Positions 1-64,000 of a stretch of 64,000 nt of DNA are shown piece by piece (within the stretch, counting starts at the first letter, position 1; each line of letters begins with the position of its first letter). The notes under the pieces are model-generated. The model was not told where the DNA came from, did no database searches, and saw only the letters and a program-made list of their open reading frames with translations. Both the position numbers and the translations under genes were made by a program. Origin of the DNA: Clostridia bacterium. Lineage in GTDB: Bacteria > Bacillota > Clostridia > Oscillospirales > Acutalibacteraceae. The stretch covers positions 1-64,000 of the forward strand of contig JAGASD010000006.1 of the NCBI GenBank assembly GCA_017621885.1. Direction: 5' to 3'.

Positions 1-3000
1 TAGGTTGCAGTATTGTACCCGTTTGCGTTATCCTTATGTTTAATTGCAATTACGTTACCTGAATAATCGTACGTATATTTTACACCGTCGTTGTTACCGT
101 AAACAGATTCAGACAAGCCGCCGTTGTTGGCAATGTACGTATTAGTACTCAACGCAACGCTACCGACTTTGGTGTTAAGAACGTTACCGAATTCATCATA
201 TTCAAAGCTGTACTTTTCGTTGTATAAAACATTTTCCTTATAACCGAATGTAATATCCTTTAATCTGTTATCAACGTAACTGTACGCAACACTTGTGTCT
301 TGCGCTGAAACACGGCTTAGCTTGCTGAACTTATTATCCGTATATGTGTTAGTAGTAACAAGATTATTAGGGCTGGTGGTTGTTAAAAGAGTACCTGTTT
401 TATTATCATAAGTATACTGAGTACGGTAACCGTTCTGGTCAAAATCACTCTCTATATATGCCCTTGCGGATATACCATCCGCAGCATCACTTAAATTCAC
501 AGACGTTTTTATGCTGTAATTCCCTGCCGGATTGGTAGTTTCCGTAGCAAGGACCTGACCCATCGTATTATACGTATACTCTGTTTTAACTCCCTTAGGT
601 GAAGTAACCTTTGTAAGGTTATGTGTGTCTTCCTGATACTCAAAGGTCGTTTTGTTATAACCTGCATCGTAATACTCGGTAAGATTATCCTCTCCGTCGT
701 AGGTCATATTATTCTTCTGCTCAGCGTTTGCGCTGACGGAAACAAGGTTGCCTTCCTTGTCATAAACATACGATTGTGCAACGTCCTTTATGAGCTGAAT
801 GTGGTCAAAATATGCATAGTTTGCCTGCAGGTTGTACCTTGGCATTATTTCAATACTTGTGGGGGTGTAGGTGCATTCGTCACCGGCTTCTTTCTCATAT
901 TTCAGCACAATGGGGGTTGAGGCATACTGCCAGCTGGCAATGGTTGTATTGAATTTTACAGGGGTTTTATCCTGTGGTACGTTTGTTTCTATATTGCCGT
1001 TTTCATCGGTTTTTGTGTAATACACCGTTACGGCAATTTCAAACTTGGAATCCTCAACAAGCTCAAGGGTCTTGTCGTCTTCTTTATCAGCGCTTTCTAA
1101 AATTTCTCTAAGTTCATCATCCGTCGGTTCTTCACCGTCTATTTCATAATGGCTGTGGTACGTGGAATTAACCGCATACGCTGCCGCCCAACCGCTGAGA
1201 ATATACGTATCGTTCGGGTTGCCCTGAACGGGGATTGACTGTGAAAAGCCCTTGTATGCCTCCGGGTAACCTGAAATGATAAGGCTTTTTGCTCCGTCCT
1301 TGTGTGCAGCCGACGTAACACCCGTAAGAACCGTGCCAGATGAATTGGTTGCATAATCAGCCGTGCCTCTTTTTGCCCAGCCTACTGGAAGACCATCACT
1401 TTCAGCTTCAAAGCTTGAATTCAGAAGAAGGTTTACCGCGTTTGGTGTTGTACCTTCTTCTACCTGCGTGCCGTCAAAATACACGTAGCCGTTGGCGTTA
1501 CGAAGGCACATATACACCGTAAGGTTGGTTGTATCCTCTGGCACCTGAACCGTTGCAGTAAGCCTGCGCCATCCGTTATTTATACTTGTTTCTGTTGTTC
1601 CCGTAAGAACCTGCGAATATCCTGTTTCGTTTTCTGTACCGCCCGTTGCACTTATCTGCAAATATGCACCCTCAAGGCCACCGACACCGATGGGAGAAAC
1701 GTTTGTTGTTTTAACGAATGCGGAGAAGGTGTAATATTTACCTTCTGTAAAGCCTGTAACGGCTTGTCCGTAGTTGCTGTTAGCTGCGGTTTCATCAAGA
1801 TGTGAGTTAGCTATTGCAAGGGTGTAATGACCTACATAAGGCGTGCCCGTAGAGGTATAGTGGGCGGTGGACATACCGGTTGTGCTGTTCTTTGCCCAAT
1901 ATGTATCACTTTCGGTGTTACCCGTTTTAATCATATTACGGGTATTTTTACCAAGGCTTGCAGCATCGGTTATTTTATTCTCGCTACCCTCTTTGTTTTG
2001 GTAATTATATGCACCTGCGCCAACCTCAGCGCCGTTACCGTAGGACACCTGCTGTGATACCGTTCTTCCTAAGTTGTCAAACTGCAGGGTGGTTACAATG
2101 TCGTCATATTTGTTGTTTGTAGTGTCATCGGTTTCATCATAAATTATGCCGTCAACACCGCCCGAGCGTATAACGGTGGTGTTGTATTTTGTTCGGTCAA
2201 AGGTTACAACCTGACCCGGAACGTAATTGGTGTAATTCGGATAAACCGCAGTTGCGGCAAATTCCTTTACCTTTTTTACTCTGTAACCCGTTTGACTTGA
2301 TGTGTAGTCAAAATTAACACCGACTCTGTCACTTGACCATACGTAGTTTATCAAAGAAATTTCGGTATCTGTTTCACCCGTTGATTTCTTTATATCTTCA
2401 TATTTTATGTACGTAAGCGTTCCGTCATAGTATTCAACAGAATTCAGATAACCGCCTGTTGTGTTAAACGTAATAACTCTGCCCGCGTTATCGGTAATTG
2501 TTTTAACGTAATTTGAGTTCGGGTAATAATCAAAGGTGAGGGTGTGACCGGTGCCGTCTTTTATATAGTCAATTTTATCTTTCTCACGGGTACCGTCACC
2601 GTTGGTATCCTTAAAATATATATTAATGATGTTTCCGTTGGCATCCTTCATATATCCAAGGTTACCTTTGGCATTAAAGTACCACTCATTATCCTGCTTA
2701 TCGGTTAATTTGTATGTGTAAGTGCTTGTTGCTTCGGGGTCAAGGGTAAGACCTAAGCCGTCTTCATCCTCGTAGGTGATAATCTCGTTATCATTATCAT
2801 CCTTTTTGGTGACCTTCTGAATGTAATGCTCCGTGCCGTCACCGTCGGTGTAAACGTATGGGTATTGCTCAGCAGAATCACCCGTCAAGCCGTATTCAGT
2901 TGAAGGTAACAGTGTTTCCTGAATGTTAAGCTTCCAGCCTCTGCCGGGGGTTGTTAAATATGACCCGTTTTTACCGCTTACGTAAACATCCCTTGCCGCG

Positions 3001-4733
3001 TATGAGTTATATACAAGGCTGAGGCTTACGGGCATTATTTCACTTACTGTTGAAGCAACGGGAATCTGATAAACAAGGTTACCGCTATAATCATTAACGT
3101 TACCCACGCCGCAGGAATCTTTAGAAAAGCTCGAATAACTCCAATAGCCCTCAAGACCCTTGTTGTTGCGGTAGGTGACGCTGACTGTGGGATAAACAAC
3201 CTCGCTGATATTGAACTCTGCGGAAATTATCTGGGCTCTGCCGACCTTTGTTTCATCAAGGCCTTTAAGCATAATACCGTAATTATTCGCACCTTCAAAC
3301 CAACCTTTTGCCGCACGGGTTATATCAAAGCTGTAGAAAGCACCGATACCGTGAGTTAATTCAGCGTAATCAAGGGCTACGCTGTTAAAGGCAGGCTGAT
3401 TATTCCATGTGGGAGCGCCTGTTGTTGTATGGTTCCAGTTTTCAGTTACCTGATGGGCGGAAATATATCTTTTTTCGCTACCGGCATCAATACTCATCTG
3501 ATAAATATTAAGCGCTACATTCTGAATTACACAGCATTCATCAGGTAAGTCCGGTAAATCAAATTTAATAAAGGCACGTGTTTTTCCTAAGGTGCTGTGC
3601 CCTGCATAGAGGTAATAGTCAAGGGGGAATCTTGTGTTCGGCTTACTTGCATCAACATAGCAATCCAAGGTATCTGCTCTGCTGATATCCAACACAATTG
3701 TGGGGTCAATGATAACGGGGTAAACTCGCGCTTTATTGTTAAGCCAATTTTTATCTGCCGTTACGGTCAGAGTGTATTTATCACCGTCGGGAGTCAGCTC
3801 CATTGAAACTGCATCTGAGTAAGCACCCGCAGAGTCTAGCATATACGGTGCGGTAATAACCGACTGCGCTTGCGTAAACGTACTGTCTTTATACAATACT
3901 ACGGAGCCGTCTGATTCTTTTCGTGGGTAAAGGTTACCCAAATCCATTGTGAACTCGAAAATATTTTTATTCTGCTTTTCGTTCAAAACAATGCTTTCTT
4001 TAAGAACATTGCTTGAAAGCTCATATTCAAGGCTTACTTTATCAAAAACATTTTCATATTTAACCGCGCCCTTTTGGTCTTCTACCTTGAGGGCGTTTGT
4101 TTTAATTTCTTCCCTGTTTTCGGGTTCCGATGTTTGTGAAAAAGTGCTGATTTCTGCAGAAGAAGTAATATTTGCGCTTACAAGCTCAGCATCTGTTGAA
4201 ATGCTGCCCGCAGAATTTTTCAGACCGCTCTGTTCAGCCTTAGGTGCAAAGGCTATTGTTGTATCGCCAACAGCAATGCTGATTTCATTATTCGCGTTTT
4301 TAGAAAGCTCCGCGGGGAGTTTTACGGGAATATCCGATGAAACCGGTTCATACACAGAAGCTGATGTGAGCGAACGCTGTGCGGATTGTTTTTCTTCAAA
4401 ATTAAAATCATATTCAACCCATTCCTCACCATTACGGTAATGCACGGGCGTTGAGTATCTTGATGCGATATATGAACCGTCTGACTGACGGAAATATTTC
4501 GTGTATTCATCACGAAGCTCGGTTATTTCATTAAGAACTTCAACCTCAGAGGATTCCTCCTCAGTTTCGGTATCAGTAACAATATCTGTGTTTTCTACAG
4601 TCTGCTCATGCGTTTCTTCAACTGCTTCTGCATTCTGCAACTCCATTGCAAAAACGGGATTCGCTGCAGAAAACACGCTGAAAAACATAACTGTTGCAAG
4701 AAATACCGAAAGTATTTTTATTGCTTTTTTCAT
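1..4733 (-). CDS. Large secreted DNRLRE/YD-repeat (RHS-type) protein, N-terminal part
   Basis: An open frame starts at ATG 4733 after a strong AGGAGG site and runs without a stop to the left edge, giving 1577 visible codons. The C-terminus lies outside the window. Residues 1-29 form a signal peptide ending in NPVFA. An acidic Thr/Glu-rich stretch follows. Around residues 330-580 is a DNRLRE-like region (TLDCYVDASKPNTRF, then TRAFIKFDLPDLP). Around 945-1280 are two jelly-roll, CBM-like segments (GKYYTFSAFVKTTN; SWQYASTPI). From about 660, and densely from about 1318, there are YD repeats such as YTYDYSGNV and FEYDEFGNV. Such proteins are exported or wall-associated filaments. In RHS proteins the C-terminal end often carries a variable toxin or adhesin domain, which cannot be seen here. 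The frame was checked at several points. Function is inferred from architecture only. Confidence 0.85.
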   Translation of the reverse strand, partial: MKKAIKILSVFLATVMFFSVFSAANPVFAMELQNAEAVEETHEQTVENTDIVTDTETEEESSEVEVLNEITELRDEYTKYFRQSDGSYIASRYSTPVHYRNGEEWVEYDFNFEEKQSAQRSLTSASVYEPVSSDIPVKLPAELSKNANNEISIAVGDTTIAFAPKAEQSGLKNSAGSISTDAELVSANITSSAEISTFSQTSEPENREEIKTNALKVEDQKGAVKYENVFDKVSLEYELSSNVLKESIVLNEKQNKNIFEFTMDLGNLYPRKESDGSVVLYKDSTFTQAQSVITAPYMLDSAGAYSDAVSMELTPDGDKYTLTVTADKNWLNNKARVYPVIIDPTIVLDISRADTLDCYVDASKPNTRFPLDYYLYAGHSTLGKTRAFIKFDLPDLPDECCVIQNVALNIYQMSIDAGSEKRYISAHQVTENWNHTTTGAPTWNNQPAFNSVALDYAELTHGIGAFYSFDITRAAKGWFEGANNYGIMLKGLDETKVGRAQIISAEFNISEVVYPTVSVTYRNNKGLEGYWSYSSFSKDSCGVGNVNDYSGNLVYQIPVASTVSEIMPVSLSLVYNSYAARDVYVSGKNGSYLTTPGRGWKLNIQETLLPSTEYGLTGDSAEQYPYVYTDGDGTEHYIQKVTKKDDNDNEIITYEDEDGLGLTLDPEATSTYTYKLTDKQDNEWYFNAKGNLGYMKDANGNIINIYFKDTNGDGTREKDKIDYIKDGTGHTLTFDYYPNSNYVKTITDNAGRVITFNTTGGYLNSVEYYDGTLTYIKYEDIKKSTGETDTEISLINYVWSSDRVGVNFDYTSSQTGYRVKKVKEFAATAVYPNYTNYVPGQVVTFDRTKYNTTVIRSGGVDGIIYDETDDTTNNKYDDIVTTLQFDNLGRTVSQQVSYGNGAEVGAGAYNYQNKEGSENKITDAASLGKNTRNMIKTGNTESDTYWAKNSTTGMSTAHYTSTGTPYVGHYTLAIANSHLDETAANSNYGQAVTGFTEGKYYTFSAFVKTTNVSPIGVGGLEGAYLQISATGGTENETGYSQVLTGTTETSINNGWRRLTATVQVPEDTTNLTVYMCLRNANGYVYFDGTQVEEGTTPNAVNLLLNSSFEAESDGLPVGWAKRGTADYATNSSGTVLTGVTSAAHKDGAKSLIISGYPEAYKGFSQSIPVQGNPNDTYILSGWAAAYAVNSTYHSHYEIDGEEPTDDELREILESADKEDDKTLELVEDSKFEIAVTVYYTKTDENGNIETNVPQDKTPVKFNTTIASWQYASTPIVLKYEKEAGDECTYTPTSIEIMPRYNLQANYAYFDHIQLIKDVAQSYVYDKEGNLVSVSANAEQKNNMTYDGEDNLTEYYDAGYNKTTFEYQEDTHNLTKVTSPKGVKTEYTYNTMGQVLATETTNPAGNYSIKTSVNLSDAADGISARAYIESDFDQNGYRTQYTYDNKTGTLLTTTSPNNLVTTNTYTDNKFSKLSRVSAQDTSVAYSYVDNRLKDITFGYKENVLYNEKYSFEYDEFGNVLNTKVGSVALSTNTYIANNGGLSESVYGNNDGVKYTYDYSGNVIAIKHKDNANGYNTAT

Positions 4734-4927
4734 ACTGTACCTCCTTGATTTTTGCTATCTGTTGTCGGGATTTTATATTTCTTTAAAGATTACAGTACAT
4801 CGGAATCACAACCCTTTACGGAAATTAAATAACATTTTGAATTTTTACTTCCATTTATATATGTCGAAATATTGAAAACATTTCATATATTTTTTCGGGA
4901 AATTTTATACTTTGTAACAATAAACAA

Positions 4928-4956
4928 AAAGAGTTGCCGCAAATTGGCAACTCTTT
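4928..4956 (-). terminator. Intrinsic terminator after the MATE gene
   Basis: An 11-bp perfect stem (AAAGAGTTGCC / GGCAACTCTTT) with a 7-nt loop lies 24 nt past the MATE stop. On the minus strand it ends in a T-rich tail. Confidence 0.75.
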
Positions 4957-4979
4957 ACAAATCCCATTTATAATTACAA

Positions 4980-6317
4980 TTATTGTTTTTTATTTTGCTT
5001 TTTAAAGATAAGCAGGCAAAAAACGAGTGACATTACTGTTGCGGTGGTCCAGCCAATGGGCCACGAATACCATATACCCTGATATCCGTAATTGGGGGCA
5101 AATGCAAACGCAAGCAGCACGCGCAAAATCAAATCACTAAAGGTTGCAACCATAAAGAGCTTCATTGAACCTGTTCCGCGCAAAACGCCGTCCCCCACTA
5201 ATTTAATACCAATGAAGCAGTAAAACGGTGCAACCGTTTTCAAAAATGAAGTGCCCGAAGAAAGTGCAAGCTCACTCGCCTCACCTTCCATAAACACGTT
5301 AATAAGCTGACGATTAAAAAACATATATGCAACTGCAAAAACACAGCCGGTAACAACCACCATCAACGAGCCATATTTAAAGCCCTGCTTTATCCTTTTT
5401 GTTTTACCTGCGCCGAGATTCTGTGCGGTAAAGCTTGAAACACCGTTACCGAAGGTACAAAGGCAATTCAAGGTGAAGGTGTTGAGCTTAATAGCTGCCG
5501 AATATCCTGCAACAACAGATGAACCGAAGCCGTTAATCAGCTTTTGAATAAACACGTTACCTACAGAAACAAAGCTTTGCTGAAGAATACTTGGAATTGA
5601 AATTGCCGCAATACGTTTTAATATATTAAATGAAAACAACTCGGGTTTTCTGTCACATTCAAGCTTTTTCAAATGTCTGAATAACGTCACAACAGAAAGC
5701 AAGCCCGCTATTCCCTGAGCTATAAAAGTTGCCCACGCCACACCTGCAACCCCCATATTAAAATGAGCCACAAGAATATAATCAAGAACAACATTAAAAA
5801 CAGAAGAAAAAATAAGAAAATACAGTGATGTTTTTGAATCGCCCAAAGAATTGAAAACACCGTTTGCAATATTATAAATAAAAAGGAAAATGAAGCCGCC
5901 CACATATATTTCAAGATACAAGGCAGATTCCGTAAATATATTTAGCGGTGTATCAACCATTTGCATCAATACAGGAGAAAGAACGATACCTATCAAGGTA
6001 AGCAGTCCGCCTGTAACCAGACTTGCAATGACAGAGGTTGATGCCGCAGTACGTACTTTTTTGTATTCCCCTGCACCAAAATAACGGGATATAACAACAC
6101 TGCACCCGATATTACAACCAATGGCAACTGCATTAAAAACATTAGTAATAGGATACGATGCACCAACCGCCGCCAAAGCATCCTCTCCCGCAAATCTGCC
6201 CGCAATCAGACTGTCGGCAATGCTGTACATCTGCTGGAAAAGAACGCTTATAAACAACGGGATTGTAAAATTCAAAAGAACCTTACTTGTTTTTCCTTTA
6301 GTTAAATCATAGACCAT
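4980..6317 (-). CDS. MATE family efflux transporter
   Basis: The 445-residue protein has the usual MATE length and opens with LTKGKTSKVLLNFTIPLF, followed by about 12 hydrophobic segments. YSIADSLIAGRFAGEDALAAVG near residues 31-55 and VGDGVLRGTG near 380 are typical of the DinF/NorM-like clostridial MATE group. The family exports cationic drugs, metabolites or peptides using a Na+ or H+ gradient. The substrate cannot be told from sequence. The start ATG 6317 has an AGGAG about 11 nt upstream. The gene is monocistronic, diverges from the symporter at 6396 and ends at a hairpin. Confidence 0.88.
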   Translation of the reverse strand: MVYDLTKGKTSKVLLNFTIPLFISVLFQQMYSIADSLIAGRFAGEDALAAVGASYPITNVFNAVAIGCNIGCSVVISRYFGAGEYKKVRTAASTSVIASLVTGGLLTLIGIVLSPVLMQMVDTPLNIFTESALYLEIYVGGFIFLFIYNIANGVFNSLGDSKTSLYFLIFSSVFNVVLDYILVAHFNMGVAGVAWATFIAQGIAGLLSVVTLFRHLKKLECDRKPELFSFNILKRIAAISIPSILQQSFVSVGNVFIQKLINGFGSSVVAGYSAAIKLNTFTLNCLCTFGNGVSSFTAQNLGAGKTKRIKQGFKYGSLMVVVTGCVFAVAYMFFNRQLINVFMEGEASELALSSGTSFLKTVAPFYCFIGIKLVGDGVLRGTGSMKLFMVATFSDLILRVLLAFAFAPNYGYQGIWYSWPIGWTTATVMSLVFCLLIFKKQNKKQ

Positions 6318-6395
6318 TTTAATTCTATATCTCCTAAAATTTCAATATATTATTATAGTTGTTTTTTTAAAAAAGTAAAGATCGGAGGTAAGAAT

Positions 6396-7730
6396 TTGCA
6401 AAACTTTTTAAACTCTGTCAGCGGTGTTATATGGGGATTGCCGATGCTTATTTTCTTTATTTTCACGGCAATCAGGCTTACCGTAAAAGGAAAATTTTTT
6501 CAATTTAAAAATCTAAGATTTATTTTTAATGAAACGTTAGGTAAAATTTTTATAAAAAGTAAGAAAGACAGTATCTCCGATTTCTCTGTTTATTGCTCTG
6601 TGCTTGGCGCCTGCATAGGCACCGGAAATATTGTGGGTGTGGCAACAGCAATTTATTCAGGCGGTCCGGGCACTGTATTCTGGATGATTCTGTCAGCAGC
6701 TTTTTCTATGATGACAGCTTACGGTGAAAACTATCTTGGTATACTTTATAAAAGAAAAGACCGCTACGGAAATATTTCCGGCGGTGCTTTTTCTTACATA
6801 GCAAACGGCTTGAATATGAAAGCATTAGCAAAAATATATGCTTTTTTAAGCCTTATGTCTGTAATGGGTATGGGAAATATGGCGCAGAGCAACTCTATTT
6901 CCGACTCTCTGAAAAGCAGTTTCGATGTCCCGACGTTAATTACCGGAATAATCGTTGCCGTTTTATGCCTCGTTGTTGTAAACGGCGGATTCAAAGTCAT
7001 TGCAAAGCTCCAGACAATTATTGTACCCATTATGACTGTTATGTTTTTCGCGCTTTCCGTAATGGTTATTATAAAATTCAAACAAAACATACTACCTTGC
7101 ATTATTACCATTTGTAAAGAGGCCTTTTCTCTTAAATCCATCCGAGGCTTCGGCATATATAAAGCAGCTAAATTCGGAATATCACGAGGAGTTTTTTCTA
7201 ACGAGGCAGGGCTCGGCTCTTCAACAATCATACACTCACAATCAAACGATTCAGACGGAATGAACCAAGGACTTTGGGCTATGGTTGAGGTTTTTACAGA
7301 CACGGTTGTGATGTGCTCTGTAACAGCAATCGTTTTACTTGTGAGCACAAATTATAACGAGAATAATTTATACGGTGCTGAATTGTCAGCATTTTCATAT
7401 TCATTAATCGGGGAATTCGGTAAAAAAGGTATCGGTTTATTAACTGCAATTTTTGCTTTCAGCTCCCTTTCAAGCTGTTGCTTTTACGGTGAAAAAAGCT
7501 TTGAATATGCGTTCAACAAAAAAAGCTTACCGATTTATAAATGCTTGTATGTAATACTTTCATTCACGGGCTGCACAAAATCCCCGGAGCTTATATGGTC
7601 CTTTGCGGATATTTGCAACGGTCTTATGGCTATACCGAATCTGTTTGCGTTAAACATGCTTATTAAAGAAATAGAATTTCCTGTCAAAAGAAATTTTAAA
7701 AAAAGCGGGATAACTACCGTAAAAAGCTAA
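6396..7730 (+). CDS. Alanine/glycine:cation symporter (AGCS) family transporter
   Basis: The 444-residue inner-membrane protein belongs to the sodium:alanine/glycine symporter family. SVLGACIGTGNIVGVATAI (about 68-87), GGPGTVFWMILSA and the GVFSNEAGLGSS motif (about 268-279) are hallmarks of AgcS/DagA proteins. It should import small neutral amino acids with Na+. The start is TTG 6396, placed 7 nt after GGAGG; no better ATG exists. It is shorter at the C-terminus than some relatives, which reach 470-490 residues. It is divergent to the MATE gene, with 78 nt for both promoters. Confidence 0.87.
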   Translation: MQNFLNSVSGVIWGLPMLIFFIFTAIRLTVKGKFFQFKNLRFIFNETLGKIFIKSKKDSISDFSVYCSVLGACIGTGNIVGVATAIYSGGPGTVFWMILSAAFSMMTAYGENYLGILYKRKDRYGNISGGAFSYIANGLNMKALAKIYAFLSLMSVMGMGNMAQSNSISDSLKSSFDVPTLITGIIVAVLCLVVVNGGFKVIAKLQTIIVPIMTVMFFALSVMVIIKFKQNILPCIITICKEAFSLKSIRGFGIYKAAKFGISRGVFSNEAGLGSSTIIHSQSNDSDGMNQGLWAMVEVFTDTVVMCSVTAIVLLVSTNYNENNLYGAELSAFSYSLIGEFGKKGIGLLTAIFAFSSLSSCCFYGEKSFEYAFNKKSLPIYKCLYVILSFTGCTKSPELIWSFADICNGLMAIPNLFALNMLIKEIEFPVKRNFKKSGITTVKS

Positions 7731-7967
7731 AACATCCTCAATGGGAATATCAGTATTTATGGTGCAAAAAGCATAATCAGCCATTGGAATACACTTACTT
7801 ATAAAGATTCACTTTATGACATCCCCTTCAATATATGTTTTACCGCAGGCTATAAATTTTTACACCAAAAATGAAAAATAAAAACGCTAAAAAAGCAACC
7901 GAATCTCCCGTTTAACAACGATTACAATAAATGGTAATATAAATCATCTTTTTTCGGAGGGTTTATT

Positions 7968-8417
7968 ATGAAAAAAATCATTGTTCCGCTTTTAGTAATT
8001 GTAATAACAGTTTCACTGCTTTTATTTTCAGGCTGTAACAGCAACAACGAAACAGAAACAACAACTGCTGCTCCGACAACTCAGAAAATCCCGGGCAAAT
8101 ATGCCGGCAGTAAGTATCTCGGCTCCTGGTACAACGCAGATGCAAACGAAACCTTTGTTTGCACACTTAATGATAACGGAACAGCCGTTTTTAAAGAAGA
8201 TAAAAATGCCACTTGGACAGAAACTGCCACAGGAATAACAATCACCTCGACAGCAGACGGAGCTAAATCCACTATGGAAGGTTATTTCGTAATAGCCGGT
8301 GAAGGCTACGTTGCAAGGGCAACCGAGGCGAACATGCATTACCTGGACGAAGGCGGTACACTTCAGCTTGAAATAATGTTAACTGAGAATACCTGTGTTG
8401 ACTGTGTGAAGAAATAA
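7968..8417 (+). CDS. Small secreted lipoprotein of unknown function
   Basis: The 149-residue protein has a type II signal peptide with lipobox LFSGC (Cys23). A short Asn/Thr/Glu linker precedes a globular domain of about 105 residues. The domain begins KYLGSWYNADANETFVCTL and contains a WTETATGITIT strand, which looks like the small beta-rich lipoprotein domains that measure or bind something at the cell surface. I do not recognise a named family. The start ATG 7968 has GGAGG at a good distance. It is monocistronic, with a terminator just after the stop. Confidence 0.75.
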   Translation: MKKIIVPLLVIVITVSLLLFSGCNSNNETETTTAAPTTQKIPGKYAGSKYLGSWYNADANETFVCTLNDNGTAVFKEDKNATWTETATGITITSTADGAKSTMEGYFVIAGEGYVARATEANMHYLDEGGTLQLEIMLTENTCVDCVKK

Positions 8418-8422
8418 AAACA

Positions 8423-8453
8423 AAAACCACACTTTACAGAAAAGTGTGGTTTT
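8423..8453 (+). terminator. Intrinsic terminator after the small lipoprotein gene
   Basis: A 12-bp stem AAAACCACACTT / AAGTGTGGTTTT closes a 7-nt loop and ends in a T-run. It lies between the lipoprotein stop and the oppositely oriented tRNA-Gly, so it may work in both directions. Confidence 0.75.
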
Positions 8454-8458
8454 AAACT

Positions 8459-8534
8459 TGGAGCGGATGACGAGGCTCGAACTCGCTACCTCCACCTTGG
8501 CAAGGTGGCGCTCTACCGGATGAGCTACATCCGC
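8459..8534 (-). tRNA. tRNA-Gly (GCC)
   Basis: A full cloverleaf with acceptor GCGGATG/CATCCGC, D-arm, anticodon loop TTGCCAA (GCC), T-loop TTCGAGC and encoded CCA. It is 76 nt long and lies 25 nt downstream of tRNA-Phe, probably in one transcript. Confidence 0.95.
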
Positions 8535-8539
8535 ATATT

Positions 8540-8559
8540 ACGGGTAACAGTGTTACCCG

Positions 8560-8560
<1 letters not shown>
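8540..8560 (-). other. Hairpin between tRNA-Phe and tRNA-Gly
   Basis: A 9-bp perfect stem ACGGGTAAC / GTTACCCGT with a 3-nt loop fills the spacer between the two tRNAs. It touches the CCA end of tRNA-Phe. It has no T-run on the minus strand, so it is more likely a processing signal or leaky terminator than a full stop. Confidence 0.5.
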
Positions 8561-8635
<75 letters not shown>

Positions 8636-8658
8636 ATACATCAATTGAATGCTCAAAT

Positions 8659-8687
8659 AATATACACTACTTAACACTATTTGTCAA
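8659..8687 (-). promoter_or_regulatory. Sigma-A promoter of the tRNA-Phe/Gly unit
   Basis: On the minus strand, TTGACA (8682-8687) and TATATT (8659-8664) are separated by exactly 17 nt. They lie about 25 nt upstream of the tRNA-Phe 5' end. Confidence 0.8.
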
Positions 8688-8739
8688 TAGCAACCGAATA
8701 TAAAATTAAAGATTTTTCACTTTTTTATTATAAAAGCTC

Positions 8740-8768
8740 TTGACAAATCATAGTCTATTTAATATAAT
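8740..8768 (+). promoter_or_regulatory. Sigma-A promoter of the CAU tRNA
   Basis: Consensus TTGACA (8740-8745) and TATAAT (8763-8768) with a 17-nt spacer lie 18 nt upstream of the tRNA. Confidence 0.85.
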
Positions 8769-8786
8769 TCTAATGTTGTCAATTGA

Positions 8787-8863
8787 GGACCATTAGCTCA
8801 GTTGGTTAGAGCAACCGGCTCATAACCGGTTGGTCCGGGGTTCGAGTCCCTGATGGTCCACCA
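8787..8863 (+). tRNA. tRNA with CAU anticodon (tRNA-Ile2 or elongator tRNA-Met)
   Basis: A 77-nt cloverleaf with acceptor GGACCAT/ATGGTCC, anticodon loop CTCATAA, T-arm GGGGTTCGAGTCCC and encoded CCA. It is not the initiator. The GGACC acceptor with CTCATAA resembles Firmicute tRNA-Ile2, whose C34 is changed to lysidine by TilS. Elongator Met cannot be excluded by eye. Confidence 0.9.
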
Positions 8864-8865
8864 AA

Positions 8866-8891
8866 AAAGAGTAGTTTGTACTACTCTTTTT
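8866..8891 (+). terminator. Terminator of the CAU tRNA
   Basis: A 10-bp stem AAAGAGTAGT / ACTACTCTTT with a TTGT loop and a T-run lies 2 nt after the tRNA CCA. Confidence 0.8.
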
Positions 8892-8909
8892 ATTTTTTTG
8901 TTCTTTTAC

Positions 8910-9007
8910 GGGGACTCGAACCCCTCTCGGCGAAGCCGAACATAATCGGGTCAACGAGCGAAGCGAGTGCAAAGGGCGTAGCCCTTTGAGTCCCTGATGG
9001 TCCACCA
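8910..9007 (+). repeat. tRNA-linked structured element, copy C, with duplicated tRNA 3' end
   Basis: The element opens with GGGGACTCGAACCCC, an inverted T-arm of the upstream tRNA. It continues with hairpin CGGCGAAGCCG, the core ACATAATCGGG, a hairpin around GCGAAGC, and hairpin AAAGGGCGTAGCCCTT. It closes with GAGTCCC (8988-8994), which pairs with the opening GGGACTC. The last 20 nt, 8988-9007, are identical to the tRNA 3' end at 8844-8863, including CCA. The same layout follows tRNA-Lys at 51.3-51.6 kb. It codes for nothing convincing: its open frames are translated structure. Confidence 0.75.
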
Positions 9008-9041
9008 AAAAATTCCGTACGCGAAAGTGTGCGGAATTTTT
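9008..9041 (+). terminator. Terminator following the tRNA-linked element
   Basis: A 15-bp stem with two wobble pairs (AAAAATTCCGTACGC / GTGTGCGGAATTTTT, GAAA loop) begins at the CCA copy and ends in a T-run, in the same position as the terminator after the real tRNA. Confidence 0.75.
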
Positions 9042-9045
9042 ACTT

Positions 9046-9106
9046 ATTCACTCTTCACTAAACAACTTTTATGTACGGAATTTTCTGGTAAGAAGTAAGA
9101 GTGAAT
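9046..9106. repeat. Inverted repeat in the tRNA/radical-SAM spacer
   Basis: ATTCACTCTT (9046-9055) and AAGAGTGAAT (9097-9106) form a 10-bp dyad around 41 nt. The loop contains a second copy of ACGGAATTTT from the neighbouring terminator. It contains no gene. Confidence 0.5.
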
Positions 9107-9158
9107 AGCGAAGATGTATTCTCTCTTGCCTAGCAATATTTCATTAAAACACAACACA

Positions 9159-9190
9159 AAAACCGGAGCAGCACTCACTACTCCGGTTTT
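9159..9190 (-). terminator. Terminator of the radical SAM gene
   Basis: A 10-bp stem AAAACCGGAG / CTCCGGTTTT lies 4 nt after the stop of the minus-strand gene and is T-rich on both sides. Confidence 0.75.
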
Positions 9191-9194
9191 TATA

Positions 9195-10850
9195 TCACCC
9201 TAATACATCAATCTCATAAAAATCACTTGGATATCTTCCGAACAGGTCTTTTGTACCACTTTGATTAACAACAAAAATTCTTTCACTTTTACTTAAAACC
9301 GCAACCTTAATTTTATCAATTGTGTTGCTTGTAAATTGACTTTTTGCTCTCCTGTAAAGCGGATGCTTAGCTTTAAAAGCCTCGGGAATCTGCAATGCCG
9401 ATGAGCAAGAAAGCAAATCACAATGGAGCTTTTCAATTAAAATATCTTTATCACATTTATCAAAGAAAAACTCATAGACCTTTAATGCGTAAGCGGACAA
9501 ATTCATTTTGTTGCCGTCGACGAAGTTACCGAAATCATAAAAAAGCTTAAAAGGTTCAAAACCGACTTCATCAATCAGATATTCAAGAGTCAACAAGAAC
9601 CTTCCGCTGTTATATAGCCTTTCAAGAGCGTCCTCGCACTTTTTGAGGGATTTTATTTCATTTTCGCTCAGCCAAGGTGTTTTTGTTACCTCATAGGGTG
9701 GTTCATCAGTATATTCACAAGGGTATTTTTCGCTTTCCTCACGCATATCCGCACCGTACAAGAGCTTTAAAAAGCCCATCTGAAGCATATGAGCTTTAAG
9801 AAAGTAACCGATATTAAAGCTTCTTTCAAAGCTTTTTAAATCCTCACCGGTAAGCCCTGCTATAAGATCAATATGTATATGCATATTGTTAAACGAAACA
9901 AGTCTTTTGATATTTTTGATAAGCTTTTCGGTATTCGTTTTTCTGTTTATAGTTTTCAGCGTTTCTTCATTAAAAGACTGCATACCGATTTCAAGCTGAA
10001 AAAGTCCTTTGGGTGCTTTTTCAAGCAAGCTGAAAGTATCTTCAATTAAAATATCACCGGCTATTTCAAAATGGAAGCAAACACCGTCAGGAATATTTAT
10101 TTTATGATTATCAATAATAAACGATATTATTTCATTTGCTCTGGTCGCATTTGCATTAAAGGTACGGTCAACAAATTTAACTGTCTTTGTGCCTGAATTT
10201 GCAAGCTTTATTATAGAATCTTTAACGTAATCAATATCAAAAAATCTTAGTGGTGAGCATCTGCCCGAAAGACAAAAAGCACATCTGTAAGGACATCCTC
10301 TGCTTGTTTCAAGATATGTAATTCTGCCGTTAAGATTTTCAAAGTATTTGCTTGAATAAGGGCACGGCGGTGTACCGTTGCATTCCTTTTCCGGAATTGA
10401 AGCAATCTCATTATTACTGCGGTAGCTAAGACCGTCAACATTTGAAAAATCTCCGTTTTCAAAAATTGTGTCAAGCAACAAAGGAAAGCTTTCTTCCCCC
10501 TCGCCGCTTAAAACAAAATCCACAAAAGTATAATTCTCAAGAACATTTTCTGCTCTGTAAGAAACCTCGGGACCGCCAAGGATTACAGGTACATTCAATC
10601 TGCTTTTTATTATTTTACAAAGCTCAAGAGTTTTCGTTATATTCCATATATAACAAGAAATACCGACTGCAAATGGCTTTTGTTCAATAATTTTTTCTGC
10701 AAATTCATTAACATCCTTATTTATGGTGCTTTCCATAACACAAGTTTCAAACTCATTAACGGAATATGCATCAACACCTGCCGCAAGGCACCAGGGCGAC
10801 AAGGATGCGTGAATATATTTTGAATTAAGACAAGCTATTACAATCTTCAT
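9195..10850 (-). CDS. B12-binding-domain radical SAM protein (DUF4080-type)
   Basis: The 551-residue cytosolic protein starts with a Rossmann-like, B12-binding-type domain (about 1-130; ILGGPEVSY at 90-98 and FVLSGEGEESF at 113-123). A radical SAM core follows, with TSRGCPYRCAFCLSG carrying C186, C190 and C193, the CX3CX2C ligands of the SAM-cleaving 4Fe-4S cluster. LEIGMQSFNEETLKTINR near 290 is typical of MiaB/HemN-like TIM barrels. The C-terminal 200 residues match what I recall of DUF4080 proteins. The substrate is unknown. The gene stands alone between a terminator and the divergent lipoprotein gene at 10971. Confidence 0.82.
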   Translation of the reverse strand: MKIVIACLNSKYIHASLSPWCLAAGVDAYSVNEFETCVMESTINKDVNEFAEKIIEQKPFAVGISCYIWNITKTLELCKIIKSRLNVPVILGGPEVSYRAENVLENYTFVDFVLSGEGEESFPLLLDTIFENGDFSNVDGLSYRSNNEIASIPEKECNGTPPCPYSSKYFENLNGRITYLETSRGCPYRCAFCLSGRCSPLRFFDIDYVKDSIIKLANSGTKTVKFVDRTFNANATRANEIISFIIDNHKINIPDGVCFHFEIAGDILIEDTFSLLEKAPKGLFQLEIGMQSFNEETLKTINRKTNTEKLIKNIKRLVSFNNMHIHIDLIAGLTGEDLKSFERSFNIGYFLKAHMLQMGFLKLLYGADMREESEKYPCEYTDEPPYEVTKTPWLSENEIKSLKKCEDALERLYNSGRFLLTLEYLIDEVGFEPFKLFYDFGNFVDGNKMNLSAYALKVYEFFFDKCDKDILIEKLHCDLLSCSSALQIPEAFKAKHPLYRRAKSQFTSNTIDKIKVAVLSKSERIFVVNQSGTKDLFGRYPSDFYEIDVLG

Positions 10851-10942
10851 GCTCTCCCCCCTTGAATTTTTTATATTTTAACACAAACATCGGTCAAATT
10901 AAACAATTATTTAAATAAATCTTTTAATTCAATTTTAATTAT

Positions 10943-10950
10943 GCTATACT
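10943..10950 (+). promoter_or_regulatory. Extended -10 promoter element of the 10971 lipoprotein gene
   Basis: TGCTATACT gives an extended -10 (TGnTATACT) about 20 nt upstream of the start codon. There is no clear -35, as is usual for extended -10 promoters. Confidence 0.5.
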
Positions 10951-10970
10951 CATATTAATGGAGTGATTAT

Positions 10971-12047
10971 ATGAAAAAATCATTATTTAAAATAATTATA
11001 TGTGTGCTTACACTTTGTCTCTTAACATCCTGCGATACATCAAAGGTTTTAAGAACAAAAGAGCTTTCAAGCAAATTAACGCAAACAACCGTTGTTACGG
11101 AGTCAAATATTCTTCAGCAGAAGGATTACGGGATTTTTTTCAACAATTTCAAAAGCTCCTTTACCGTACCCGGACTTTTTGAGGGTGTTATACCCCAGGG
11201 TATAGGCTACGATGAAACCAACAACGTTTTTCTTATTACAGGTTACTTTGAAGATGAAGCGCTACCATCTATGATTATGAGTGTTGACGCTACAAGCGGA
11301 AAGCTTAAAAGCTACCATACCTTAAAAAACACCGAAGGTAAAGATTTTTACGGTCACGTTGGCGGCATTGCCGTTTCTCAGAACACTGTTTATGTTGTAA
11401 ATTCAGGCGAATGCTACACAATGCCGTTAACCGACACAACAATCGGAGGTAACGCCCCTCTGCAGTTTAAAGGCAAGTTCAAATTAAATACACAAGGGTC
11501 TTTTGCCTGCATTCACAACAACATTTTGTGGGTTGGTGACTTCCTCCAAAGCGATGAAGAAGAAAGAGAAAAAATAACCAACATCACAACCCTGCCCACC
11601 GGCGAAACCTTCTACGCTTATTGCGAGGGCTATGTTTTGCTGGATGGTTTACCTTCTGTTGACAATATCAACAAAGAATCAACCGGCTATATTCCCGATT
11701 ATTTAATTGCAATACCTGAGCAGGTACAAGGACTTGCTTTTACCAAAACAGACAAGTTAATTTTCAGCACAAGCTACGGAAGAAAGAATAATTCATCTCT
11801 TTTGGTTTTTGAGGATGTGCTTACCACAGAAAAAATCGGCACAAAAGACATTGACGGAAAGCAGGTGGATTTATACGCTTGCAGCAACAATATGCTTGTA
11901 TCAACAATTGAAGCGCCGCCTATGTCGGAGGGTCTTACCGAAACACCGGACGGAATTTATTTATTATTTGAATCAGGTGCGGCAAAATACAGAAACGGCG
12001 GCGGTAAATACCCCGTTGATACTCTTTTCGTAACAACAATAGAATAA
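10971..12047 (+). CDS. Lipoprotein with probable beta-propeller fold, function unknown
   Basis: The 358-residue protein has a lipobox LLTSC (Cys21), so it should sit on the outer face of the membrane. The mature part is rich in short beta strands separated by turns (GIGYDETNNVFLITGYF, HVGGIAVSQNTVYVVNSG, NNILWVGDF, VQGLAFTKTDKLIFSTSYG, MSEGLTETPDGIYLLFESG). This resembles the repeating blades of secreted beta-propeller proteins. No catalytic motif is evident, and I do not recognise a named family. It is a single gene, convergent with addA, and shares the terminator at 12057. Confidence 0.75.
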   Translation: MKKSLFKIIICVLTLCLLTSCDTSKVLRTKELSSKLTQTTVVTESNILQQKDYGIFFNNFKSSFTVPGLFEGVIPQGIGYDETNNVFLITGYFEDEALPSMIMSVDATSGKLKSYHTLKNTEGKDFYGHVGGIAVSQNTVYVVNSGECYTMPLTDTTIGGNAPLQFKGKFKLNTQGSFACIHNNILWVGDFLQSDEEEREKITNITTLPTGETFYAYCEGYVLLDGLPSVDNINKESTGYIPDYLIAIPEQVQGLAFTKTDKLIFSTSYGRKNNSSLLVFEDVLTTEKIGTKDIDGKQVDLYACSNNMLVSTIEAPPMSEGLTETPDGIYLLFESGAAKYRNGGGKYPVDTLFVTTIE

Positions 12048-12056
12048 AAAAGGATA

Positions 12057-12084
12057 ACTCCCGCGGTCAATTGACTGCGGGAAT
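12057..12084. terminator. Bidirectional terminator between the lipoprotein gene and addA
   Basis: CCCGCGGTC / GACTGCGGG forms a 9-bp stem with one G-T pair between the two convergent stops. It is followed by a T-run on plus and by TT-rich sequence on minus. Confidence 0.7.
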
Positions 12085-12090
12085 TATTTT

Positions 12091-15000
12091 TTAAAGGCTT
12101 ATAAACTTTTTCAATTTGAATGAGTATATATATTTTTCACTGACATCTATGCCCTCACAAAGTTTTAATGCCTCTGTATAAATTGCTATCTGCGGACCGT
12201 AAATCTCCTTGAAAACATTTTCATCAGTAATATTATCACTTTTGTAATCGATAATAATACCTTTTCCGTTTTCAATAAAAGCACAGTCAAATTTACCTTG
12301 AACAACAATGCTTTCGTTGCTTATATTCTCGTTAATTTCTCTGTAAATATCCCCTGATTTTTTGAAATATGAAAACTCGTACTCTTTATAAACCTTCTCT
12401 GCACGAAGCAATCGCTGACCTACAGAGGAATTAAAAAAGCATTTAATTGCATCAGCATCAAGAACGCTGATTTCATCCTCCGTCATTCCGCAATCCTTCA
12501 AAAGCCTTTGTTTTTCTGATTCAATATCTCTACAGGCATTTTTAAAATCGCACAACTCAAGGAATTTATGAATTGCCGTGCCCCTGTCAGCGGCACTGAA
12601 GCCTTCAGAAATAAAATGGGGTTTACTTTTAGCAAAATATTCCTTAGTTGCCCTTGTTTTCTCGGTTGATGATGCAGTTATTTTTGCAAGAATGCCTGAA
12701 CAATCGTAACTGTATTTATAATTTATACGCTCATTAATTGTATTTAGCAATGCCTCATCAACCGGCGCAGAAATCTCAGCAACATCATCAACAGCTTCAT
12801 CATCGGTTTCATCATATTCAATAAAGGCAGTATCAACATTAAAGCCACATTCTTTAAAATCAATGCCTTTATACGGTGAAATATCCCTTACAATGCCGCA
12901 ATCCTCGTGCGATGCGAAACAAGAAAGAACCCATTCACACATACTGCCCGACCTGTAAACTGCGTATGGATGAATTCTGCCTTCACCGTTCAAAGAAAGC
13001 AGATTATTCAAACCGATACGTTTACCGCAGGCCTTCCCGTTAATCGTACAAATAAACGTCAGATGCTCTTTTGCCCTTGTCATTGCAACGTAAAGCACCC
13101 TCAACTCCTCCGAAGCACTTGAAAACAAAATTGATTTTTCGGTTGCAACAGATGAAAGAGTATGATATCTTGTGAACCTCTCATCATCACGGATTTTCAA
13201 GCCGATAGCAGTTTCTCTTGACAGAGTAAGCGAATTATAACTATCCTGCTTATTGAAGCCTTTTGAAAGATCGGCAATTATAACGTAAGGAAATTCAAGT
13301 CCCTTGCTTTTATGTATTGACATAAACTGAACACCATCAGACATACCGTCGACACCGCTGCTGCGTAAAGCCTCGTTATCAGCCATATTGTCGATATAGC
13401 GAACGAACGCACCAAGTCCTTGTTTTCCGTTATCGGTGAATTTTTCTGAAATGTTTACGAAGGTGCGAATGTTCGAAGCTCTTTGAGCACCGTCACTTAC
13501 TGCAAGATAAATATCGGAAATTGCCGTATCATCAACAATAAATCTTACAAATTCATCAATAGGCAGTGATGCGGATATATTTCTGTAAACTCTGAGCTTT
13601 TCAAGAAAGCCCTTTGCTTTTATTGAGCTTTCGGCAAATCTTTCAAGGCAGACGTAAAAATCGGCATATCTGTCAATCATTCGTATTTCTGCCAATTCAT
13701 CGGCTGTAAATCCGAAAAGCGGCGATTGTAAAACTGCAATCAGCGGAATATCCTCCAACGGGTTGTTGATTACTTTAATTAAAGAAATGAGCAACTGAAT
13801 CTCTTTTGATTTACTAATATCACAATCAAGAACAGCCGATGTAGGTATCCCCTTTTCTTTTATTGCATCTGTGTAAACATCAATTTTATTTTTTGTGCTT
13901 CTCAAAAGAACACAAAAATCAGAGGGACGCACCGCTCTTTCTCCATCACGTGTTGTAATGGTTACTTTTGAATTCAAAACACGTTCAATGTAATCGGCAA
14001 TCGTCTGTGCTTCAAGCTTCACAGCCTCTGCTGCTGATTGGGACTGTGCATCAATACAAATAATTTCTGCATCGGGGGTATTTTTTTCGGGATAATAATC
14101 TGCACCGAAAGAAAGCTTTTCCCGCTCGTTATAATCTATTTCACCCACGGTTTCACTCATAAGCCTTGAAAACACGAAGTTAACCGCTTCATCAATACCT
14201 TCCCTGCTTCTGAAATTCTTATCAAGTGTAATCTGAGAAGGCTTTTTCGAGCCGTCGTAATCACTGAGACTGCGTCTTAATTCCATGAAAAGCTCAGGAC
14301 TTGCAAGACGGAAACGATAAATACTCTGTTTAACGTCACCCACACAGTACAAATTACGGCATTCATCGGATAATGCAGTGAATATCATATTCTGTGCCTC
14401 GTTAGTATCCTGATATTCATCAATGAGTATCTCTTTATACTTAGAACGCAACTCCTCTGCAAGAGGCGTTAATGACCATTTATCATCATCAAACCTTACA
14501 AGCAAATCTATACACTTATGCAGAACATCATCAAAAGCGTAAGTGTTGTTTTCCTTCTTAATTGCATCAAGACAATCACCGAGTCTTTTGACTGCTTCGC
14601 AAAGCTTTTTCACAACCGGATAAAGCTTTTTGCAATCTTCTTTGTGCTCCTCAGTTGTGGGTAACGTTCTTTTCAAAAGACCTTCAACATCTTTTTCAAG
14701 CTCCGAAAAAACTTCTTTTGCGATTTCTTTTACATTCTCGTCTACCTTTGTATTTCTTGCAGGAAATTTAACAACAAGACCCTCTCTGATAAGACTCACG
14801 CAAGCATCCCAGTTTTTGTTTTCAGCAGAGGTTTTCAAAGCAACAAGATTTTCTGCCGAACCCGTGAATCTTTTGAAATAATCTTCCTTGAAATTCCCTG
14901 CTTCCTCCATTAAACGCACACATTTGTTAAGTCTCTTAACATAAAAATCACAAAACAAAATTAAATATTTATAAATAATGTCTGCCCACGCCGTTTCATT

Positions 15001-15618
15001 GGGGATTCTATTCTCATCAAAAGAATCACAAACATTTTTCAGCCAAAATTCGGGACAAGGATACGAACGCGAGTATTTATAAAGACTTTTTATTACATTT
15101 CCTAAAAGCTTATCATCACGCTCATTAAGAAACATCGTTGTAAGACTTCTGAAAGCATCATCATTTTCTTCATACAAATCTTCTATAACCTGAGTTAACG
15201 CATCATTCACCATCTGCTCTGCATCTTTTTCATCAAGGAGCCTGAAATCGACACCTACACCTGCTGCAGAAAAGTTTTCGCGAACAATTTTAGAGCAGAA
15301 CGAGTCAATTGTGCAAATATCTGCTGCAGGCAATAGAACCATTTGCCGTCTCAGGTATTCGGAACGCTCACCGCTTTCGTTCACCTCGGCTTTAAGAGCG
15401 TCAAAAATTCTGTCACGCATTTCAGTTGCGGCGGCACGGGTGAAGGTAACAACAAGAATTTCCGAAACACTGCAGGGGTTATCGGTATCAGACAGTATGT
15501 TTTTAACTCTTTCTGTCAAAACGGTCGTTTTTCCCGATCCCGCGGCAGCAGAAACAAGAACCTGCATACCTCTGGCTTCCACGGCTTTAAGCTGGTTTTC
15601 TGTCCACTTTTTACTCAT
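12091..15618 (-). CDS. addA: AddAB helicase-nuclease subunit A
   Basis: The 1175-residue protein is full length for AddA (about 1200). It has a Q-motif TENQLKAVE (6-14), Walker A AAAGSGKT with K30, the UvrD-type motif ILIDEYQDTN, VGDVKQSIYRFR, and VQFMSIHKSKGLEFPYV. The C-terminal nuclease domain has GIIIDYKSDN. With AddB it processes double-strand breaks for RecA loading, acting until it meets a Chi-like site, as RecBCD does in enterics. The start overlaps the end of addB by 8 nt, so the pair is translationally coupled. The upstream frame inside addB supplies its ribosome site. Confidence 0.95.
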   Translation of the reverse strand: MSKKWTENQLKAVEARGMQVLVSAAAGSGKTTVLTERVKNILSDTDNPCSVSEILVVTFTRAAATEMRDRIFDALKAEVNESGERSEYLRRQMVLLPAADICTIDSFCSKIVRENFSAAGVGVDFRLLDEKDAEQMVNDALTQVIEDLYEENDDAFRSLTTMFLNERDDKLLGNVIKSLYKYSRSYPCPEFWLKNVCDSFDENRIPNETAWADIIYKYLILFCDFYVKRLNKCVRLMEEAGNFKEDYFKRFTGSAENLVALKTSAENKNWDACVSLIREGLVVKFPARNTKVDENVKEIAKEVFSELEKDVEGLLKRTLPTTEEHKEDCKKLYPVVKKLCEAVKRLGDCLDAIKKENNTYAFDDVLHKCIDLLVRFDDDKWSLTPLAEELRSKYKEILIDEYQDTNEAQNMIFTALSDECRNLYCVGDVKQSIYRFRLASPELFMELRRSLSDYDGSKKPSQITLDKNFRSREGIDEAVNFVFSRLMSETVGEIDYNEREKLSFGADYYPEKNTPDAEIICIDAQSQSAAEAVKLEAQTIADYIERVLNSKVTITTRDGERAVRPSDFCVLLRSTKNKIDVYTDAIKEKGIPTSAVLDCDISKSKEIQLLISLIKVINNPLEDIPLIAVLQSPLFGFTADELAEIRMIDRYADFYVCLERFAESSIKAKGFLEKLRVYRNISASLPIDEFVRFIVDDTAISDIYLAVSDGAQRASNIRTFVNISEKFTDNGKQGLGAFVRYIDNMADNEALRSSGVDGMSDGVQFMSIHKSKGLEFPYVIIADLSKGFNKQDSYNSLTLSRETAIGLKIRDDERFTRYHTLSSVATEKSILFSSASEELRVLYVAMTRAKEHLTFICTINGKACGKRIGLNNLLSLNGEGRIHPYAVYRSGSMCEWVLSCFASHEDCGIVRDISPYKGIDFKECGFNVDTAFIEYDETDDEAVDDVAEISAPVDEALLNTINERINYKYSYDCSGILAKITASSTEKTRATKEYFAKSKPHFISEGFSAADRGTAIHKFLELCDFKNACRDIESEKQRLLKDCGMTEDEISVLDADAIKCFFNSSVGQRLLRAEKVYKEYEFSYFKKSGDIYREINENISNESIVVQGKFDCAFIENGKGIIIDYKSDNITDENVFKEIYGPQIAIYTEALKLCEGIDVSEKYIYSFKLKKFISL

Positions 15619-18600
15619 TGTTACTCACCTCCAGCATTCTGATTGCATCACCGTGAGATAGGTTTGTTATTTCATTAACTTCATCGCCTTGCTCATATCC
15701 GCATACAGACAGATACGAACAGTATTTACACATTTTACCCTCACCGTTGATACCGCAAGGAACGGGAGCAATTCTGCCCTTGTGCAGACATTCACCCATA
15801 TTAATAATTTTCTCATCAATAACTCCGGAAAGATTACGAAAATTCTGCAAGCTGTAAAAAGAGCCGCGGGACGAACCGTCTTTTTTATAGCCGACAGGGA
15901 AATAATCGGGTATTTCTTCAACACCCATTCCGTTGAAAACAACAGGGCTGTCAAGTACCATTCCGGAAAGCTTACCGCTTACTCGTTTTTGAGCCGCAAC
16001 GTTTTCAGGTGACGGCGAGCGCTTATCAAGATAATTTGAAACACCGATTCTTGAAGGAAGATAAAGAACACCTGCAGGTATAATATCACCGTAATAATTC
16101 TTTCCGTTCTTTTCAAGAGCCATAAGATACAAAACCATCTGTATATTCAGTCCGTCAAAAAGTTCAGAAAGCTTAAACTCTTTTTTACCGGTCTTGTAGT
16201 CAACAATTCTGACATATTTAATGCCGTCCTTTTCCAGTAAATCGACTCTGTCAACGGACCCTGTAACCTTAACAGAGCCGTCATCCAGAGGCAGCTCATA
16301 GGCAGGCACATCATCACCGCCGATACGTAATTCAAAATCCGTCGGTTCAAATTCACCCACATTAAATTCAGCCTTCAAGCGCTCGATAATCGCCATTGAA
16401 ATATCAAGAAGTCTGTTAAACAGGAACATAAATCTTTTTGTTTTTTGTACCTCGCCCCCCATTTTTTCTTTAAGATACCGTGACAGAATGTCAGTAATCG
16501 TTTCTTTAATTTCTTCATCGGGAGCATTAACAAAAGTTGCTTTAGGATACTTTTTCAGGATTGTTTCCATTACGAGATGAACAATTGTACCGCTCTGCGC
16601 AGGGTCAAGCTCTGCAACGCGCAAGGGTTCAGCCTTCAGACCATATCTCATAAAATATGCAAAGGGGCAATTATAAAAGCTTTCGACCTTACTTGCAGAA
16701 AGATAAATATTTTCACCAAAAAGTGATTTCGAAACATCAGCATCCTCAAACCCGATTTTTTCATTACCCGATACTCTGTACATTGCACTGAGCTTACCGC
16801 GATAGTTTTCAACGTTTGAAAAATATTGTAAAAGTGTTGATTTCACGGAAGAGTTTTCATTAAAGGCTTTGGCAAGCAACGTAAAGGCTGTGTTTTCACT
16901 CTCAATAAAATCAATAGGGTTGCATTCATTAAAACGTATAAAATCAATATCCTTTATTGATTTCAAGGCGGTTTCCGCAATCTCGGATTTAACTGCTTTT
17001 GCACCCTCTGCATTGGTGGTTTTATACGTAAGATAAAGCTTTTCCGATGCTGCTGTAACCGCACAGTAAGCAATAAAACGTTCTTCTTCAACCGTATCTT
17101 CAAACGGCGGACGAATTTCAAGACCTAACGAGGTCAGCAAAACTCTGTCAGAATCTGTAAGAATACCGCTTTTAACGGAAACAAGAGGAAATTCATCTTT
17201 ATTGACACCGACAAGGAAAACAACCTTCAATTGCTCAGTTCTTATTCTGTCAGCACTGCCCACTTTAACCTCATCAAGACCTTGGGGAATCTCCCCCACA
17301 TCGCCACTCTCGATTAAAACCTGCGCAAGCTGACTGTAACGGGAAAGAGGAATAAACTTTTCTTCACCGAAAAGCGCCATTGTGTCAAGCATATTCATAA
17401 GAATATCCCAACACACACCTTGCCTTTGGGCTTCAACCGGAAAGCCCTCGTCATACAATTCGGTATATAAATCAAAAAGCTTTTCGGGAATTTTTTGTGC
17501 AACAAGGAAATTGTATATATTCTCTGTAACGGATTTAGCATCCTTTTCGGAGCAATCCTTCTTCAGCTGTAGTAACGGCAAAATTGCTTTTTTACGGATA
17601 TTATTAAGAATTTCAAGTCTCTTCAAAGCTTTTTCATCAATATCATAACCGAATCCGTCAGGATGCATTGTAAAATCTTCTGTCCATCTTTTTCCGCTTA
17701 TTCCCCAGATAAGTGCATACTTTTCAAGCATTGAAACATCAGTTACAGAAATATCGGAAAAGCCGGTTTTAAGATAATTAAATACATTCTCTGAAGTAAA
17801 GCCTGCGCTGATACAAGAAAGTACGGATTTTAGATAAATAAAAAGCGGTTCAAAAGACAAGGGTCTTCTGTTATCATCAAACACCGGAACATCAAGACGC
17901 TTCAATTCCTCAATCAATTTGTTTTTATACGTTCCGTTTGTACGCTCAATTACTGCAATATCACGGCATCTGTATTCGCCTGAACGAATAAGCTTTTTAA
18001 TCTGAACGGCAACATACTTACACTCGCTGTCAACGTCATTACACTCGGCAACAACAACGCTTCCGTCAGACGCAACAGCTTCCTCAACATCGGAAAAGAG
18101 ACATTTTTCAATTTTCAGAATATTACCCGAAAAGGTGTTTTCGCTTTGTTCACAAGGAATTTCGATAACTGTAACGTTGTGCTCCGAAGCAACCGACCTT
18201 ATCCTGTGCTCAAATTCTTTAATAAATTTAAATGGTGAATTTTTCTTCAAATTAACGTCCGCACAAAGGGTAATATATACATTATCAGCCTGAGAAAGAA
18301 TAACGTTCAAGCACTCGTATTCCTGCTTTGAAAAATCTCTGAAGCCGTCAATAAACACGGTTTTATTCCTGAACAAGCCCTTTTCACCGGCTATTACGCT
18401 GAGTAAATGAACGCTGTCGGTATCATCAAAGTAGCTTTTTTCTACAAGAGCATTGTAAGCATCATTGATTAAGCCTATTTCGGAAAATTTAGTTTTAAGA
18501 TAACCATCTTTAACGAGCTTCAATTTTTCTTCAATAGCTTCACTGTCAATACAACAATATTTAAGCTCTTTGCAAAAATCCACCAAAGGAGTTAAAGCCG

Positions 18601-18943
18601 TTACGGTTGGTTTTACATTTGAAAAAACACTTAATCTTCCGTCGAGCTGAAGAAGAGCTTCGCTCATCAAAAGATTTCTTGCACCTGCATCAGGCATTTT
18701 TTTCGTGAAATACGGAGTGTTTTTGACAGTATCCAACGCAAGACGTGTAAAACTGAAAACATCAATATTTCTGAGGCTTGCAGGACCGAGAAATGAAAGC
18801 ATCGCTCTTTCAGTGTCAAAAGAAAACTGCTCAGGAACAATCAAAAGAGGTCTGCTGCTTTCATTATTTAAAGTTTCTTGAATTTTTTGGCGAAGCAGCC
18901 TTGTTTTACCGCTGCCTGCACGTCCCTTAACTAAATAAAGCAT
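15611..18943 (-). CDS. addB: AddAB helicase-nuclease subunit B
   Basis: This subunit is 1110 residues from ATG 18943, which is chosen because AAGGAGGT sits 6 nt upstream and the protein then opens MLYLVKGRAGSGKT, with Walker A K13. A longer open frame adds 9 codons without a ribosome site. The C-terminal half holds the nuclease motif VRIVDYKTGKKEF and the 4Fe-4S ligands, one Cys in VESFYNCPFAY and three in CKYCSYLSVC near the end. AddB scans for Chi and cuts one strand. It is first in the addBA operon. Confidence 0.94.
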   Translation of the reverse strand: MLYLVKGRAGSGKTRLLRQKIQETLNNESSRPLLIVPEQFSFDTERAMLSFLGPASLRNIDVFSFTRLALDTVKNTPYFTKKMPDAGARNLLMSEALLQLDGRLSVFSNVKPTVTALTPLVDFCKELKYCCIDSEAIEEKLKLVKDGYLKTKFSEIGLINDAYNALVEKSYFDDTDSVHLLSVIAGEKGLFRNKTVFIDGFRDFSKQEYECLNVILSQADNVYITLCADVNLKKNSPFKFIKEFEHRIRSVASEHNVTVIEIPCEQSENTFSGNILKIEKCLFSDVEEAVASDGSVVVAECNDVDSECKYVAVQIKKLIRSGEYRCRDIAVIERTNGTYKNKLIEELKRLDVPVFDDNRRPLSFEPLFIYLKSVLSCISAGFTSENVFNYLKTGFSDISVTDVSMLEKYALIWGISGKRWTEDFTMHPDGFGYDIDEKALKRLEILNNIRKKAILPLLQLKKDCSEKDAKSVTENIYNFLVAQKIPEKLFDLYTELYDEGFPVEAQRQGVCWDILMNMLDTMALFGEEKFIPLSRYSQLAQVLIESGDVGEIPQGLDEVKVGSADRIRTEQLKVVFLVGVNKDEFPLVSVKSGILTDSDRVLLTSLGLEIRPPFEDTVEEERFIAYCAVTAASEKLYLTYKTTNAEGAKAVKSEIAETALKSIKDIDFIRFNECNPIDFIESENTAFTLLAKAFNENSSVKSTLLQYFSNVENYRGKLSAMYRVSGNEKIGFEDADVSKSLFGENIYLSASKVESFYNCPFAYFMRYGLKAEPLRVAELDPAQSGTIVHLVMETILKKYPKATFVNAPDEEIKETITDILSRYLKEKMGGEVQKTKRFMFLFNRLLDISMAIIERLKAEFNVGEFEPTDFELRIGGDDVPAYELPLDDGSVKVTGSVDRVDLLEKDGIKYVRIVDYKTGKKEFKLSELFDGLNIQMVLYLMALEKNGKNYYGDIIPAGVLYLPSRIGVSNYLDKRSPSPENVAAQKRVSGKLSGMVLDSPVVFNGMGVEEIPDYFPVGYKKDGSSRGSFYSLQNFRNLSGVIDEKIINMGECLHKGRIAPVPCGINGEGKMCKYCSYLSVCGYEQGDEVNEITNLSHGDAIRMLEVSNNE

Positions 18944-19118
18944 ATTGTACCTCCTTAGATTTATAAACATATAATATCACATTATTATTGAAAATTAAAT
19001 ACAAAAAAAGATTTTTGGTGAACCTGAAAACGTACAATAAAAGGTAAAAATTCTTTTGAATAAGAAATTTCTGTTGCGTTAATACTATTAACAGAAATTT
19101 AGTGAAAGGAGAATGTTT

Positions 19119-19349
19119 ATGTTAGACAGAATCGCTTTGATACTTGTAACAATAGGTGCGCTTAACTGGGGAAGCATCGGTCTTTTTAAATTTGACCTTG
19201 TTGCCTGGTTATTCGGCGGTCAGGCAGCAATTATATCACGTATTGTTTACGTTGTTATTGCTCTTGCAGGTATATGGTGCATTTCACTTCTTTTCAGAGA
19301 AAACGAAATGGTCGGTACTGTTGCAGCTGCCGATGACAGAATTGAATAA
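19119..19349 (+). CDS. DUF378 small membrane protein
   Basis: A 76-residue protein with two transmembrane segments and the signature LNWGSIGLFKFDLVAWLFG typical of DUF378 (YuzA-like). Function is unknown. The start is set at ATG 19119, 7 nt after AGGAG. The in-frame ATG at 19113 would leave only 1 nt of spacing. The single gene is followed by a strong hairpin shared with greA. Confidence 0.85.
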   Translation: MLDRIALILVTIGALNWGSIGLFKFDLVAWLFGGQAAIISRIVYVVIALAGIWCISLLFRENEMVGTVAAADDRIE

Positions 19350-19352
19350 AAG

Positions 19353-19395
19353 AACAAGCACCTGTTTGCCGAAGAATGGCTTACAGGTGCTTGTT
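19353..19395. terminator. Bidirectional terminator between the DUF378 gene and greA
   Basis: A 13-bp perfect stem AACAAGCACCTGT / ACAGGTGCTTGTT with a 17-nt loop and a run of six T on plus. Confidence 0.8.
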
Positions 19396-19411
19396 TTTTG
19401 CACATTGTTAA

Positions 19412-19897
19412 TTAAACCTTTGCGTTTTCAAGAGCAACAACCTTGTATGTTACTACTCCGCGGGGTGTTTCAACCTCAACCTTATCGCCAACCTTATGGC
19501 CGATAAGAGCCTTGCCAACGGGTGACTCGTCAGAAATTTTACCTTCTCTGGGGTTTGCCTGAGCAAAGCCCGTAATTGTGAATACCTGCTCTGCCGAACC
19601 CCTTGCAGTGTTTTTAATTGTAACAATAGAACCAAGGTGAACAACTTCTGAATTGACTGTTTCTTCATCAATAATTGTAGCTCTTGAAAGCATTGCTTCA
19701 ATATCGTTGATTTCTGCTTCAAGCTTTGCCTGCTCTGATTTAGCCTCATCATATTCGCTGTTTTCGGAAAGGTCGCCGAAAGAACGTGCTACCTTGAGTT
19801 TTTCAGCAATATCAGAACGACCCTCAGATTTGAGAACACGAAGTTTCTCTTTAAGTTCATCATAACCTTCCTGGGTTAAAACAATATCGTGTGCCAT
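19412..19897 (-). CDS. greA: Transcription elongation factor GreA
   Basis: The 161 residues are the standard length. An N-terminal coiled coil carries the acidic tip FGDLSENSEYDEAK (about 40-53), which enters the RNA polymerase secondary channel and stimulates cleavage of backtracked RNA. A C-terminal FKBP-like domain has DESPVGKALIGHKVGD. It is a single gene with its own consensus promoter at 19950-19978. Confidence 0.95.
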   Translation of the reverse strand: MAHDIVLTQEGYDELKEKLRVLKSEGRSDIAEKLKVARSFGDLSENSEYDEAKSEQAKLEAEINDIEAMLSRATIIDEETVNSEVVHLGSIVTIKNTARGSAEQVFTITGFAQANPREGKISDESPVGKALIGHKVGDKVEVETPRGVVTYKVVALENAKV

Positions 19898-19949
19898 TAA
19901 AAATACATCCTCTCAAAATAATAAAAGTGTATTGCAAACATTCCAAAAT

Positions 19950-19978
19950 ATTATACAAAAATTGTTATGAAATGTCAA
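19950..19978 (-). promoter_or_regulatory. Sigma-A promoter of greA
   Basis: TTGACA (19973-19978) and TATAAT (19950-19955) with a 17-nt spacer on minus, 53 nt upstream of the start codon. Confidence 0.8.
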
Positions 19979-20146
19979 GGAAAATTATAGGCATAAAAAT
20001 TTTTTTAAATAAAAAGCACCATCGGTTTATTTCATATAAATAATAACAGTTTTTAGCTTCTATACTGTGGGGGGATATTGAAAAAAATCAAAATTTATAT
20101 TACTATGGTTATATTACTTAACTTGAGGAAAAAAGAGGGAAAAACA

Positions 20147-21016
20147 ATGAACGAAAACGAAAAAAATCCTTACACAGAAAAACCTAAGGACCGAAGCAGA
20201 CTGAGACACAAGGCCGGTATGGCATACTACGGTACTTTACGCAAATTACTATGGATAAAAAAGCGCAAAATCTTTGCAAAAACCTTTTCAGAAAAGCCCT
20301 TGCCATACAAATACACAGAGCATCAGACCATTCTTCTGAGAAAGCTTAAAGACGTTGATATGTGGTTGCAGGAAAACAAAATAATCAACTTAAAGCTTGC
20401 GGCAAAAAAGCTTAACGGTATCACAATAAGACCCGGTGAGGTATTCAGCTATTGGTATCTTATCGGCAAACCTTCACGCAGAAAAGGCTATGTTGACGGT
20501 ATGATTTTAAAAAACGGCGGCTTTGAGCCCGGTGTCGGCGGTGGTCTTTGCCAGATGTCAAATATGATTTTCTGGATGGCTATACATACACCCTTAACCA
20601 TTGTAGAGCGTCATCGCCACGGATACGACGTATTTCCCGACTCCAACCGCACACAGCCCTTCGGAAGCGGTGCAACCTGCTACTATCCTCACGGTGACCT
20701 GATGATTCAAAACAACACAGAAGATACTTACCAGATTCTTATTAACGTCGGCAAAAAGAATCTTGAAGGTGAAATCCGTGTTTCATCAGAGCCGAAATAT
20801 AAATTTGAAATTAATGAAGAAAACCATAAAATGGTATGCGAATATTGGGGCGGTTATACACGCCAGAATGAAATTTATCAGACAGCATATGACCTTGATG
20901 GCAATTTCCTCGAAAAAAATCTTGTTGTAAAAAACTATGCAATTATGATGTATTCACCGTTTCTCAGCGATCCGAACGCAAACACAAACGAAAGCGAGAA
21001 TACTCAAACAAAATAA
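20147..21016 (+). CDS. VanW family protein
   Basis: The protein is 289 residues from ATG 20147, chosen because AGAGGG lies 7 nt upstream. A TTG at 20078 behind a G-run could give a 312-residue form. LRLAAKKLNGITIRPGE-type sequence, GGFEPGVGGGLCQMSNMI and the VERHRHGYDVFPD region match the VanW domain found beside vancomycin-resistance genes in enterococci. No vanA, vanH or vanX homologue is nearby, so resistance should not be inferred. The role of the domain is unknown, though a link to the cell wall is suspected. The gene is monocistronic. Confidence 0.85.
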   Translation: MNENEKNPYTEKPKDRSRLRHKAGMAYYGTLRKLLWIKKRKIFAKTFSEKPLPYKYTEHQTILLRKLKDVDMWLQENKIINLKLAAKKLNGITIRPGEVFSYWYLIGKPSRRKGYVDGMILKNGGFEPGVGGGLCQMSNMIFWMAIHTPLTIVERHRHGYDVFPDSNRTQPFGSGATCYYPHGDLMIQNNTEDTYQILINVGKKNLEGEIRVSSEPKYKFEINEENHKMVCEYWGGYTRQNEIYQTAYDLDGNFLEKNLVVKNYAIMMYSPFLSDPNANTNESENTQTK

Positions 21017-21029
21017 ATATGGTAACACA

Positions 21030-21058
21030 GAAGAGCCGTGCAAAAGCACCGCTCTTCT
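21030..21058 (+). terminator. Likely terminator after the vanW-like gene
   Basis: An AAGAGC / GCTCTT outer stem and GTGC / GCAC inner stem with a C-C mismatch. The T-run is weak. Confidence 0.5.
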
Positions 21059-21121
21059 TACTTTATTAACTATTAAGTTTTAAGAACACCGTTGTTTACA
21101 ATTCCCGATTAATTAATAATA

Positions 21122-22732
21122 TTAATAATCAGACATTTCTTCGGTAAATTCAATATAATTATCAAATTCAGGATATGTATCTGTAGTATAGGAATGCTGA
21201 TTTTTAACAACAATTTTGTCGTTCACCATATATATCTGAGCAGTTGTTGCATAACCCATATGAGCTGAGAAGAAATATATACAACCGTTGTAATCTGCTA
21301 AAGCTGAATGTGATGCAGAATAAGAGCCCATATATACTGCTTTTCCGTTTTTAAAGGTGTAGAAATAATAAGTTCTGTCAGCTTCACAAGTACCGTCCTG
21401 AACTATAAGCTCAGCCACACCGTCGTCATTTATATCATGAATCGCGTACTCTTTATACATATAATCGTAACCATTATATTCTGCAGTCATCCATTTTTCC
21501 ACACATCTTAACAAAACCTTATAGTAAGCCTTTTTTTCGTTAATATTTTTGTTGTCACGCTTAACCATAAAGTCAGAATTATCAAGCGCCATAAGGAAAT
21601 TTTCGTCATATGAAATATAAGGAGCATAGGAGTCAACAAAATATTCATTATCTTCCCATATGTCAGTATCGTTTTTGTTTACTAAATACAAATCTTCTGT
21701 TTCCCCGTTTGGGAATATAAGTGTCACTCTGTTGCCGTACACACTGTACTTTAAGGACATTGTGCAATATCCGCCTGTACAAACAACTGAACCATCGGGA
21801 TAAAATGCGAAGGTATAATCATAGTCAAAGGGATACTGCCACAAGTTAGCAACTAATTCATTTTTACTATTAGCGCAAATCACAGATCCCTCACTATAGA
21901 ACCAGCTTATATAATTACCGTTTGTAGCTCTCACAGTGTATCTGTAATATGCATTTGGTGTTATTGTTGTGTCTTTAAAATAGTTAGTTGTTGAAGCACC
22001 AAGATATGTCCAGCTATTTTCCCCTGCACCGCGACGGTATAACCTGTAGCCCGTAGCTCCGTTTATCTTTGCCCAGCTTACGTTAACGTAGTTTGCACCA
22101 AAGGACGTTTTAATAGAATACGGATTAGCAAGGCGCATTGTGAAAAGGCCGTTTGTATCAAATCCACTATAATATCCGCTGCTTACAGCTCTTACGGTGT
22201 AGCGCCAATATTTACCGCTTGCAGCCTTAGTGTCAGTGAAGGTTGTGCTGTTTGTAGAACCGAGATATGTCCAGATTGTTGAGCCTGCTCCGCGACGATA
22301 TACTCTGTAGCTTGCACCTGAAACCGCACCCCACGTAAATTTAAGGCCGTTTGTGTCGTTTGTAAGGCTTGTAAGCTTGGGAGTAGCAACGCATTTAACA
22401 GAATATGTCATAGCAGCATTATAAGCGCTGTAGTTATTATTCACATCATAAGCGCGAACAGAATAAGCATAATATTTGCCGTTTGAAACGCCTTTATCTA
22501 TGATTAGTGTACCGGTGGTTGTTCCTGCAAGAACCCAACTGCTTGAGCCGCCAACTCTGCGGTAAACGTTGTATTTAACCGCACCGTCTACTTTGTTCCA
22601 ATATACCTTAACTCCTCCTACATCATTTGATGCAGTTGTTTTGGGTGTTGCAATGCTTGCTGCAACGGCACCAACACTTACAACGCTGAAAAGCATTATT
22701 ATTGCTAAAACAAAACTAAAAGCTTTTTTCAT
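21122..22732 (-). CDS. Secreted protein with three fibronectin-III-like repeats
   Basis: The 536 residues start at ATG 22732, which has AGGGG upstream and opens a clear signal peptide (MKKAFSFVLAIIMLF, cleavage after GAVAA). The 25 codons upstream lack a ribosome site. Residues of about 27-112, 113-197 and 198-285 are three homologous Fn3-like modules sharing VYRR.G..SWTYLG and YYRYTVRA. The region around 300-390 is unassigned. Near 430-460, YAIHDINDDGVAELIV resembles the Ca-binding DxNxDGxxE loop of clostridial surface proteins. It has no catalytic motif and is probably an adhesion or matrix protein. Confidence 0.78.
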   Translation of the reverse strand: MKKAFSFVLAIIMLFSVVSVGAVAASIATPKTTASNDVGGVKVYWNKVDGAVKYNVYRRVGGSSSWVLAGTTTGTLIIDKGVSNGKYYAYSVRAYDVNNNYSAYNAAMTYSVKCVATPKLTSLTNDTNGLKFTWGAVSGASYRVYRRGAGSTIWTYLGSTNSTTFTDTKAASGKYWRYTVRAVSSGYYSGFDTNGLFTMRLANPYSIKTSFGANYVNVSWAKINGATGYRLYRRGAGENSWTYLGASTTNYFKDTTITPNAYYRYTVRATNGNYISWFYSEGSVICANSKNELVANLWQYPFDYDYTFAFYPDGSVVCTGGYCTMSLKYSVYGNRVTLIFPNGETEDLYLVNKNDTDIWEDNEYFVDSYAPYISYDENFLMALDNSDFMVKRDNKNINEKKAYYKVLLRCVEKWMTAEYNGYDYMYKEYAIHDINDDGVAELIVQDGTCEADRTYYFYTFKNGKAVYMGSYSASHSALADYNGCIYFFSAHMGYATTAQIYMVNDKIVVKNQHSYTTDTYPEFDNYIEFTEEMSDY

Positions 22733-22868
22733 AAAGAAGTCCCCTTTCTTATTTATTGATAAGAAAATAATAACACAAATAATCTGTAAAATCAAACGAC
22801 CGCGCAATAAAACGATGAAAAAAGCAGTTATATTGAATGAGTGTTACCTTATAATAGACTTTTTGCAA

Positions 22869-22901
22869 AAATCCCGGACTCAGAAAATGAGCCCGGGATT
22901 T
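22869..22901 (-). terminator. Terminator of pfkA
   Basis: AAATCCCGG / CCGGGATTT plus an inner CTCA / TGAG stem with one mismatch, 24 nt past the pfkA stop. It is T-rich on minus. Confidence 0.75.
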
Positions 22902-22924
22902 ATAATTAACTATTATTCAACAAA

Positions 22925-23893
22925 TCAGATAGAAATTTCGTTTGCAATACGGTAAAGCTCCGGATCAATTGATTTCTTCATATTGAGTGCTTCAATAATA
23001 TCATAATCAACAATTTTATCGTTTTTAACAACAACGACTCTGTTACCGATATCTTCTTTAAGAAGCTTAACTGCATAGAAGCCCATCTGGCTTGCAAGAA
23101 CTCTGTCGCGAACTGAGGGTGAACCGCCACGCTGAACGTGACCGAGAACTGTTGCACGGCTTTCAACGCCTGTTTTCTGCTCAATGTACTTTGCAAGGGA
23201 GTTAACATCAATACCCTTAACACCCTCTGCAACAACGATAACGAAATGCTCTTTGCCTGTTTTCTGAGTACGTTTCATTCTCTCAATGATGTAAGAATCA
23301 ATATCGTAATCAATCTCAGGAATAAGAATACAGGTTGCACCAACAGCAATACCTGCATTAAGAGCGAGATAACCTGCGTTTCTGCCCATAACCTCAACGA
23401 TTGAGCATCTGTCGTGCGATTCTGTTGTATCACGGATTCTGTCAACCATATCCATAACGGTATTTAATGCTGTATCGTAGCCGATTGTGTAATCGCAGGA
23501 AGCAATATCATTATCGATAGTGCCGGGAATACCGATACAGGGAATACCCTTTAATGTAAGTGCACGAGCACCCTTAAAAGTACCGTCACCACCAATGGTA
23601 ACAATACCGTCAAGACCGAATTCCTTACATACCTCAACTGCCTTATCCTGAACAGCAGGGTCTGCAAATTCAGCACAACGCGCTGAATAAAGCATTGTGC
23701 CACCGCGATGAATAATATCCGAAACAGAACGAAGATTCATTTCGAACATATCACCTTCAATAAGACCTTTGTATCCGCGACGAATACCCATAACGCGCAT
23801 ACCGCTTTCGCAACCGCTTCTGACAACTGCTCTGATAGCAGCATTCATACCGGGAGCGTCGCCACCACTTGTAAGAACACCAATAGTTTTCAA
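22925..23893 (-). CDS. pfkA: ATP-dependent 6-phosphofructokinase
   Basis: This is the committed step of glycolysis, making fructose 1,6-bisphosphate from fructose 6-phosphate and ATP. It is 322 residues from TTG 23893, which lies 8 nt after GGAGG and directly precedes KTIGVLTSGGDAPGMNAAIR. The ATG at 23914 would lie upstream of the ribosome site. VTIGGDGTFKGA with GGDGT marks an ATP-type enzyme. GIPGTIDNDI carries the catalytic Asp, and VLGHVQRGGSP is the family signature. Length matches bacterial PfkA (about 320). It is a single gene. Confidence 0.95.
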   Translation of the reverse strand: MKTIGVLTSGGDAPGMNAAIRAVVRSGCESGMRVMGIRRGYKGLIEGDMFEMNLRSVSDIIHRGGTMLYSARCAEFADPAVQDKAVEVCKEFGLDGIVTIGGDGTFKGARALTLKGIPCIGIPGTIDNDIASCDYTIGYDTALNTVMDMVDRIRDTTESHDRCSIVEVMGRNAGYLALNAGIAVGATCILIPEIDYDIDSYIIERMKRTQKTGKEHFVIVVAEGVKGIDVNSLAKYIEQKTGVESRATVLGHVQRGGSPSVRDRVLASQMGFYAVKLLKEDIGNRVVVVKNDKIVDYDIIEALNMKKSIDPELYRIANEISI

Positions 23894-23936
23894 CTTCAGA
23901 ACCTCCAAACACATAATGTATTATTAAATCTTGTGA

Positions 23937-23965
23937 ATTATATCACAGTTATTCAAATTAAACAA
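23937..23965 (-). promoter_or_regulatory. Sigma-A promoter of pfkA
   Basis: TTGTTT (23960-23965), a 17-nt spacer and a perfect TATAAT (23937-23942) on minus, 44 nt from the TTG start. Confidence 0.65.
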
Positions 23966-23989
23966 GACTAAAAGACAAATTTTGTAAAT

Positions 23990-25825
23990 TCATCCTCTTA
24001 AAACCACATTTTCGTCGCCGAAAATCAAGTTTAATTCTTTAATCAACGGCTTATTTACGTCAATAAGATAATCTTTTCCCATAAATTCATATTTTTGAGT
24101 ACTGCTGAAATACAGATAAACAGGAACATTACCTTCAAAAATTGATAAAAGATTTCTCAAGTCGGGAATTTTTTTCTCATCATTTTTACCGATTCTTATA
24201 AATAAGCCTTTTTTCTGCTTTGACGTATCCGTTTTAGGTGTTGACTCAGCAGCCTTAGGTGCGACGCTGATTTTTTCGGCAAGAAGCTTAATTTCTTCAT
24301 CCTTTACGGAAATACGACCTTCAACAAGAATAATGCTGCCCGCAAAAAGCAAGCCGGAATGTGCTGCAAAAATCTTAGGAAAAACAATCATCTCGATATT
24401 GCCGTATAAATCCTCCACATCGCAAAACGCCATAATCTCATCACGTTTTGTAAATTTCTTTTTTGACGATGTTACTATTCCGATAAAATTAACCTTCTGA
24501 TTGTCAATTAATTTTTCTTTTTTTGTTTCAATGTATTCAAGCAATTCAACGGTTTTCGGGCATCGCAGCCTTTGAGTTATATCTTTGTATTCTTCCAAAG
24601 GATGACCCGAAAAATAAAGACCGGCCACTTCTTTTTCAAAATTCAGAATTTCATTTTTAGGCAATTCGTCACATTTTGAAAACTGCGGCTCGCTTGAAAA
24701 ATCCTCACCGCCGAAAACAGAAAACATATCCAGCTGTCCGCCTGCATACATACTGTTTTCTTTTGCGGCACTTTCAACTGCAAGGTCAATATTTCTGAGC
24801 ATTTCGCAACGGTTCAAATCAAGCCCGTCAAGAGCACCTGCTTTTATAAGACATTCAAGAGCACGTCTGTTAAGCTCGGTGCCGCTGACCCTTTTACAAA
24901 AATCCCAGAAGCTTTTAAACTGCCCCTGTGCCTTTCTCTCTTTAACAATTTTTTGGATTAAAGCCCTGCCGATGTTTTTTATACCCAAAAGCGGGAAAAC
25001 AATGACATCATTTTTTACAGAAAACCGCTCATTACTATGATTGATATGCGGCGGTAAAACCTTTGTTTTAAGCCTTTCGCATTCATTTATATACAGTGCG
25101 GTTTTTGAAACGTCACCAATTACACTTGTGAGCAGTGCAGCCATAAACGCTTTCGGATATTTTACCTTGAGGTATGCAGTCTGATAGGCAATAAGTCCGT
25201 AAGCCGCCGTATGGCTCTTGTTGAAGCCGTAAGAAGCAAATGAAATCATATCCGAAAAAACATCCCCTGCTGTTTTTTTATCAATCCCCCTTCTCACCGC
25301 GCCCTCAATAACAACTTCACCGTTTTGGTTCTGAAGACCGTTTATAAAAATCTCACGCTCATTTTCCATAACGTCGCGTTTCTTTTTACTCATAGCTCTG
25401 CGAACAACATCGGCGCGACCGTAAGAATATCCGGCAAGAGTTCTGAAAACCTGCATTACCTGTTCCTGGTAAACCATGCAACCGTTTGTTTCATCAAGAA
25501 TATCTTTAAGCTCGGGTGTTCTGTAGCTGATGTGCTCGGGATTTTTTCTATTGTCAAGGTACGTATCGATAAAGAACATAGGGCCCGGTCTGTAAAGTGC
25601 AATTGCCGCAGCAATATCAGAAAATCTTTCAGGCTTCATATTCACAATCAGGTTAGTCATACCTGCAGATTCACATTGAAAAATACCAATTGTATTGCCT
25701 GCCGACATTTCTTCAAAGACACCGTTGTAATCAAGGGGTATTTTTGAAATATCAAAATTCTGCTCAGTCTTTTTTACTTCTTCAACAGCATCGTTTATAA
25801 CAGTAAGGGTGCGCAATCCGAGGAA
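23990..25825 (-). CDS. dnaE: DNA polymerase III subunit alpha, exon 2 (C-terminal 611 residues)
   Basis: This exon begins with TTC CTC GGA, completing the conserved DnaE motif KMD|FLGLRTLTVIND directly after the group II intron. It carries the fingers and C-terminal parts. GIFQCESAGM, AAIALYRPGPM, NKSHTAAYGLIAYQTAYLK, the helix-hairpin-helix region (CLIKAGALDGL) and the OB fold (VNFIGIVTSSKKKFT) appear in order. Residues 548-1158 of the spliced product are encoded here. The unspliced frame upstream (MLTVFITYHY) is intron sequence and should not be taken as an independent start. Exons 1 and 2 together give 1158 residues, the normal DnaE1 length. Confidence 0.92.
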   Translation of the reverse strand, partial: FLGLRTLTVINDAVEEVKKTEQNFDISKIPLDYNGVFEEMSAGNTIGIFQCESAGMTNLIVNMKPERFSDIAAAIALYRPGPMFFIDTYLDNRKNPEHISYRTPELKDILDETNGCMVYQEQVMQVFRTLAGYSYGRADVVRRAMSKKKRDVMENEREIFINGLQNQNGEVVIEGAVRRGIDKKTAGDVFSDMISFASYGFNKSHTAAYGLIAYQTAYLKVKYPKAFMAALLTSVIGDVSKTALYINECERLKTKVLPPHINHSNERFSVKNDVIVFPLLGIKNIGRALIQKIVKERKAQGQFKSFWDFCKRVSGTELNRRALECLIKAGALDGLDLNRCEMLRNIDLAVESAAKENSMYAGGQLDMFSVFGGEDFSSEPQFSKCDELPKNEILNFEKEVAGLYFSGHPLEEYKDITQRLRCPKTVELLEYIETKKEKLIDNQKVNFIGIVTSSKKKFTKRDEIMAFCDVEDLYGNIEMIVFPKIFAAHSGLLFAGSIILVEGRISVKDEEIKLLAEKISVAPKAAESTPKTDTSKQKKGLFIRIGKNDEKKIPDLRNLLSIFEGNVPVYLYFSSTQKYEFMGKDYLIDVNKPLIKELNLIFGDENVVLRG

Positions 25826-25885
25826 ATAGTGATAGGTAATGAACACCGTCAGCATTATCTGTTACGGGTCATTTTCCCCCACTTC

Positions 25886-25919
25886 ACACCGTACGTGCGA
25901 CTTTCATCGCATACGGCGT
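25886..25919 (-). ncRNA. Group II intron domain V
   Basis: A 34-nt hairpin: an 8-bp lower stem ACGCCGTA / TACGGTGT (including a G-T), bulge CG, upper stem TGCGAT / GTCGCA and a GAAA loop. The catalytic-triad position reads CGC rather than the commoner AGC. Confidence 0.88.
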
Positions 25920-25991
25920 TCCATCGTGAATAATAGACTTCGGTAATCTACTTTCGAATGATGTCAGAAACATATTATCGTTTAATAATAT

Positions 25992-27851
25992 CTAATTCAA
26001 TTTCTTGCGGTATTTAGCAAGTCTTTTCTTTGTGTCTTCTGACAGTTTTTCAGGCAATTCATCATTATGAATTAGTTTGTGACAGTATTCGTGCACTGTA
26101 ATAAGATATTTGGTCTTATTGACTTCGTTTATGGGAAGTTTGGGTGAAATGTGGTGTATGCGAACCTCATTCGGTTCTACATAGCCAGTACATATCTTGC
26201 ATTTTCCTTTATCACGATTGTACACATAGGGTCGGTTCATAAAGTATTCGAAATTGTATAAAGGGCTTTTGTTAGTTCTAATGTAGAGAGCGTGTTCCGA
26301 GGAATTTACTTCATCTACTCGAACCTTGAGACCTTTTTTTCGCATTCTTTTGTTGTAAAGTTCTCTACCTTCGGGAGTGTAAGGAGTTTCCTTTTGGTTC
26401 TTTGCATTTGGGTTCTCCCATTTGGCAAAGTTTATATCAGTTATTCCTATATACATTCCATTGTATTCAATTGCTGGTATGTGAGCATTGTGCCCACTGT
26501 GCAATCCGATTAGGTTAGAAACTTTGTTAGCTTTGACCCATTTACCTCCATAGCGTTTAAGTGATTTATATGCTGTGTATTTTAATTTCCACGCATACTT
26601 GCGAACCACAACGCTAATTTGGTCACACATACTGTAGTAATTTATTAGTCCCACTATTATTGAATTAACTCTGGTTACATTCTGTATAAGCCTCTCTCTG
26701 TCTGATGTTGGTGTTTTCCTAATCATAAACAGTTCCTGACTTAGACTTTTCATTTTCCTGTCAAACCTTTGTTTTTCAGGGTAAACCTTTGAGACCCATT
26801 TTCCATTCTTATTTACTAATTTAATTTCAGCCCCTAAAAACTTTACAGGCTTACTTTTGACATTAGTTATCAGAGTTTTTTCTTCCGAAAGTTCAAGCTT
26901 GAGAGTATCTTGTAGATATCTTTTGGCTTTATATTTCAGTTTCGTTGCATCTTCTTTGCTATCTGTAAGGATAACCCAATCATCTGCATATCTGATAAAG
27001 TAGGCGGTTTTAAGACAGCTATGATTTCTCATAGCGGTAAGTTCGCCATCTCTTCTGGTGTGGGGTCTTTTGAGCTTTTTTCTTTCGAAGTCGCCCGCAA
27101 TAAAGTGGTCAAACCGATTTAAGTATATATTTGCAAGTAGGGGTGAAATGACACCACCTTGCGGTGTTCCCATTTCACTCGTTCTACATTCATTCATAAC
27201 TCCTGCTTTAAGCATTTGTTTGATGATTGCTAATACCCTCTTGTCTCTGATGCCGATTTCCCATAGACTTTTAATCATTACATTGTGGTTTATGTTATCA
27301 AAGAAACCTTTGATATCTCCTTCGACTACCCAGTGACATTTAGCAATGTGGCAAAGTCTTTTAATTCTATCGATTACCATATCGGCTGACCTCATAGGTC
27401 TAAAGCCATAGGAATGTTCGAAGAACTGTCCCTCTGCTATGGGTTCAAGAATGTTCTTGACACATTGTTGTATTATTCGGTCTGAGATTGTTGGAATTCC
27501 GAGTGGTCTGAGTTCAGATTTACCCGGTTTGGGTATGTAAACTCTTTTTACGGCATCTGGATGATAGTCGTATAATTTCTTACGCACCATCTCTATAACT
27601 TCATCATATTTCATATTCAGGCAATCATCTATAACTTTTCCGTCAATACCTGCGGTATGGCTTCCTTTGTTACTTTTGATTTTATGAATAGCTGAAAGTA
27701 TGTTGGGTTCAGATGCTATGATTTCCAGAATTCCAGTAAAATTACTTTTCTGTCTATTATCATAATTCTGTTTTGCCGTTAAATATAGGTCTTGTAAGAG
27801 TTCGTTGAGTTCCTTTTCGTTTACAGGAACCTTGTTAAGTTTTGTCCCCAT
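25992..27851 (-). CDS. ltrA: Group II intron reverse transcriptase/maturase with HNH domain
   Basis: The 619-residue intron-encoded protein has RT motifs in order: IPKPGKSELRPLGIP (106-120), the FRP region at 150-152, EGDIKGFFDNIN (177-188), GTPQGGVISPLLANI (228-242) and the catalytic YADD (288-291). The X/maturase domain follows. The C-terminal HNH endonuclease (about 541-619) has CKIC, RIHHISP and HEYCHKLIH. All key residues are present, so it should be able to splice and retrohome. The start ATG 27851 has AGGGGGTGAT upstream. The protein binds its own intron RNA and is translated from unspliced dnaE transcript or from an intron promoter. Confidence 0.95.
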   Translation of the reverse strand: MGTKLNKVPVNEKELNELLQDLYLTAKQNYDNRQKSNFTGILEIIASEPNILSAIHKIKSNKGSHTAGIDGKVIDDCLNMKYDEVIEMVRKKLYDYHPDAVKRVYIPKPGKSELRPLGIPTISDRIIQQCVKNILEPIAEGQFFEHSYGFRPMRSADMVIDRIKRLCHIAKCHWVVEGDIKGFFDNINHNVMIKSLWEIGIRDKRVLAIIKQMLKAGVMNECRTSEMGTPQGGVISPLLANIYLNRFDHFIAGDFERKKLKRPHTRRDGELTAMRNHSCLKTAYFIRYADDWVILTDSKEDATKLKYKAKRYLQDTLKLELSEEKTLITNVKSKPVKFLGAEIKLVNKNGKWVSKVYPEKQRFDRKMKSLSQELFMIRKTPTSDRERLIQNVTRVNSIIVGLINYYSMCDQISVVVRKYAWKLKYTAYKSLKRYGGKWVKANKVSNLIGLHSGHNAHIPAIEYNGMYIGITDINFAKWENPNAKNQKETPYTPEGRELYNKRMRKKGLKVRVDEVNSSEHALYIRTNKSPLYNFEYFMNRPYVYNRDKGKCKICTGYVEPNEVRIHHISPKLPINEVNKTKYLITVHEYCHKLIHNDELPEKLSEDTKKRLAKYRKKLN

Positions 27852-28364
27852 AGGTAATCACCCCCTATGGTTAGTTCGTATCGCTCAACGGCTACCTTAA
27901 CAATTGAAGCTATCTTACATCATTCTATTCACGACTATGCCCCTTCGCTCCACAGACATTACTCTGCTTCATCACTACTACGGGCTGCTGTCCCTCAAAT
28001 ACATAGGTCATTTCCTACCTATTAGAAACATCGGTTCTTAAAAACCTTGTCATTTTCTTTTGAGGTTCATTTGTTCCGTTAAATCTATCCTTTAATTATA
28101 GTAACTTAGCCTTTGCCTTTAACCCGTAAACCATTCTTTTTTCCACTGTCGAAGGAATAAGAACTCCTAACCATTTTAATGGATAGGAACAGTAACCGCA
28201 ATGGACAATACCGTTACTGCGATTTAAACCCCTATGGGGGCAACCCAACTTTCGTCAGGGTCTCTAAATCACGAGCCTTTCATACGGCAATTTCTGGTGA
28301 GTAGGCATATTACATTTTACAGGACCCCCGATTTACTTCACTACCATATAGTCTACTTTAATAT

Positions 28365-28626
28365 TTTCAAGCGGGCGGGTTCTAACCACTTTTGAACCAA
28401 CTTTACTCCTATTATTTCTTCTATTTAGGTGTTTTTCAACCGACTTCACCGTGCTTTATACGATGTTAGTTTAAGTTAATATCGCATAACGGAGTATTAG
28501 GGAGTGAGGTATCGACATTTACCTCGTAAGTGGGATTTCACCACTCAAATCGATTTAACAGTTAAGCAAACTCTTTACTATATACTTTCCAGCAGGCGGG
28601 TTCTGACCACTTTTGTACCAACTGTA
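28365..28626 (-). repeat. Pair of 41-nt imperfect direct repeats in intron domain I
   Basis: 28365-28405 and 28586-28626 match at 36 of 41 positions, share the core GGCGGGTTCT and CCACTTTTG, and are 221 nt apart. Both lie in the 5' ribozyme portion of the intron. Confidence 0.75.
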
Positions 28627-28700
28627 CTTGTATATTTCATTCATTTGCTCCGCTAATTTGTTTTCCTTTCGGAAGGGTTTCATTAGCGAACAAATCGCAC

Positions 28701-30341
28701 ATCCATTTTAAGGAGACCGAGTTGTTCAATTTCAGTCATTGTAAACTGAGTAACTGTCTGGTCGCCGTTTTTTGCAAGAGGAACGTAAGAGCAAACCTCA
28801 TCACGGGTTATAACAACACCTGCCGCATGTGTTGAAGCGTGACGCGGCATTCCCTCAATTCTTGAGGCTGTATCAAGAACTTTTTTTATGTTATCGTCCG
28901 ATTCGTAAAGTGCTTTTAAATCAGCATTTTTATCTAAAGCGTCATTTATATCTGAAAACTCCCGCGAAAGCTGTTTTGCAACTGTATCACCTACGCTGTA
29001 CGGAAGCCCCAAGGCTCTTGCAACGTCACGCACCGCAGCTTTCGCCTGTAACGTACCGAAGGTAACAATCTGTGCCACACGGTCTGTACCGTATTTGCGG
29101 TTTACGTAATCAATAACCTCGCCCCTGCGCTCATAACAGAAGTCGATATCAATATCGGGCATACTTACTCTTTCGGGATTTAAAAATCTTTCGAAAAGAA
29201 GCTTGTTTTCAATAGGGTCAATACCGGTAATACCCAGAGCATATGCCGCAAGAGAGCCTGCCGCAGAGCCTCTGCCCGGTCCTACGGGGATATTCCTGCT
29301 TTTAGCAAATCTTATGAAATCGGCAACAATCAGGAAATAATCGTTAAAGCCCATACTGTCAATTACACTTAACTCATATTCAAGGCGCTTCATATATTTC
29401 TCAGCAACTGTACCGAATATATTTTCGAGACCTTTTACACATTCACTTCTAAGAAATGCCTTATGGTCGTCAACGGGTGCATCAAACAAGGGGAGCTTTG
29501 TAACCCCAAATTCAAAATCGAAATTGCATTTTTCTGCAATAACCATTGTATTTGATACGGCTTCAGGATAAGCAGAAAAGGCATCTGCCATTTCGTCACC
29601 GTTTTTAAGATAAAACTCATCGTTTGTAAATTCGAGTGCATTTTCTTCGCCAACAACTTTGTTTGTCTGAATTGCAATAAGCACGCGTTGGATATCTGCA
29701 TCACTTTTAAGACAATAATGAGTGTCATTGGTGGCTACCATAGGTATATTCAATTCTCTGCTTATTGAAACAACACCGTCAATAACCTCTTGCTCTTCAA
29801 CCATACCGTGATTCTGAATTTCAAGATAATAGTTACCGTCACCAAACAAATCGCGATACCAACGGGCGGTTTCTTTTGCCTCATCAATGTTACGTTGAAG
29901 AATACGCTGTGAAATCTCACCAAAAAGACAACCGGAAAGTGCAATAAGACCCTCGTGATGCTTTTCAAGAATCTCTCTGTCTATTCGGGGTTTGGTGTAA
30001 AATCCGTCAACCCATGCAGAAGAAACAAGCTGTAAAAGATTCTTATAACCGGTTTCATTTTTACAAAGAAGAATAAGGTGATAGCGGTCACTGTCAATAC
30101 CGTTAACCTTATCAAATCTTGAACGGGGTGCAACGTAAACCTCACAACCGATAATAGGTTTTACCCCTTCTGCTTTGCAGGCTTTATAAAATGCAACTGC
30201 ACCGTACAAAACACCGTGGTCAGTGATTGCAAGGTTTTTTTGTCCCATACTTTTTGCACGGGAAACTACCTCCCCGATACGGCAAGCGCCATCGAGAAGG
30301 CTGTATTCTGTATGCAGATGTAAATGTGTGAATTCAGTCAT
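28701..30341 (-). CDS. dnaE: DNA polymerase III subunit alpha, exon 1 (N-terminal 547 residues)
   Basis: This exon has the PHP domain (THLHLHTEYSLLDGA, 5-19; ITDHGVLYG), GPGRGSAAGSL (about 354-364), then the palm with catalytic acidic motif PDIDIDF (395-401). It ends in QLGLLKMD at 28701, where the intron begins. Reading on without splicing gives only VRFVR and a stop at 28683. The start ATG 30341 lies 5 nt after the araD stop and lacks a clear ribosome site, so translation may be coupled to araD. The product is the C-family replicative polymerase. Splicing is needed to join it to the other 611 residues. Confidence 0.93.
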
Positions 30342-30346
30342 AAATT

Positions 30347-31045
30347 TTATTTTTGCCCGTAATAGGCATCCTTACCGTGTTTTCTGAAATAGTGCTTATC
30401 CGAAAGATATTTATCAATCTGAGTTGTTGATTTTTCTATAATTTCTGTTTTCATTGCCATTTCAGCAACAATTTCAAGAACAGCTGCATTGTGAACAGCA
30501 TCCTCAGCATTCTTACCAAAGGCAAACGGTGCGTGAGAGTGCACGAGCACAGCAGGTGTTGACTCAACATCAAGATTATTATCTTCAAAATGTTCAACGA
30601 TAACCTTACCCGTATTAAGCTCATATTCTGTATTTACTTCATCTGCAGTAAGAGCTCTTGTGCAAGGTACTGCAGTATATGAAAAATCTGCATGTGTTGT
30701 TCCGTATGCAGGAATATCGCGCCCCGCTTGCGCAAATGACGAAGCATTAACCGAATGCGTGTGAACGACCGCATTGAGATTATCAAATTTTTTGTACAAA
30801 TAGTAATGTGTAGGTGTGTCTGACGACGGGTTATAATCACCTTCAACAACAGACCCGTCACCGAGAGAAACAATTACTATTTTTTCAGGTGTAAGTGAGT
30901 CATAAGGAACCCCCGACGGCTTAATTGCAAAAACATTCAGACTTCTGTCAACCTCCGAAACATTCCCCCAGGTGAAAGGTGCAAGCCCCAGAGCGTGTAA
31001 ATGCGTATTTGCATTACATACCTTTTCTTTAAGTTTTTTGTACAT
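30347..31045 (-). CDS. araD: L-ribulose-5-phosphate 4-epimerase
   Basis: The protein is 232 residues from ATG 31045, placed 5 nt after AGAGGTGG. A frame 14 codons longer has no ribosome site. GNVSEVD (about 28-34), IKPSGVPYDSL, the zinc-binding HTHSVNASSFAQAGRDIP and HSHAPFAFG identify the class II aldolase/AraD family. C-terminal KHYFRKHGKDAYYGQK is typical of true AraD. It converts L-ribulose 5-phosphate to D-xylulose 5-phosphate, linking arabinose to the pentose pathway. No araA or araB lies in the window. It lies directly upstream of dnaE in the same direction. Confidence 0.92.
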   Translation of the reverse strand: MYKKLKEKVCNANTHLHALGLAPFTWGNVSEVDRSLNVFAIKPSGVPYDSLTPEKIVIVSLGDGSVVEGDYNPSSDTPTHYYLYKKFDNLNAVVHTHSVNASSFAQAGRDIPAYGTTHADFSYTAVPCTRALTADEVNTEYELNTGKVIVEHFEDNNLDVESTPAVLVHSHAPFAFGKNAEDAVHNAAVLEIVAEMAMKTEIIEKSTTQIDKYLSDKHYFRKHGKDAYYGQK

Positions 31046-31176
31046 AAAAACCACCTCTTTGTCATCTACAATTATATAACTATACAATTTATTTTGTCAA
31101 TCAAATTAATTTACCGAAAAATGGTGACTTTTAAAAAATTATATGTTATATTAATATTGGTAAAGGAGTGATAAAA

Positions 31177-32223
31177 ATGAGAAAATTTGCAAGACCCGCG
31201 TCGGCCATTACACTTATACTCGCTATTGTTATCTGTTTTTCCGGTTGCGGAATTGTAGATTTCACAAAATCAATTTTCACAAAAGAAAATACAGAGGTTA
31301 CGGCAAACCTCGAAAATATCACTGACGTAAACACGCAAAACAATCAGGATAATACGTCTTTTGAAAACACAGACATACTCCCTGCTGACGGAACTACCGA
31401 AGGCGCAACAAACACTGTCTCGGGAACATCAGGCACATCAAGCTCCCAGACCTCATCGGGCTCTTCAGGCTCAAGCACCGGTTCTTCAAGCAATGCAGGA
31501 ACTCAATCAAAGCCCTCAAGCGGCACGACTCAAAAGCCGAGCGGCACAACATCAACAACAGGTAAGCCTGTAATTGAAAACGAAGAAGACCTTACGGTTG
31601 AAGATATTAAGGAAATGCCGATTAAGGACGTGCAGGATTTACTTTTTGCTACAAATGACGAGAGCACCGCAAATAAAATCCTTATAGCTTGCGGTTTTGA
31701 ATATGATAATAAACAAGGTATTTATTACTCTCACCTCAATCCCCTTCAGAGAAAATTCGGTTTCAACCTCGTTTACGATATGGCAGCCCCCATGGCAGGT
31801 ATGTTTTATGATACAAAGCGTATTGAGTTTGTTTATGACAACCGCGAATGGATGGTTCAGATATGGAAGGGTCAATACGGAATTACTTCGGGTGCAGAAA
31901 TAGGTCTTTACAACCGTCCTGTGGACAGAGTTATGCAGTATGACTGTGCAGATGATGAGGATTTAATTGAAATGCAGTTTGATTTTTATAATCAAAATCA
32001 ATTTGTATTTTCAAGGGGACCCGAAAAGCATTGGTGGCTCACAGGCTTTAAGATTTTCAATGCCGGCGTACCTATGCTCATTGACCTTGATATGACGTTG
32101 AAATTCACCAACATTGTTATGGCAAGAGCTTTTTATGACAGCTTAAAGAAAGTTGCCGCTACTTCATTTATTGATCCTATGACATATAGCATCAAAGGCT
32201 CAACGGTAACCATTCATTGGTAA
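31177..32223 (+). CDS. Lipoprotein with Ser/Gly/Thr-rich linker, function unknown
   Basis: The protein is 348 residues from ATG 31177, 8 nt after AGGAG. The GTG at 31168 overlaps the ribosome site. The lipobox is CFSGC. Residues of about 55-130 are a low-complexity Ser/Gly/Thr/Gln linker, a typical wall-spanning spacer. The C-terminal domain of about 210 residues begins VEDIKEMPIKDVQDLLFATNDE and ends in short beta strands (GSTVTIHW). I recognise no family. It is followed after 15 nt by the metallophosphoesterase, so the two may be co-expressed. Confidence 0.78.
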   Translation: MRKFARPASAITLILAIVICFSGCGIVDFTKSIFTKENTEVTANLENITDVNTQNNQDNTSFENTDILPADGTTEGATNTVSGTSGTSSSQTSSGSSGSSTGSSSNAGTQSKPSSGTTQKPSGTTSTTGKPVIENEEDLTVEDIKEMPIKDVQDLLFATNDESTANKILIACGFEYDNKQGIYYSHLNPLQRKFGFNLVYDMAAPMAGMFYDTKRIEFVYDNREWMVQIWKGQYGITSGAEIGLYNRPVDRVMQYDCADDEDLIEMQFDFYNQNQFVFSRGPEKHWWLTGFKIFNAGVPMLIDLDMTLKFTNIVMARAFYDSLKKVAATSFIDPMTYSIKGSTVTIHW

Positions 32224-32238
32224 GGCGAGTGAACAAAA

Positions 32239-33648
32239 ATGATTAAATTTGCAGTTATTGCTGATCCTCACTATTATTCAGAAAAACTTGGTTGTACGGG
32301 TAAGGCTTACGAACGACGCGAGGACTCTGACCAGAAAATGCTTGTTAAAAGCAGAGGTACAGTTCTTGCGGCTCTTGAAGAAATCAAAAAATCCGACGCT
32401 GAATTTTTGATGATTGCAGGCGACCTCTCAAATGACGGTGAGCGTTGCTCTCACGAAGAGATGCGAGAAATTCTTTATGAATTCAAGAAGCACATCCCCG
32501 TTTATGTTATTACTGCCACCCACGACTGGTGCTGTGACGGTAACCCTCGCAGATTCGACGGCGACAACGTTTACAATGACGTTGATACTATCCCTCCCGA
32601 AGAGCTACACGAATTTTACAGAGATTTCGGATTGAACGAAGCACTTTCAGAATTCCATACACATCAGGACAAGGTTTCTTACGTTGTAAGACCTTGTGAA
32701 GGCGTAACCGTTTTCTGTCTTGATGACGACCAGAACGGTGAAGGCGGCTCAGGATATTCTGACGAGCACTTCAAATGGATTGCGGAACAAACCACCGAGG
32801 CTAAAAAACGCGGTGATATTGTATTCGGTATGCAACACCACCACTTACACCTTACAGAATTTGATCGTGTAATTAACGGAAGAGGATCTGTTGAATACAG
32901 AGAAAAGCTTTGTAAAAAATTTGCAGATATCGGCTTCCCTGTTATGTTTACGGGTCACTCACACATGCAACACATCAGAAGAATTGACTCTGAAAGCGGA
33001 AATCCGTTTTATGAAATCAATGTCGGTTCAATAAGCGGCTACCCTGCCCCTATTGCCTACTGCGAAATTTCAAAAGATGGTCTTGATATAAAGACAGAGC
33101 ATCTTGAGAGCTTTACATACAACGGTATTGAGTATTCAAATGACTATCTTAAAGAGCACGCAACCGCTATGTTCACAAAGGTTATTGCTGCCGCGACAAG
33201 TAACGAAAAAGAAAAATTCTCTGCTTTAGTCGCCTGTCTCGGTATTTCAGAAGAAAAAGCAAATAAGATGTGGAAGTTTGTGAAGCCGCTTCTTAAATGG
33301 CTTGATAAACTTACTGTCAAAAAAGCCGCAAGAATAATGAACTTTATTTCGTTCGGTAAAGCAATTGACAAAAAAGCCGCTAAAGAAATTGCTGACATAA
33401 AGGTAAAAGATATTATCTTTTCAACCTTCCGCTCAATTCTTGACGGCTCTTTAGAAAAGCATGAGGAAGGCTCTGCATATTACATAGTTTTTACACAAGC
33501 TTTGGCTTTCCCCTTGAAGCTTGTTAAGAAGCTTCGTATAAAAAACGGCGGACTCATAAGAACGTTAACACATTTAAAAAATGCGGCTCACGAGCTTATG
33601 ACGGGCGGGCCGCTTGATAACAATAATTATTACATTCCTTTTGAATAA
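32239..33648 (+). CDS. Calcineurin-like metallophosphoesterase
   Basis: The 469-residue cytosolic phosphoesterase has the dinuclear-metal motifs in order: ADPHYY (8-13), AGDLSNDGE (59-67), ATHDW (a GNHE variant, about 92-96), GMQHHHLH (about 197-204) and GHSHMQ (about 238-243). The His replacing Asn in ATHD is a departure from the usual GNHD/E. The C-terminal extension of about 190 residues is helical and unassigned. The substrate is unknown. It lies 15 nt after the lipoprotein gene and ends at a strong terminator. Confidence 0.85.
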   Translation: MIKFAVIADPHYYSEKLGCTGKAYERREDSDQKMLVKSRGTVLAALEEIKKSDAEFLMIAGDLSNDGERCSHEEMREILYEFKKHIPVYVITATHDWCCDGNPRRFDGDNVYNDVDTIPPEELHEFYRDFGLNEALSEFHTHQDKVSYVVRPCEGVTVFCLDDDQNGEGGSGYSDEHFKWIAEQTTEAKKRGDIVFGMQHHHLHLTEFDRVINGRGSVEYREKLCKKFADIGFPVMFTGHSHMQHIRRIDSESGNPFYEINVGSISGYPAPIAYCEISKDGLDIKTEHLESFTYNGIEYSNDYLKEHATAMFTKVIAAATSNEKEKFSALVACLGISEEKANKMWKFVKPLLKWLDKLTVKKAARIMNFISFGKAIDKKAAKEIADIKVKDIIFSTFRSILDGSLEKHEEGSAYYIVFTQALAFPLKLVKKLRIKNGGLIRTLTHLKNAAHELMTGGPLDNNNYYIPFE

Positions 33649-33655
33649 TAACAAA

Positions 33656-33689
33656 AAGACTGCAAGCTCACATCGGAGTTTGCAGTCTT
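33656..33689 (+). terminator. Terminator after the metallophosphoesterase gene
   Basis: A 14-bp stem with one G-T pair (AAGACTGCAAGCTC / GAGTTTGCAGTCTT). The convergent lipoprotein gene ends at 33694, so it probably serves both strands. Confidence 0.78.
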
Positions 33690-33693
33690 AATA

Positions 33694-34248
33694 TTATACT
33701 GTTATAGGTAACGTAATTAACATCGCTTCTTCGTTGGTATCAGAATAAACAGCGGTAACAGTTGTCTTCTGACCTTCTGTTAAAAACATCTGATAACTCA
33801 TGGCATACGCACCGATTGTAATAAGCTGAAGGCGCTGAGTCTCTTTACCTATTGCATCAAAACCGGTTCGGTTAACAAAAACCTTGATTGTTCTGAAATC
33901 TTCACCGTGCTCTATTTTTTCAACAAAGCTGCCCTTTTCAACTATATCGTTGAAGCTGTCATACACAAGCTGTGCCTTGATTTTCAAAAAGGCAACATAA
34001 GTGTCCTGCGACATTGTAAGAACATAGAAATTATCATCATTTGAAACAGAAACACCTTCAAATTCACTTATATCCGTTAAAAATTCAGTCTCATCCGCAA
34101 CAAGGGACTTGTTAACAGAAATCGTTACAACATCCTCAGCGGTTTCGCTGACCGTTTGTGTTGTGGATTCAACTTCAGTTTTATCTCCGCAACCGACAAA
34201 AGTTGTCAACAGCAGAACTAACGCTAATACTAAAGATACTTTTTTCAT
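33694..34248 (-). CDS. Small lipoprotein, function unknown
   Basis: The protein is 184 residues from ATG 34248, with lipobox TFVGC near residue 20. An ATG four codons upstream lies inside the preceding gene's last codons. The mature domain (VSVNDDNFYVLTMSQD and TIKVFVNRTGFD) is predicted alpha/beta. I know no family. Its start overlaps the stop region of the nucleotidyltransferase gene, so translation is probably coupled. Confidence 0.75.
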   Translation of the reverse strand: MKKVSLVLALVLLLTTFVGCGDKTEVESTTQTVSETAEDVVTISVNKSLVADETEFLTDISEFEGVSVSNDDNFYVLTMSQDTYVAFLKIKAQLVYDSFNDIVEKGSFVEKIEHGEDFRTIKVFVNRTGFDAIGKETQRLQLITIGAYAMSYQMFLTEGQKTTVTAVYSDTNEEAMLITLPITV

Positions 34249-34250
34249 AA

Positions 34251-35168
34251 TCATTCCCAAAGCTTTTCAGGGTAAACGCCTGCATCAACAAGCTCCTGAA
34301 CAGATCTTACAACATCGGGCTTATCCTCTTTATATGTAACGCCGAACCAGCGATCCTTTGTTTCAAGAACATCAACAGTGCATTTCTTTTCGTTAAGCAA
34401 ATCACGAACAAGGAAAGGAAGGAAAAATTCTGATTTAAGCGGATTCTGAGGAACCTCTGTTTCAAGGAATTTAATAAGGTAGCTTTCAATTTCATCAATA
34501 ATTTCAGGCGGATAACACCAGAAGTTCATTGATGCATAGGCATCCTCATTAAGCTCGTTCCAGGTTTCGCCGTCTTCAGTGTAAGAAATAACACCGTTCA
34601 CACGCTGGATTTTTGTTCTTTCAATAACGTCAAGAAGCTGATTGTTTTCATCAACCTCGCAAACACCGCGAGAAACAGTACCGTTATCTGTAAGGGTATT
34701 TTTAAGAAGATAGCCTGCCATAGCAATTTTGAATTTATCACCTGAGAAATCGGTCTTTTCAATCCAATCAGAAACAGAAGCATAACCGCCTCTGCCGTAA
34801 AAATCATCAGAGTTGATAACAGCAAAAGGCTCGTTAACAACACCTTTACAGCAATAAATAGCGTGAGCCGTACCCCAGGGTTTAACTCTTTCTTCAGGCA
34901 CGCTGAAGCCTTCAGGGAGCTTATCAAGACTCTGGAAAACATATTCAACCTTAATATGCTTTGAAACCTTATCGCCTATTACCTCTCTGAAAAGCTGCTC
35001 ATTTTCCTTTTTGATAATAAAAACAACTTTGTTAAAACCGCTTTTCAATGCATCATAAATAGAATAGTCAATAATTATTGAATTATCAGGACCAACGGGG
35101 TCAATCTGTTTAAGACCGCCGTAACGGCTACCCATACCGGCAGCAAGGATTACTAATGTTTTATCCAT
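34251..35168 (-). CDS. Sugar-phosphate nucleotidyltransferase-like protein
   Basis: The protein is 305 residues from ATG 35168, ten codons into the open frame. AAGG lies upstream and the family N-terminus MDKTLVILAAGMGSRYGGLKQ follows. LAAGMGSRYGG is the NTP-binding loop of NTP_transferase proteins (GlmU/RfbA/GalU type). INSDDFYG carries the metal-binding Asp. The spacing and the WGTAHAIYC segment match a clostridial subfamily usually annotated only as nucleotidyltransferase. The activated sugar is unknown. It is co-transcribed with the lipoprotein gene below it. Confidence 0.82.
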   Translation of the reverse strand: MDKTLVILAAGMGSRYGGLKQIDPVGPDNSIIIDYSIYDALKSGFNKVVFIIKKENEQLFREVIGDKVSKHIKVEYVFQSLDKLPEGFSVPEERVKPWGTAHAIYCCKGVVNEPFAVINSDDFYGRGGYASVSDWIEKTDFSGDKFKIAMAGYLLKNTLTDNGTVSRGVCEVDENNQLLDVIERTKIQRVNGVISYTEDGETWNELNEDAYASMNFWCYPPEIIDEIESYLIKFLETEVPQNPLKSEFFLPFLVRDLLNEKKCTVDVLETKDRWFGVTYKEDKPDVVRSVQELVDAGVYPEKLWE

Positions 35169-35294
35169 TATATAAACCAACCTTTCAAATTTACACAAAG
35201 CTGAAAAAATTATACAACGCTCTGTTAAATATCATAATAACACATAAAAAATTGTTTGTCTACATTAAGTTGCTGACTTTTAATTTTTATCATA

Positions 35295-35322
35295 TTGACT
35301 TTTAATTTTTAAGTCCTATAAT
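35295..35322 (+). promoter_or_regulatory. Sigma-A promoter of the CDF transporter gene
   Basis: TTGACT (35295-35300), a 16-nt spacer and a perfect TATAAT (35317-35322), 33 nt from the start codon. Confidence 0.75.
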
Positions 35323-35354
35323 GAGTGTAGAAAAAGCTTTGATAAGGTGAATTT

Positions 35355-36542
35355 ATGACAAATATTATCGTAAAATTATTTTTGAAAAATAAAGACCCCA
35401 AGAGCCTCGGCGGCAGAGAAAGCTTCGGCAGAGTCGCAGGTATTGTAGGCATTATCTGTAATGTATTTCTATGTATTTTAAAATTCATTGTCGGTACATT
35501 GTCAAACAGCGTTGCCATAACCGCAGATGCCACAAACAACCTTACTGACGCAGGTTCATCCATAATTACTCTTATAGGCTTCAGACTTTCCGAAAAGCCT
35601 GCCGACGAGGATCACCCGTACGGCCACGCCAGGTATGAATATATTACTGCGCTTGTAATTTCATTTTTAATATTATACATAGGCTTTGAAACCTTACGCA
35701 ATTCATTTGACAAAATTCTTCATCCCGAAGAAACTGTTTTCAGTTGGGTAACTGTTGCTATTCTTATTGTTTCAATCTGTGTAAAGCTGTGGTTAAGCGG
35801 TTTTAATAAAAAATTAGGCAAAACCATAAATTCCACAGCACTTGACGCAACAGCCGCAGACAGCAGAAACGACTCAATTTCTACAGGTGCAGTTCTTATT
35901 GCAATGCTTATATCAAAATTCATTGGTTTTAACCTTGACGGATATATGGGAGTTTGTGTTGCAATACTTATCCTGATTTCGGGAGCAGGACTTGTTAAAG
36001 AAACGCTCGGTCCCCTTCTCGGCGAAGCACCATCTAAAGAAATGTATGAAACAATTGAAAGCAAAATTCTTTCATACAACGAGGTCTTAGGTGTTCACGA
36101 TTTGATGGTGCACAGCTACGGACCCAGCAGCTTCTTTGCTTCTGCTCATATTGAAATGGATGCAAACATCAACGTTCTTGTTTGCCACGACTTAATGGAT
36201 AAAATCGAGCGTGATTTCAAATCAGAATTAAATATTCACCTTGTTGTTCATCTTGATCCGACAATTCTTGATTGCGAAAAAACAAATGAATTCAAAGAGC
36301 TTGTAAGAGGTGTACTCTACGATATTGACCCAATAATAACATTCCACGATTTCAGAGTTGTAGTCGGAGACAAAGCAAACAACGTTTTATTTGACGTTGT
36401 TATCCCCCCGTCTTACAAGTATACTGAGCAAGAGCTTACAGAAATAATAAAAAACCGCGTAAACGAAGCCGGTAACGGCAACCTCTACGCAGTTGTGGTT
36501 GTTGACAGAAGCTATGGCGAATTAAAAAGCGAAAACGATTAA
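35355..36542 (+). CDS. Cation diffusion facilitator (CDF) family transporter
   Basis: The 395-residue membrane protein has six TM segments. ADATNNLTDAGSS (about 58-70) and DATAADSRNDSIST (about 161-174) hold the metal-site Asp/Asn residues. The cytosolic C-terminal domain (GVHDLMVHSYGPSSFFASAHIEMD) is the CDF dimerisation fold with His ligands. The family exports Zn2+, Mn2+ or Fe2+ in exchange for protons. The DxxND form seen here does not settle the metal. It has its own promoter and is convergent with spoIVA, overlapping its end by 4 nt. Confidence 0.9.
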   Translation: MTNIIVKLFLKNKDPKSLGGRESFGRVAGIVGIICNVFLCILKFIVGTLSNSVAITADATNNLTDAGSSIITLIGFRLSEKPADEDHPYGHARYEYITALVISFLILYIGFETLRNSFDKILHPEETVFSWVTVAILIVSICVKLWLSGFNKKLGKTINSTALDATAADSRNDSISTGAVLIAMLISKFIGFNLDGYMGVCVAILILISGAGLVKETLGPLLGEAPSKEMYETIESKILSYNEVLGVHDLMVHSYGPSSFFASAHIEMDANINVLVCHDLMDKIERDFKSELNIHLVVHLDPTILDCEKTNEFKELVRGVLYDIDPIITFHDFRVVVGDKANNVLFDVVIPPSYKYTEQELTEIIKNRVNEAGNGNLYAVVVVDRSYGELKSEND

Positions 36543-38017
36543 AGAATAATACATATCAGCCCGCTGCATCCGTCATTTATAATTCTTTCAAGAGTTTCCT
36601 GAATTTTACCTCTTGCATCAACCGGCATATGACAAAGCTTGTTACGAAGACCTTCATTCACAAGCTCGCTCAGTGATTTACCGAAAATATCGGATTCCCA
36701 AATTTTATGCGGATTTTCTTCAAATCCGTCCAAAAGATATTTGAGGAGCTCTTCAGACTGACTTTCAGTACCCACAACGGGTGCAACCTCGGTTTCTATA
36801 CAAGTTTTCATCATATGAATTGAAGGAGCCGAGGCAGAAAGTCTTACACCGTATCGTCCTCCTTGCTTTACGATTTCAGGCTCTTTAAGAGTAAGCTCAT
36901 CAATATCAGGCATCACAATTCCATAACCCGTTGCTTCGACCTCATCAAGGGCATTCCTGATGCGGTCATATTTTTTCTTTATATCGGAAAGCTCGCAAAG
37001 ACTTTCCATTAAATCCTCCTCGCAGCTCATTTGTATTCCTGTTTTTTCGGTAATTATCTTGTAGAGCAATTCGCCTGATAATGTCACCTGAAGCTGAACA
37101 CATCCGTTACCGAGATTAAGATTAGAAATAACTGAAGCTGTAACATATTCATTTTTATTAAGATGCTCGGTCATTTTACCTGTATCCCCTACACAGGTAA
37201 TTGATTCAGCGGCTTCCTTAACCGAATCGCAGACAGAAGCTCTTAACCAATGATTCTGTGAAAGTCCCATAACCCAATTTGGAAGACTAATGCCTATTTC
37301 TTTTAACGGAAATCGGTATAAAACCGCACCGAGAACTGACTTAATAAGATTTTCATCCATCTGAAGACAGTTGACAGGGATTACGGGCACAGAGTATTTT
37401 TCTGTCAAAGATGAAGCAAGCGCAAGAGTCTGCTGACTTTCGGGTGTTGTGGAATTAAGAAGAACAACAAAAGGCTTATTTATTGCTTTCAATTCGCTTA
37501 CAACACGTTCTTCTGCCTCCTCGTATTCCTCGCGGGATATTTCACTAATACTGCCATCTGTTGTAACGAGCAGGCCTATTGTTGAATGCTCTGTAATAAC
37601 CTTTTGTGTACCTATTTCAGCAGCCATATTAAAAGGAATTTCATGCTCATACCACGGTGTTTTAACCATCCTTGGTTTTTCATCCTCTACGTAACCCAAT
37701 GAGCTTGGCACAATATAACCCACGCAATCGATCAGCCTGACGTTAAGTGAAGCGTTATCAGGCAATTCTATTTTAACGGCTTCTTCAGGGATAAATTTAG
37801 GCTCTGTTGTCATAATTGTTCTGCCTGCAGCCGACTGCGGAAGCTCATCCTGCGCTCTTTCTCGTTTATATTCGCTATTGATATTCGGGATAACAAGTGT
37901 ATCCATAAACCTTTTTATAAAAGTGGATTTACCCGTTCTTACGGGACCCACCACACCAACATAAATATCTCCTCCGGTCCTGGTTTCAATATCCTTATAA
38001 ATGCTTGTTTCTGTCAT
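36539..38017 (-). CDS. spoIVA: Stage IV sporulation protein A
   Basis: The protein is 492 residues from ATG 38017, with GGAGG 8 nt upstream; this is exactly the length of B. subtilis SpoIVA. The Walker A motif GPVRTGKST (about 24-32), LIDCVGYIVPSS and LLVTTDGSISEI show the TRAFAC-type ATPase. The C-terminus ends in the hydrophobic GCSGLICIIL needed for assembly on the forespore. SpoIVA is an ATP-dependent cytoskeletal protein that forms the basement layer of the spore coat. It is expressed in the mother cell, in line with the sigma-E-like promoter upstream. Confidence 0.96.
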   Translation of the reverse strand: MTETSIYKDIETRTGGDIYVGVVGPVRTGKSTFIKRFMDTLVIPNINSEYKRERAQDELPQSAAGRTIMTTEPKFIPEEAVKIELPDNASLNVRLIDCVGYIVPSSLGYVEDEKPRMVKTPWYEHEIPFNMAAEIGTQKVITEHSTIGLLVTTDGSISEISREEYEEAEERVVSELKAINKPFVVLLNSTTPESQQTLALASSLTEKYSVPVIPVNCLQMDENLIKSVLGAVLYRFPLKEIGISLPNWVMGLSQNHWLRASVCDSVKEAAESITCVGDTGKMTEHLNKNEYVTASVISNLNLGNGCVQLQVTLSGELLYKIITEKTGIQMSCEEDLMESLCELSDIKKKYDRIRNALDEVEATGYGIVMPDIDELTLKEPEIVKQGGRYGVRLSASAPSIHMMKTCIETEVAPVVGTESQSEELLKYLLDGFEENPHKIWESDIFGKSLSELVNEGLRNKLCHMPVDARGKIQETLERIINDGCSGLICIIL

Positions 38018-38050
38018 AAAACTACCTCCATATTGGTAAACTCTCAACAA

Positions 38051-38080
38051 TAGTTATGATAGAAAGACGAGTTTTATGAC
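38051..38080 (-). promoter_or_regulatory. Possible sigma-E promoter of spoIVA
   Basis: On minus, GTCATAAAA (38072-38080) and CATAACTA (38051-38058) are 13 nt apart, resembling the mother-cell sigma-E consensus (GTCATA-type -35, CATAnnnT-type -10). They lie 34 nt from the start. This is by analogy with B. subtilis. Confidence 0.5.
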
Positions 38081-38096
38081 GGAAAAATCTATTTAT

Positions 38097-38125
38097 TTGA
38101 CACGAATAATTTTATGTATTATAAT
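38097..38125 (+). promoter_or_regulatory. Sigma-A promoter of the mgtC-like gene
   Basis: Perfect TTGACA (38097-38102) and TATAAT (38120-38125) with a 17-nt spacer. It probably drives both the mgtC-like and sulfatase genes. Confidence 0.85.
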
Positions 38126-38164
38126 GTATAAATATATAAAAAACCATCAGGAGTGGAAATCAAT

Positions 38165-38884
38165 ATGTTAAATATTCCCAGTTACACGTTTGAAGAAGTT
38201 CTTCGAACCTTTTTCAACAGCTTTAAATTAGAAACTGTTTCGCCCTATCTTCTTGCACTTATTACAGCCGTTATATGCGGTGCGGCAATCGGTATTGAAA
38301 GAACGCTGCGTCAAAAAGAAGCCGGTATAAGAACGCATATTATTGTTGCTTTAGGCTCAGCGCTTATAATGGTTGTCAGCAAATACGGTTTCTTTGATAT
38401 TGTTGGCTTTGCAGACCACGTCAACCTTGACGGTGCAAGACTTGCGGCGCAGGTTGTTACGGGCATCAGCTTCCTGGGTGCCGGTATCATAGTGTATAAA
38501 GGTACTGTCAAAGGTCTTACAACCGCCGCCGGTGTGTGGACAACTGCAGGCATAGGTCTTGCGGCAGGTGCAGGTATGTATGGTATTGCAATATACTCCA
38601 CCCTTATTCTGCTTATTGTTCAGATTGTAATTCACAAACTTTTGCCTGTTGAAAACACAAGCACCGCTGCCGTTACAATGAAACTTATTGACGATGCAGA
38701 AGCCGTTGAAACAATCACAAATCTTTTTAAAGAAAACGAATATACAATTCTTTCAAACTCTGTTGAAAAGAAAAATGAAAAATATGTTTGTCTTTTTACA
38801 ATAAGAGCCAAAAGTCATATAAATCCTGAAGACATTACAAATTTATTTGCCGATAATGAGTATGTTATCTCATTGTCAATTTAA
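38165..38884 (+). CDS. MgtC/SapB family membrane protein
   Basis: The protein is 239 residues from ATG 38165, with GGAG about 11 nt upstream; a GTG at 38153 overlaps that site. Four or five TM segments carry the MgtC signature: ICGAAIGIERTLRQKEAGIRTH is followed by the SALIMVVSKYGF region, VVTGISFLGAGII and TTAAGVWTTAGIGLAAG. The C-terminal soluble domain of about 75 residues is ACT-like. MgtC proteins act in Mg2+ homeostasis and as modulators of membrane ATPase activity. It lies 14 nt upstream of the sulfatase. Confidence 0.9.
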   Translation: MLNIPSYTFEEVLRTFFNSFKLETVSPYLLALITAVICGAAIGIERTLRQKEAGIRTHIIVALGSALIMVVSKYGFFDIVGFADHVNLDGARLAAQVVTGISFLGAGIIVYKGTVKGLTTAAGVWTTAGIGLAAGAGMYGIAIYSTLILLIVQIVIHKLLPVENTSTAAVTMKLIDDAEAVETITNLFKENEYTILSNSVEKKNEKYVCLFTIRAKSHINPEDITNLFADNEYVISLSI

Positions 38885-38898
38885 GGGAGGAAGCAAAT

Positions 38899-40929
38899 TT
38901 GAAAAAGCCCGTTATTTTAGAAAAAGCACCAAAACCCTTTACCTTGATTATTGCTGTTATCGGTGTTGCTTTAGGTCTCACACTCAATATAATGCGCCTC
39001 AACCTTCTTGCAGTGGTTAACGTTGCATTTATGTGTATCGTAAGCGCTTTGATTTTTATTGGCGTAATCTTCCTCAAAAAGCTTTACAGCTGGTTCCTTA
39101 TCGGCTATAGTGCATCAGCTATCGGTATTTTTGTTTATTACCTTTTATGGGGTGCAGATGCAGGCTTCGGTGCTTTTTCAAGCGGCAAAGCCGGTTGGAC
39201 AAGCGCTGACCACCTTCTTTTTACCGGAGGCGGTAACTTTTTTACAAGGCTTGCAGGTGGCATTCTTTTACTTCTTCCCATCATTATTGTTTTAACACTA
39301 CTTATAATCTTTGTAAAAAAATCATTTAAAACAGAAACTCTGAAAAGAATTTTATCTTCTGTTCTCAGTATATTCCTTGCCGGAACAACTGTTTTTTACG
39401 TTCTCACAATGAATCTTCGTTCCAAGCCAAACGTAACAAGCTTACAGAAAGGTCACGACGATTATCTCGACAAAGTAGGAAATGTAAAGCAAGGTAGCCC
39501 CAACGTTCTTTTTATACTTATGGATGATATGGGCTACGGTGATACCTCGCTTAACGGTGCAATTTACGATACTCCCAATATGGACAGAATCGGCGAAGAA
39601 GGAATAAACTTTGACAATTTCTATTCAAGCTATTCCGTTTGCTCCCCTGCCCGTTTCGGCTTAATGACAGGCAGATATCCATTCAGAGGCTATGCAGATA
39701 ACGTTATTTATCCCACAGTTGATACACTTTCACCGTTTGCACAGACAAGAATTTTCAACTCAATCGAAATGGGTAATAACTGCGACGGTATGTTAGGTGA
39801 TGAAATCACAATTGCAGAAATTTTTGATAACGCAGGCTACAATACAGGCGCTTTCGGCAAATGGCATTTAGGTGATTACGGTGAATACCTTCCCACAAAT
39901 CAGGGCTTTGATTATTTCTACGGCAGTCACCACGTAAACGATATGAAGCCTTTTTACCACGTTTCAGAAGAAAATGGTGAATATGAAATAGTTCACGGAA
40001 CTAACGAACTCAAAGACCAGAAGGATGCAACAAAGTGGATTCACGAAGAAATCACAAGCTGGATTACAGACAGCGTAAAAAACAGCGACGAGCCCTTCTT
40101 TGCTTATTACGCTACACCCTGGCCCCACGCACCCGTATTTGTAGGTGATGAATTCAAAGGCGAAACAGGTATGGGTACTTACGCTGACTGTATTACCGAA
40201 TTTGACTATTATTTAGGCGAGCTTTTTAACACGCTTGAAACCCTCGGAGTAATGGATGACACAATCATCATTTTCACAAGTGATAACGGACCCGCCCTTG
40301 AAGGCTCTGTCGGTGAGCTTCGCGGTGGTAAATACCTTGCTTACGATGGCGGACAGAAGGTGCCTTGTATGATTCGTTGGGGTAACAACAACGGACTCTG
40401 GAAAGCAGGAACAACCAGAACACAAAGTGCTACACTTGTTGACGTTATGCCCACACTTGTTGAGCTTTGTAATATTACAGATAAAGACGGCAACAAGAAT
40501 TATCTGCCTTTTGACCGCGAAATAGACGGTGTTTCAATGGTACCCTTACTTAAAAACGATACTGTTATTCACACACCTGAGCATCCTATCCTTCATATGA
40601 AGCGCGAAAGCCTTAAAGCAATTCAATACACAGTTCCCACTTCCGACGTTCTTTCCCGTGATGAATACAAGGATTATAAATACCCTGTTCTTACCGAAAA
40701 TAAATACATAACCTTCAAGTATTTTCAGAGAATTCAGAATGATAACTCAGCTTTCTTTGACAAATACAGAAAGAATTGGCTGCACATTCTCAGCGATGAT
40801 GCAGGTGAAAATCTCAACCGTTCTTCCGTATACCCCACCGTTTCCGAAGAAATGAGTGCAAAGATGGATGAAATAATGAAGAATTTCAAAGATAACCGCA
40901 GAGGTATCAACGAAGAATATTATAACTAA
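38899..40929 (+). CDS. Membrane-anchored Cys-type sulfatase
   Basis: The 676-residue enzyme starts at TTG 38899 after GGGAGG. Residues of about 1-180 hold five hydrophobic segments. The sulfatase domain starts near 200 with NVLFILMDDMGYGDTS (metal-binding Asp pair) and contains the formylglycine signature VCSPARFGLMTGRYP, with C248 as the residue oxidised to formylglycine. GKWHLG and TSDNGP are further family motifs. The catalytic domain probably faces outside and removes sulfate from glycans. The maturase that would activate it is the next gene. The N-terminal multi-pass anchor is unusual; most gut sulfatases have only a signal peptide. Confidence 0.88.
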   Translation: MKKPVILEKAPKPFTLIIAVIGVALGLTLNIMRLNLLAVVNVAFMCIVSALIFIGVIFLKKLYSWFLIGYSASAIGIFVYYLLWGADAGFGAFSSGKAGWTSADHLLFTGGGNFFTRLAGGILLLLPIIIVLTLLIIFVKKSFKTETLKRILSSVLSIFLAGTTVFYVLTMNLRSKPNVTSLQKGHDDYLDKVGNVKQGSPNVLFILMDDMGYGDTSLNGAIYDTPNMDRIGEEGINFDNFYSSYSVCSPARFGLMTGRYPFRGYADNVIYPTVDTLSPFAQTRIFNSIEMGNNCDGMLGDEITIAEIFDNAGYNTGAFGKWHLGDYGEYLPTNQGFDYFYGSHHVNDMKPFYHVSEENGEYEIVHGTNELKDQKDATKWIHEEITSWITDSVKNSDEPFFAYYATPWPHAPVFVGDEFKGETGMGTYADCITEFDYYLGELFNTLETLGVMDDTIIIFTSDNGPALEGSVGELRGGKYLAYDGGQKVPCMIRWGNNNGLWKAGTTRTQSATLVDVMPTLVELCNITDKDGNKNYLPFDREIDGVSMVPLLKNDTVIHTPEHPILHMKRESLKAIQYTVPTSDVLSRDEYKDYKYPVLTENKYITFKYFQRIQNDNSAFFDKYRKNWLHILSDDAGENLNRSSVYPTVSEEMSAKMDEIMKNFKDNRRGINEEYYN

Positions 40930-40933
40930 AACA

Positions 40934-40960
40934 ATAAACCTCGGATTTTCCGAGGTTTAT
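40934..40960 (+). terminator. Hairpin between the sulfatase and maturase genes
   Basis: An 11-bp perfect stem ATAAACCTCGG / CCGAGGTTTAT followed by TTT. It may attenuate rather than block read-through into the maturase gene, which begins 25 nt later. Confidence 0.7.
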
Positions 40961-40984
40961 TTTACCACTCCGAAAGGTGATTTT

Positions 40985-42079
40985 ATGCCCCCTCTTTCCA
41001 TTATGATAAAGCCTGCTTCAAGCCTGTGTAATATGCGGTGTAAATATTGCTTTTATCACGATGTAACAGATTACCGAGATATTAAAAGCTTTGGTTTTAT
41101 GAGCAATGACACAGCGCGTAATATAATTAAAAAAGCTCTTGCCTTCGCCAACGGAGAAAGCATTTCTTTTGCTTTTCAGGGCGGCGAGCCCACGTTATGC
41201 GGTGTTGATTTTTTTAAAACATTTTGTGCCACAGTAAAAGAACTTAATCACAAGAACTCAACTATTTATTATGGCTTGCAGACTAACGGAACACTGATTG
41301 ACAACGAATGGGCAAGGTTTTTTAAAGCAAACAATTTTCTTATCGGTTTAAGTCTTGACGGTGACTTTAATAACAATTCATTCAGAATTGATGAAAAAGG
41401 CAACAATTCTTATTACAAAATTACAAAAGCAGCAGAAACCCTTGCAAAGAACAACGTAGATTTCAATATTCTTACTGTTTTAACAGGAAAATGTGCGGAT
41501 AATATTGATGAAATACTTGCATTTTTCAAGAAAAAGGGCTTTAAATATCTGCAGTTTATACCCTGTCTTCGCCCCTTTGGCGACAACAGCGAAAGTGAAT
41601 TGTATATGACGCCCGAGCAATACACAAATTTTCTTATACACGGATTTAATTTTTATGTGAAAGAATATGTTCGTGATAACTACACAAGCATCCGTTATTT
41701 TGATAACCTTGTGCATTTATACCTTGGCAACCCTACAGAGCAATGCGGTATGTGCGGTCATTGTATGCACCAATTTGTTGCAGAGGGTAACGGAAATATT
41801 TATCCTTGTGACTTTTATTGCACAGATGAATGGCTTTTGGGTAACATTAACGAAGATAATGAGAATTTTGATACACTTGCTCATTGTGATAAAGCAATTG
41901 AATTTTTAAGAGAGAGCTTAAAAATTGATGAAAAATGCAAAAAATGCAGGCTTTATCCCCTTTGTCGCGGAGGCGGATGTAAACGCTCACGTGAAGACAG
42001 AGATTACTGCGAAAGCTACAAAGCATTTTTCAAGGCTTGCTTACCTTTGTTCAGGGTGTTTATAAATGAGAAGAAGTAA
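40985..42079 (+). CDS. Anaerobic sulfatase-maturating radical SAM enzyme
   Basis: The 364-residue protein has the radical SAM motif CNMRCKYCFY (C15, C19, C22) and FQGGEPTLCG. The SPASM Cys clusters are CGMCGHCMHQF with YPCDFYC, and later CKKCRLYPLCRGGGCKR. This layout is that of anSME, which oxidises the Cys (or Ser) of a sulfatase to formylglycine without oxygen. The sulfatase directly upstream has the matching CSPAR site. The start ATG 40985 has AAAGGTGAT upstream. Confidence 0.92.
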   Translation: MPPLSIMIKPASSLCNMRCKYCFYHDVTDYRDIKSFGFMSNDTARNIIKKALAFANGESISFAFQGGEPTLCGVDFFKTFCATVKELNHKNSTIYYGLQTNGTLIDNEWARFFKANNFLIGLSLDGDFNNNSFRIDEKGNNSYYKITKAAETLAKNNVDFNILTVLTGKCADNIDEILAFFKKKGFKYLQFIPCLRPFGDNSESELYMTPEQYTNFLIHGFNFYVKEYVRDNYTSIRYFDNLVHLYLGNPTEQCGMCGHCMHQFVAEGNGNIYPCDFYCTDEWLLGNINEDNENFDTLAHCDKAIEFLRESLKIDEKCKKCRLYPLCRGGGCKRSREDRDYCESYKAFFKACLPLFRVFINEKK

Positions 42080-42082
42080 CTT

Positions 42083-42110
42083 CAAGCAACAGACATTTGC
42101 CTGTTGCTTG
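42083..42110 (+). terminator. Terminator after the sulfatase maturase gene
   Basis: A 10-bp perfect stem CAAGCAACAG / CTGTTGCTTG followed by CTTTTTG. Confidence 0.8.
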
Positions 42111-42239
42111 CTTTTTGTTTAAATCCTATGTTATACTTTTAATAGAAACTTTTTATAAAAACCACCTAAATTCTCTTACCAAGGGATATAATTTTCCGAA
42201 ACCAAGAGTTAAAATTATACTTGTCAAAGGGGTGATGCT

Positions 42240-42701
42240 ATGAACCAGATTCTTATCGGCAAATATATTGCAAGAAAACGAAAAGAAAAAAATCTCACAC
42301 AAGCACAGCTTGCAGAAAGACTTAATGTTTCAAATAAAACTATTTCAAAATGGGAAAACGGAAACTGTATGCCCGATTACAGCGTAATTGAAATTTTATG
42401 CCGTGAGCTTGATATTACAATATCCGAGTTAATGGACGGCGAAGATGCAAAAACAGAAGTCAATGATAAGATTAATAACGTTCAATTGATGTTTTTAATA
42501 AGAAAAATGCAGGAGCTTGAAAAACAAAACAAGCTCACTTACGGTTTTCTTATAGTAGTAATGGGAATTGCTCTTTTATCTCTTTCAAGATTATTTGATG
42601 GCTCAAACGCAATGGATTTTTTCTCGGGTTTATTTTTAGGTTTATCAATCGTAACAATGCTTACGGGTGTTTACTTTATTGGTAAAAACTTAAGAAGATA
42701 G
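42240..42701 (+). CDS. XRE-family membrane-anchored transcriptional regulator
   Basis: The 153-residue protein has an N-terminal Cro/CI helix-turn-helix (about 7-61; LTQAQLAERLNVSNKTISKWENG and PDYSVIEILCRELDITISELM). It also has two C-terminal TM segments (FLIVVMGIALLSLS and GLFLGLSIVTMLTGVYF). The N-terminal pattern is common in clostridial XRE regulators. The membrane tail suggests it senses envelope state. It probably controls the adjacent secreted gene, 26 nt downstream, and itself. AAGGGGTG precedes ATG 42240. Confidence 0.87.
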   Translation: MNQILIGKYIARKRKEKNLTQAQLAERLNVSNKTISKWENGNCMPDYSVIEILCRELDITISELMDGEDAKTEVNDKINNVQLMFLIRKMQELEKQNKLTYGFLIVVMGIALLSLSRLFDGSNAMDFFSGLFLGLSIVTMLTGVYFIGKNLRR

Positions 42702-42727
42702 AGTGAGGTCAAATTAAAGGTGGTTTT

Positions 42728-43339
42728 ATGAAAAGAAAGACTATTTTATTATCGTTTTTAATAATTTTATTTTCAGTTATATGTTTTTCATTTGTTTCAA
42801 ATCTGACTAAAGAAAAAACTACCATTGATTCGTTAATTAAAAACTCCGATTATGCTGTTATAGCTCAGCGCAATATTTTAAGATGCGAAACCAAAAGTTA
42901 TGGTTATGTAATGTGCGGATATAACGGCAAAGAGCCCTATAAAAAAGATGGCAAAGTATATACTGAAATGTACTTATGTTGCCAGTGTAATAAAATTCTT
43001 GGTGACAAAATTACCGTTGTAACAAACGGATATTATTTTAAAGAAGACGATTATTGTTTTCTATTCTTAAAATGCATTGATGAAAAGAACAAATTATTTA
43101 CACCGATAGACGATAAAACGGGTATCATAAAAGGGTGCAACGGAAAGCTTTATCCTATGAAATTATCGTTAAAAGTTGATTTAGACAATGAATTTTCTGA
43201 CATCGATGAGCTTTTTGATTTCTTTATATCTGAATGTGAACAAAAACAACCTACAGAAAAAGAAGTATCAAAGTCTATTACCACCGCTCCGCAAACCACA
43301 GCCGCCCCCCTGACAAGTTTTATAGTATTATCTCCATAA
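42728..43339 (+). CDS. Secreted or membrane-tethered protein, function unknown
   Basis: The 203-residue protein has a hydrophobic N-terminal segment (about 5-22, no lipobox). A central Cys-containing domain carries the pair CCQCN near 82. A Thr/Pro-rich tail follows (TTAPQTTAAPLTSF). I know no family. It is probably co-transcribed with the XRE gene. It ends at a shared terminator with lysA. Confidence 0.68.
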   Translation: MKRKTILLSFLIILFSVICFSFVSNLTKEKTTIDSLIKNSDYAVIAQRNILRCETKSYGYVMCGYNGKEPYKKDGKVYTEMYLCCQCNKILGDKITVVTNGYYFKEDDYCFLFLKCIDEKNKLFTPIDDKTGIIKGCNGKLYPMKLSLKVDLDNEFSDIDELFDFFISECEQKQPTEKEVSKSITTAPQTTAAPLTSFIVLSP

Positions 43340-43377
43340 AAAATCATCCCAAGAATAATTTCTCGGGATGATTTTTT
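43338..43377. terminator. Bidirectional terminator between the 42728 gene and lysA
   Basis: A 13-bp perfect stem AAAAAATCATCCC / GGGATGATTTTTT with T-runs on both strands. It overlaps both stop codon regions. Confidence 0.85.
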
Positions 43378-44671
43378 ACATATCATTTTTGATTAAATCT
43401 TCAAAGGTTTCGCCTTTGACTACAACGTAGTCGTCATTACCGTTTATCATTATAACAGGCAATTTAGGAATACGATTGTAGTTTGAAGCCATTGAGTAAT
43501 TGTAAGCACCTGTTGTAAGCACCGCAATAATGTCCCCTCTTGCCACAGATTCAGGGAGTTTGATCTGCGGTTGAATTATATCTCCGCTCTCACAAAAGCG
43601 TCCCACAAGGTCACAGAGGAAGCCACAAGACTCATTCGCCTTATCTGCTGCAATAACGGTGTATTCAGACTCATAAAGAGCATAACGGGGATTGTCACCC
43701 ATACCGCCGTCAATTGCAACATAATTCTTGTAGCCCTCAATGCGCTTAACATTACCGACTTTATAAAGAGTGATACCTGCATCTGCAACAATACTTCTGC
43801 CCGGCTCCATACTGATATCCGGCTCATTAATATTGAGCTCTGCGCAGAGTGCTTTTACATACTCTGAAACTTGTTTAATATTATCTTCAATATCGATTTC
43901 GGGGTCGTTTTCTGTGTATCTTACACCGTAGCCGCCACCCAAATCAAGCTCACGGGCTTCGTAGCCTGTCTCTTCTTTAACCTGAGCAATAAACTCAAGC
44001 ATAATTTTAGCCGAACGAACAAATACATCGGAATCAAAAAGCTGTGAACCCACGTGACAATGGAAACCTGCAAGGTCAATATTACCCATACGGAGTGCTT
44101 TTTTTGTTATCTCCATTGCAGCGCCCGTTTCAATAGGGAAACCGAACTTTGAATCAACCTTACCTGTATTAACAGCTTCGTATGTGTGAGTGTCAATACC
44201 CGGTGTTACACGGAATATGATTTTTTGCTTAAATCCGCGTTCACCTGCAAAGCTATTGATTGCCTCAAGCTCTTCGAAATTGTCAACAGCAAAGCAACCA
44301 ACACCGTTATCCATAGCAAAATTAATATCAAAATCGTTTTTACTGTTTGAATGAAAACAAACCTTTGACATATCAAAGCCTGCGCTTTTGGCTGTGTATA
44401 TTTCACCGGGTGAAACAACATCAACGCACATACCCTCGGATTGCATTATATTATAAATCTTTTTAAAGCAACAAGCCTTACTTGCATAAAAAGCACGGGC
44501 ATTTTCACCGAAATGCTTTTTCATTGCAACGGTATACTTACGGCAGTTTTTGCGTATTGTCTGCTCATCCATTACGTAAACGGGTGTGCCGTATTTTTCC
44601 GCAAGCTCAACCGTGTTTCTGCCGCCGAAATACAAAATATTATCTTTTATCTGGAGGTTGTTGCAAATCAT
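43376..44671 (-). CDS. lysA: Diaminopimelate decarboxylase
   Basis: This is the last step of lysine synthesis, meso-DAP to L-lysine plus CO2. The 431-residue protein has ARAFYASKACC with the PLP-binding Lys (about residue 66), HVGSQLFD, LDLGGGYGVRY, MEPGRSIVADAG and CESGDII with the conserved Cys of the active site. Length is normal. Its ATG overlaps the dapA stop as ATGA, so translation is coupled. Expression is under the lysine riboswitch ahead of dapA. Confidence 0.95.
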   Translation of the reverse strand: MICNNLQIKDNILYFGGRNTVELAEKYGTPVYVMDEQTIRKNCRKYTVAMKKHFGENARAFYASKACCFKKIYNIMQSEGMCVDVVSPGEIYTAKSAGFDMSKVCFHSNSKNDFDINFAMDNGVGCFAVDNFEELEAINSFAGERGFKQKIIFRVTPGIDTHTYEAVNTGKVDSKFGFPIETGAAMEITKKALRMGNIDLAGFHCHVGSQLFDSDVFVRSAKIMLEFIAQVKEETGYEARELDLGGGYGVRYTENDPEIDIEDNIKQVSEYVKALCAELNINEPDISMEPGRSIVADAGITLYKVGNVKRIEGYKNYVAIDGGMGDNPRYALYESEYTVIAADKANESCGFLCDLVGRFCESGDIIQPQIKLPESVARGDIIAVLTTGAYNYSMASNYNRIPKLPVIMINGNDDYVVVKGETFEDLIKNDM

Positions 44672-45555
44672 ACGTTAATGCCCTGCTCTCTCATAAGCTG
44701 AAGCATTTTTGCCTCATTTTCAGGCTCCATTGTTGTAAGAGGAAGACGAACATAATTCTCTCCGAAGCCCATAGCAGCAGTAGCAGCCTTAACGGGAATG
44801 GGGTTAACCTCACAGAAAAGAGAGTTGATAAGGGGAAGAAGCTCAAGCTGTAAATCACGGCTTCCCTCAACGTCACCTGCAAAGAATTTATCACAGATTT
44901 CAACAGTCTTTTTAGGAAGGATATTGGAAAGAACGGAAATAACACCTTTACTGCCTAATGACATAAGGGGAACAATCTGGTCATCGTTACCTGAATAAAT
45001 ATCAAATTCACCATTTGTCAAGGCCGCAATTTCAGCAACCTGAGAAATGTTACCGCCTGCTTCTTTAATGCCGACGATATTGGGATGTTTTGCAAGAATT
45101 GCACAAGAAGCAGGCGTTAAATTACAACCTGTTCTTGAAGGAACGTTATAAAGAATGCAGGGCTTTGTTGAAGCATCTGCAATAGCTGTGAATGATTCAA
45201 TAAGGCCACGCTGGGTCGCTTTGTTATAATACGGTGTAACAAGGAGCATTGCATCACAACCGATTTCACAAGCATATTCTGTAAGCGCAATTGCATAGGC
45301 GGTATCGTTTGAACCCGTACCTGCCACAATAGGAACTCTGCCGTTTACCTTTTCAACAGCAAATCGAAGAACCTCCTTGTGTTCATCATCTGTAAGGGTT
45401 GAGCCCTCGCCTGTTGTACCTGCAACAACAAGAGCGTTGACACCCTCTGCAATCTGCCACTCAATAAGTCTTTCAAAAGCATCATAATCAACACCATTGG
45501 CATTAAGAGGTGTTACAATAGCTGTGCCAACGCCACGAAATACTGTCTTTTTCAT
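44668..45555 (-). CDS. dapA: 4-hydroxy-tetrahydrodipicolinate synthase
   Basis: The protein is 295 residues from ATG 45555, 6 nt after GAGGGAGA. It condenses pyruvate and aspartate semialdehyde, the first committed step of the lysine/DAP branch. VAGTTGEGSTLTDDEH (about 41-56), the LLVTPYYNK Tyr-bearing segment (about 105-113), YNVPSRTG and the Schiff-base Lys in VGIKEAGG (about 163) are all present. It is first in the dapA-lysA operon, and the leader carries a lysine riboswitch, so both genes should be shut down when lysine is high. Confidence 0.95.
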   Translation of the reverse strand: MKKTVFRGVGTAIVTPLNANGVDYDAFERLIEWQIAEGVNALVVAGTTGEGSTLTDDEHKEVLRFAVEKVNGRVPIVAGTGSNDTAYAIALTEYACEIGCDAMLLVTPYYNKATQRGLIESFTAIADASTKPCILYNVPSRTGCNLTPASCAILAKHPNIVGIKEAGGNISQVAEIAALTNGEFDIYSGNDDQIVPLMSLGSKGVISVLSNILPKKTVEICDKFFAGDVEGSRDLQLELLPLINSLFCEVNPIPVKAATAAMGFGENYVRLPLTTMEPENEAKMLQLMREQGINV

Positions 45556-45582
45556 AATTAATCTCCCTCTTTGCATATTGCA

Positions 45583-45611
45583 AAAAAATAATAGTTGCCG
45601 AAAAGCAACTA
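45583..45611 (-). terminator. Riboswitch-controlled terminator ahead of dapA
   Basis: A TAGTTGC / GCAACTA stem with a 6-nt loop followed by a T-rich tract on minus, between the aptamer and the dapA ribosome site. Confidence 0.75.
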
Positions 45612-45644
45612 CCTACACATATAAATACACCATCGGTATTATGT

Positions 45645-45813
45645 AATGTAAGATAGCTCTCCGCCATAAGGCGACAACAACACAGATATTATTCCATGCT
45701 GCCAGACCGACCCTTCACCACGAGTCGACTTCGGCACCTGCTCCTTTCGCCGCAGACGTCCGGTAAACGTATAACTACGGGTACTGATAACAAAATGCAC
45801 CTCTATCGGTTGC
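45645..45813 (-). promoter_or_regulatory. Lysine riboswitch (L-box)
   Basis: On minus the leader shows the L-box order: ATAGAGGTGC, a CAGTA segment, GGCGAAAGGAGC, GTGCCGAAG, GGTCTGGCAGC and the closing GGCGGAGAGCTATC. The GATAG of the opening pairs with CTATC of the closing as P1. A terminator follows. The family is a transcription-attenuating lysine sensor in Firmicutes, and the downstream genes dapA and lysA fit. Confidence 0.92.
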
Positions 45814-45817
45814 AAAT

Positions 45818-45846
45818 AATATAACACACTAAAAATATATTGTCAA
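45818..45846 (-). promoter_or_regulatory. Sigma-A promoter of the riboswitch-dapA-lysA transcript
   Basis: TTGACA (45841-45846) and TATATT (45818-45823) with a 17-nt spacer on minus, starting transcription just before the aptamer. Confidence 0.85.
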
Positions 45847-45880
45847 CCATATATATTCAAAAGAATGCTTATGAATAATA

Positions 45881-45910
45881 AAAAAGTGTGCCTTAATTAA
45901 CAAGACACAC
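45881..45910 (-). terminator. Terminator after the SDR gene
   Basis: A GTGTGTCTT / AAGGCACAC stem on minus with one G-T pair and an 8- to 9-nt loop, followed by six T. Confidence 0.78.
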
Positions 45911-45919
45911 CTGAATTTA

Positions 45920-46651
45920 TCAAACAACAAATCCGCCATTGACAGATACAACCTGACCGGTAATAAAATTAGCTTTATCACTTGCCAAAAAACTAACCGC
46001 TGACGCAACGTTTTGCGGTGTTCCCAAAATACCCAAAGGTGTTTCATCAGCTAAGCATGATTTAACGTCATCAGAAAAGCCGGACATCATCTCGGTTTCG
46101 ATAACACCGGGAGAAACGGCATTAACAGTAACCCCGGAAGGACCAACCTCTTTCGCAAGAGCCTTTGTAAGCCCGATTAAACCTGCCTTTGAAGCAGAAT
46201 AGTGAACCTCCATAGAAGCACCTACCTCGCCCCACATCGACGTAACATTTATGATTTTACCGAACTTGTTTTTAATCATAAACGGCAAAGCACGACGACA
46301 GCAATTAAAAGCTCCCGTAAGGTTAACACCAATCATCCTCTGCCACATTTCATCAGTTATATCGGTAAAAAGAATTTGCTGTGCAATGCCGGCATTATTA
46401 ACAAGAACGTCAACACCGCCAAAAATATTTTCTATTTCAGAAAACATTTTTTCAACGTCTGAAGAATCAGAAACATCCGCCTTAAAAATTTCAATATGTG
46501 TAACAGACGAAAGCTCTTTCTTCAAATTACTTGCAAATTCAAATGAATTATTATAATTCAAAGCTATACGATAGCCGTCTGCCGCAAGAGCCCTGCATAT
46601 TGCAGCGCCGATCCCTTTTGCGCCACCTGTTACCAACGCTGTTTTATTCAT
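45920..46651 (-). CDS. SDR oxidoreductase, FabG-like or EF-P 5-aminopentanone reductase
   Basis: The 243-residue short-chain dehydrogenase has TGGAKGIGAA (8-17, NAD(P) binding), NNAG (about 87-90), catalytic Ser in TSMWGEVGAS (about 138-147), YSASK (about 151-155) and TGQVVSVNGGF at the C-terminus. It could be 3-oxoacyl-ACP reductase. The SMWG motif followed by HYSASKAGLIGLTKALAKE is what I recall for YmfI-type reductases that finish the 5-aminopentanol modification of elongation factor P. No fab genes are nearby, which favours the second reading. Its start overlaps the lipoprotein gene by 8 nt. Confidence 0.82.
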   Translation of the reverse strand: MNKTALVTGGAKGIGAAICRALAADGYRIALNYNNSFEFASNLKKELSSVTHIEIFKADVSDSSDVEKMFSEIENIFGGVDVLVNNAGIAQQILFTDITDEMWQRMIGVNLTGAFNCCRRALPFMIKNKFGKIINVTSMWGEVGASMEVHYSASKAGLIGLTKALAKEVGPSGVTVNAVSPGVIETEMMSGFSDDVKSCLADETPLGILGTPQNVASAVSFLASDKANFITGQVVSVNGGFVV

Positions 46652-47666
46652 CGTGGCTGTGTGTTTCGGTTACATCCATAATGTCTGCAAATTCCGAAAC
46701 ACCCTCCTCGTCAAGAGTTGTCTTTTTATAGCCTGAAGGCGGAGCAAATACAGAAGAAGGAACAACTGCAGAAACGCTGTCAAAATAAAGGGTGCTACCG
46801 TCAGTTGCAGCAGTCTTGATTATAGTTTTACCGATATAATAATCCTTCTGACCGTCTTCATATACTCGAACCGTATATTCAACACCATCAGCTTTTTCGG
46901 TTGTTGTTTCTTTTAAAACCTTTACATTATCAAGGGCATTACCGTCAAATATTGCGAGCTCATCTTCAGACATATTTTCTTTCATCATTTCTTTAGTAAA
47001 CTCAACATAAGTTTTCTCATCAACAGAAAGCATCAAAACAGCATTTTCGTTAACAATAACACCTAACTGCTTACCCTCAAAATCGGTAAAAACAGCCATT
47101 TTAGAACCGCTTCGTGCTACCTTAATCGGTTTTACAACACCGTCTTTAACAATTCTGCCCGTATACATATACTGGGTTGAAGCAAGCACTGCCGCATCAT
47201 CCTGAACATAAGGAGTTTCGGGCGTACCGGGAGTATTTGTTTCACCGCTTATTTGCTTTACGGTAGTTGATGCGGTAGAATTTGAGCCATTGTTCTGCGC
47301 CTGGCCCTGAGAGGGTTTTGCCGTGTTATTTGAATTTGAGGTTGCCGCACCGGTTGCAGAAACAGTATTTTTATTATTTTCAAGAGCTTCTTGAATACGC
47401 TCGGGAGAAACACCGGTTTCTCCTTTTTGAGATTTTTCATCCTTTTCAAAGAAGTTTTTGCCTTCTTTGATTTCATCCTTTGAAATAGTTACCATTTCTG
47501 TGGCAACAACCTCACCATGTTCGTCTGTAACCTTAACAATTGCTGTGTGTGACTGCGTGTCCTCGGGGGTTTTATCACTTAAATCAAAAGCCATTTCACA
47601 ACCGCTCAAAACAAAAGTAAGCGAAGCAACGATTATGGCAACAATTGCTGTATATATTTTTTTCAT
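46644..47666 (-). CDS. Lipoprotein with low-complexity linker, function unknown
   Basis: The protein is 340 residues from ATG 47666, 7 nt after GGAGG. The lipobox is VLSGC. An acidic N-terminal part carries a short TAIVKVTDEHGEVVATEMV strand pair. An Asn/Ser/Thr/Gln-rich linker (about 90-145) precedes a beta-rich C-terminal domain (YMYTGRIVKDGVVKPIKVA; VEYTVRVYEDGQKDYYIG). The domain looks like a secreted LolA- or outer-face chaperone-like sheet, but I cannot name it. It overlaps the SDR gene by 8 nt. Confidence 0.75.
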   Translation of the reverse strand: MKKIYTAIVAIIVASLTFVLSGCEMAFDLSDKTPEDTQSHTAIVKVTDEHGEVVATEMVTISKDEIKEGKNFFEKDEKSQKGETGVSPERIQEALENNKNTVSATGAATSNSNNTAKPSQGQAQNNGSNSTASTTVKQISGETNTPGTPETPYVQDDAAVLASTQYMYTGRIVKDGVVKPIKVARSGSKMAVFTDFEGKQLGVIVNENAVLMLSVDEKTYVEFTKEMMKENMSEDELAIFDGNALDNVKVLKETTTEKADGVEYTVRVYEDGQKDYYIGKTIIKTAATDGSTLYFDSVSAVVPSSVFAPPSGYKKTTLDEEGVSEFADIMDVTETHSHDE

Positions 47667-47764
47667 AATATCCTCCAAATAGGTTTTTATTCATTCTAAC
47701 ACAAACCAAACAAAAAAACAACACGAACTAAGAATTGCATCTCAATGTTTACAAAAAATTAAAA

Positions 47765-47789
47765 AGCGGCATTCAAGACGAACACCGCT
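47765..47789 (-). terminator. Terminator of the nrdR-rlmA-fucosidase-DUF5662 cluster
   Basis: A 10-bp stem AGCGGTGTTC / GAATGCCGCT with wobble pairs on minus, followed by five T. It overlaps the last codon of the gene. Confidence 0.7.
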
Positions 47790-48321
47790 ATTTATTGTTT
47801 TTCACAAGCTCCCTGATATGCTTGAAAGTATAGTCCTCGCCTTTTTCGGCAAGCATTGTTAAAAGCTCTTCCAACAAATCCGAGGTTTCGGGATGGATTA
47901 CCCTTCTCCCCTTTGCCCTCACAAAATACTCAATTGGTGATTTATCAGTATATTTATCACCATTGTAAATCTTACCTGCCGCAACGCGGTCGCAAAACAT
48001 CTCAGCCACATATTTCATTGGCATTTTCACAGGCTCGACAACCCTTGAAACAGGGCTGTAATCGGTCCAATATTCAAAATGATGCTTATTGCGACCCTTG
48101 TGGTGAATCCACGCAAGAGAATAACCGTAAAGCTCTCGTTCACCCTCATTCGGACTACGAGTGCCCGTATAATACTTTGCGCCGGGTATAAATTCCGTCG
48201 GAGTATATTTTGACAAATCGTGTCTTAGACCCTGCCACAATATCCCCGCTTTACGGCAATGCTTAATAACAACGTGACGGTGCTTTGTTATGGTTATAAA
48301 ATGTTTAACGGGATGTATCAT
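47788..48321 (-). CDS. DUF5662 family protein
   Basis: The 177-residue His-rich cytosolic protein has HDLSKYTPTEFIPGAKYY (about 34-51) and WIHHKGRNKHHFEYW (about 71-85). The histidines and Asp are spaced like an HD-type metal site. I recall this family as DUF5662, with no known role. The start lies 1 nt past the fucosidase stop, so translation is coupled. Confidence 0.8.
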   Translation of the reverse strand: MIHPVKHFITITKHRHVVIKHCRKAGILWQGLRHDLSKYTPTEFIPGAKYYTGTRSPNEGERELYGYSLAWIHHKGRNKHHFEYWTDYSPVSRVVEPVKMPMKYVAEMFCDRVAAGKIYNGDKYTDKSPIEYFVRAKGRRVIHPETSDLLEELLTMLAEKGEDYTFKHIRELVKNNK

Positions 48322-48322
48322 A

Positions 48323-49633
48323 TCAGTTTATCTTAAAAACATAAAGATGCTCGCTGTCCACATCTTCAGGGGCGCAAATATCTGCTCTTAAACCAACTCT
48401 ACCGTCACGGTTGAAGATTTCAACATCAGCATTGCTGCCAAGAAGAGACACCTTTAGATCATCTTTATATTCAATTTCAGGGAACAATGTTTCTTTAGAG
48501 GGGAATTTCTCGGTAATGGCATAAATATGGCCGTCGCGAGTCGTATAATAAACACCCTCGGACGCGGATTTTTTATTATAAACTTCACTTTCATAAATAG
48601 CCTCACCGTTGGTTTCAAGCCATTTACCCATACCCAACAATCTTTCTTCCATAAGGGGCGGAATTGTGCCGTCAGCATCAGGCCCTATATTAAGAAGGAA
48701 GTTGCCGCCTTTAGAAACAAGACTGCAAAGAGTTTTCAAAAGCTCTTTAACCGAAAGATAATTCTCACAGCCCTCTTCTTTATTTATACCGAAAGAACAG
48801 CCTATGCCGCGACATTCTTCAAAGGGTCTGTCAAGTTCAACGTCGTCAATACGACGCTCAGTGCCGAGATAAACGTCAATTATACCGTATTCAGTAGTGA
48901 AGTTGCCGCCTTTTCTTCCGCGGGTTTCTTTGCCCCAACGGTCATTTGGAACAATAAAATCCTTAACAGACGATTCGTTATAAAGCCACTGCAAAAACTC
49001 CGTAGAATGCCAAACATCGCTTGTCTGCTCCCATTCGCCGTCTGTAAAAAGAGTATTGGGCTGATATTTTTCAACAAGCTCTTTAAGCATAGGATGAAGA
49101 TGCTCAAGTGCATATTTCTCAGGGTCTTCAAGATAATAAGGATGCCACCACTCATAAACGGAATGATAAACACCGAAGCGCACCCCTGTGCCTTCCATTG
49201 CATTTTTAAGTTCCATCAGAAAATCCCTTTTGGGTGCACACTCAACAGAATTGAGCCCCGGAGCATACTTTGTTTCATAAAGGCAATAACCGTCGTGATG
49301 CTTAGAAACAAAGTTTATATACTTAGCACCTGAACGTTTAAAAAGAGTTGCCCATTTATTCGCATCAAAACGATGACCGGTAAAATCATTCAAAAAATCA
49401 AAATAAGGTCTCGAATTATAGTGTTCTTTGTGAAACTCTTTATATTTTTTTTGTGCTTCAGTTTCACAATTTTCCATATTACAAGCGTAGCCGTACCACT
49501 CAGCGTAGTCCTTAACCGGCGCATAAGCAGGAACACTATACAATCCCCAATGAATAAAAATGCCGAACTTGGCTTTTCCGAACCATTCGGGAACCTTTCT
49601 GGAGTTTAACGATTCCCAGTTATTTTCAAACAT
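48323..49633 (-). CDS. Alpha-L-fucosidase, GH29
   Basis: The 436-residue enzyme has the GH29 N-terminal motif WFGKAKFGIFIHWGLYSVPAY, KYINFVSKHHDGYCLY and the nucleophile Asp in NTLFTDGEWEQ (about 195). NFLLNIGPDADGTIPP near 325 is also diagnostic. It removes fucose from glycans such as mucin or milk oligosaccharides. It has no signal peptide, so it probably acts on imported oligosaccharides. It sits 5 nt after rlmA in a tight cluster with no sugar transporter. Confidence 0.92.
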   Translation of the reverse strand: MFENNWESLNSRKVPEWFGKAKFGIFIHWGLYSVPAYAPVKDYAEWYGYACNMENCETEAQKKYKEFHKEHYNSRPYFDFLNDFTGHRFDANKWATLFKRSGAKYINFVSKHHDGYCLYETKYAPGLNSVECAPKRDFLMELKNAMEGTGVRFGVYHSVYEWWHPYYLEDPEKYALEHLHPMLKELVEKYQPNTLFTDGEWEQTSDVWHSTEFLQWLYNESSVKDFIVPNDRWGKETRGRKGGNFTTEYGIIDVYLGTERRIDDVELDRPFEECRGIGCSFGINKEEGCENYLSVKELLKTLCSLVSKGGNFLLNIGPDADGTIPPLMEERLLGMGKWLETNGEAIYESEVYNKKSASEGVYYTTRDGHIYAITEKFPSKETLFPEIEYKDDLKVSLLGSNADVEIFNRDGRVGLRADICAPEDVDSEHLYVFKIN

Positions 49634-49638
49634 AGCAT

Positions 49639-50445
49639 TTACCTCTTTTCATATACTTCAACCGCAAAATGAACTATAGTTTCAAGGTCTGTCATAAAGG
49701 AAAGTTTTTGTATTTCTTCCCTGCCCGTTTTATAGTAATACGGTGTCATTTTAAATAAATTCATAATATCGTTATTACAATCAAGAGTTATGTTATATTT
49801 CAGTTCCTCAACAGAAACAAGTCTGAACAAATCATCATTTCTTATTTCAGGCTTGTTCTTATACGGCTCATCATAAACGGTACTTTTTAAATCCCATAAA
49901 TGGTCTTCAAGAGGAACCACCTTAATCAAAACACCGTCACTCTTGAGAATACGGTAAAACTCTTCATAAGCAGATGGTGCAAAAACGCTTAAAACACAAT
50001 CGCAGGATTCATCTTCAAAAGGAAGAGAAAACGCACTCGCAACAGCAAAAGACGCATTTTTAACGAGCTTTGCGGCATATTTCAATGCTTCTTTTGAAAT
50101 ATCGACACCGAAAACATTATAATTGTTTGTTAATGAAACAGCTTTTGTATAATAGCCCTCACCACAGCCGATATCTGCAATCACACCACCGCAAGCAACA
50201 TTTTTTGAAACCGCCTTGCAAAGTAATTTCTGCAAAGGTGAGTAAAAGCCTTTTTCGAGAAAATCGCGACGGGCACGTACCATCAATTTATCGTCCCCGT
50301 GGCGCTTTGAAGAGGATTGCTGTGACATAAGAAGGTTAACGTACCCCTCCTTAGAAACATCAAAACAATGGCGGTTAAGGCAAGAATACGTATTATCCCG
50401 AACATCTAATTTCCCGCTGCAAACGGGACATATAAAATACGACAT
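49639..50445 (-). CDS. 23S rRNA (guanine-N1)-methyltransferase, RlmA family
   Basis: The 268-residue protein has an N-terminal zinc finger (C6, C9, C22, H26) and the SAM-binding loop VIADIGCGEGYYT (about 88-100), with VFGVDISKEA. FAPSAYEEFYRILK and VVPLEDHLWDLKS are typical of RlmA/RrmA. It methylates N1 of G745/748 in helix 35 of 23S rRNA. In some Gram-positives the RlmAII branch confers tylosin resistance. The subgroup is not settled here. It lies 12 nt after nrdR. Confidence 0.9.
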   Translation of the reverse strand: MSYFICPVCSGKLDVRDNTYSCLNRHCFDVSKEGYVNLLMSQQSSSKRHGDDKLMVRARRDFLEKGFYSPLQKLLCKAVSKNVACGGVIADIGCGEGYYTKAVSLTNNYNVFGVDISKEALKYAAKLVKNASFAVASAFSLPFEDESCDCVLSVFAPSAYEEFYRILKSDGVLIKVVPLEDHLWDLKSTVYDEPYKNKPEIRNDDLFRLVSVEELKYNITLDCNNDIMNLFKMTPYYYKTGREEIQKLSFMTDLETIVHFAVEVYEKR

Positions 50446-50457
50446 AAATATAAAAGG

Positions 50458-50913
50458 TTATTCCTCTATAAGGAGCTTTTTAAGCTCACTCATAAAGGTG
50501 TTTATATCTTTAAACTGACGGTAAACCGATGCAAAACGCACGTAAGCAACCTCATCAATATCTTTAAGCTTATCCATAACGTGTTCACCGATTTTTACGG
50601 ATGTAACCTCTCTGTCAAGAGAATTCTGAAGGTCTGCCTCAATTTCATCAATAGCTTTTTCAATAACCTCAACAGAAACAGGGCGCTTCTCACAGGCGCG
50701 CATCATACCGTTAAAGAGCTTATCGCGGTCAAACACCTCACGGGATTTATCTTTTTTTACAACGATAATAGGTACACTTTCAATAATCTCGTAGGTTGTG
50801 AAGCGCTTACCGCAGCTAATACATTCCCTGCGTCGGCGTATACGCTCACCCTCATCAGTAGGTCTTGAATCGATAACCTTACTTTCATCAAAAGCACAAA
50901 ACGGACATTTCAT
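50458..50913 (-). CDS. nrdR: Transcriptional repressor NrdR
   Basis: The protein is 151 residues from ATG 50913, 8 nt after AAAGGGGTG; the open frame's extra 10 codons have no ribosome site. The zinc ribbon MKCPFC (C3, C6) with CISCGKRF (about C31, C34) is followed by the ATP-cone ([24 protein letters not shown]). It represses ribonucleotide reductase genes according to ATP/dATP levels. It is first in the four-gene cluster. No nrd genes are in the window. Confidence 0.95.
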
Positions 50914-51057
50914 AAAGGTACACCCCTTTTTATTGAATATCAAGTGAATTATACCAAATAGAGTATTCTAATTCAAGACCTTTTACAGCATTTTGTGTTG
51001 CTCAGCCATCAATTACCATTGATTACACCGAATAAAAATATTATTATTAAACCGGTG

Positions 51058-51297
51058 GTGATTAAAATAGACAAAATAAGAAGCTTTTATCAAACGCTTA
51101 ACCAAAACACAAAGCTTATAATACGAATAACTCTGATTAGTACCATATCCCTTATTTTAATTTCAATTGCAGCGTACACATCAAACCAATATGAATTGGT
51201 AAAAATATGCGACGATATATTAGAATCAGCAAAAAGCGTTATGCTTATTGGTTTTCTCGGCACATTATTTTTTGAATATATCCATAAGGATAAATAA
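51058..51297 (+). CDS. Small two-TM membrane protein, function unknown; start uncertain
   Basis: A frame of about 80 codons opens near GTG 51058 and reads VIKIDKIRSFYQTLNQN. It then has two hydrophobic segments (about 21-42 and 60-75) and ends KDK at 51297. The frame extends to 50995 but without a ribosome site. GGTGGTG at 51052-51058 may be the ribosome site for a non-ATG start near 51067. The organised amphipathic/TM pattern and the hairpin after the stop support a real gene. I know no family. Confidence 0.55.
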   Translation: MIKIDKIRSFYQTLNQNTKLIIRITLISTISLILISIAAYTSNQYELVKICDDILESAKSVMLIGFLGTLFFEYIHKDK

Positions 51298-51300
51298 GAA

Positions 51301-51328
51301 AACACCGCAACTTAAAGGTTGCGGTGTT
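51301..51328. terminator. Bidirectional hairpin ending the small TM gene and the tRNA-linked array
   Basis: An 11-bp perfect stem AACACCGCAAC / GTTGCGGTGTT with a 6-nt loop. On minus it is followed by TTTTC, so it can end transcripts from the tRNA-Lys side. Confidence 0.72.
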
Positions 51329-51335
51329 CCGCTGG

Positions 51336-51471
51336 GTTATCGGGGATTCGATGGGCTCTGCCCATCGTTGCTTTGCAACTCCCGATTATGTTCGCCTTCG
51401 GCGAGTGGGGTTCGAATCCCTTTCATCAATAAAAAAACAACCACAACTCAGTGCGGTTGTCATTTTGGTGA
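51336..51471 (-). repeat. 136-bp tandem unit A linked to tRNA-Lys
   Basis: This is the first of two head-to-tail units with an exact 136-bp period. On minus it reads: terminator-like hairpin (51437-51460, imperfect stem), then a 79-nt core (51342-51420) opening GGGATTCGAACCCC. The core goes on with hairpin CGCCGAAGGCG, ACATAATCGGG, hairpin GTTGCAAAGCAAC, hairpin ATGGGCAGAGCCCAT and closing GAATCCC. The tRNA-Lys-like 3' end is decayed (ATAACCCAGC). Confidence 0.8.
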
Positions 51472-51607
51472 GTTATCGGGGATTCGATGGGCTCTGCCCA
51501 TCGTTGCTTTGCAACTCCCGATTATGTTCGCCTTCGGCGAGTGGGGTTCGAATCCCTTTCATCAATAAAAAAACAACCACAACTCAATGTGGTTGTCATT
51601 TTGGTGA
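51472..51607 (-). repeat. 136-bp tandem unit B linked to tRNA-Lys
   Basis: This is the second unit, nearly identical to unit A; differences seen are in the terminator stem and the tRNA 3' end copy. The core is 51478-51556. On minus it ends in a perfect copy of the tRNA-Lys 3' end (CCCCGATAACTCACCA). Its terminator stem (51573-51596, ACAACCACA / TGTGGTTGT) is perfect. That stem also serves as the terminator of the real tRNA-Lys, because the tRNA begins at the next period. Confidence 0.82.
51573..51596 (-). terminator. Terminator of tRNA-Lys
   Basis: A 9-bp perfect stem ACAACCACA / TGTGGTTGT with a 6-nt loop and seven T on minus, 5 nt after the tRNA CCA. Confidence 0.82.
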
Positions 51608-51677
51608 GTTATCGGGGATTCGAACCCCGGACACCCTGCTTAAAAGGCAGGTGCTCTGCCTACTGAGCTAATAACTC
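51602..51677 (-). tRNA. tRNA-Lys (TTT)
   Basis: A 76-nt cloverleaf with acceptor GAGTTAT/ATAACTC, anticodon loop CTTTTAA (TTT), T-arm GGGGTTCGAATCCCC and encoded CCA. I see no promoter between it and secG, so it may be expressed by read-through of the secG hairpin. Confidence 0.95.
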
Positions 51678-51681
51678 ATAT

Positions 51682-51704
51682 AAAACCCTGTGAACAGGGT
51701 TATT
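51682..51704 (-). terminator. Hairpin after secG
   Basis: AACCCTGT / ACAGGGTT with a 2-nt minimal loop (opening to 4 in practice), then TTTTAT on minus. It sits between secG and tRNA-Lys and may be leaky. Confidence 0.6.
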
Positions 51705-51957
51705 TAACAAATGCAAAAAGAATAACTGATGCAAGAGCAATAACGAAGAATATTGCTGCAAAAATCTTTGTGATTCTGGCAATTTTTGATTCCATTGTGC
51801 GGCCTTTGTTTTTATCAAAGAATGTATCTGAGCCGCCGGCAATTGCACCGGAAAGACCCTGTTGCTGACTCTGCTGAAGCATAACAGTAACAACAATTAC
51901 AATTGATGATAAAATAAGGACTGCACCGATAAGATAGTGATACCAAAGAAATTCCAT
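51700..51957 (-). CDS. secG: Preprotein translocase subunit SecG
   Basis: The 85-residue protein has two TM segments (about 5-26 and 64-83) joined by the conserved loop LQQSQQQGLSGAIAGGSDTFF, typical of Gram-positive SecG. It assists SecYEA in protein export. ATG 51957 has GAAAGGAAAG upstream. It is a single gene with a putative promoter at 52010-52038. Confidence 0.93.
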   Translation of the reverse strand: MEFLWYHYLIGAVLILSSIVIVVTVMLQQSQQQGLSGAIAGGSDTFFDKNKGRTMESKIARITKIFAAIFFVIALASVILFAFVK

Positions 51958-52009
51958 TATATTACTTTCCTTTCAAATCGGCATTGCGTTCCATTCACAA
52001 CGCTCGGAT

Positions 52010-52038
52010 ATATTACCATATCTTTATAAAAAAAGCAA
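52010..52038 (-). promoter_or_regulatory. Putative sigma-A promoter of secG
   Basis: TTGCTT (52033-52038), 17 nt, TAATAT (52010-52015) on minus, 53 nt upstream of the start. Confidence 0.55.
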
Positions 52039-52200
52039 GACCTTTTTTCATTTTTTTTGAAAAATTTTTAAAATGTATATTTTTTAGATTTAAGGAAAAG
52101 ATATTATCAGCGAATAAGATATTACGCGTTTGCTTTCGGCATTGATTTTTTGTGTTATACGGTCAAAATTGACTTATTCAGTGACGAAAATTTATTCGCT

Positions 52201-52232
52201 GCACCTGTTCACTCATACGAGTGAACAGGTGC
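52201..52232. terminator. Strong hairpin after the topoisomerase operon
   Basis: A 14-bp perfect stem GCACCTGTTCACTC / GAGTGAACAGGTGC with a 4-nt loop just past the topoisomerase A stop. The T-rich tail is better on plus than on minus. Confidence 0.65.
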
Positions 52233-52238
52233 TTTCTT

Positions 52239-54476
52239 TTATTCAAGAGACAACTGCTCTGCTGTATCATCCGCACTCAAAAGTGCTCCTGCAGCAGGAA
52301 GTGTTTTGGTTTTGTACCTATGAGGCTTTACGAATTCCCCTTCTTTATACAGTCTGACACCTTGAACGGTATGATACTTTTTAAGTGTCATAACATTCAC
52401 ACCTGCGGTATCCTTGGTTGTTTTTGCCGAAATAGCACCGGTATTAACAAGAAGATGTCTGCCTGCAGTAGAGGTAATTACTATTTCGCAATCTTCTTTA
52501 ATATACAGCGCGGTAACAATGGGTGATTTATCGCTGTATGCTTTAATAAGCTTTTTACGCTTTGTTATTGTCTGATATGAGCTCATACTCACCTTGGCAA
52601 CCTTACCGTTTTCGAAGAAAAAGAGCATATAACCCGAATAATCATTTGTTACGGCCATATACAGGGGTTTTTCTTCCTTATCAAACTCAAGCCTTGAGGG
52701 AATAAAATCGCCGAGGGCACTTGCTTTTGTATCTTCAAAGTCACTTGCCTTACTCTTATAAACCTGACATTTATCGGTAAAGAACAGAAGCTCTGCGGAG
52801 TTTTTGTTGTTTACCGCAGCAATCATCTCGTCCCCTTCTTTAAGCTTTTGTTCACCGCCCATACGCAATGAAAGAGGGGTAATTTTCTTAAAATAACCAT
52901 CACGGGTAAAGAAGAGATTTGCTTCATAATCGGGTATTTCATCAATAACCACATCATCTTCATCCGTATCATAGATGATTTCACTTTTTCTGTCTTTACC
53001 GTATTTCTGAGCAATTTTTGACAGTTCATCAACAATCATTCTCTTGATTCTTGATTTGCTGCTGAGAATATCTTCCATATCCTCAATACTCTTTTTAAGG
53101 TCATCAACATCAGCAATTCTCTTAAGAATATATTCTCTGTTGAGGTGACGAAGTTTGATTTCAGCAACGTATTCAGCCTGAACTTCATCAATACCGAAGC
53201 CAATCATAAGGTTGGGGACAACCTCTGCCTCCTCCTCGGTTTCGCGAACAATTTTAATTGCTTTATCAATATCAAGAAGAATTTTCTTCAGACCCTCAAG
53301 AAGATGGAGCTTTTCTTTAGCCTTAGTTAAATCGAAATAAACTCTTCTCTTCACACATTCAGTACGGTATGCAATCCATTCATTAAGAATTTCGGCAACA
53401 CCCATAACCCTGGGCACGCCTGCAATAAGAATATTGAAATTTGCGCTGAACGAATCCTCAAGCGGAGTCATTTTGTAAAGACGCTTCATAAGCTTATCGG
53501 CATCTGTTCCGCGTTTAAGGTCAATTGTGATTTTAAGACCGGACTTATCTGTCTCATCTCTTATATCGCTAATCTCTTTAAGGGAGCCGGCTTTGACCTT
53601 TTCTATTATTTTTTCAATAATAGCCTCGCAGGTTGTAGTTGCGGGAATTTCAGTAATATCAATACAATTATTTGATTTATCGTAAGAATATCTTGCTCTG
53701 ATTTTAATTGAACCTCTGCCGGTGTTGTAAACCTCTTCAAGAGCTTTTCTGTCATAAACAATCTGACCGCCACCGATGAAATCGGGTGCTTTGAGAGTTT
53801 CAAAAACATCAAAATCCGGATTTTTAATAAGACCGATTGTTGTTTCGCAAAGCTCACGAAGGTTAAAAGAACAAATATTACTTGCCATACCGACAGCAAT
53901 ACCGCTGTTCATATTAACAAGAACGCTGGGGAAAGATACGGGAAGAAGTGTGGGCTCCTTCATTGTGCTGTCATAGTTATCTACAAAATCAACCGTATCT
54001 TTATCGATATCTGCAAAAAGCTCTGTACAAATGCTTTCAAGCTTAGCTTCCGTGTAACGAGCAGCAGCATAAACCATATTTTTTGAATACGCCTTACCAA
54101 AGTTACCTTTACTGTCGATATACGGATGTAATAGTGTTTCGTTACCCTTTGAAAGACGCACCATTGTCTCATAAATAGCCGCATCACCGTGAGGGTTAAG
54201 CTGCATTGTTCTGCCTACGATATTTGCAGATTTGATTCTGCCGCCGTTAATAAGTCCCATTTTATACATTGTATAAAGGAGCTTACGGTGCGAGGGCTTA
54301 AAGCCGTCAATTTCAGGAATAGCACGTGAAACAATAACACTCATTGCGTAAGGCATAAAGTTAGTTTCAAGAGTACCCGTAATTTTTTGATTTACAACCT
54401 CACCTGCACCTATAATATTGGCTTTTGCAGTATTTTCATTTTTAGTTTCGGGAGTTTCTTTTTTCTTTCTTGCCAT
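52239..54476 (-). CDS. Type IIA topoisomerase subunit A (ParC/GyrA-like)
   Basis: The 745-residue protein has IPEIDGFKPSHRKLLYTMYKMGL (about 54-76), NPHGDAAIYETMVRLS (about 94-109) and the strand-breaking Tyr in ARYTEAKLE (Y141). The long coiled coil follows (RVYFDLTKAKEKLHLLEGLKKIL), then a C-terminal domain from about 510. The C-terminal part shows no clear GyrA-box (QRRGGKG-like), which favours a topoisomerase IV-type decatenase over gyrase. It lies 12 nt after the B subunit gene. The pair probably adds to a canonical gyrAB elsewhere. Confidence 0.88.
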   Translation of the reverse strand: MARKKKETPETKNENTAKANIIGAGEVVNQKITGTLETNFMPYAMSVIVSRAIPEIDGFKPSHRKLLYTMYKMGLINGGRIKSANIVGRTMQLNPHGDAAIYETMVRLSKGNETLLHPYIDSKGNFGKAYSKNMVYAAARYTEAKLESICTELFADIDKDTVDFVDNYDSTMKEPTLLPVSFPSVLVNMNSGIAVGMASNICSFNLRELCETTIGLIKNPDFDVFETLKAPDFIGGGQIVYDRKALEEVYNTGRGSIKIRARYSYDKSNNCIDITEIPATTTCEAIIEKIIEKVKAGSLKEISDIRDETDKSGLKITIDLKRGTDADKLMKRLYKMTPLEDSFSANFNILIAGVPRVMGVAEILNEWIAYRTECVKRRVYFDLTKAKEKLHLLEGLKKILLDIDKAIKIVRETEEEAEVVPNLMIGFGIDEVQAEYVAEIKLRHLNREYILKRIADVDDLKKSIEDMEDILSSKSRIKRMIVDELSKIAQKYGKDRKSEIIYDTDEDDVVIDEIPDYEANLFFTRDGYFKKITPLSLRMGGEQKLKEGDEMIAAVNNKNSAELLFFTDKCQVYKSKASDFEDTKASALGDFIPSRLEFDKEEKPLYMAVTNDYSGYMLFFFENGKVAKVSMSSYQTITKRKKLIKAYSDKSPIVTALYIKEDCEIVITSTAGRHLLVNTGAISAKTTKDTAGVNVMTLKKYHTVQGVRLYKEGEFVKPHRYKTKTLPAAGALLSADDTAEQLSLE

Positions 54477-54488
54477 AATAATCTCCTA

Positions 54489-56489
54489 TTATGAAATATC
54501 AGCAAGGTCAAGGTAGAGATGACCGTTTTCTGCAATATAATCTTTTCTGTCCTGAAGGTTATCACCAAGGAACAATTCAAATTTCTCGGAAATAATATCC
54601 TGCACGTCATCAGGCTCAACTTTAATAAGTCTGCGTGTTTTGGGATTCATAGTTGTGAGCCACATCATATCCGCGTCATTTTCACCAAGACCCTTTGAGC
54701 GCTGAATTGTATATTTAGCATTACCGATTTCATTAAGAGCATCAATTTTTTCTTTTTCGGTATAAGCAAACCAGGTTTCGCCCTTTGAAGTAATTTCATA
54801 AAGGGGTGATTCTGCAATAAACACCTTGCCCTCATTAATAAGCGTAGGCATAAGACGGTAGATCATAGTGAGAATAAGCGTTCTGATATGAAAACCGTCA
54901 ACATCCGCGTCGGTACAAATAATAACCTTATTCCAACGGAGGTTGTCAAGATTAAACAATGATAACTCTTTGTTTGATTTTGAAGAAACCTCAACACCGC
55001 AGCCAAGAACCTTGATTAAATCAACTATAATTTCACTTTTAAAAATACGGTTATAATCACATTTAAGGCAGTTAAGGATTTTACCTCTTACGGGAATAAC
55101 AGCCTGGAAAGCAGAATCCCTCGCCTGCTTACAAGCACCCAATGCAGAGTCACCCTCAACAATGAATATTTCACGCTCATTTTTATCTTTACTGCGACAA
55201 TCAACGAATTTTTCAACTCTGCTTGTCATATCATTAGATGTAGCAAGAGTTTTCTTGAGATTGAGCCTTGTAGTTTCCGCTTTAACGCGGGAACGCATAT
55301 TTATAAGCACCTGCTCACAAAGCTTATCTGCATCAAGCTTGTTTTCAATAAAATAAATCTCAAGCTGATGCTTTATAAACTCGGTCATTGCTTCCTGAAT
55401 AAATTTATTAGTGATGGCTTTCTTCGTCTGATTTTCGTAGGAGGTTTGTGTTGAGAAGGAGGAAACAACAAAAACCAGACAATCTTCAACATCCTGAAAA
55501 CTGATTTTAGAGTCAGTTTTAAGATATTTACTGTTCTGTTTAAGGTAAGCGTCAATCTGCGCTACAAATGCACTTTTTGCAGCCTTCTCGGGTGAACCGC
55601 CGTGCTCAAGAAAGCTCGAATTATGGTAATACTCCTTCAACTGCTTTTTATTTGAAAAGCAAAGAGCCATATTCATTTTGAGCTTATACTCAGGCTTATC
55701 CTCTCTGTCGCGACCCTTACGGTCTGCCTGCCAGAACTGAACGCTTGTTAAACCGTCATTACCGACAAATTCCTTAACGTAGTCAACAATTCCGTTTTCG
55801 TACATATATTCAAAGGTTTCAAACTTTGTTTCCGTAAGCTGGTTTTTAAGAATGAATTTTATACCTGCATTAACAACAGATTGCCTTTTAAGAATATCCT
55901 GATAAAACTCAAGCGGAATATTAATGTCGGTAAAAACCTTCATATCGGGACGCCATTTTATGCGTGAACCCGTATCTTTTTTTTCATACGGTGTTTTTTT
56001 CATATCACCGTTTATTTTACCCGCCTTGAATTTCAACTCGTAACAAAATCCGCCGGTATGAATTTCCGCCTCCATATACTCGGATGCGTACTGAGTTGCA
56101 CAAAGGCCGAGACCGTTAAGACCCAGAGAATATTCGTAGCTGCCGCCATCGTTTGTATCATACTTACCGCCTGCGTAAAGGTCGCAGAAAACAAGCTCCC
56201 AGTTATAGCATTTTTCGCGGTTATTGTAGTCAACGGGAATACCTCGACCAAAATCCTGAACTTCTACAGATTGGTCAAGAAAGCGAGTAACGATAATTTT
56301 TTTACCGTGGCCCTCACGGGCTTCGTCAATGGAGTTTGAAATAATTTCAAAAACCGAATGCTCACAACCCTCAAGACCGTCCGACCCGAAAATAACTGCA
56401 GGACGCTTACGGACTCTGTCGGCACCTTTTAACTTTTTAATACTTTCGTTACCGTATTCTTTCGGTGTATCTGTTTTTGCTTTCGCCAT
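54489..56489 (-). CDS. Type IIA topoisomerase subunit B (ParE/GyrB-like), divergent
   Basis: The 666-residue protein has a GHKL ATPase domain with FEIISNSIDEAREGHG (about 47-62; Glu and Asn of the ATP-Mg site), DFGRGIPVD (about 78-86) and a lid GLNGLGLCATQYAS where GyrB has GLHGVGASVVNALS. The TOPRIM domain has IVEGDSALG and TDADVDGFHIRTL, and SKGLGE follows. It supplies ATP-driven strand passage for the A subunit. The sequence is clearly off the main GyrB/ParE lines. It is first in the operon, with a promoter at 56540-56567. Confidence 0.88.
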   Translation of the reverse strand: MAKAKTDTPKEYGNESIKKLKGADRVRKRPAVIFGSDGLEGCEHSVFEIISNSIDEAREGHGKKIIVTRFLDQSVEVQDFGRGIPVDYNNREKCYNWELVFCDLYAGGKYDTNDGGSYEYSLGLNGLGLCATQYASEYMEAEIHTGGFCYELKFKAGKINGDMKKTPYEKKDTGSRIKWRPDMKVFTDINIPLEFYQDILKRQSVVNAGIKFILKNQLTETKFETFEYMYENGIVDYVKEFVGNDGLTSVQFWQADRKGRDREDKPEYKLKMNMALCFSNKKQLKEYYHNSSFLEHGGSPEKAAKSAFVAQIDAYLKQNSKYLKTDSKISFQDVEDCLVFVVSSFSTQTSYENQTKKAITNKFIQEAMTEFIKHQLEIYFIENKLDADKLCEQVLINMRSRVKAETTRLNLKKTLATSNDMTSRVEKFVDCRSKDKNEREIFIVEGDSALGACKQARDSAFQAVIPVRGKILNCLKCDYNRIFKSEIIVDLIKVLGCGVEVSSKSNKELSLFNLDNLRWNKVIICTDADVDGFHIRTLILTMIYRLMPTLINEGKVFIAESPLYEITSKGETWFAYTEKEKIDALNEIGNAKYTIQRSKGLGENDADMMWLTTMNPKTRRLIKVEPDDVQDIISEKFELFLGDNLQDRKDYIAENGHLYLDLADIS

Positions 56490-56539
56490 TTATTTACCTA
56501 TCCTTTCGGAATACAAAGTTTGGGTATTTTATCCTATTT

Positions 56540-56567
56540 ATTATACAATATATTGTGATTTAGTCAA
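56540..56567 (-). promoter_or_regulatory. Sigma-A promoter of the topoisomerase operon
   Basis: TTGACT (56562-56567), 16 nt, TATAAT (56540-56545) on minus, 50 nt upstream of the start. Confidence 0.75.
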
Positions 56568-56611
56568 GTAATTTCTTACCGACACTTATTCAAAGGGTGA
56601 TTTTTGGGACT

Positions 56612-57187
56612 ATGATGAACTATATCTGGGTAATAATGATTGTTTTTTCTTTTCTGTCTGCAATTGCCACAAAAAACATGAACAATCTTTCTTCTGCAGT
56701 TTTATCAAGCGGTTCATCTGCCGTGACCCTTGCACTGAAGCTATTGGGTATTATCTGTTTCTGGAACGGGCTTATACAGATTGCAGAAAAAAGCGGTTTG
56801 ACAAAAAAGCTTTGCAAATTGCTCTACCCTGTTTTAAAGCTTCTTTTTCCGACGTTAAAGGATGAAGAGGCGCTGGAAGCAATTGCAATGAATATGACCG
56901 CCAATCTTCTCGGTCTTGACAATGCCGCAACCCCTCTCGGTTTAAAGGCTATGAAAAGATTGAAGGATTTGTCGCCCCAAAATAATATTGCGGATGATAA
57001 TATGGTGCGTTTTGTTGTAATCAACACTGCGGCATTGCATATTGTTTCAACCACGGTTGCTCTTTTGAGACAGGAATACGGCAGTAATGCCCCGACAGAA
57101 ATCATATTTCCTGCAATATTAACTTCAATCATTGCTTTAAGCAGCGGAGTTTTTATGACTTTCATTTTGAAAAAGGTGTTCCGATGA
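56612..57187 (+). CDS. spmA: Spore maturation protein A
   Basis: The protein is 191 residues from ATG 56612; a GTG at 56597 would add five residues. It has TM segments and the signature FWNGLIQIAEKSGLTKKL, with MNMTANLLGLDNAATPLGLKAM, the nucleoside-recognition (Gate) domain typical of SpmA. It is needed with SpmB for spore-core dehydration and heat resistance. Its last codons overlap the spmB ATG by 4 nt. Confidence 0.93.
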   Translation: MMNYIWVIMIVFSFLSAIATKNMNNLSSAVLSSGSSAVTLALKLLGIICFWNGLIQIAEKSGLTKKLCKLLYPVLKLLFPTLKDEEALEAIAMNMTANLLGLDNAATPLGLKAMKRLKDLSPQNNIADDNMVRFVVINTAALHIVSTTVALLRQEYGSNAPTEIIFPAILTSIIALSSGVFMTFILKKVFR

Positions 57188-57705
57188 TAAAACTGAGCGA
57201 TTATATTATTCCAACCGTAATTATTTTAATTATAATTTACGGAATTTTTAAAGGCACCAATGTTTTTGATGAATTTATAAAAGGTGCAAAAAACGGATTT
57301 AAAATAGTTTATACAATTACACCTTCACTTATTGCTTTAATTTTTGCAATTGAACTTATGAAGGCATCGGGCGGACTCGATATTTTATGCTCGTTTTTAT
57401 CACCAATCACAAAGCTCTTAGGTATACCTCAGGAATTGACACCACTGACAATTCTGTCCCCCATATCGGGAAGCGGCTCCGTAGGAATGTTTGAACGAAT
57501 TTTAAAGGACAACGGGCCTGACGGATTTATAGGCAGATGCGCTTCAGTTATGATGGGTTCAACAGAAACAACCTTTTACACAATGACCTTGTATTACAGC
57601 TCGGTAAACATAAAAAAAACACGGCACACATTGCCGAGTGCTTTGTGTGCCGATTTTATAAGCTTTATACTTTCGCCAAAAATTGTAAAGTTATTTTTCA
57701 AATAG
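57184..57705 (+). CDS. spmB: Spore maturation protein B
   Basis: The 173-residue membrane protein has SDYIIPTVIILIIIYGIFK, then VFDEFIKGAKNGFK and SPISGSGSVGMFERILKDNGPD, all typical of SpmB. It forms a complex with SpmA in forespore development. Its ATGA overlap with spmA couples translation. It is convergent with radC, 3 nt away. Confidence 0.93.
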   Translation: MIKLSDYIIPTVIILIIIYGIFKGTNVFDEFIKGAKNGFKIVYTITPSLIALIFAIELMKASGGLDILCSFLSPITKLLGIPQELTPLTILSPISGSGSVGMFERILKDNGPDGFIGRCASVMMGSTETTFYTMTLYYSSVNIKKTRHTLPSALCADFISFILSPKIVKLFFK

Positions 57706-57708
57706 GAA

Positions 57709-58419
57709 TCAATAAAACATCTGTGTAAACATAGGGTCACTGCGCATAGAATATGCTCCGCCGTCAGAATCAACAATAATATGGTCAATAAGGTGAACAC
57801 CCAGTTTTCTGAACATAACACACAAGGAGCGTGTGGAATCAATATCCCCCGCTGATGGTTGACACGTGCTTTCAGGATGGTTATGAGCAACAAATGCCGA
57901 TGTAGCTTCACAGTCTATTACAGCTTGAACGGCCTTGCGGATATCTAAAACCGCTTCCGTTTTATCACCCTCGGAAATGAGAACAATTCTTTTAACACGC
58001 TTTGCCGCATCAAGACATACGAGAACAACTCTCTCATTACTTAAACCCAGAAGCTGACTTTTGGCAAGTTTCTTAAAATCATCAACACTTTTAAGGCTAA
58101 CCCTCCTGTCAACCCTTTGTGACGATGCACGCTTGATAATTTCACCAACGGTTGCAATTAAAACAGCAGTGTTTTCACCCACACCGTCAACCTTTAAAAG
58201 TCTTGGTATTTCAGTGCAAAAAACCTCTTGAAGTGAACCTGTTTCGCTCAAAAGTTCGTGAGCAATACCGTTCGTATCAGACCTCGGGACGGAATAGAAC
58301 AACAGCAGTTCAAGCAATCTGTGTTCAGAAAGATATCCGAAGCCATTATCCTCAACAGCCTTTTTCACCCTTTTACGGTGACCGGAATGTACATTGGATG
58401 ATTTATTATTCTTATCCAT
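57709..58419 (-). CDS. radC: RadC family JAB-domain protein
   Basis: The 236-residue protein has an N-terminal helix-hairpin-helix region (LLKVDGVGENTAVLI, about 75-89). A C-terminal JAB1/MPN domain has the zinc motif AHNHPESTCQPSAGDIDST (HxH...S..D). Although named for DNA repair, the role of RadC is unresolved. Normal length is about 220-230. It is downstream of metK by 3 nt and probably co-transcribed. Confidence 0.93.
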   Translation of the reverse strand: MDKNNKSSNVHSGHRKRVKKAVEDNGFGYLSEHRLLELLLFYSVPRSDTNGIAHELLSETGSLQEVFCTEIPRLLKVDGVGENTAVLIATVGEIIKRASSQRVDRRVSLKSVDDFKKLAKSQLLGLSNERVVLVCLDAAKRVKRIVLISEGDKTEAVLDIRKAVQAVIDCEATSAFVAHNHPESTCQPSAGDIDSTRSLCVMFRKLGVHLIDHIIVDSDGGAYSMRSDPMFTQMFY

Positions 58420-58422
58420 AAA

Positions 58423-59607
58423 TTACAGCTTTGCCGCCTTTTTAAGTGTTTCTGCCATATCAAGCTTTTCCCACGCAACGTCCAAATCGGTTCTGCCCAT
58501 ATGGCCGTACGCAGCAAGCTGTCTGTACTGGGGTTTTCTCAACTGAAGCTTATCAATGATTGCCGCGGGACGAAGGTCAAAGCATTCATCAACAAGAGCA
58601 TCGAGACGAGCATCAGAAATCTTACCCGTACCGAAGGTATCAACACGAACAGAAAGCGGACGCGCAACACCGATTGCATAGGCAAGCTGCACCTCACATT
58701 TTTCGGCAAGACCCGCAGCAACGATATTTTTAGCAACGTATCTTGCGGCATAGGCAGCGCTTCTGTCAACCTTTGTAGGGTCTTTACCTGAGAATGCACC
58801 ACCGCCGTGACGGGAGTATCCGCCGTATGTATCAACAATAATCTTTCTGCCTGTAAGACCGCTGTCACCTACAGGGCCGCCAATTACGAAATTACCCGTG
58901 GGGTTAACATAGAATTTTGTATCAGCGTCAAGATACTTTTCGGGAATGATGGGTTTAATAACGTTCTCAATAATATCTTTTCGAAGAGTTTCCATTTCAA
59001 TGGGATCGTGCTGTGATGAAACAACAACAGCCTCAACTCTTACGGGATTATCATTTTCATCGTATTCAATAGTAACCTGGCTTTTTCCGTCAGGACGAAG
59101 GTAAGGCAAAGCACCGTTCTTTCTCACTTCCGTAAGTCGAAGAGCGAGCTTATGAGCAAGCGAAATCGGCAAGGGCATCAATTCCTCTGTGTCATTGCAA
59201 GCAAAACCGAACATCATACCCTGATCGCCGGCACCGTGAAGATTGTATGCATCCTCTTCACCGCCTTTAAGCTCAAGGGATTTGTCAACACCCATAGCAA
59301 TATCGGGTGACTGCTTGTCAAGAGTTGTGAACACAGCACAGGTATTACCGTCAAAACCGTATTCGGGATTGTTAAACCCAATATCGCAAACGACCTCACG
59401 GATTATTGCAGGAATATCAACCTGAGCTTTAGTTGTAATTTCACCCATAACCATAACCATACCGGTTGTACAGGTAGTTTCGCAAGCTACTCTGGACATA
59501 CTGTCCTGCTCAAGCATAGCATCAAGTATGGCATCAGAAACCTGGTCACAAACCTTATCGGGATGACCTTCTGTAACAGATTCAGATGTAAAAAATCTTT
59601 TAGACAT
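58423..59607 (-). CDS. metK: S-adenosylmethionine synthetase
   Basis: The 394-residue enzyme makes SAM from methionine and [22 protein letters not shown] (about 8-26), [14 protein letters not shown] (about 116-129), [18 protein letters not shown] and [19 protein letters not shown] are all present. Length is normal. TTGGAGGATT precedes ATG 59607. No S-box or SAM-II riboswitch is seen in the short leader. SAM supply serves the two radical SAM enzymes and RlmA in this window, among many others. Confidence 0.97.
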
Positions 59608-59651
59608 TTTTAATCCTCCAAAAAAACAATGTACACCAAATTAACAGAAAT

Positions 59652-59680
59652 ATTTTACACTAAAGATAAATTATTGTCAA
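59652..59680 (-). promoter_or_regulatory. Sigma-A promoter of metK-radC
   Basis: TTGACA (59675-59680), 17 nt, TAAAAT (59652-59657) on minus, 44 nt upstream of the start. Confidence 0.8.
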
Positions 59681-59750
59681 GTTGTGCCGTATTATATATT
59701 ACGCTCTAAATGTTAAATTTTCTTTAAAAAGTCGGTCATAAATGCAACAA

Positions 59751-59778
59751 AAAATGAGGGTGCTTCCACCCTCATTTT
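59751..59778 (-). terminator. Terminator of the mazF-like gene
   Basis: A 12-bp stem AAAATGAGGGTG / CACCCTCATTTT with a 4-nt loop. It contains the stop codon and ends in T on minus. Confidence 0.8.
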
Positions 59779-60116
59779 AAGCCTATACTGACCGAAAGAG
59801 CATCGTCAATCCTGCTCATATCAGTTTCAGGCAAATTACCCATTTTTTCTCTTAATCTTTTTTTATCAAGTGTTCTTATTTGCTCGAGCAAAACAACAGA
59901 ATCCTTTGAGAGCCCGCAAACCGATGCGTTAACGCATATATGAGTAGGCATTCTTGTCTTGAATTGCTGGCTTGTAATAGCTGCCGCAATAACCGTAGGA
60001 CTGTATTTATTGCCCACATCATTCTGCACAATAAGTACCGGACGAACTCCACCCTGCTCCGAACCTACAACGGGACTCAAATCGGCATAAAAAATATCGC
60101 CTCTTTTAATATTCAA
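59772..60116 (-). CDS. ndoA: MazF/EndoA-type mRNA interferase
   Basis: The protein is 114 residues from TTG 60116, 7 nt after GGAGAG. This start gives the family N-terminus [25 protein letters not shown] and the same length as B. subtilis NdoA (116). The open frame's 21 extra N-terminal codons are not conserved. [14 protein letters not shown] and [16 protein letters not shown] match the PemK/MazF fold, an endoribonuclease cutting mRNA at short U-rich sites. The antitoxin normally encoded just upstream is missing here: the 160-nt gap to the LRR gene has no open frame of the right kind. Confidence 0.92.
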
Positions 60117-60192
60117 GTTATCACTCTCCGATATGAATTTTACAACCTTATTTTTGTCAAATAAGTTAAAAATAATCACATCGACGGAAAAA

Positions 60193-60233
60193 TAACCGTC
60201 AATACAGTATATACAGAATTTGTCCGACGGTTA
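60193..60233 (-). promoter_or_regulatory. Dyad ahead of mazF
   Basis: TAACCGTC / GACGGTTA arms 25 nt apart enclose two ATACAG direct repeats at a 9-nt period. On minus it is followed by TTATTTTT. It could be a terminator remnant or an operator. Confidence 0.4.
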
Positions 60234-60235
60234 AA

Positions 60236-60267
60236 AAATAAAAAGCAGTCGGGTAAAAACCGACTGC
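60236..60267 (-). terminator. Terminator of the LRR protein gene
   Basis: GCAGTCGG / CCGACTGC stem with a 7-nt loop, then TTTTTATTTTTT on minus. Confidence 0.8.
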
Positions 60268-60276
60268 ATTTCAAAT

Positions 60277-61290
60277 TTATTCAGTAATGGGTGCGGTACT
60301 GAGACCGAGGTTTTTAAGCGAGGTTTCAACATCTGAGCCTTGATAGCATTGTATTCTCAGATTGGGGTTGCAACCGCTGAAAACAGAAACACCGGGGATT
60401 ACGGTATCAGTATCTCTTATTATAACCTTTGTAAGTGATGTGCAGAGAGCAAAGCATGCCTGACCGAGACTTTTTGTGCCGTTATTAATATCAACAGTTG
60501 TAAGGGCTGAACAGCCTTCAAAAGCAGAAGTACCGATTGAATCAGCTATGGGAAGTGTTATTTTAGACAGCTTAACACAACCTTTGAAGGCTTTGTTGCC
60601 GATAGGAACATTGACCTCGCGATTAAGGAACGACACACTTGTAAGCTTTGTACAGCCTTCAAAAGCGGATTCACCGATAGATTTGATATGGCCGGGAATG
60701 GTAATTCTTTCAATGGCAGAATTTTTAAAGCAGTTTGCACCGATAGCCGTAACCTCTTTACCGCCGACCTTTGCAGGGATAATTACACTTGTTGACGTGC
60801 CGAAATAGCTGGTGAGAACACCTGCTGAGGTGATTGCAAACTCGCTGAACTGATTAACGCTGTTATCCTTAGTTTCCTCAGGCGTATCAATAACATTGGT
60901 TTCAATAACGGTTGAAGAAACCGGCTGGCCGCCGTTTTGAAGAAGCTGATTAATATCAACGATGTTACCGTTCTGGTCAACATAAACAACAGACGTGTTC
61001 GGCATAGGGTTGAGAAAATTGGAATTGGTTATAACGGGATTTGAAATGCTCACACCGGTACCGCTTACGCCTGTAGTAGATGCAAGGTTACTTGCGATCT
61101 GGTTAAGGTCTACCCACGATTCTGTAGGAGTAGGTGTACCGGGCAGGGTTGTAGGCTGAAGAGTGTAAACCGGCAACGTGGTCTGACTCTGCGTATCATC
61201 GGGCTTCTTTAAAAGTGCCATAACAAGCACCGATGCAGTAATTGCAATCGCAACCGCCAAGGCTATAATAACTTTTGTATTCTTCTTCAT
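60277..61290 (-). CDS. Membrane-anchored leucine-rich repeat (BspA-like) protein
   Basis: The protein is 337 residues from ATG 61290, with GAGG upstream; a longer frame lacks a ribosome site. One TM segment (about 7-28) anchors it to the membrane. A Pro/Thr-rich stalk and an Asn/Gln linker follow. From about 165 there are five or so LRR_5 repeats (IGANCFKNSAIERITIPGHI; IGESAFEGCTKLTSVSF; IGTSAFEGCSALTTVDI), ending in a capped repeat. Such repeats mediate adhesion. It is a single gene. Confidence 0.85.
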   Translation of the reverse strand: MKKNTKVIIALAVAIAITASVLVMALLKKPDDTQSQTTLPVYTLQPTTLPGTPTPTESWVDLNQIASNLASTTGVSGTGVSISNPVITNSNFLNPMPNTSVVYVDQNGNIVDINQLLQNGGQPVSSTVIETNVIDTPEETKDNSVNQFSEFAITSAGVLTSYFGTSTSVIIPAKVGGKEVTAIGANCFKNSAIERITIPGHIKSIGESAFEGCTKLTSVSFLNREVNVPIGNKAFKGCVKLSKITLPIADSIGTSAFEGCSALTTVDINNGTKSLGQACFALCTSLTKVIIRDTDTVIPGVSVFSGCNPNLRIQCYQGSDVETSLKNLGLSTAPITE

Positions 61291-61406
61291 TAATATGTAC
61301 CTCAAAAACATAAATAATCAACTTTCCGTTACATTATACAACAGAATTATTAAAAAGTACATACCAAATTTTGACTAATTCGTTAATTTTTGTCTTTTTA
61401 CGGCAT

Positions 61407-61422
61407 CTGTTTAATAAAACAG
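61407..61422 (+). promoter_or_regulatory. Possible operator upstream of the GH13 gene
   Basis: CTGTTTAATAAAACAG is a perfect 6-bp dyad with a 4-nt centre lying just before TTGTATAAT, 76 nt from the start codon. LacI-type or other repressors bind such sites. No regulator is adjacent. Confidence 0.4.
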
Positions 61423-61497
61423 TTGTATAATTATCAGTTGTAATTTTAAATATAATATGTTAAACTAATTTTAAATTTAAAGAAGTGAGGTTTTGTT

Positions 61498-63165
61498 ATG
61501 CAGAAATCATGGTATAAAGAAATGGCTGTGTATCAGGTGTGGCCCCGTTCATTCTGTGACGGTGACGGCGACGGTATAGGCGATCTTAAAGGTGTTTTAT
61601 CAAAGCTTGATTACATCAAAAGCCTCGGTGTTGACGCAATATGGTTTTCTCCCCTTTACAAATCCCCTCAGAAGGACTACGGCTACGACATTGCTGATTA
61701 CCGCAGCATTCAGCCCGAATACGGCACAATGGAGGATTTCAAGCTTGTTCTTGATGAAGCTCACAAACGCGGTTTAAGAGTTATTATGGACCTTGTTGTT
61801 AACCACACGTCCGACCAGCACGAATGGTTCAAAAAAAGTATTGAAGACCCCACAAGCAAATATCACAACTATTACCATTGGTACAAGGGTAAAGGCAAAC
61901 GCCGTCCCAATAACTGGATGTCAACCTTTGCAGGTCCTGCATGGGAATACAATGAAAAGCTTGATGAATACTACCTTCACCTTTTTGCTGTTGAACAGCC
62001 CGACCTTAATATGGATAACCCCGAGGTTCGTGAAGAGGTTAAGGATATTATGAGATTCTGGCTTGATATGGGTGTTGACGGCTTCCGTGAGGACGTTATT
62101 ACATTCATTTCAAAAAAAGAAGGTCTCCCCTCCAGTCCTTACTGGTTCCCCGTTGCAACAGGTATTGAAAAATATATGCACGGACCTCACCTTGACGAAT
62201 ATCTTCTTGAATTCAAAAACGACGTTCTTTCAAAATATGACTGTATGACAGTCGGCGAAGCACCCATGATGACAACCAAGAATGCACTTAAACACATCAA
62301 GGAAGGTCCCAACCAGCATCTTAATATGATGTTCCATTTTGAGCACATGGCTGCTGACTGCCTTTTCTACAGCTGGTTCAAAACAAAATTCAGCCTCAAA
62401 AGACTTAAAAAGGTTTTCTCAAGATGGCAGAAGGACCTTTACGGTCACGCATGGAACGCTCTTTACCTTGAAAACCATGACCAGCCTCGTGTTATCAACC
62501 GTTACGGCAACCCCAAATACCGTGTAGAAAGTGCAAAAATGCTTGCTGTTACATATATGTGTCAGTGCGGCACACCCTTTATTTATCAGGGTCAGGAAAT
62601 TGGTATGGTAAACTACCCCTTCACTGACATTAACCAGTACACAGACGTTTCAACAATCAACAACTACAATGTTGCAAAGAAAATTATGGGCGAAGAAAAA
62701 GCTCTTTCTCTTGCAAACTATGCATCACGCGATAACGCAAGAAGCGTTGTTCAATGGAGTGCAGAGAAAAACGCAGGCTTCACAACTGCAGATAAGCCCT
62801 GGTTTGTTGTTAACCCCAATTATAAGGAAATTAACGTTGAAGCTGCAGAAAAAGACCCTGACAGTATTCTTAATTTCTACCGCGCACTTATTAAGTTCAG
62901 AAAAGAAAATGAGCTTGTAATTTACGGTGACTATAAGGAGCATTACAAAAACAGCAAGGACCTTTATGTTTACGAAAGAAACTATGAAGGCAAACGCTTG
63001 CTTGTTGTAAACTCATTCAGCGAAAAACCCGTTAGCTTCACAGCACCCGCAGGCTTTGACCTTTCAAAAGGCAGATGCGCCCTTTCAAACTACAAAGACC
63101 CTGCAGTTTCAAACAACGGCTTCACAACAAAGCCCTACGAAACAAGAGTTTATATTTTTGAATAA
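61498..63165 (+). CDS. GH13 alpha-glucosidase (oligo-1,6-glucosidase type)
   Basis: The 555-residue cytosolic enzyme has the GH13 regions in order: DLVVNHTS (about 97-104), GFREDVITF with the nucleophile Asp (about 199), TVGEAPM with the acid/base Glu (about 252) and ENHDQPR with the third Asp (about 326). YQVWPRSFCDGDGDGIGDL near the N-terminus and GIGDLKGV are typical of the GH13_31 group. It cleaves alpha-1,6 or alpha-1,4 glucosides from isomaltose, panose or dextrin. AAGTGAGG precedes ATG 61498. It is a single gene. Confidence 0.93.
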   Translation: MQKSWYKEMAVYQVWPRSFCDGDGDGIGDLKGVLSKLDYIKSLGVDAIWFSPLYKSPQKDYGYDIADYRSIQPEYGTMEDFKLVLDEAHKRGLRVIMDLVVNHTSDQHEWFKKSIEDPTSKYHNYYHWYKGKGKRRPNNWMSTFAGPAWEYNEKLDEYYLHLFAVEQPDLNMDNPEVREEVKDIMRFWLDMGVDGFREDVITFISKKEGLPSSPYWFPVATGIEKYMHGPHLDEYLLEFKNDVLSKYDCMTVGEAPMMTTKNALKHIKEGPNQHLNMMFHFEHMAADCLFYSWFKTKFSLKRLKKVFSRWQKDLYGHAWNALYLENHDQPRVINRYGNPKYRVESAKMLAVTYMCQCGTPFIYQGQEIGMVNYPFTDINQYTDVSTINNYNVAKKIMGEEKALSLANYASRDNARSVVQWSAEKNAGFTTADKPWFVVNPNYKEINVEAAEKDPDSILNFYRALIKFRKENELVIYGDYKEHYKNSKDLYVYERNYEGKRLLVVNSFSEKPVSFTAPAGFDLSKGRCALSNYKDPAVSNNGFTTKPYETRVYIFE

Positions 63166-63176
63166 TAACACACATA

Positions 63177-63214
63177 AAAAGCGTAGTTACCGAATTAACG
63201 GTAGCTACGCTTTT
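63177..63214 (+). terminator. Terminator after the GH13 gene
   Basis: A 16-bp stem with one T-G pair (AAAAGCGTAGTTACCG / CGGTAGCTACGCTTTT) and a 6-nt loop. Confidence 0.8.
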
Positions 63215-63341
63215 GCTATTGTTCATAAATCATCTATGCACTCGCTTCTTAATTTTCCTTACAAGACCTTTAATTACTTTAGACTCTAACCAAACAGTTA
63301 TAATAATAGATGCTATTAAAATTAATTCCAATACCGAAACA

Positions 63342-63379
63342 AAAAAGCCTTCGGATATCGCTCTATCCAAAGACTTTTT
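63342..63379 (-). terminator. Terminator of the acyl-CoA synthetase gene
   Basis: AAAGTCTTTGGATA / TATCCGAAGGCTTT stem with wobble or mismatch positions on minus, followed by six T. Confidence 0.72.
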
Positions 63380-63383
63380 TCAT

Positions 63384-64000
63384 TTATTGATTTACTGCCA
63401 TTACAGTTTCTTTCTGAAGCTTTAAGAAATCCACCTTGCCGTAAGGTGTTTTGGGCAGCTCTGTTACAAATTCATAAGCGTAAGGCACACTGTGATGAGC
63501 AAGATGCTTTTTGCAATGCTCTTTTATTTTATCAGCCATACCATCCTCAGAGCAATTTTCATCAAGAATAATGTAAGCCTTTGCAACTTCTTTTTTATAT
63601 GGATGAGGCATTGAAACAACTGCACATTTTAAAACTTGCGGTAAATCTTCAATAACCTTTTCAATCTGAGTGGGATAAACGTTATAGCCTGATGAAATAA
63701 TAAGTCTTTTAATGCGAAGCTCATATTTAACAAAGCCGTCACTGTCAATTGTTGCCATATCGCCCGTATGGAGCCAAAGCTTGCCGTCGCTGTGTCTGCG
63801 AAGTGTTTTTTGTGTTTCAAGCTCATTATTCCTGTAACCAATCATAACGGTAGGTCCGCTGACACAAAGCTCACCTTCCGTATTAGGCGGAAGCACCTCA
63901 GTTGTGTCGGGTTTAACAACACACATATCGTTACCGATAAGAGGCTTACCTATTGTGCCGGATTTGTAACCGTCATAAACAGAAAGACTCAAAGCGGCAA
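63384..64000 (-). CDS. AMP-dependent acyl-CoA synthetase/ligase, C-terminal part
   Basis: The frame runs off the right edge; only about 205 C-terminal residues are seen. A TTG at 63992 is an internal codon, not a start. GTIGKPLIGN, EGELCVSGPTVMIGY, LWLHTGDMATIDSDGF (TGD motif), the hinge motif RIKRLIISSGYNVYP and KTPYGKVDFLKL with the catalytic Lys are in the order of ANL superfamily ligases. The substrate is unknown without the N-terminal half. Confidence 0.9.
   Translation of the reverse strand, partial: AALSLSVYDGYKSGTIGKPLIGNDMCVVKPDTTEVLPPNTEGELCVSGPTVMIGYRNNELETQKTLRRHSDGKLWLHTGDMATIDSDGFVKYELRIKRLIISSGYNVYPTQIEKVIEDLPQVLKCAVVSMPHPYKKEVAKAYIILDENCSEDGMADKIKEHCKKHLAHHSVPYAYEFVTELPKTPYGKVDFLKLQKETVMAVNQ

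Follow-up and report, generated by a model that had tools for sequence, protein, structure and literature searches.

The dnaE gene of Trichodesmium is known to carry introns. In cyanobacteria with an interrupted dnaE, as predicted for the locus described here, DnaE is made only after splicing, but the cases reported in the available text of two papers are split inteins, which act on the protein (PMC12702839; PMC3403396). According to the accessible part of another paper the majority of bacterial group II introns are not in housekeeping genes (PMC4424553), and the remark in an earlier note on this DNA that such introns usually avoid essential genes agrees with it; the portion available of a further study reports that group II introns do not favour conserved sites (combined p = 0.49) and argues that homing-endonuclease group I introns and inteins, by targeting immutable motifs, block escape of the host by mutation (PMC2814812). 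The dnaE intron lineage described below has such a target but would recognise it by a guide RNA. It shares with the Firmicutes class B group IIB introns its Firmicutes hosts, an RT-maturase-HNH protein and matches to the same Rfam models; however, its plasmid and phage relatives have intron-encoded proteins (IEPs) that are less than 60% identical, and the dnaE lineage is found only in dnaE. The recA-type intron of Lysinibacillus composti (L065) has a related IEP (49% identity) and a 3' exon that reads as recA, but it lies in another gene, and the IEP tree does not place it within the dnaE clade. Among the literature matches listed, mostly open full text, none describes a group II intron between the KMD and F codons of dnaE or EBS1 bases that face wobble positions.

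The window (the whole 64,000-nucleotide stretch of a Clostridia bacterium contig that was analysed) contains a dnaE gene on its minus strand that is interrupted in phase 0, between KMD and FLGLR, by a group II intron. Exon 1 (30341..28701; 1,641 nt, 547 codons) encodes the PHP and DNA_pol3_alpha domains and ends in KMD, and exon 2 (25825..23990; 1,836 nt, 611 codons plus stop) encodes the finger, HhH and OB domains. Both lengths are divisible by three, and the joined translation is 1,158 residues long with a single terminal stop, reading LLKMD and then FLGLRTLTVI across the join. The last residue of exon 1, an Asp, is by alignment the counterpart of residue 555 in PDB chains 2hnh_A and 5fku_A, which we take to be from E. 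coli, and of residue 618 in 2hpi_A, presumably from T. aquaticus. As far as the available text of two papers goes, E. coli D555 is a catalytic, active-site aspartate (PMC3919608; PMC8485763), and by these alignments the intron is inserted directly after the codon of the predicted catalytic Asp of DnaE. Downstream of dnaE lies a 6-phosphofructokinase-like gene (22925..23914, minus strand), named by reading its ORF translation and not by a family search; the dnaE of the Clostridia strain Faecalimonas umbilicata DSM 103426 (L040) is also followed by a similar gene, likewise named by reading.

The intron (28700..25826, minus strand) is 2,875 nt long and has GTGCG and AT ends. Part of its domain I matches Rfam RF02004 (group-II-D1D4-5; 28566-28317, 66.4 bits against a cut-off of 34.5), and domains V-VI match RF00029 (Intron_gpII; 25921-25826, 57.7 bits, cut-off 40) in an alignment that stops exactly on the last intron base, 25826. 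Domain V is a 34-nt hairpin (25886..25919), the surrounding segment 25880-25930 folding at -20 kcal/mol (z -3.2), and domain VI with the 3' splice site occupies 25826..25885. Domain IV contains an IEP gene of 619 codons (27851..25992, minus strand; TIGR04416, PF00078), whose product is an RT/maturase that scores 328.3 bits against TIGR04416 (cut-off 300) and has YADD at residue 288 and, in a C-terminus that reads as HNH-like, CKIC at 551 and HH at 566. With GUGYG/AY ends, domains V and VI, EBS1-IBS1 pairing (see below) and an RT/maturase in domain IV, it has features by which group II introns are recognised. These matches and the joined translation bear out the earlier note, which had proposed that a group II intron with such ends, a 34-nt domain V and a maturase splits dnaE within an invariant motif and that the exons rejoin in phase 0 to a DnaE of 1158 residues. 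A putative assignment of the intron to class B fits the Firmicutes hosts and the 3' extension found in one relative (L038).

The earlier note had taken this for an isolated clostridial case, which it is not. Fourteen further genomes, from Clostridia and one Bacilli MAG and including two named strains, carry the lineage at the same dnaE nucleotide, so that it occupies this site in at least 15 genomes with the window's. At 12 of these loci the IEP is 67-79% identical to that of the window over its full length, and at 2 the match is truncated, with 77-84% identity; the other 20 loci of the IEP scan (33-49% identity) had no DnaE match in the flanks examined. The 5' end reads GTGYG in 12 of the 13 members, the window included, for which that end is available (GTGCG in 11, GTGTG in L044); that of L049 deviates (GCGCG), and L095, the separate exon 1 locus of the genome of L046, has the intron start GTGCG. 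The IEP reading frame is open and YADD is kept in 13 of 13 members. The dnaE of F. umbilicata DSM 103426 bears two introns, and for the second of these several 6-7-nt guide candidates pair with the exon, none decisively. As for intron-free alleles in relatives, 18 congeners have an uninterrupted dnaE site, and the lineage is present in only 2 of the 398 genomes of a family sample. A search for vehicles at E 1e-60 matched 354 records from plasmids and 5 from phages, in every one of which the IEP is below 60% identical, and a search of viral contigs found no relative.

The putative target sequence IBS1 is the last seven bases of exon 1 (AATGGAT, positions -7 to -1; 28701..28707, minus strand), that is, the last base of the Lys codon and the Met and Asp codons. 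The guide EBS1, 5'-GUCCAUU-3' (28200..28206, minus strand), was the sole 7-nt element recovered by a scan for complementarity; it is identical in 13/13 introns, whereas the stem of the hairpin that presents it (28189..28220; arms 28220-28210 and 28199-28189) varies among them by compensatory pairs. On its own the window's hairpin has a folding energy of -14 kcal/mol (z -3.9), and in each of four members folded with both arms complete (window, L036, L040 and L045; z -2.7 to -5.2) the proposed stem forms; with a shortened 3' arm the fold is different (z -1.4). EBS1 is complementary to IBS1 in all 13 family members if G.U pairs are allowed. Eight of these hosts have T at -1 and five have C; at -7 eleven have A and two have G, and all four K-M-D spellings occur. 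The guide bases U and G face just these two synonymous positions, the third bases of Lys AAR and Asp GAY, so all four spellings pair with one fixed guide; with Watson-Crick pairs only, a guide would fit at most 7 of the 13 hosts. A G.U pair at -1 binds less strongly, and 8 of the 13 introns, that of the window included, depend on it.

The KMD site is not unique in this respect. Among 2,157 seven-base dnaE segments, counted where at least 10 sequences were present (about the first two thirds of the gene), there are 25 for which a single guide would fit all the sequences available, and 8 of these are contiguous at the intron site, a second run of 8 lying at codons 666-668. Common ancestry and the retention of introns at favourable sites could account for part of the invariance of EBS1. 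A second guide, EBS2, is the norm in group IIB introns, yet an exact-match scan of exon positions -20 to -8 for elements of at least 5 nt found no partner column in 9 or more of the 13 members; the Leu codons upstream of K-M-D vary among the hosts. In 14 outgroup loci EBS1 was ambiguous because their splice sites are uncertain, and the wobble pattern is therefore described for the dnaE lineage alone.

We consider it likely that these introns are a mobile lineage specialised on one dnaE site. That an ordinary group II intron entered dnaE once and was then inherited vertically, the constant guide reflecting ancestry and its G.U tolerance being incidental, seems to us quite improbable. The IEP tree does group broadly by host, separating a Lachnospiraceae-rich from an Oscillospiraceae-rich set roughly as DnaE does, and some vertical descent within host groups is possible. 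However, the IEPs are more similar than DnaE exon 1 in 78/78 pairs of carriers (exon 1 identity 36-74% across hosts), and in three host pairs the noncoding intron parts are 91-97% identical while DnaE exon 1 is 57-61%; in one pair (L035 and L044) the values are 97.2% for noncoding intron, 94.8% for the IEP and 58.6% for DnaE, indicating that the intron moved horizontally. We rely on these pairwise identities because in the DnaE tree, which omits four of six intended congeners (L071, L075, L078 and L086) whose extracted sequences were too short, the L043 branch is very long and 4 of 12 forks are starred. The rarity of the lineage in the family sample and the change of the EBS1 stem around an unchanged loop also speak against single entry, and the identity contrast together with the empty congeners leads us to reject vertical inheritance as the main history; sequence comparison thus supports apparent horizontal movement between hosts. 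An assembly or binning artefact is hardly conceivable: the genomes of the window and most relatives are fragmented or MAGs, but the junction falls on the same nucleotide, at one or both ends, in the records of 14/14 relatives, among them the two named strains (L037, on a 3.1-Mb scaffold, and L040), where exon and intron are on one contig, so that the assembly join which the earlier note had considered is excluded.

Dependence on splicing is a separate matter. PF07733 finds two loci in the window's genome (94% complete), the interrupted dnaE and an intact PolC of 1,237 aa. No second DnaE was found there or in the genomes of 13 of the 14 relatives, where the single DnaE-type gene detected is in each case the one with the intron, and within that scope a backup DnaE is rejected; the 14th (G808, the genome of L064) has no DnaE-type N-terminal match, perhaps owing to a contig break. 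The earlier note had asked after a second dnaE or polC and held that, if this is the only dnaE, replication depends on RNA splicing; the interrupted gene is indeed the only DnaE found, but the dependence was put too strongly and can at most be inferred, because the genome also has an intact PolC as a second replicative polymerase. The accessible part of PMC3919608, from 2013, describes the PolC plus DnaE1 set of Clostridia as lacking experimental characterisation. Unlikely, though less so than the preceding alternatives, is that splicing is absent or inefficient, dnaE being dead or its halves translated separately, with PolC replicating or the halves assembling. Besides the intact PolC, two features speak for it: the in-frame stop that exon 1 meets after 4-5 intron codons in 12/13 members (18 in L049; in the window the ORF 28683..30341 runs through five), and an ATG in domain VI that shares the frame of exon 2 and precedes it by 30 nt in 10/13 members with an available 3' end (opening the ORF 23990..25855 in the window). 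That ATG is, however, absent in L036, L037 and L042 and is preceded, by eye, by no clear ribosome-binding site; moreover the exon join is nucleotide-exact across hosts, which separate halves do not need, and the window intron has intact ends, domains V-VI and IEP, the open frame with YADD being kept in 13 of 13 members.

Splicing and homing are predicted from sequence, and on the preferred reading, that of a mobile lineage specialised on this site, the intron RNA, aided by its maturase, would splice from the dnaE transcript and restore the frame. The RNP would locate intron-free dnaE genes by pairing of EBS1 to the seven bases that end the Lys codon and comprise the Met and Asp codons of the active site, reverse-splice there and have the intron copied by the RT, as in the known mechanism of the group II family, and selection may maintain the fit of the one guide to every K-M-D spelling. 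The motif presumably cannot change without harm to the polymerase, so that distant hosts would share the address and the intron could move between their dnaE genes. Our confidence is evenly divided on the fuller reading that joins these points: that the RNA guide has become adapted to an amino-acid motif and not to one fixed DNA sequence, with U and G at the synonymous positions, the catalytic Asp codon as address and no conserved EBS2, that the lineage has so spread over Clostridia and into a Bacilli MAG, and that the sole DnaE of the carriers depends on splicing.

In contrast to the published picture of group II introns, this lineage is located at an active-site codon in what is, as far as found, the sole DnaE, and it has retained one guide across its hosts. 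If its address is indeed the motif, a silent mutation would give the host no immunity, and the lineage would be a testable case of an RNA-guided mobile element that tracks a protein motif. Its named carriers, F. umbilicata DSM 103426 and Lachnospiraceae TWA4, may allow one to ask how a cell tolerates a ribozyme intron in a replication gene.

The dnaE gene of the window is interrupted by a group II intron of 2,875 nt (28700..25826, reverse strand). The lengths of exon 1 (30341..28701) and exon 2 (25825..23990), both on the same strand, are multiples of three, and when rejoined in phase 0 the exons encode a DnaE of 1,158 residues with LGLLKMD|FLGLRTLTVI at the junction. Rfam models match part of domain I (RF02004, 28566-28317, reverse strand, 66.4 bits) and domains V-VI (RF00029, 25921-25826, reverse strand, 57.7 bits), the latter match ending on the intron's final base; one RF00029 match was found in the genome. 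The 619 amino acid intron-encoded protein (IEP; 27851..25992, reverse strand) matches the group II reverse transcriptase/maturase model TIGR04416 with a score of 328.3 against a cut-off of 300, and has a YADD motif and an HNH-like C-terminus. The exon join, the Rfam matches and the IEP together confirm the phase 0 interruption claimed in the earlier note. The 5' part of the intron also contains a 61 nt direct repeat (28361-28421 and 28582-28642, 80% identical, spacing 221), whose copy closer to the intron 5' end is present in five of the thirteen members with a complete 5' part and missing in eight. Elsewhere in the window there is a lysine riboswitch (45646-45813, reverse strand, 73.3 bits).

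Six exact peptide patterns were run against genome_contigs, which represents 84,980 species by one genome each; the scan gives a lower bound and returned at least 34 loci. Fourteen of these (L035-L046, L049 and L064) belong to the same lineage. Their IEPs are 67-79% identical to that of the window over the full length at twelve loci, and 77 and 84% identical over truncated matches at L046 and L064. Each of the fourteen introns sits in dnaE, where it divides the protein at residues 547|548; the 5' junction was read directly in twelve of the fourteen (that of the L046 genome was recovered as L095), as was the 3' junction (L035 stops short of it). In L038 about 68 extra nt (about 4427-4494) separate domain VI from the 3' exon and resemble the 3' extension that excerpts of PMC4424553 describe for some class B introns. 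The hosts are, by record title, Lachnospiraceae, Oscillospiraceae, a Cellulosilyticum MAG, a Eubacterium MAG and one Bacilli MAG, and include the named strains Faecalimonas umbilicata DSM 103426 and Lachnospiraceae bacterium TWA4. The other 20 loci, with IEPs 33-49% identical, have no DnaE match in their available flanks. The intron is real and a member of a dnaE-specialised group II lineage; it is neither an assembly artefact nor, with fourteen further genomes carrying it at the same boundary, the single clostridial case of the earlier note.

Of 398 genomes sampled from the window's family, the lineage was found in two (the window's and that of L044). Some IEP relative is present at E 1e-20 in 41 of the 398; after the lineage itself, the best of these by E-value is 42% identical. 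A class-level sample contains it in 1 of 391 genomes, the window itself (E 1e-140). Within the genus, 20 of 22 genomes have a dnaE exon 2 match at E 1e-100: the window, one fragment that stops short of the site, and 18 congeners that read through it uninterrupted (KMDF in sixteen, KIDF in one and KMDL in one), so intron-free alleles do exist among close relatives.

The 13 carriers whose 5' part is complete (the window being one) form 78 pairs, and in all of them IEP identity exceeds DnaE exon 1 identity. For L035/L044 the noncoding 5' part, IEP and DnaE are 97.2, 94.8 and 58.6% identical, for L040/L041 94.0, 91.7 and 57.0%, and for L038/L039 90.6, 91.6 and 61.4%; the contrast is milder for the window and L035 (79.9, 79.2 and 54.3%). 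On one and the same contig, the noncoding ribozyme has diverged much less than the polymerase that flanks it, which suggests that the intron passed recently from one dnaE gene to another, presumably by retrohoming. The IEP tree keeps a Lachnospiraceae-rich set apart from an Oscillospiraceae-rich set, and exchange therefore seems commoner within these host groups than between them. No vehicle was found among plasmid, phage and viral-contig records.

The window's genome, 94% complete at 2.63 Mb in 64 contigs, has the PF07733 polymerase domain at two loci, the interrupted dnaE and, on a different contig, a PolC of 1,237 amino acids (L089 2126-5839, reverse strand; NF001688, 1,437 bits). The interrupted gene is therefore the only DnaE found and not the only replicative polymerase. 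This PolC is short, and by reading its PHP domain is without the usual exonuclease insertion, which excerpts of PMC3919608 report as absent from some clostridial PolCs. Thirteen of the 14 relatives' genomes each have a single strong DnaE-type PF07733 match (320-370 bits), whose open frame of just 511-691 amino acids is as long as an exon 1 cut by the intron would be; the 14th has no such strong match. The remaining matches score 194 bits or less and we take them, by score, to be PolC-type. No second DnaE was thus found in 14 assemblies (window and 13 relatives).

Such a cell would be expected to splice the intron in vivo and to depend on that splicing for its DnaE. In 12 of 13 members the reading frame of exon 1 closes 4-5 codons inside the intron. 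Domain VI holds an ATG (25826-25855, reverse strand, in the window), in frame with exon 2 and 30 nt ahead of it, in 10 of the 13 members with an available 3' end (not in L036, L037 or L042). Given this stop and this ATG, the two halves of DnaE could instead be translated separately, the C-terminal half from the ATG. The exon 2 frame continues unbroken to its stop codon (486-683 amino acids) in 10 of the same 13; L036 and L046 reach the contig end and L040, from F. umbilicata, is interrupted again. This second group II intron (L040 8900..10219, 1,320 nt; RF02004 125.9 bits, RF00029 56.3 bits) begins with GTTCG, has a truncated 132 amino acid IEP frame and cuts exon 2 one base past the FNK codons (FNK|S); its removal restores AFNKSHAAAY, and two introns would have to be spliced out of the F. 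umbilicata dnaE transcript. Clustered group II introns also occur in Planococcus sp. (L055 2226-7954, where about 6 kb hold three RF00029 and two RF02004 matches). Four members have an additional ORF in the stretch from the IEP stop to domain V: a 192 amino acid lipoprotein-like protein in L044 (about 7861-8574), and proteins with, by reading, hydrophobic N-termini in L036 (7861-8249, 68 amino acids), L037 (7858-8421, 106 amino acids, or 131 with an upstream start; DUF3139, 28.8 bits over 27.3) and L045 (7858-8217, 75 amino acids). The 347 nt there in L040 hold no ORF of 50 amino acids, and the spacing is 72-105 nt in the window and seven others (L035 and L046 are outside this count).

We searched the 13 aligned 5' intron parts for stretches of 5 to 8 nt that could pair with exon positions -20 to -1. 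The sole 7-nt element, 5'-GUCCAUU-3' at intron positions 495-501, pairs with exon -7 to -1 in all 13; the matches listed beyond it are all 5 nt long and occur in 9 to 12 members. By position and register this element is the predicted EBS1; no EBS2 of like consistency was found in the scan. It sits in a hairpin that folds alone in all four members tried, and whose arm pairs change by compensation (one is G-C, A-U, U-A or C-G across members); six of the eleven pairs hold in every member and the weakest in eight. UGUCCAUU is unchanged in all 13 despite these compensatory changes.

The target comprises the third base of the Lys codon and the Met and Asp codons, and can vary silently at two of its seven positions, A or G (Lys) and T or C (Asp). 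The guide has U facing the first and G facing the second, and G.U pairs admit both alternatives. All four spellings occur (AAA-GAT 7, AAA-GAC 4, AAG-GAT 1, AAG-GAC 1). With Watson-Crick pairs alone, no guide could match more than 7 of the 13 at this position. The Asp preceding the intron aligns with residue 555 of 2hnh_A and 5fku_A and 618 of 2hpi_A, which we take to be the DnaE proteins of E. coli and T. aquaticus. Excerpts of PMC3919608 give E. coli D401, D403 and D555 as metal-binding active-site aspartates, absolutely conserved in the C family, and those of PMC8485763 agree on D555. A host could hardly alter this catalytic Asp without loss of the polymerase, and silent changes in the target would leave guide pairing undisturbed. 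PMC2814812 argues for this strategy in homing-endonuclease elements, whereas for group II introns the survey reported no conserved-site preference of that kind.

The 13 carriers were aligned by codon (exon 2 for 10 of them), and of the 2,157 seven-base windows represented by 10 or more sequences, which cover about the first two thirds of dnaE, 25 are addressable by one guide in every sequence present. At the K-M-D motif eight of them are contiguous, three covered by 13 sequences and five by 10; eight more are at codons 666-668, and the remainder form short runs; the presumed IBS1 of the second F. umbilicata intron overlaps, but differs from, one of the 25 (starts at nt 2242-2244). By this count few places in dnaE fit one guide across diverged hosts; the K-M-D site is one of them, though not the sole one. 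Selection probably acts on the wobble-facing guide bases. The working parts of the lineage are all known; what is new, as far as our literature searches reach, is the dnaE target and a guide that faces its wobble positions.
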